From an uncultured Flavobacteriales bacterium (lineage in GTDB: Bacteria > Bacteroidota > Bacteroidia > Flavobacteriales > Flavobacteriaceae), in assembly GCA_913009535.1 (NCBI GenBank), contig CAJVXR010000038.1, positions 1-12,653 of the forward strand: a stretch of DNA of 12,653 nucleotides, read 5' to 3'. The translations under genes were made by a program, and so were the position numbers. Numbering within the stretch: the stretch's first letter is position 1; the number at the start of each line of letters is the position of its first letter. Below are positions 1 through 12,653 of this stretch, in pieces. Under the pieces are notes generated by a model that saw only the letters and a list, made by a program, of their open reading frames with translations, was not told the origin of the DNA and made no database searches.

Positions 1-431
1 TCTTTCGTTTTAACTTTCTCAATAACCTTTGTAATCACTCCTCTTTCATTTGTAATAAATGTAGTTCTTAATATACCTTCATATTCTCTACCCATAAATT
101 TTTTAGGACCCCAAACTCCAAAAGAGTTAATAATATCTTTATCTACATCTGCTAATAAAGGGTAAGGAAATCCACCAAACTTTTGTGAAAATGAAGATTG
201 AGATTTAACCTTATCAGCACTAACACCATAGACTGAATAACCATTTTTTGATAATTCAGAAAAATTATCAGACAAATTACATGCTTGAGCAGTACAACCT
301 GGTGTATTAGCCTTAGGATAAAAGAATATGACACACTTTTTAGACGATAAGTCTTCAGTTTTAACAGTATTCCCTTTGTCATCAAGACATTCAAAAACAG
401 GAAGCTTGTCCCCTACTTTTAATAAACCCAT
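1..431 (-). CDS. bcp: Thiol peroxidase of the Bcp/PrxQ peroxiredoxin family, 3' end cut by window edge
   Basis: Thioredoxin-dependent peroxiredoxin that reduces hydrogen peroxide and organic hydroperoxides in the cytoplasm. Reading the minus strand from ATG at 431-429 gives 143 residues with the N-terminus MGLLKVGDKLPVFECLDDKG and the PrxQ active site YPKANTPGCTAQAC. The peroxidatic cysteine is C46 and the resolving cysteine is C51, the C-x4-C spacing of atypical two-cysteine PrxQ enzymes. Other family features are GVSADKV, the FPYPLLAD segment and an FGVWGPKKFMGREYEG block near residues 110-125. The reading frame is still open at base 1; against the usual length of about 150 residues only a short tail is missing. 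It is divergent from nth with a 38-bp gap, so the two share one small promoter region. The start is well supported because the family N-terminus begins at this methionine. I see no defect. Confidence in family is high. Confidence 0.95.
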   Translation of the reverse strand, partial: MGLLKVGDKLPVFECLDDKGNTVKTEDLSSKKCVIFFYPKANTPGCTAQACNLSDNFSELSKNGYSVYGVSADKVKSQSSFSQKFGGFPYPLLADVDKDIINSFGVWGPKKFMGREYEGILRTTFITNERGVITKVIEKVKTK

Positions 432-445
432 AATTGCTATATTTG
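418..445 (+). promoter_or_regulatory. Predicted promoter of nth (-7 TATATTTG)
   Basis: TATATTTG at 438-445 matches the Bacteroidota -7 consensus TAnnTTTG exactly and puts transcription start near 452, about 18 nt before the nth ATG at 470. The -33 position holds only TTTA (418-421), 17 bases upstream, inside the first codons of the divergent bcp gene. The -7 match is solid; the -33 match is poor. Confidence 0.45.
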
Positions 446-455
446 AAATTGAAAG

Positions 456-485
456 TAAATATAATATAAATGAATAAAAAGGAAA
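456..485 (-). promoter_or_regulatory. Possible promoter of bcp
   Basis: On the minus strand TATATTTA (463-456) is one base off the Bacteroidota -7 element TAnnTTTG, with TTTC (485-482) 18 bases upstream in place of the -33 TTTG. The predicted start near 449 leaves a leader of about 18 nt before the ATG at 431. Both elements are imperfect, so this is a weak call. Confidence 0.3.
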
Positions 486-1123
486 GTATAAAATTCATAA
501 TAGATGAACTGGAAAAAAAATATCCTAAAGTTCCTGTACCATTAGACCACAAAGACCCTTATACACTTTTAATAGCGGTACTTCTTTCAGCTCAATGTAC
601 TGATGTTAGAGTAAATAAAATAACACCAATTTTGTTTAAAAAAGCAGACAACCCATATGATATGATTAAAATGTCTGTAGAAGAAATCAAAGCTATAATA
701 AGACCATGTGGCCTGTCTCCAATGAAAAGTAAAGGAATTCACGGACTATCTGAAATCATAATTAATAAGCACAATGGTAAGGTGCCTGCAGACTTTGACC
801 TTTTAGAGGAACTTCCTGCAGTTGGGCATAAAACTGCTGGTGTCGTCATGTCTCAAGCATTTAAGGTGCCTGCATTCCCAGTAGATACGCATATACATAG
901 ACTTCTTTACAGATGGAAGATATCAACAGGTAAAAATGTAAAAAAAACTGAAGAAGATGCTAAAAAAGCATTTCCAAAAGATTTGTGGAACAAGTTACAT
1001 TTACAAATTATATGGTATGGTAGAGAATATTCACCAGCTCGAGGTTGGGATTTAAGCAAAGATATTATAACAAATAAAATTGGTAGAAAGAAAATAATTA
1101 ATGACTACCTAAAGTCTAATTAA
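470..1123 (+). CDS. nth: Endonuclease III (DNA glycosylase/AP lyase), variant without the iron-sulfur cluster cysteines
   Basis: Base-excision repair enzyme that removes oxidised pyrimidines and nicks the strand by beta-elimination. The 217-residue protein has the family N-terminal helix block with LLSAQCTDVRVN (about 38-49), the helix-hairpin-helix with LPAVGHKTAGVV carrying the catalytic lysine K121, and VDTHIHR with the catalytic aspartate D139; these correspond to K120 and D138 of the E. coli enzyme. The C-terminal region, where E. coli Nth has the C-x6-C-x2-C-x5-C [4Fe-4S] loop, reads GREYSPARGWDLSKD and has no cysteine at all; the only cysteines are C43 and C81. The fold is otherwise full length, so this looks like a natural cluster-less lineage and not a truncation. 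It is divergent from bcp and convergent with the sigma factor gene, and is probably monocistronic, ending at the hairpin near 1183-1206. Confidence 0.95.
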   Translation: MNKKESIKFIIDELEKKYPKVPVPLDHKDPYTLLIAVLLSAQCTDVRVNKITPILFKKADNPYDMIKMSVEEIKAIIRPCGLSPMKSKGIHGLSEIIINKHNGKVPADFDLLEELPAVGHKTAGVVMSQAFKVPAFPVDTHIHRLLYRWKISTGKNVKKTEEDAKKAFPKDLWNKLHLQIIWYGREYSPARGWDLSKDIITNKIGRKKIINDYLKSN

Positions 1124-1182
1124 GATTTATTTCTATCTGACCAAAATTTAAGCTTATAATATTTAATGATTTTGAATAGTCT

Positions 1183-1209
1183 AAAAGAAACTTAATTGTT
1201 TCTTTTTTT
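1183..1209. terminator. Hairpin terminator between nth and the convergent sigma gene
   Basis: Bases 1183-1191 (AAAAGAAAC) pair perfectly with 1198-1206 (GTTTCTTTT) around the loop TTAATT, and a run of seven T occupies 1203-1209. The stem is 9 bp but has only two G-C pairs. It lies 60 nt after the nth stop and about 95 nt after the sigma-factor stop, so it may serve both strands; the T run favours the nth direction. The rest of the 177-nt gap (1124-1300) shows nothing else I can name. Confidence 0.5.
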
Positions 1210-1300
1210 GGATTTAAATTTGATGATTGTAAGTCTTTTTTAAAGTAATTTTTTTGCATATTATATTTTTATTTATAACGAGCAAAATATTAATTTATTG

Positions 1301-1888
1301 TTATCTAGTAAGAGATATGTTTTTTTTAGAAATAATACTTCTTAGATTTATAAGTGCATATCGCATTCTCCCTAATGAAGTATTGATACTAACCCCAGTT
1401 TTATTTGAAATTTCCTTAAAACTTAAATCATTATAAAACCTATATACTAAAACCTCTTTTTGGTCAGCAGGTAGTAGCTCTATTAGGTCTCTAACATCGT
1501 TATCTATTTGATTTTTTATCAAATTATCTTCAGCATCAAGAGAATTATCTTTTAAAACTGAAAATATATCAAAACTGTCAGAGCTTTGAAATTTTTGAAG
1601 TCTCTTATTTTTTCTAAAATGATCGATTACTAAATTATGAGCTATTCTCATAACCCATGAGACAAATTTACCTTCCTCATTATAATTGCCCAATTTTAAA
1701 GTTCTAATAACTTTTATAAAAGTATCTTGAAAAACATCTTCTGTCAAATCTCTATCTAATATTTTAGAATAAATAAAATTGTAAAGCTTTTGTTTATGTC
1801 TTTTTATTAATATTTCAAGACAAAACTCGTCACCTTTTAAATAATCACTAATTAACTGAGAATCTGAAAATTTGTACTTATTAACCAT
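1301..1888 (-). CDS. ECF-like sigma-70 family RNA polymerase sigma factor
   Basis: An alternative sigma factor directing RNA polymerase to a regulon that cannot be named from this window. The 195-residue protein has two domains. Sigma-2 spans about residues 25-97, with the core-binding DVFQDTFIKV (51-60) and the -10-recognition helix containing GKFVSWVMRIAHNLVIDHFR (73-92). Sigma-4 spans about 135-185, with LPADQKEVLVYRFYNDLS followed by the helix-turn-helix FKEISNKTGVSINTSLGRMR (157-176). The linker of about 35 residues between them is acidic and serine-rich. There is no region 1 or 3, as expected for group 4 (ECF). No anti-sigma gene (FecR, RsiW or zinc-binding type) adjoins it; the neighbours are nth and uvrA. 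The ATG at 1888 is the only good start, since nearby upstream ATGs are out of frame. Its promoter is strong and the leader is about 90 nt long. It may belong to the widely conserved SigX-like flavobacterial group, which I cannot confirm. Confidence 0.9.
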   Translation of the reverse strand: MVNKYKFSDSQLISDYLKGDEFCLEILIKRHKQKLYNFIYSKILDRDLTEDVFQDTFIKVIRTLKLGNYNEEGKFVSWVMRIAHNLVIDHFRKNKRLQKFQSSDSFDIFSVLKDNSLDAEDNLIKNQIDNDVRDLIELLPADQKEVLVYRFYNDLSFKEISNKTGVSINTSLGRMRYALINLRSIISKKNISLTR

Positions 1889-1960
1889 AACATTACATTT
1901 TTACACAACAAGAAATTGTGATTTGTTTAAACTAAAAATTTAAAAAAAGTAATGTTATTC

Positions 1961-2002
1961 TATAGGCTTATGATTAATTGTTATATTCAAATATAGGCTT
2001 AT
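1961..2002. repeat. 11-bp direct repeat in the sigma/uvrA divergent region, candidate operator
   Basis: TATAGGCTTAT occurs at 1961-1971 and again at 1992-2002, a centre-to-centre period of 31 bp or about three helical turns. The right copy abuts and partly overlaps the -7 element of the sigma promoter; the left copy lies just downstream of the predicted start. Two phased copies around a promoter suggest a dimeric or paired repressor site, but no regulator is known. Confidence 0.4.
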
Positions 2003-2018
2003 TCATTTAATTTCCAAA
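1988..2018 (-). promoter_or_regulatory. Promoter of the sigma factor gene (TTTG-N19-TATATTTG)
   Basis: On the minus strand TTTG (2018-2015) and TATATTTG (1995-1988) are separated by 19 bases, an exact match to the Bacteroidota housekeeping promoter in both elements and spacing. The predicted start near 1981 gives a leader of about 93 nt before ATG 1888, unusually long next to the 10-20 nt leaders seen elsewhere here. The -7 element sits inside a 14-bp inverted repeat, TATATT-CA-AATATA (1982-1995). Confidence 0.65.
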
Positions 2019-2045
2019 AAAAGTAATAAAAAAGTAATCTTTAAG

Positions 2046-2075
2046 TTCGGATAGATTTAATATATATTATATTTG
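2046..2075 (+). promoter_or_regulatory. Predicted promoter of uvrA (-7 TATATTTG)
   Basis: TATATTTG at 2068-2075 matches the Bacteroidota -7 element exactly. TTCG (2046-2049), 18 bases upstream, is one base off the -33 TTTG. The predicted start near 2082 leaves about 20 nt before ATG 2103, including a purine-rich AGGGG (2093-2097) that could help ribosome binding. The -7 element overlaps an in-frame TTG at 2073, which argues against that codon as the start of uvrA. I see no LexA-type SOS box, but the SOS motif of this lineage is not one I can assert. Confidence 0.6.
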
Positions 2076-2102
2076 AAATTATTAAGATTTATAGGGGTAT
2101 AT

Positions 2103-4868
2103 ATGAAGAAAAGTAGTAAAAAAAATATTTATATAAAGGGGGCTAAACTTCATAATTTAAAAAATATTGATGTTGAAATACCAAGAAATAAATTAACTGT
2201 TATAACTGGATTGTCTGGCTCAGGTAAATCTACCCTAGCTTTTGACACTTTATATGCAGAAGGTCAAAGAAAATATGTTGAGAGTTTATCAAGTTATGCA
2301 AGGCAGTTTTTAGGTAAATTAGACAAACCTAAGGTTGATTATATTTCAGGAATTTCACCTGCGATAGCTATAGAACAAAAAGTAAACACAACTAATCCTA
2401 GGTCAACTGTTGGAACAAGCACCGAAATATATGACTATTTAAAACTTCTGTATGCAAGAATTGGAAAAACATACTCTCCTACTTCTAATAATATTGTTAA
2501 AAAAGATAGTGTAACAGACATTATTAAATTTGTAAAGGAGTTTGAAATTAATCAAAAACTTCTACTACTATCACCAATAAAAGTCACAGGTAAAAAAGAT
2601 TTCATAGAAAAATTAGATCTATTAAATAACCAAGGCTATAGCCGTGTAAAATATGATGGTAATGTCAGTAAAATTAATGATATAATTTACTCAAAAAATA
2701 ATTCGTTTTATTTAGTTATTGATAGAATAATAACACAAAAAGATGAGTCATTTTACAACAGATTAGCAGACGCTATTGAGATCGCAATATTTGAAGGAAA
2801 TGGAGTTTGTTTAATTGAAGATTTAAAAAACAAATCATCACACAGTTTTAATACCAGATTTGAATTAGATAATCAAGTTTTTTTAGAACCTTCTGTCAAC
2901 CTATTTAGTTTTAATAATCCCTATGGAGCATGTCCTAAATGTGAAGGCTATGGGGATATAGTAGGTATTGACAAAAACCTTGTTATAAAAAACAAAGAGC
3001 TATCAGTTTACAATGATGCAATACTTCCTTGGAAAGGGGAAAAGTTAAGTAAGTATAAAAAAGATTTTATAAATCAGAGTCACAAGTTTAATTTTCCAAT
3101 CCACAAACCTTATCATGAGCTTTCTATTGAGCAAAAAAATCTTTTATTTGAAGGAAATCAATACTTTAAAGGTATTAACGCCTTTTTTAATAAAATAGAA
3201 GCTAAATCTTACAAGATTCAAAACAGAGTTCTTTTGTCCAGATACAGAGGACAAACAATTTGCACTGAATGTCATGGTAATAGATTAAGGCAAGAAACTG
3301 ATTATGTTAAGATTAATGGCAAAGCATTATCTGAGCTAATTAATTTATCAGTTAAAAATTTATTAATATTTTTTAAAGATTTAAAGTTAAATGATTCAGA
3401 TAAGGAAATTTCTAAAAGAATTTTAATCGAAATTATTTCTAGATTAAATTACTTAATTAATGTTGGTTTAGACTATTTGACTCTTAACAGAAAGTCTAAA
3501 AGTTTATCCGGTGGAGAAAGTCAGAGAATTAATATAGCTACTTCTTTGGGAAGTAGTTTAGTTGGCTCTTTATATATACTAGATGAACCTAGTATAGGTT
3601 TGCACTCAAATGATTCTTTAAAATTAATTAAAGTTTTAAAGTCCTTAAGAGATTTAGGTAATACAGTTATTGTTGTAGAACATGATCACGATATCATGAA
3701 ACAAGCTGACCACATAATTGATATAGGACCTAAGGCAGGCTCAGAAGGTGGTAATTTGATGGCTGAAGGTACCTTTAAACAGTTCCTTAAACAAAAGTCA
3801 ATAACTGCAAGTTATTTAAATAAAGAAAAAGAAATATCTGTTCCAAAAATTAGAAGAAGTAGTAAAAAACATATAAAAATTTTTGGAGCTAGAGAAAATA
3901 ATTTAAAAAACATTAATATTAGTATACCACTAGGAGTTATCACAACTGTTACAGGCGTATCTGGATGTGGAAAAAGCTCGTTAGTTAGAAATATCTTATA
4001 TCCTGCTTTACAAAACGAACTAGGGATATACGAAAACAAGCCTGGAGATTATACAAAAATTGATGGTGATATAGACAGTATAGATTTTGTGGAATTTATA
4101 AATCAAAATCCTATTGGAAGATCCTCTAGATCAAATCCTGTGACTTATATAAAAGCATATGATGAAATTAGAAATCTTTTTTCTAACCATAAATTAAGTA
4201 AACAAAGGGGTTATAAGGCAAAACATTTTTCTTTTAATGTTGATGGTGGCAGATGTGACAAATGTAAAGGAGATGGAGAGATAACAATTGAAATGCAGTT
4301 CATGGCAGATGTTCATTTAATTTGTGACGATTGCAAAGGGAGTAGATTCAAAAGAGAAATTCTAGATGTAAAATTTTCGGAAAAGAATATATATGATGTT
4401 TTAAATATGACAATCAATGATTCATTAGAGTTTTTTGAAAAATCTAATGAAAATAAAATCTATAGAAAATTATTACCCCTAAAAAATGTTGGTCTTGGAT
4501 ATGTTAAATTAGGACAAAGCTCCTCTACTCTTTCTGGTGGTGAAGCTCAAAGGATTAAATTAGCGTCATTTTTAGGTAAGGCTAATCAAACTAAAAAAGG
4601 AGTGTTCATATTTGATGAACCAACTACTGGTTTACATACAGATGACATAAAAAAATTATTAAAATCTTTCAATGCATTAGTTGATTTAGGTAACACTATA
4701 GTAATTGTTGAACATAATTTAGAGCTGATAAAGTGTTCGGATCATATAATTGATTTAGGTCCAGTTGGTGGAGAAAAGGGTGGTCGCTTGATTGTTAAGG
4801 GTAAGCCTGAGTTTATAATAAAAAATAATGAATCATTAACTGCTAAATATTTAAAAGAATATTTGTAA
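2103..4868 (+). CDS. uvrA: Excinuclease ABC subunit A, damage-recognition ATPase
   Basis: UvrA dimerises, scans DNA for bulky lesions and loads UvrB in nucleotide excision repair. The 921-residue protein is close to the usual 930-950. The first ABC half has Walker A GLSGSGKS (36-43), a zinc module with C277, C280, C387 and C390, signature LSGGESQ (468-474) and Walker B ILDEP (D494, E495). The second half has Walker A GVSGCGKS (618-625), the essential zinc finger C718-x2-C721-x19-C741-x2-C744, signature LSGGEAQ (810-816) and Walker B IFDEP (D838, E839). All key residues are intact, so it should be active; the length and complete insertion domains argue against a UvrA2-type paralogue. ATG 2103 is chosen over an in-frame TTG ten codons upstream because the promoter -7 element covers that TTG and the family N-terminus begins near here. 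It is divergent from the sigma gene and followed by a sigma-54 site and a strong terminator. Confidence 0.97.
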   Translation: MKKSSKKNIYIKGAKLHNLKNIDVEIPRNKLTVITGLSGSGKSTLAFDTLYAEGQRKYVESLSSYARQFLGKLDKPKVDYISGISPAIAIEQKVNTTNPRSTVGTSTEIYDYLKLLYARIGKTYSPTSNNIVKKDSVTDIIKFVKEFEINQKLLLLSPIKVTGKKDFIEKLDLLNNQGYSRVKYDGNVSKINDIIYSKNNSFYLVIDRIITQKDESFYNRLADAIEIAIFEGNGVCLIEDLKNKSSHSFNTRFELDNQVFLEPSVNLFSFNNPYGACPKCEGYGDIVGIDKNLVIKNKELSVYNDAILPWKGEKLSKYKKDFINQSHKFNFPIHKPYHELSIEQKNLLFEGNQYFKGINAFFNKIEAKSYKIQNRVLLSRYRGQTICTECHGNRLRQETDYVKINGKALSELINLSVKNLLIFFKDLKLNDSDKEISKRILIEIISRLNYLINVGLDYLTLNRKSKSLSGGESQRINIATSLGSSLVGSLYILDEPSIGLHSNDSLKLIKVLKSLRDLGNTVIVVEHDHDIMKQADHIIDIGPKAGSEGGNLMAEGTFKQFLKQKSITASYLNKEKEISVPKIRRSSKKHIKIFGARENNLKNINISIPLGVITTVTGVSGCGKSSLVRNILYPALQNELGIYENKPGDYTKIDGDIDSIDFVEFINQNPIGRSSRSNPVTYIKAYDEIRNLFSNHKLSKQRGYKAKHFSFNVDGGRCDKCKGDGEITIEMQFMADVHLICDDCKGSRFKREILDVKFSEKNIYDVLNMTINDSLEFFEKSNENKIYRKLLPLKNVGLGYVKLGQSSSTLSGGEAQRIKLASFLGKANQTKKGVFIFDEPTTGLHTDDIKKLLKSFNALVDLGNTIVIVEHNLELIKCSDHIIDLGPVGGEKGGRLIVKGKPEFIIKNNESLTAKYLKEYL

Positions 4869-4879
4869 AAATTAATCTT

Positions 4880-4895
4880 TGGCACACTCTTTGCA
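4880..4895 (+). promoter_or_regulatory. Sigma-54 (RpoN) promoter, near-perfect
   Basis: TGGCAC (4880-4885), five bases, then TTGCA (4891-4895) reproduces the sigma-54 -24/-12 consensus TGGCAC-N5-TTGCW, with the invariant GG and GC exactly 12 bases apart. It begins 12 bases after the uvrA stop, in non-coding DNA. With GC at -13/-12, transcription should start near 4906 on the plus strand. There is no protein gene on that strand before the terminator at 4941-4978, so the natural product is a small RNA. No enhancer-binding protein gene or obvious enhancer repeat is visible nearby; upstream sequence is uvrA coding. Confidence 0.6.
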
Positions 4896-4906
4896 TTAAA
4901 TTTAAA

Positions 4907-4938
4907 AGTTAGTTTAATTTATTAGATAGTTAGTTTAA
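4907..4938 (+). repeat. Tandem 11-base repeat AGTTAGTTTAA inside the candidate small RNA
   Basis: AGTTAGTTTAA occurs at 4907-4917 and 4928-4938, identical in both copies with a 21-base period. The first copy begins at the predicted 5' end of the RNA and the second ends just before the hairpin. Both would be single-stranded in the RNA, which is what repeated seed regions look like. As DNA, 21 bp is two helical turns, so a protein site is also possible. Confidence 0.55.
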
Positions 4939-4940
4939 AA

Positions 4941-4978
4941 CCTTGCAAAACTTCTTGAAGTTTGCAAGGTTTTTTTTT
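4941..4978 (+). terminator. Strong intrinsic terminator, probably shared by uvrA and the candidate sRNA
   Basis: CCTTGCAAA (4941-4949) pairs with TTTGCAAGG (4961-4969); after one bulged A (4950), CTT (4951-4953) pairs with AAG (4958-4960) around the loop CTTG. Nine T follow at 4970-4978. This is a classic Rho-independent terminator for the plus strand, 72 nt after the uvrA stop. The T run overlaps the stop codon (TAA, 4979-4977) of the convergent flippase gene. The minus-strand side has only four T, so it is a weaker terminator for the glycan operon. Confidence 0.9.
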
Positions 4979-6431
4979 ATTTCCCCAGGAACTTATTCGT
5001 AAGATTATTAATATCAACAGAAAACTTTAAAAAGACAACAATTGATATATATACAAATGAAACAAGAATAGAATTTAAAATAATATTTAAAAACGGATCG
5101 AAGTCAAAATTTACATAGAACGATATTAAAAAACCAACTAAAATAAGTGAGATTACTTTGAAAGTATTTATAGTTACAGGATGTAATTTAAATTTTTTAT
5201 ATACATAGTAAACCTTTACTGAATTATACAAACAAACAGCTATTAAAGAAGATATAGCAGCTCCTTCAATTCCATATAAAGGAATAAGAATATAGTTTAA
5301 GTAAATTGTTGTAAAAATCAATATTGCTCCTATAAATACAATGAAATTGTAATATTTACTATTGAAGATAATCCCATCTATATTTCCTAAAAATGCATTA
5401 TAAAGTTTTGTAAAAGAAATAATAAGCACTACGTAATAACCTTCCTTGTAAGTAATGGGAATAAAAGAATAGAAATCACTAAGGTTAAATACTATTAATA
5501 GAAAAACTAGTCCACAAATAATCAATAAATTTAAGCTAGATTTTTGATATAAAATCCCTAAATCAGTGAAATTCTTATCATTTAGTAACTTTGAGCTAAG
5601 TGGATTGGCAATTTGAAATAAAGATCTTCTAGGTACAGTAATTAATGAACATATATATATTGCAACAGCATAGTAAGCTACCTTAGAAATATCTAAATAT
5701 TTTGCAATCATGAATTTATCAACCTCTAAAACAATATTAGCAACAGCTCCTGCAAGACAGATTATAATTAAATACCTAATTATTTGATTTAAATTCTTTG
5801 ACTTTTTTAATTTAAAATGAAATGGGTTATTTCTTAAAGAATAAACCATCATTATTAAAGTTCTTATCACATATACACATAAAACACACAATATAAATTC
5901 TTGCTCGTTTATAAACTGATAATGAATTAAAAAAAATAATAAAAAAATTAAAATTCTATGAAAAATTTCTTTTAAAAAATTCCCAAAAACAGAAATTAAT
6001 TTGATTTTGACTAGAGAATAAAAAACTTCAAAATAGGCAAAACTAAAAGCTGTAATAATTATTACCCAAATATTGGTGCTTGTGATATAAACATTTTGTG
6101 GGAGAAAATATTTAATAAAATCCATAGATGTTAATCCTAGAAAAACTAAAATGATTACGCTGATTAAAGGAATGATTAACATTGTACTTAAAAAGTAGTT
6201 TTTTTCATCAGGCGTATTATAAAAGGAGTAGAATTTAATTATAGCATTATGAGTGCCTAGTGAGATAAACGGTAACATAATAGTTGCTGTAGAAATAATA
6301 AAAGCTAAAAGACCATGGTACTCATCAGATAAAAAATAAGTATACAAAAACAATACGTTAAAAGCACCTAAAATAAATCCGACATAAGTAGAGATTGTAT
6401 TTTTAATTGATTGTCTAATTACTATACCCAT
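4977..6431 (-). CDS. Wzx-like oligosaccharide flippase (polysaccharide biosynthesis protein)
   Basis: An integral inner-membrane protein of 484 residues, almost entirely hydrophobic, with about 12-14 membrane helices by eye. It fits the MOP superfamily (Wzx/PST-type lipid-linked oligosaccharide flippases), which move undecaprenyl-linked glycans from the cytoplasmic to the periplasmic face. Features seen are the N-terminal RQSIKNTISTYVGFILGAFN start typical of these proteins, an early LGTHNAIIKFYS segment (about 58-69), VDKFMIAKYL in the middle helix bundle and GIEGAAISSLIA in the late part. It is the last gene of the four-gene minus-strand operon: its ATG overlaps the stop of the glycosyltransferase by one base (TAATG at 6433-6429), implying translational coupling. 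Substrate is unknown; the coupling suggests it exports a glycan built by the upstream enzymes. Family confidence is good, the substrate is inference. Confidence 0.85.
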   Translation of the reverse strand: MGIVIRQSIKNTISTYVGFILGAFNVLFLYTYFLSDEYHGLLAFIISTATIMLPFISLGTHNAIIKFYSFYNTPDEKNYFLSTMLIIPLISVIILVFLGLTSMDFIKYFLPQNVYITSTNIWVIIITAFSFAYFEVFYSLVKIKLISVFGNFLKEIFHRILIFLLFFLIHYQFINEQEFILCVLCVYVIRTLIMMVYSLRNNPFHFKLKKSKNLNQIIRYLIIICLAGAVANIVLEVDKFMIAKYLDISKVAYYAVAIYICSLITVPRRSLFQIANPLSSKLLNDKNFTDLGILYQKSSLNLLIICGLVFLLIVFNLSDFYSFIPITYKEGYYVVLIISFTKLYNAFLGNIDGIIFNSKYYNFIVFIGAILIFTTIYLNYILIPLYGIEGAAISSLIAVCLYNSVKVYYVYKKFKLHPVTINTFKVISLILVGFLISFYVNFDFDPFLNIILNSILVSFVYISIVVFLKFSVDINNLTNKFLGK

Positions 6432-7714
6432 TATAGTTTTGCTATGACATCTGAAATAGATCTCGTTAATTCAAATCTACTATATTTATTAATATTATAA
6501 GGAGAAACTTTCAGAGTATTATTAAGAAACTTGCCGTAACTAGATGATATATAGTTAAATAAATCATCTTCTTCATTATAATTAAAACTATAACCAACTT
6601 TTGTTTCTGTAATAATTTTCTTAACATCTATATTGTTTGAAATAGATATAATTGGCCTATTAGAGTTTAAATACTCGAATAATTTTGCAGGGATTATTGA
6701 ATTTGATTCATTATTGTTCGTTTGAATAAGAAGAAGAATTTGTGATTTCTTTAAATATTTTTTAGTATCACTATATGGAATATGACCAATTAATTTAACA
6801 TATATATCTAAAGAGAATTCTTTAACAGAAAGTATAACTTCATCACTAACATTACCGATTAAATTTAAGATGAATGAATCTTTAAAACCTTCAATTTCTT
6901 TTATAGCTTTACTTAAAACCCTCCATAACATTTCAGGGTTTCTATCAGATAAAATAGAACCAATATGAGAAATTGTAAATTTCTTATCTAAAACAGCTAG
7001 GTTATCATTAGAATAATCAAAACCATTTGTAATAGTCGAAATATGGGTTTTAGTTAACTTACTATATTCATCCTTTAAAGTGTCTGATGTAACGACTATG
7101 TGATCCGCATCATTAAGTACTCCAAGTTCTAATAGTTTATGTTTAGCTAAAGTAGATTTTGAGAAATAAAACTTTTTATGATACCAAATATTCGTCCATG
7201 GATCTCTAAAATCTGCTATCCATTTAATATTTGTTGATTTCTTTATTTTCTGACCAAGAAGATGCATACTATGCGGAGGACCAGTAGTTATAATAGTCTC
7301 AATCCCGTTTAATGCTATATAATTCTGAATAAAACTCACGGACTTGTTTGCCCAATATATTTTAGGGTCTGGAATGATAAAGTTACCTCTAACATAAAGC
7401 AATATTTTATCTATAAAGGTAAGATTGTTTATAGATGGAATAAGTCCATTATTGTACTGACTGTGTTTTTTTGGTAAAAATAACTTTAGTATAGAATCTA
7501 ATAAAAATATAGGTTTTTTAATTATAACAGCAGTCTCTGGGATATCAGAAATTAAAGATTGGTCTACTTGATTAATATTAGATATGTCAGGTGTGTATAT
7601 GTGGGGCTTAATATTAAATTGATCAAAATACTTAACGAATTTAAGCCATCTTTGCACACCAGGACTAGAAAATGGAGGCCAGTAATAAGTAATGATCAAG
7701 ACTTTTTTTTTCAA
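6431..7714 (-). CDS. GT4-type glycosyltransferase, TTG start
   Basis: A 427-residue cytoplasmic GT-B fold glycosyltransferase expected to add a sugar from a nucleotide donor to a lipid-linked or surface glycan. The N-terminal domain begins KKKVLIITYYWPP, with GVQRWLKFVKYF close behind (about 19-30), a typical start for this group; TTGPPHS (about 141-147) and DFRDPW (168-173) follow. The C-terminal donor domain has SHIGS, LIGHIPY and AKLFEYLNSNRPI (343-355). The glutamate E347 is present, but the usual first glutamate of the E-x7-E motif is a serine. The start codon is TTG (7714-7712): there is no ATG until after residue 140, and an in-frame TAG at 7723 leaves only TTG or ATT at 7720. It begins one base after the stop of the YfhO-family gene and overlaps the flippase start by one base. 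Confidence 0.88.
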   Translation of the reverse strand: MKKKVLIITYYWPPFSSPGVQRWLKFVKYFDQFNIKPHIYTPDISNINQVDQSLISDIPETAVIIKKPIFLLDSILKLFLPKKHSQYNNGLIPSINNLTFIDKILLYVRGNFIIPDPKIYWANKSVSFIQNYIALNGIETIITTGPPHSMHLLGQKIKKSTNIKWIADFRDPWTNIWYHKKFYFSKSTLAKHKLLELGVLNDADHIVVTSDTLKDEYSKLTKTHISTITNGFDYSNDNLAVLDKKFTISHIGSILSDRNPEMLWRVLSKAIKEIEGFKDSFILNLIGNVSDEVILSVKEFSLDIYVKLIGHIPYSDTKKYLKKSQILLLIQTNNNESNSIIPAKLFEYLNSNRPIISISNNIDVKKIITETKVGYSFNYNEEDDLFNYISSSYGKFLNNTLKVSPYNINKYSRFELTRSISDVIAKL

Positions 7715-7715
7715 T

Positions 7716-10136
7716 TTAATCTAGTTGTTTTTTGTTAATATAGTTAAATATATAAAACCCAAATAATAACAAAACTAATAAAGAACTAGCTAAGCTTAAA
7801 TAAGATGACTTTTTAACTACATCCGGACTAAAATAGCACTCAATTAAATTATCTCCTTGAGCTAGATACAAACCTCTTAGCGCAACATTAACATTATCAA
7901 AAACAGTCTCTTTTCCGTTCACTAATACTTTCCAACCTTCAGAGTAGAAAATTTCTGAAAAAACAGCATACCCTTCTTCTTTGTTACTACTTGAGTATTT
8001 TAAATAATTAGAAGTATGGTTAATTAAATCAATTTTAGCATTAACTGGGACATTGAATTTTTTAGATTTTAATTTAGTAGACACAGCACTATTTATTAAA
8101 TTCAATGTATCTAAAGCTAATATAGCTTCATTTTGATCTTTTAAATAAAATAAGTCTTTAACAAACCAGGCATTTCCTTGTGCATCTTCATTTATAAAAG
8201 CTTTTATCTTTTCATTATCATTTTTACTAATAAAGTATTTTACATTTAACATGTTTAAAACAGGCATGTGATTTTTTGATATGTAAAATTTCAATAAAGC
8301 ATCATAATTTGAAAGCTTAGCAGCATGGTAGCCTAAAACAGAATTATGAAAATAAGACGCTTTTGTTGAATTACTTGTTAAATCTAGTACTCTAAATTTA
8401 GTTGTATCATTCAATATTGATATATCTGCTTCGTTAACAACATAAGGAACTTCAACCTTATTTGCATTAACAAAATCATCTGAATTAACATAATTGTTAT
8501 TAAAAGATATTAGGTCAAACGAAACTAAAATTAGAAATGTAATGATTAGTGAGTTTGAAGATATCAATTTACTTTTATAAATATTTAGTAAGATAAAAGA
8601 GGATATTACATATAGAAAAGTTCTTATTAAGTCTGATTTAAATAAATCAATTCTGTCCAATCTTAAAGCATCTAAATAACCAGGTCCATAGCCATCCAAG
8701 AATAATGAGTCACTTACTCCTTTAAAGTCTAATAAATCTATCGAAAAGTATAAGGTAGTCAACAAAAGTATAAAAACCCCTAGAGTCTTATTTAAGGCTG
8801 CTGCAACTACTTTATTTTGTTTTTTTTGTACTATAATAGTATGTAATGAATATATAGCTAAAACAGGGATACAAAGCTCTAAAATAACCTGGATTGAACT
8901 GACAGCTCTAAATTTATTATAAAAAGGGAAATAATTTATAAATAAGTCTGTAATAAAAGACATGTTCTTGCCATAAGATAATAGTAAGGATATTAGGATA
9001 GAGGCAAGTAACCAATATTTGTTTTTATTAGATACTAAAAATAGAGATAGAATAAATAAAAAGAATACAACTATACCAATGTACGCAGGTGCTTCAACTA
9101 TAGGTTGACTGCCCCAATAAGTAGGGCTATACTCAATAGCATCTCTGGCTTGAATAGAATTAGCCCCTATAGATTTAAAATATTTGTAAGATTCTGAGTC
9201 GATGCCAAGTTTTTCTACATTCCCACCCCCTGTTATTCTAGGAATAAATAAATTTAAACTTTCAAAAATCCCATAACTATACTCGGTGATATAGTCATAA
9301 TTTAAACCATTAGATTCTATTTGGTTTCCGTCAGGTGTGATGGTGATTTCATTAGCTCCTCTAGTACTTTGTTTAGAATACTCATAGGTACTCATAATTG
9401 TACTAGCATTAAATCCAATAGCTAAAAATAAAGCAGAAAACAATATCGTTAAAGATTTGAAATATTTTTTTAAAGCATTTGTTCTAATAGAATCAATCAG
9501 AAAATAAACACCAATAGATATAACGATAAACATTAAATAATAGGTCATTTGAAAATGATTAGCACAAATCTGTAGACCTAAGGCAATTGCAGTTAAAAAG
9601 AAACCTTTATAATACTTATTATTAAAAACTAGAATTATACCAGACAATACTAGTGGCATGTAGGCAATGGCATGCGCTTTAGAATTGTGTCCTGCTCCAA
9701 TGATTATTATTAAATAGGTTGAAAAGGCAAAAAAGATAGATCCTAAAAATGCTAATTTATAATCAATTTTTAACACTAGTAAAAAAACATAAAAACTTAT
9801 AAGGTATAATAATAAATAATCAGCTGGTCTTGGTAAAAATCTAAGGAATAAATCTAATTTTTTTATGTAATTATGAGGGTATTTAGCTCCTAATAAATAT
9901 GTCGGCATTCCTGAAAAAGCACTATCTGTCCAGTAAGTTTCTGTATTAGTAGAGTCCCTGAAATCGTTCTGCTGCTTAGCCATTCCTGTGTATTGAACGA
10001 TGTCGCTTTGATAAATTTTATCACCTTCAAGAATAGGATAAAAATAAGAAATAGAAATAATGATAAATAAAACAAACACAATTAAATGATGCGTATTGAA
10101 TTTGAGAAAGGATAGTATATTATTCAACTTCTTCAT
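7716..10136 (-). CDS. YfhO-family multi-spanning membrane protein, putative GT-C glycosyltransferase
   Basis: An 806-residue inner-membrane protein. The first helix spans about residues 18-36, followed by a periplasmic loop with YQSDIVQYTGMAKQQNDFR containing D45, the position where GT-C enzymes carry the catalytic acid. About ten or more helices follow to near residue 560. Then comes an extracytoplasmic domain of about 200 residues with the YfhO hallmark VFSEIFYSEGWKVLVNGKE, and a final helix near 780-799. YfhO proteins in Gram-positives take part in glycosylating lipoteichoic or wall teichoic acids using polyprenyl-phosphate sugars; in Bacteroidota the acceptor is not established. It sits second in the operon, overlaps the DUF4834 gene by 17 bases in another frame, and leads into a glycosyltransferase and a flippase. 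This supports a role in a surface glycan. No dolichyl/undecaprenyl-phosphate sugar synthase is present here, so its donor must be made elsewhere. Confidence 0.9.
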   Translation of the reverse strand: MKKLNNILSFLKFNTHHLIVFVLFIIISISYFYPILEGDKIYQSDIVQYTGMAKQQNDFRDSTNTETYWTDSAFSGMPTYLLGAKYPHNYIKKLDLFLRFLPRPADYLLLYLISFYVFLLVLKIDYKLAFLGSIFFAFSTYLIIIIGAGHNSKAHAIAYMPLVLSGIILVFNNKYYKGFFLTAIALGLQICANHFQMTYYLMFIVISIGVYFLIDSIRTNALKKYFKSLTILFSALFLAIGFNASTIMSTYEYSKQSTRGANEITITPDGNQIESNGLNYDYITEYSYGIFESLNLFIPRITGGGNVEKLGIDSESYKYFKSIGANSIQARDAIEYSPTYWGSQPIVEAPAYIGIVVFFLFILSLFLVSNKNKYWLLASILISLLLSYGKNMSFITDLFINYFPFYNKFRAVSSIQVILELCIPVLAIYSLHTIIVQKKQNKVVAAALNKTLGVFILLLTTLYFSIDLLDFKGVSDSLFLDGYGPGYLDALRLDRIDLFKSDLIRTFLYVISSFILLNIYKSKLISSNSLIITFLILVSFDLISFNNNYVNSDDFVNANKVEVPYVVNEADISILNDTTKFRVLDLTSNSTKASYFHNSVLGYHAAKLSNYDALLKFYISKNHMPVLNMLNVKYFISKNDNEKIKAFINEDAQGNAWFVKDLFYLKDQNEAILALDTLNLINSAVSTKLKSKKFNVPVNAKIDLINHTSNYLKYSSSNKEEGYAVFSEIFYSEGWKVLVNGKETVFDNVNVALRGLYLAQGDNLIECYFSPDVVKKSSYLSLASSLLVLLLFGFYIFNYINKKQLD

Positions 10137-10368
10137 AATCTACATAATCACCAACGTTGTTTTTTGAAGGTTTCTTTTTTTTTGGAATTTTATCAATAGT
10201 AACTTCCCCTTCACTTTTTTTGTTTTCAGGTCTATTATTAGTGTTGTTAAAGTTACTTTTCATTTTATTAGTCAAGTACTTGAACAAAAAGGGTGAAAAC
10301 AATCTAGCTAAAAATTTTATAAAAAGATAACCAGCGTAAACCTTAACAAGAAATATAATTAAGCCCAT
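10120..10368 (-). CDS. DUF4834 family small membrane protein
   Basis: An 82-residue protein of unknown function resembling the DUF4834 family of Bacteroidota. Residues 2-30 are hydrophobic with interspersed aromatics and are probably one or two membrane segments (LIIFLVKVYAGYLFIKFLA, then LFSPFLFKYL). A polar, lysine- and asparagine-rich linker follows (35-72), ending in the acidic tail VGDYVDYEEVE, which together with EGEVTIDK near residue 53 is the recognisable family signature. It is the first gene of the glycan operon, and its last 17 bases overlap the start of the YfhO-family gene, so the two are probably translationally linked and may act together. The ATG at 10368 follows a TATTTTTG -7 element at a sensible distance. 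Function is not known. Confidence 0.85.
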   Translation of the reverse strand: MGLIIFLVKVYAGYLFIKFLARLFSPFLFKYLTNKMKSNFNNTNNRPENKKSEGEVTIDKIPKKKKPSKNNVGDYVDYEEVE

Positions 10369-10388
10369 ATATATTCATTATAATAATT

Positions 10389-10396
10389 CAAAAATA
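10389..10396 (-). promoter_or_regulatory. Possible -7 element for the DUF4834-YfhO-GT-flippase operon
   Basis: On the minus strand TATTTTTG (10396-10389) fits TAnnTTTG and predicts a start near 10382, about 15 nt before ATG 10368. The nearest TTTG (10414-10411) is only 14 bases upstream, too close for a normal -33 element, so the call is tentative. Confidence 0.35.
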
Positions 10397-10439
10397 CAAT
10401 TATTGTAGATCAAAAAAGTTAATAAAATAATAAAAATTA

Positions 10440-10447
10440 TATATTTG
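10440..10447 (+). promoter_or_regulatory. Predicted -7 element for the barrel-acyltransferase operon
   Basis: TATATTTG at 10440-10447 matches the Bacteroidota -7 consensus exactly and predicts a start near 10454, about 10 nt before ATG 10464. No convincing -33 TTTG is found 17-23 bases upstream; that stretch is A/T-rich. Confidence 0.45.
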
Positions 10448-10463
10448 AATAAATTGAATTATA

Positions 10464-11342
10464 ATGAACAAAACTTTATTATCTATACTACTAACTTTAC
10501 TTCCATATATAGCAATCAGCCAATATACTGATGTAATTAACTCAAACAAACCAGGAGAATCCTTTAGTGCTTTTTCAGTGGGTATTAATGTTTTACAAAT
10601 TGAAACAGGCACAACATTTTTAAAAGAAAAGCATGATTTATTAAACAGAGAGTTTATTGGTTTCGGTTTAGATTTCTCAATCAGATATGGGGTTTTTAAA
10701 GAAGAGTTAGAATTTTTAACTTATGGTACCTATCAAAATAATATTTTTTATGATTACAGATATAACCCTACACAAGAAATTAGTCAAAATAATTTTAAAG
10801 AATTTAAAGTAGCAATAAAGTACTTAGTTTACGATCCTCACAAAAATTATGAAGATATTCCAAACGTATATAGTTATAGAGCTAACCAAAAGTTTAAATG
10901 GAGGTCTTTAATACCAGCTGTTTCTGTAATGGCTGGAATTAATATCGATACAGAAAGGAATCCATTTACATCTAACGGAATTAAAGGTGTAAGCCCGTTT
11001 CTTTTAATTTCAACTCAAAACAACTTTAAAAATAATACTGTACTTATTACAAATTTAATCCTAGATAGAATAGGAAGCACTCAAACGGACTTTGAATATA
11101 TTGTTACCCTAACTAAAGCTTTGGACATCAATTGGGTAGTATTTGCAGAAACCCAAGGAATAAAAAGTGATTTTTATGCAGATAATTTATTTAGTATTGG
11201 AGCTGCATATCTATTAAATAAGGATTTCCAAATTGATGGATCAATATCTATAAACAACAAAAACACCCCAAAGGTTAGAAGATTAAATTTAGGCTTAAGT
11301 TACAGGTTCGATTTTCATATAGATAAAGCTGCAGAAAAATGA
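10464..11342 (+). CDS. Outer-membrane beta-barrel protein of the flavobacterial 'transporter' family
   Basis: A 292-residue exported protein. Residues 1-19 form a signal peptide (MNKT, hydrophobic core LLSILLTLLPYIA) with a likely signal peptidase I cut after AIS, giving a mature N-terminus QYTDVINSNKPGE. The rest is alternating polar/hydrophobic strands with turns, such as FGLDFSIRYGVF, LFSIGAAYLL and the last strand LNLGLSYRFDF, followed by a short charged tail DKAAEK. This is the pattern of a 10-12 strand outer-membrane barrel. Similar Bacteroidota proteins are annotated only as 'transporter' (phenol-degradation MetA-like family) without a proven substrate. Its stop overlaps the next gene's start as ATGA (11339-11342), so it is translationally coupled to a ceramide synthase-like acyltransferase, hinting at a link to envelope lipids. 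Transport function is not shown by sequence. Confidence 0.8.
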   Translation: MNKTLLSILLTLLPYIAISQYTDVINSNKPGESFSAFSVGINVLQIETGTTFLKEKHDLLNREFIGFGLDFSIRYGVFKEELEFLTYGTYQNNIFYDYRYNPTQEISQNNFKEFKVAIKYLVYDPHKNYEDIPNVYSYRANQKFKWRSLIPAVSVMAGINIDTERNPFTSNGIKGVSPFLLISTQNNFKNNTVLITNLILDRIGSTQTDFEYIVTLTKALDINWVVFAETQGIKSDFYADNLFSIGAAYLLNKDFQIDGSISINNKNTPKVRRLNLGLSYRFDFHIDKAAEK

Positions 11343-12463
11343 AAATAGTAAAAGTTAATAGCAGCGAAGAATTACTGAAATTTGTTAAGTTTCCTTTTAA
11401 ACTATATAAAGACTCTAAATACTGGGTACCCCCTATTATAAAAGAAGAAATTAATAGCTTTACCAAGGGGGTTAATCCAAATCTCGAAGACTGCGATGTT
11501 AATTTATTTTTAGCAATTCAAAATGATGAAGTTGTTGGAAGAATTGCAGCTATTATTAATTGGTATGAGATAAATACTCAAGGAATAAAAAAAATTAGAT
11601 TTGGCTGGTTTGATGCTATTAACGATATAAGTGTTACTAAAGCTCTAATTTATGAAGTTAATAAAATCGGAATAAATAAACAATTAAGTTTTATTGAAGG
11701 TCCAATAGGTTTTTCTAATTTAGATAAAGTCGGAGTACTTACTAGTGGCTTTGATAAAATTAGCACCATGATTACATGGTATAATTACCCTTACTATAAA
11801 GAGCATTTTGAGAAATTAAATTTTCATATTGAAAAAGAATATTTAGAGAATAAATTTGACTTTAATAATATTGACACTAAATATTACTCTAGAATGGCTG
11901 AAATTATAAAAAAAAGGTTTTTACTCAAGTCAGTTAGTTTTAAGTCTACTGAAAAAGTTTTAAGTTATGCAGATCAAATGTTTGATTTATTTAACATCTC
12001 CTATTCAAAATTATCTTCATTTATCCCAGTAAATACTAAACAGGTAAAATATATGAAGGAAAAGTTTCTTTCATTTATTAACCCAGAGTTTATAAAATTT
12101 ACACTGGACAATAATGACAAGCTTATCGGTTTTGCAATAATAATGCCTTCCTTCGCTAGTTCTTTACAAAAATCAAAAGGTAAAGTTTATCCTTTTGGAT
12201 TTCTACACTTGTTATACGCTAAAGCTTTTCCAAAAAATGTAACTCTCTTTCTAATTGGTGTACATCCTGACTATCAAAATAAAGGAGTTACAGCAGTTCT
12301 TTTTGACTCACTTCTAGTAACTTTAAAAAATAAAGGAATTAAGGAGTGTATTCGAACTCCTGAACTTAAAGATAATCTAGCAATCAATAATCTTTGGAAA
12401 AACTTTAATCCTGTAACTTATAAGACTAGATGTACTTTCAAAAAAGATTTATCTAATCCATAA
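11339..12463 (+). CDS. GNAT-fold acyltransferase of the YghO / bacterial ceramide synthase-like family
   Basis: A 374-residue cytoplasmic protein with two GNAT-like halves. The N-terminal half has WVPPIIKEE (29-37), VGRIAAI (66-72), GWFDA (89-93), EGPIGFSNLDKVGVL (120-134) and SGFD, the conserved string of the YghO/bCerS family. The C-terminal half carries the acyl-CoA/ACP-binding motif A, GVHPDYQNKGV (307-317). Members studied in Caulobacter N-acylate a sphingoid base to make (dihydro)ceramide; others have no proven function and many genomes label them hypothetical or GNAT. The downstream neighbour is an alpha-oxoamine synthase, the enzyme class that makes sphingoid or capnine bases, which fits N-acylation of such a base. 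It is co-transcribed with the upstream barrel gene through an ATGA overlap. Its last 11 bases overlap the convergent oxoamine synthase gene. I infer family from motif order recalled from memory, and the substrate from context. Confidence 0.72.
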   Translation: MKIVKVNSSEELLKFVKFPFKLYKDSKYWVPPIIKEEINSFTKGVNPNLEDCDVNLFLAIQNDEVVGRIAAIINWYEINTQGIKKIRFGWFDAINDISVTKALIYEVNKIGINKQLSFIEGPIGFSNLDKVGVLTSGFDKISTMITWYNYPYYKEHFEKLNFHIEKEYLENKFDFNNIDTKYYSRMAEIIKKRFLLKSVSFKSTEKVLSYADQMFDLFNISYSKLSSFIPVNTKQVKYMKEKFLSFINPEFIKFTLDNNDKLIGFAIIMPSFASSLQKSKGKVYPFGFLHLLYAKAFPKNVTLFLIGVHPDYQNKGVTAVLFDSLLVTLKNKGIKECIRTPELKDNLAINNLWKNFNPVTYKTRCTFKKDLSNP

Positions 12464-12653
12464 TCGGCAAATCCTTAGAAAGTTCTTTGTAGACCCCAGA
12501 AATTAATCTCTCTCTAATTGCGGAAAAAGCATCAAGTGTAACTTGAATGTCATTGGAGTTATGTGTAGCTGTAGGAATTAATCTTAATAGTATTAAACCC
12601 TTTGGAATAACAGGATAAATTACTGTTGAACAAAATATTCCATAGTTTTCTCT
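12453..12653 (-). CDS. Alpha-oxoamine synthase (PLP-dependent), C-terminal 66 residues only
   Basis: The minus strand is open from the window edge to TAG at 12455-12453 and encodes the C-terminus of a PLP enzyme of the class II aminotransferase/alpha-oxoamine synthase family (2-amino-3-ketobutyrate CoA ligase, 8-amino-7-oxononanoate synthase, serine palmitoyltransferase). The visible part reads ENYGIFCSTVIYPVIPKG, then LILLRLIPTATHN with the conserved arginine and TAxH signature, then FSAIRERL. These enzymes condense an amino acid with an acyl thioester and lose CO2. Serine or cysteate as substrate would give the base of sphingolipids or sulfonolipids; glycine would give 2-amino-3-ketobutyrate. 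The visible part cannot decide, but the adjacent ceramide synthase-like gene favours a lipid role. The two genes overlap tail-to-tail by 11 bases (12453-12463). Confidence 0.85.
   Translation of the reverse strand, partial: RENYGIFCSTVIYPVIPKGLILLRLIPTATHNSNDIQVTLDAFSAIRERLISGVYKELSKDLPIMD

Follow-up and report, generated by a model that had tools for sequence, protein, structure and literature searches.

Downstream of uvrA, in DNA from an uncultured member of the Flavobacteriaceae, a 108-nt intergenic gap very probably encodes a small RNA (sRNA) of about 73 nt with its own sigma-54 type promoter. The gap lies in the stretch of 12,653 nt analyzed here (the window), between the uvrA stop (4868) and the stop codon of a convergent flippase gene (4977). 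The sRNA would probably act by base pairing. We tentatively propose that it is a sigma-54-transcribed, trans-acting regulator pairing with the leaders of nrdA and dnaA mRNAs and lowering their translation under stress, and we put the chances of this full account a little short of even. The features on which the argument depends are as follows.

2106..4868, plus strand: uvrA, the upstream gene, on the same strand as the predicted RNA (open reading frame listed from a TTG at 2073)
4878..4894, plus strand: sigma-54 type -24/-12 promoter TTTGGCACACTCTTTGC, seen in the sequence and conserved in six sequences
4906..4978, plus strand: predicted small RNA, about 73 nt, delimited by the predicted +1, the rise in conservation at +1, and an end at the hairpin and T9
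4906..4934, plus strand: conserved 5' block, the likely pairing region
4908..4914, plus strand: GTTAGTT, copy 1
4929..4935, plus strand: GTTAGTT, copy 2, 21 nt after copy 1
4937..4973, plus strand: terminator hairpin, from folding and from pairing kept across ten aligned sequences
4970..4978, plus strand: T9 tract, seen in the sequence
4977..6431, minus strand: convergent polysaccharide flippase gene (PF01943)

The promoter reads TGGCACACTCTTTGCA at 4880-4895, with TGGCAC at 4880-4885, five spacer bases, and TTGCA at 4891-4895. It has the TGGCAY-N5-TTG form of a sigma-54 promoter, with GG and G(C) elements ten bases apart, and both its coordinates and this distance are as a preliminary description of the DNA had claimed. 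Taking C 4894 as the -12 base places the predicted +1 at 4906, 12 nt farther on. Base composition predicts 0.0009 exact matches on the two strands of the window and 3e-6 in the gap, in keeping with the earlier judgment that a chance match there was unlikely, and a scan of the window allowing up to two mismatches found four matches, the single exact one being the site at 4880-4895. One correction concerns the end of the site. In six sequences the site ends in TTGCA, TTGAT, TTGTT, TTGCA, TTGTA, and TTGTA, so that the terminal CA varies; the conserved site is TTGGCAY-N5-TTG, and the C at -12 is variable among relatives. Upstream, the genes bcp, nth, an ECF sigma factor gene (1301-1888, minus strand), and uvrA occupy positions 3-4868 of the window, an order that recurs at L144 (genome G159), L145 (G339), L013, L040, L075, and L077.

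Stops occur in all three forward frames of 4906-4978, which agrees with the earlier claim of an RNA stretch without a protein gene. Also as described before, the stretch ends at 4978 in a hairpin terminator, whose arms (about 4937-4949 and 4961-4973) run into nine T's; the segment 4869-4980 folds at -21.5 kcal/mol (z -2.2), and 5 of 200 shuffled sequences were equally stable. A simple terminator scan of the window did not list the 4937..4973 hairpin, perhaps because of a bulged A. By sequence alone, the locus thus has what a trans-acting sRNA is expected to have, namely its own promoter, a terminator, no open reading frame, and a conserved region outside the terminator. Searched against Rfam, the window gave no match at the gathering score, and 15 sources searched at E values up to 1 gave five weak matches, all below gathering. 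Membership in an Rfam family was rejected, the weak matches in L242 lying on the strand opposite to the sRNAs.

Statements on conservation and on rpoN rest on relatives and not on the window organism itself. Searching 397 genomes of the family with the flippase identified two close relatives, G159 (83%) and G339 (72%), from a genus of five genomes, and the UvrA of G404 is 97% identical to that of the window, making it the closest relative. The promoter-block-hairpin unit lies between uvrA and the flippase gene in all five, so the -24/-12 site is conserved together with the hairpin, a point that the preliminary description had left to be checked. Aligning six sequences showed that 13 of the 17 columns of the -24/-12 site are invariant, as are 1 of the 11 columns of the spacer from -11 to -1 and 27 of the 29 from +1 to +29; in the same alignment the invariant columns numbered 109 of 165 at the uvrA end, 23 of 32 across the hairpin, and 46 of 111 at the flippase end. 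Conservation therefore steps up exactly at the predicted start, the pattern expected of a promoter-driven RNA.

Four genomes outside the genus (L077, L210, L226, and L227; UvrA segments 57-66% identical) preserve the block GTTAGTTTAATTTATTRRATAGTTAGT, into which L077 has one extra base inserted, and have terminators of different sequence in which folding is retained. Across ten aligned sequences, 97.5% of hairpin cells were paired, compared with 93.1% when shuffled and 26-66% when slid. Six cells had changed on both sides, compared with 2.1 in shuffles, and three pairs had changed on both sides, no excess over shuffles.

Transcription from such a site would require RpoN and an activator. RpoN, the other check named beforehand, is encoded in all six relatives tested (G159, G339, G001, G002, G003, and G004), and each also has at least one strong match to PF00158 (E below 1e-60), so that rpoN and an enhancer-binding protein occur together in six relatives. 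G159 and G339 have a single strong match apiece, G001, G002, and G004 have two, and G003 has four. Weak PF00158 matches were uninformative, being present in 14 of 14 control genomes. By eye, the enhancer-binding proteins fall into a type of about 387 aa that has a receiver-like start and a type of about 414-425 aa that lacks it and adjoins an LptE-like lipoprotein gene. In Flavobacterium psychrophilum, Table 2B of PMC9723704 lists a probable sigma-54 regulator with LptE on one promoter, and the sigma-54 promoters reported there serve chaperone, envelope-stress, gliding, and exported-protein genes, with Rfp36 the sole RNA in the printed selection (PMC9723704).

Candidate targets came from searching the five genomes of the genus for AAACTAACTA, the repeat's reverse complement, with the reversed word ATCAATCAAA as the control. 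The word itself was not enriched in these genomes (76 matches, compared with 101 for the reversed word). From the 76 matches, 30 loci and 40 stretches were read, six matches being left out, three of them the sRNA's own antisense sites; the control likewise comprised 30 loci and 40 stretches from the 101 matches, including 6 of 22 from G403. Where the two words differed was in location. Non-coding sites made up 17 of 70 for AAACTAACTA and 2 of 73 for the control (p 0.0001), or 15 of 68 and 2 of 73 once the sRNA's own sites were removed (p 0.0005), orthologous sites not being independent. With sites inside long open frames excluded, 12 had an open reading frame start close downstream, compared with 2 in the control (p 0.004), and when coding overlap was allowed, an ATG-started frame of at least 60 codons followed 21 of 70 sites and 16 of 73 control sites, no difference. 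Strictly non-coding sites were sense to the leader in 10 cases and opposite in 4.

Conserved leader clusters were found in three genomes each for nrdA and dnaA and in four for an SF2 helicase gene, and Pfam confirms the three proteins. Before the helicase gene, AAACTAACTA lies 33 nt upstream in four of the five genus genomes (L346, L362, L370, and L403) and is followed by a short inverted repeat. In the opposite orientation, TAGTTAGTTT precedes an ABC transporter ATPase-like gene in three genus genomes (L369, L386, and L400).

Of 22 genomes chosen for their different forms of the sRNA, 16 yielded nrdA and 21 yielded dnaA, the latter with a leader in 18. AACTAAC occurred in 8 of 16 nrdA leaders and 7 of 18 dnaA leaders, compared with 35 of 896 others, a background that includes loci picked by motif; AACTAACTAAC occurred in 6 of 16 nrdA leaders, four of which are from the genus, and in 1 of 896 other leaders. 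Duplex energies were computed for each genome's own block with its own leaders and compared either with 851 leaders from other Flavobacteriaceae loci, none from the genus, or with 150 dinucleotide shuffles. Within the genus, nrdA paired better than all 851 leaders in four of four genomes and dnaA in four of five, the exception being G159 dnaA (p 0.13 by leaders, 0.10 by shuffles), and with 150 shuffles per leader the combined Fisher p was 1e-5 for nrdA and 8e-6 for dnaA, values that are inflated because both genes were picked by motif search in the same genus. The block of the window paired with the G404 leaders at -20.7 kcal/mol (dnaA) and -20.6 kcal/mol (nrdA), and none of the 851 leaders paired as strongly; with the leaders of G159, G339, G403, and G405, between none and 16 of the 851 paired as strongly, and the window's block did not always come first for those of G159, G339, and G405.

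Outside the genus, the combined shuffle p was 0.0045 for dnaA (13 genomes) and 0.025 for nrdA (12). Many pairs there were unremarkable, among them dnaA in G004, G065, G062, and G071 and nrdA in G004, G263, G071, and G151. The strongest was nrdA of G002 (-28.4 kcal/mol), where the sRNA has five overlapping GTTAGTT copies and the leader has AACTAACTAACC. Read backwards, the block paired equally well or better in 3 of 18 dnaA and 6 of 16 nrdA pairs, and for G404 nrdA the two directions were almost equal (-19.5 reversed, -19.9 kcal/mol forward). This reversed-block control and the looser leader count given above speak against the target part of our explanation, and the assignment of dnaA, nrdA, or both as true targets has, in our estimate, slightly less than an even chance of being right.

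A promoter-driven, base-pairing sRNA might instead act on other targets, the dnaA and nrdA matches being a product of selection in the motif search. Those two genes were chosen from 70 motif sites, the motif also occurs in the helicase leader and, in single genomes, with dnaJ-like and SusC-like genes, and outside the genus the reversed block often pairs equally well. Against this stand the weak but positive test outside the genus and the reversed word, which gave no non-coding leader cluster of at least three genomes among the 73 control sites read, few of them from G403. We regard this reading as rather unlikely, and as it overlaps the others, the probabilities attached to the several readings do not sum to one.

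Similar units in the wider family also count in favor of the preferred reading. A pattern of sigma-54 site, spacer, and GTTAGTT occurred in 72 of 397 family genomes (90 rows and 82 distinct sites by hand tally), compared with 22 for the reversed pattern. When 65 family entries in L184-L253 were read by script, 47 had a terminator and 9 lay inside an open reading frame; by the same rule, 227 of 1,500 random positions had a terminator. Their contexts include uvrA (by BLAST) and, by eye, lipA, an SPFH-domain gene, a histidine-kinase gene, and others. Among 80 uvrA loci, the pattern placed the unit directly after uvrA in six (L013, L018, L040, L070, L075, and L077), so the position after uvrA is not universal. 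From architecture, position, and GTTAGTT, we infer that these family members and the window's short form may be of common descent. The number of GTTAGTT copies varies, the window having two and L040 five that overlap.

Several further observations concern this wider family. Beside a lipA-like gene, sRNA copies stand in tandem about 160 nt apart, three in L241 (2239-2710) and five in L242 (2419-3212). In a second sRNA group, GAGTGGTTAC is conserved, probably within the loop of a 5' hairpin, and a sigma-54 site precedes GGTTGGTTAGTT by about 91-96 nt (L257, L261, L262, L263, L270, L274, L276, L289, L290, and others). A gene whose product is probably secreted comes after the sRNA in L070 (from 8065, with its own sigma-54 site), L200, L213, L244, and L245, and related secreted-protein genes with an arginine/serine-rich end have GGTTGGTTAGTT in their 3' region (e.g., L001 and L026). 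The 5' hairpins of family members differ between groups. One common fold for 27 members was rejected, since RNAalifold supports only the terminator, besides three pairs inside promoter DNA.

The 12-mer GGTTGGTTAGTT, present in many family RNAs, immediately precedes a terminator at 83 of the 114 places that were read (L254-L343 and L081-L102), a set biased by a pattern that required an ATG on the antisense side and made up of 90 loci from the matches listed and 22 others. It often follows a T run and precedes the terminators of both sRNAs and mRNAs, as a 3'-end element. A related pattern, AACTAACCAACC before an ATG, gave about 200 matches in 199 genomes and 45 when reversed (hand tally, among the matches listed). 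Of the 114 occurrences of the 12-mer, 81 were terminator only, 18 target-like only, 2 both, and 13 neither, which marks it as a pre-terminator element; AACTAACCAACC as an antisense target was dropped, as the share without a terminator is about that expected from the reversed control.

A second alternative is a real RNA whose GTTAGTT repeats form a putative platform for an RNA-binding protein, for example one with an RRM, making it a sponge or a chaperone-bound RNA with other partners. The 12-mer precedes terminators of sRNAs and mRNA 3' ends well above the random rate, the repeat copies vary in number, and Bacteroides sRNAs are reported to bind the RRM protein RbpB (PMC11697453). Such a platform does not predict long complementarity to the nrdA and dnaA leaders, and the RbpB probe motif given in PMC12119571, GUAGGAUA, differs from the motif here; we consider it unlikely. 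More doubtful still is that the block is a DNA operator, its direct repeats at +1 binding a repressor that also acts upstream of nrdA and dnaA. The two copies are indeed 21 bp apart, their reverse complement lies upstream of nrdA, dnaA, and the helicase gene, and both orientations occur before genes, but neither spacing nor copy number is kept at nrdA, and an operator leaves unexplained the related pre-terminator motif and the pairing that, in some leaders, runs across the block's AT-rich middle. An ordinary uvrA terminator, perhaps shared with the convergent flippase gene, beside a chance sigma-54 look-alike and with no separate RNA would suit a hairpin between convergent genes that can end uvrA read-through, but it is highly improbable given the joint conservation of promoter and block in all five genomes of the genus, the abrupt rise at +1, the similar units at places other than uvrA, and the very low chance expectation in the gap.

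Parts of the preferred reading, a base-pairing sRNA under sigma-54 control, have precedents elsewhere. The Qrr sRNAs of Vibrio are sigma-54 dependent and multicopy, so sigma-54-driven sRNAs are already known in Proteobacteria; they belong to another phylum and differ in predicted targets, and the RNA described here has no Rfam match at the gathering score. A stress sRNA acting on dnaA is known from the same group: EcpR1 of Sinorhizobium meliloti is stress induced and base-pairs with dnaA mRNA (PMC4414408). Pairing with dnaA mRNA, here predicted, is what the two share, whereas EcpR1 is alphaproteobacterial, is part of the stringent-response regulon, uses a conserved GC-rich loop for pairing, and also targets gcrA, and its abstract does not name nrdA (PMC4414408).

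Closer in phylogeny, the FopS and GibS sRNAs of Bacteroides are also from Bacteroidota and have a single-stranded 5' pairing stretch followed by a terminator, and FopS is multicopy; FopS has sigma-ABfr promoters as opposed to the -24/-12 site here, and the predicted and tested targets of FopS and GibS are polysaccharide-use genes (PMC11697453). The preliminary statement that no named sigma-54-controlled sRNA in this position was known in Bacteroidota needs care within the Flavobacteriaceae, where one sigma-54-driven RNA has been mapped: Rfp36 of F. psychrophilum, a putative regulatory RNA with a mapped transcription start on a sigma-54 motif (PMC9723704, Table 2A). Rfp36 and the RNA predicted here are likened by description and not by sequence, as short transcripts of the same bacterial family with a -24/-12 motif (PMC9723704). 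Among the matches listed from the open-licence literature, judged by title and the start of the abstract, no other relevant paper was found.

According to the model we favor, sigma-54 RNA polymerase would transcribe the RNA from 4906 in response to a signal passed through one of the few enhancer-binding proteins, possibly stress affecting the envelope or protein folding, to judge from F. psychrophilum, and the RNA would end at its own hairpin. The 5' block would then pair with target mRNA leaders near the start codon, and translation would presumably be lowered. The best-supported candidates, on complementarity in relatives, are nrdA (ribonucleotide reductase) and dnaA (the replication initiator), and the likely role would be that of a brake on DNA replication and on the supply of dNTPs when the cell is under stress. 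A broader scheme is speculative and improbable as it stands: a family-wide sigma-54 sRNA system in the Flavobacteriaceae might, by pairing with the leaders of dnaA and nrdA, make chromosome replication responsive to envelope or folding stress. The pairing would use a modular UUAGUU that also occurs in mRNA 3' ends, some with sigma-54 sites, and sRNAs and mRNA 3' fragments would form one regulatory pool.

To our knowledge, a role has been established for few Bacteroidota sRNAs other than those of Bacteroides. The sRNA group would make a ready family for Rfam. Assemblies of the genus are just 1.3-1.6 Mb, and the two of its five genomes that were tested keep rpoN and one strong activator match each. 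If the proposal is true, a sigma-54-driven sRNA for which candidate targets can be named would connect an alternative sigma factor with the control of replication in flavobacteria.
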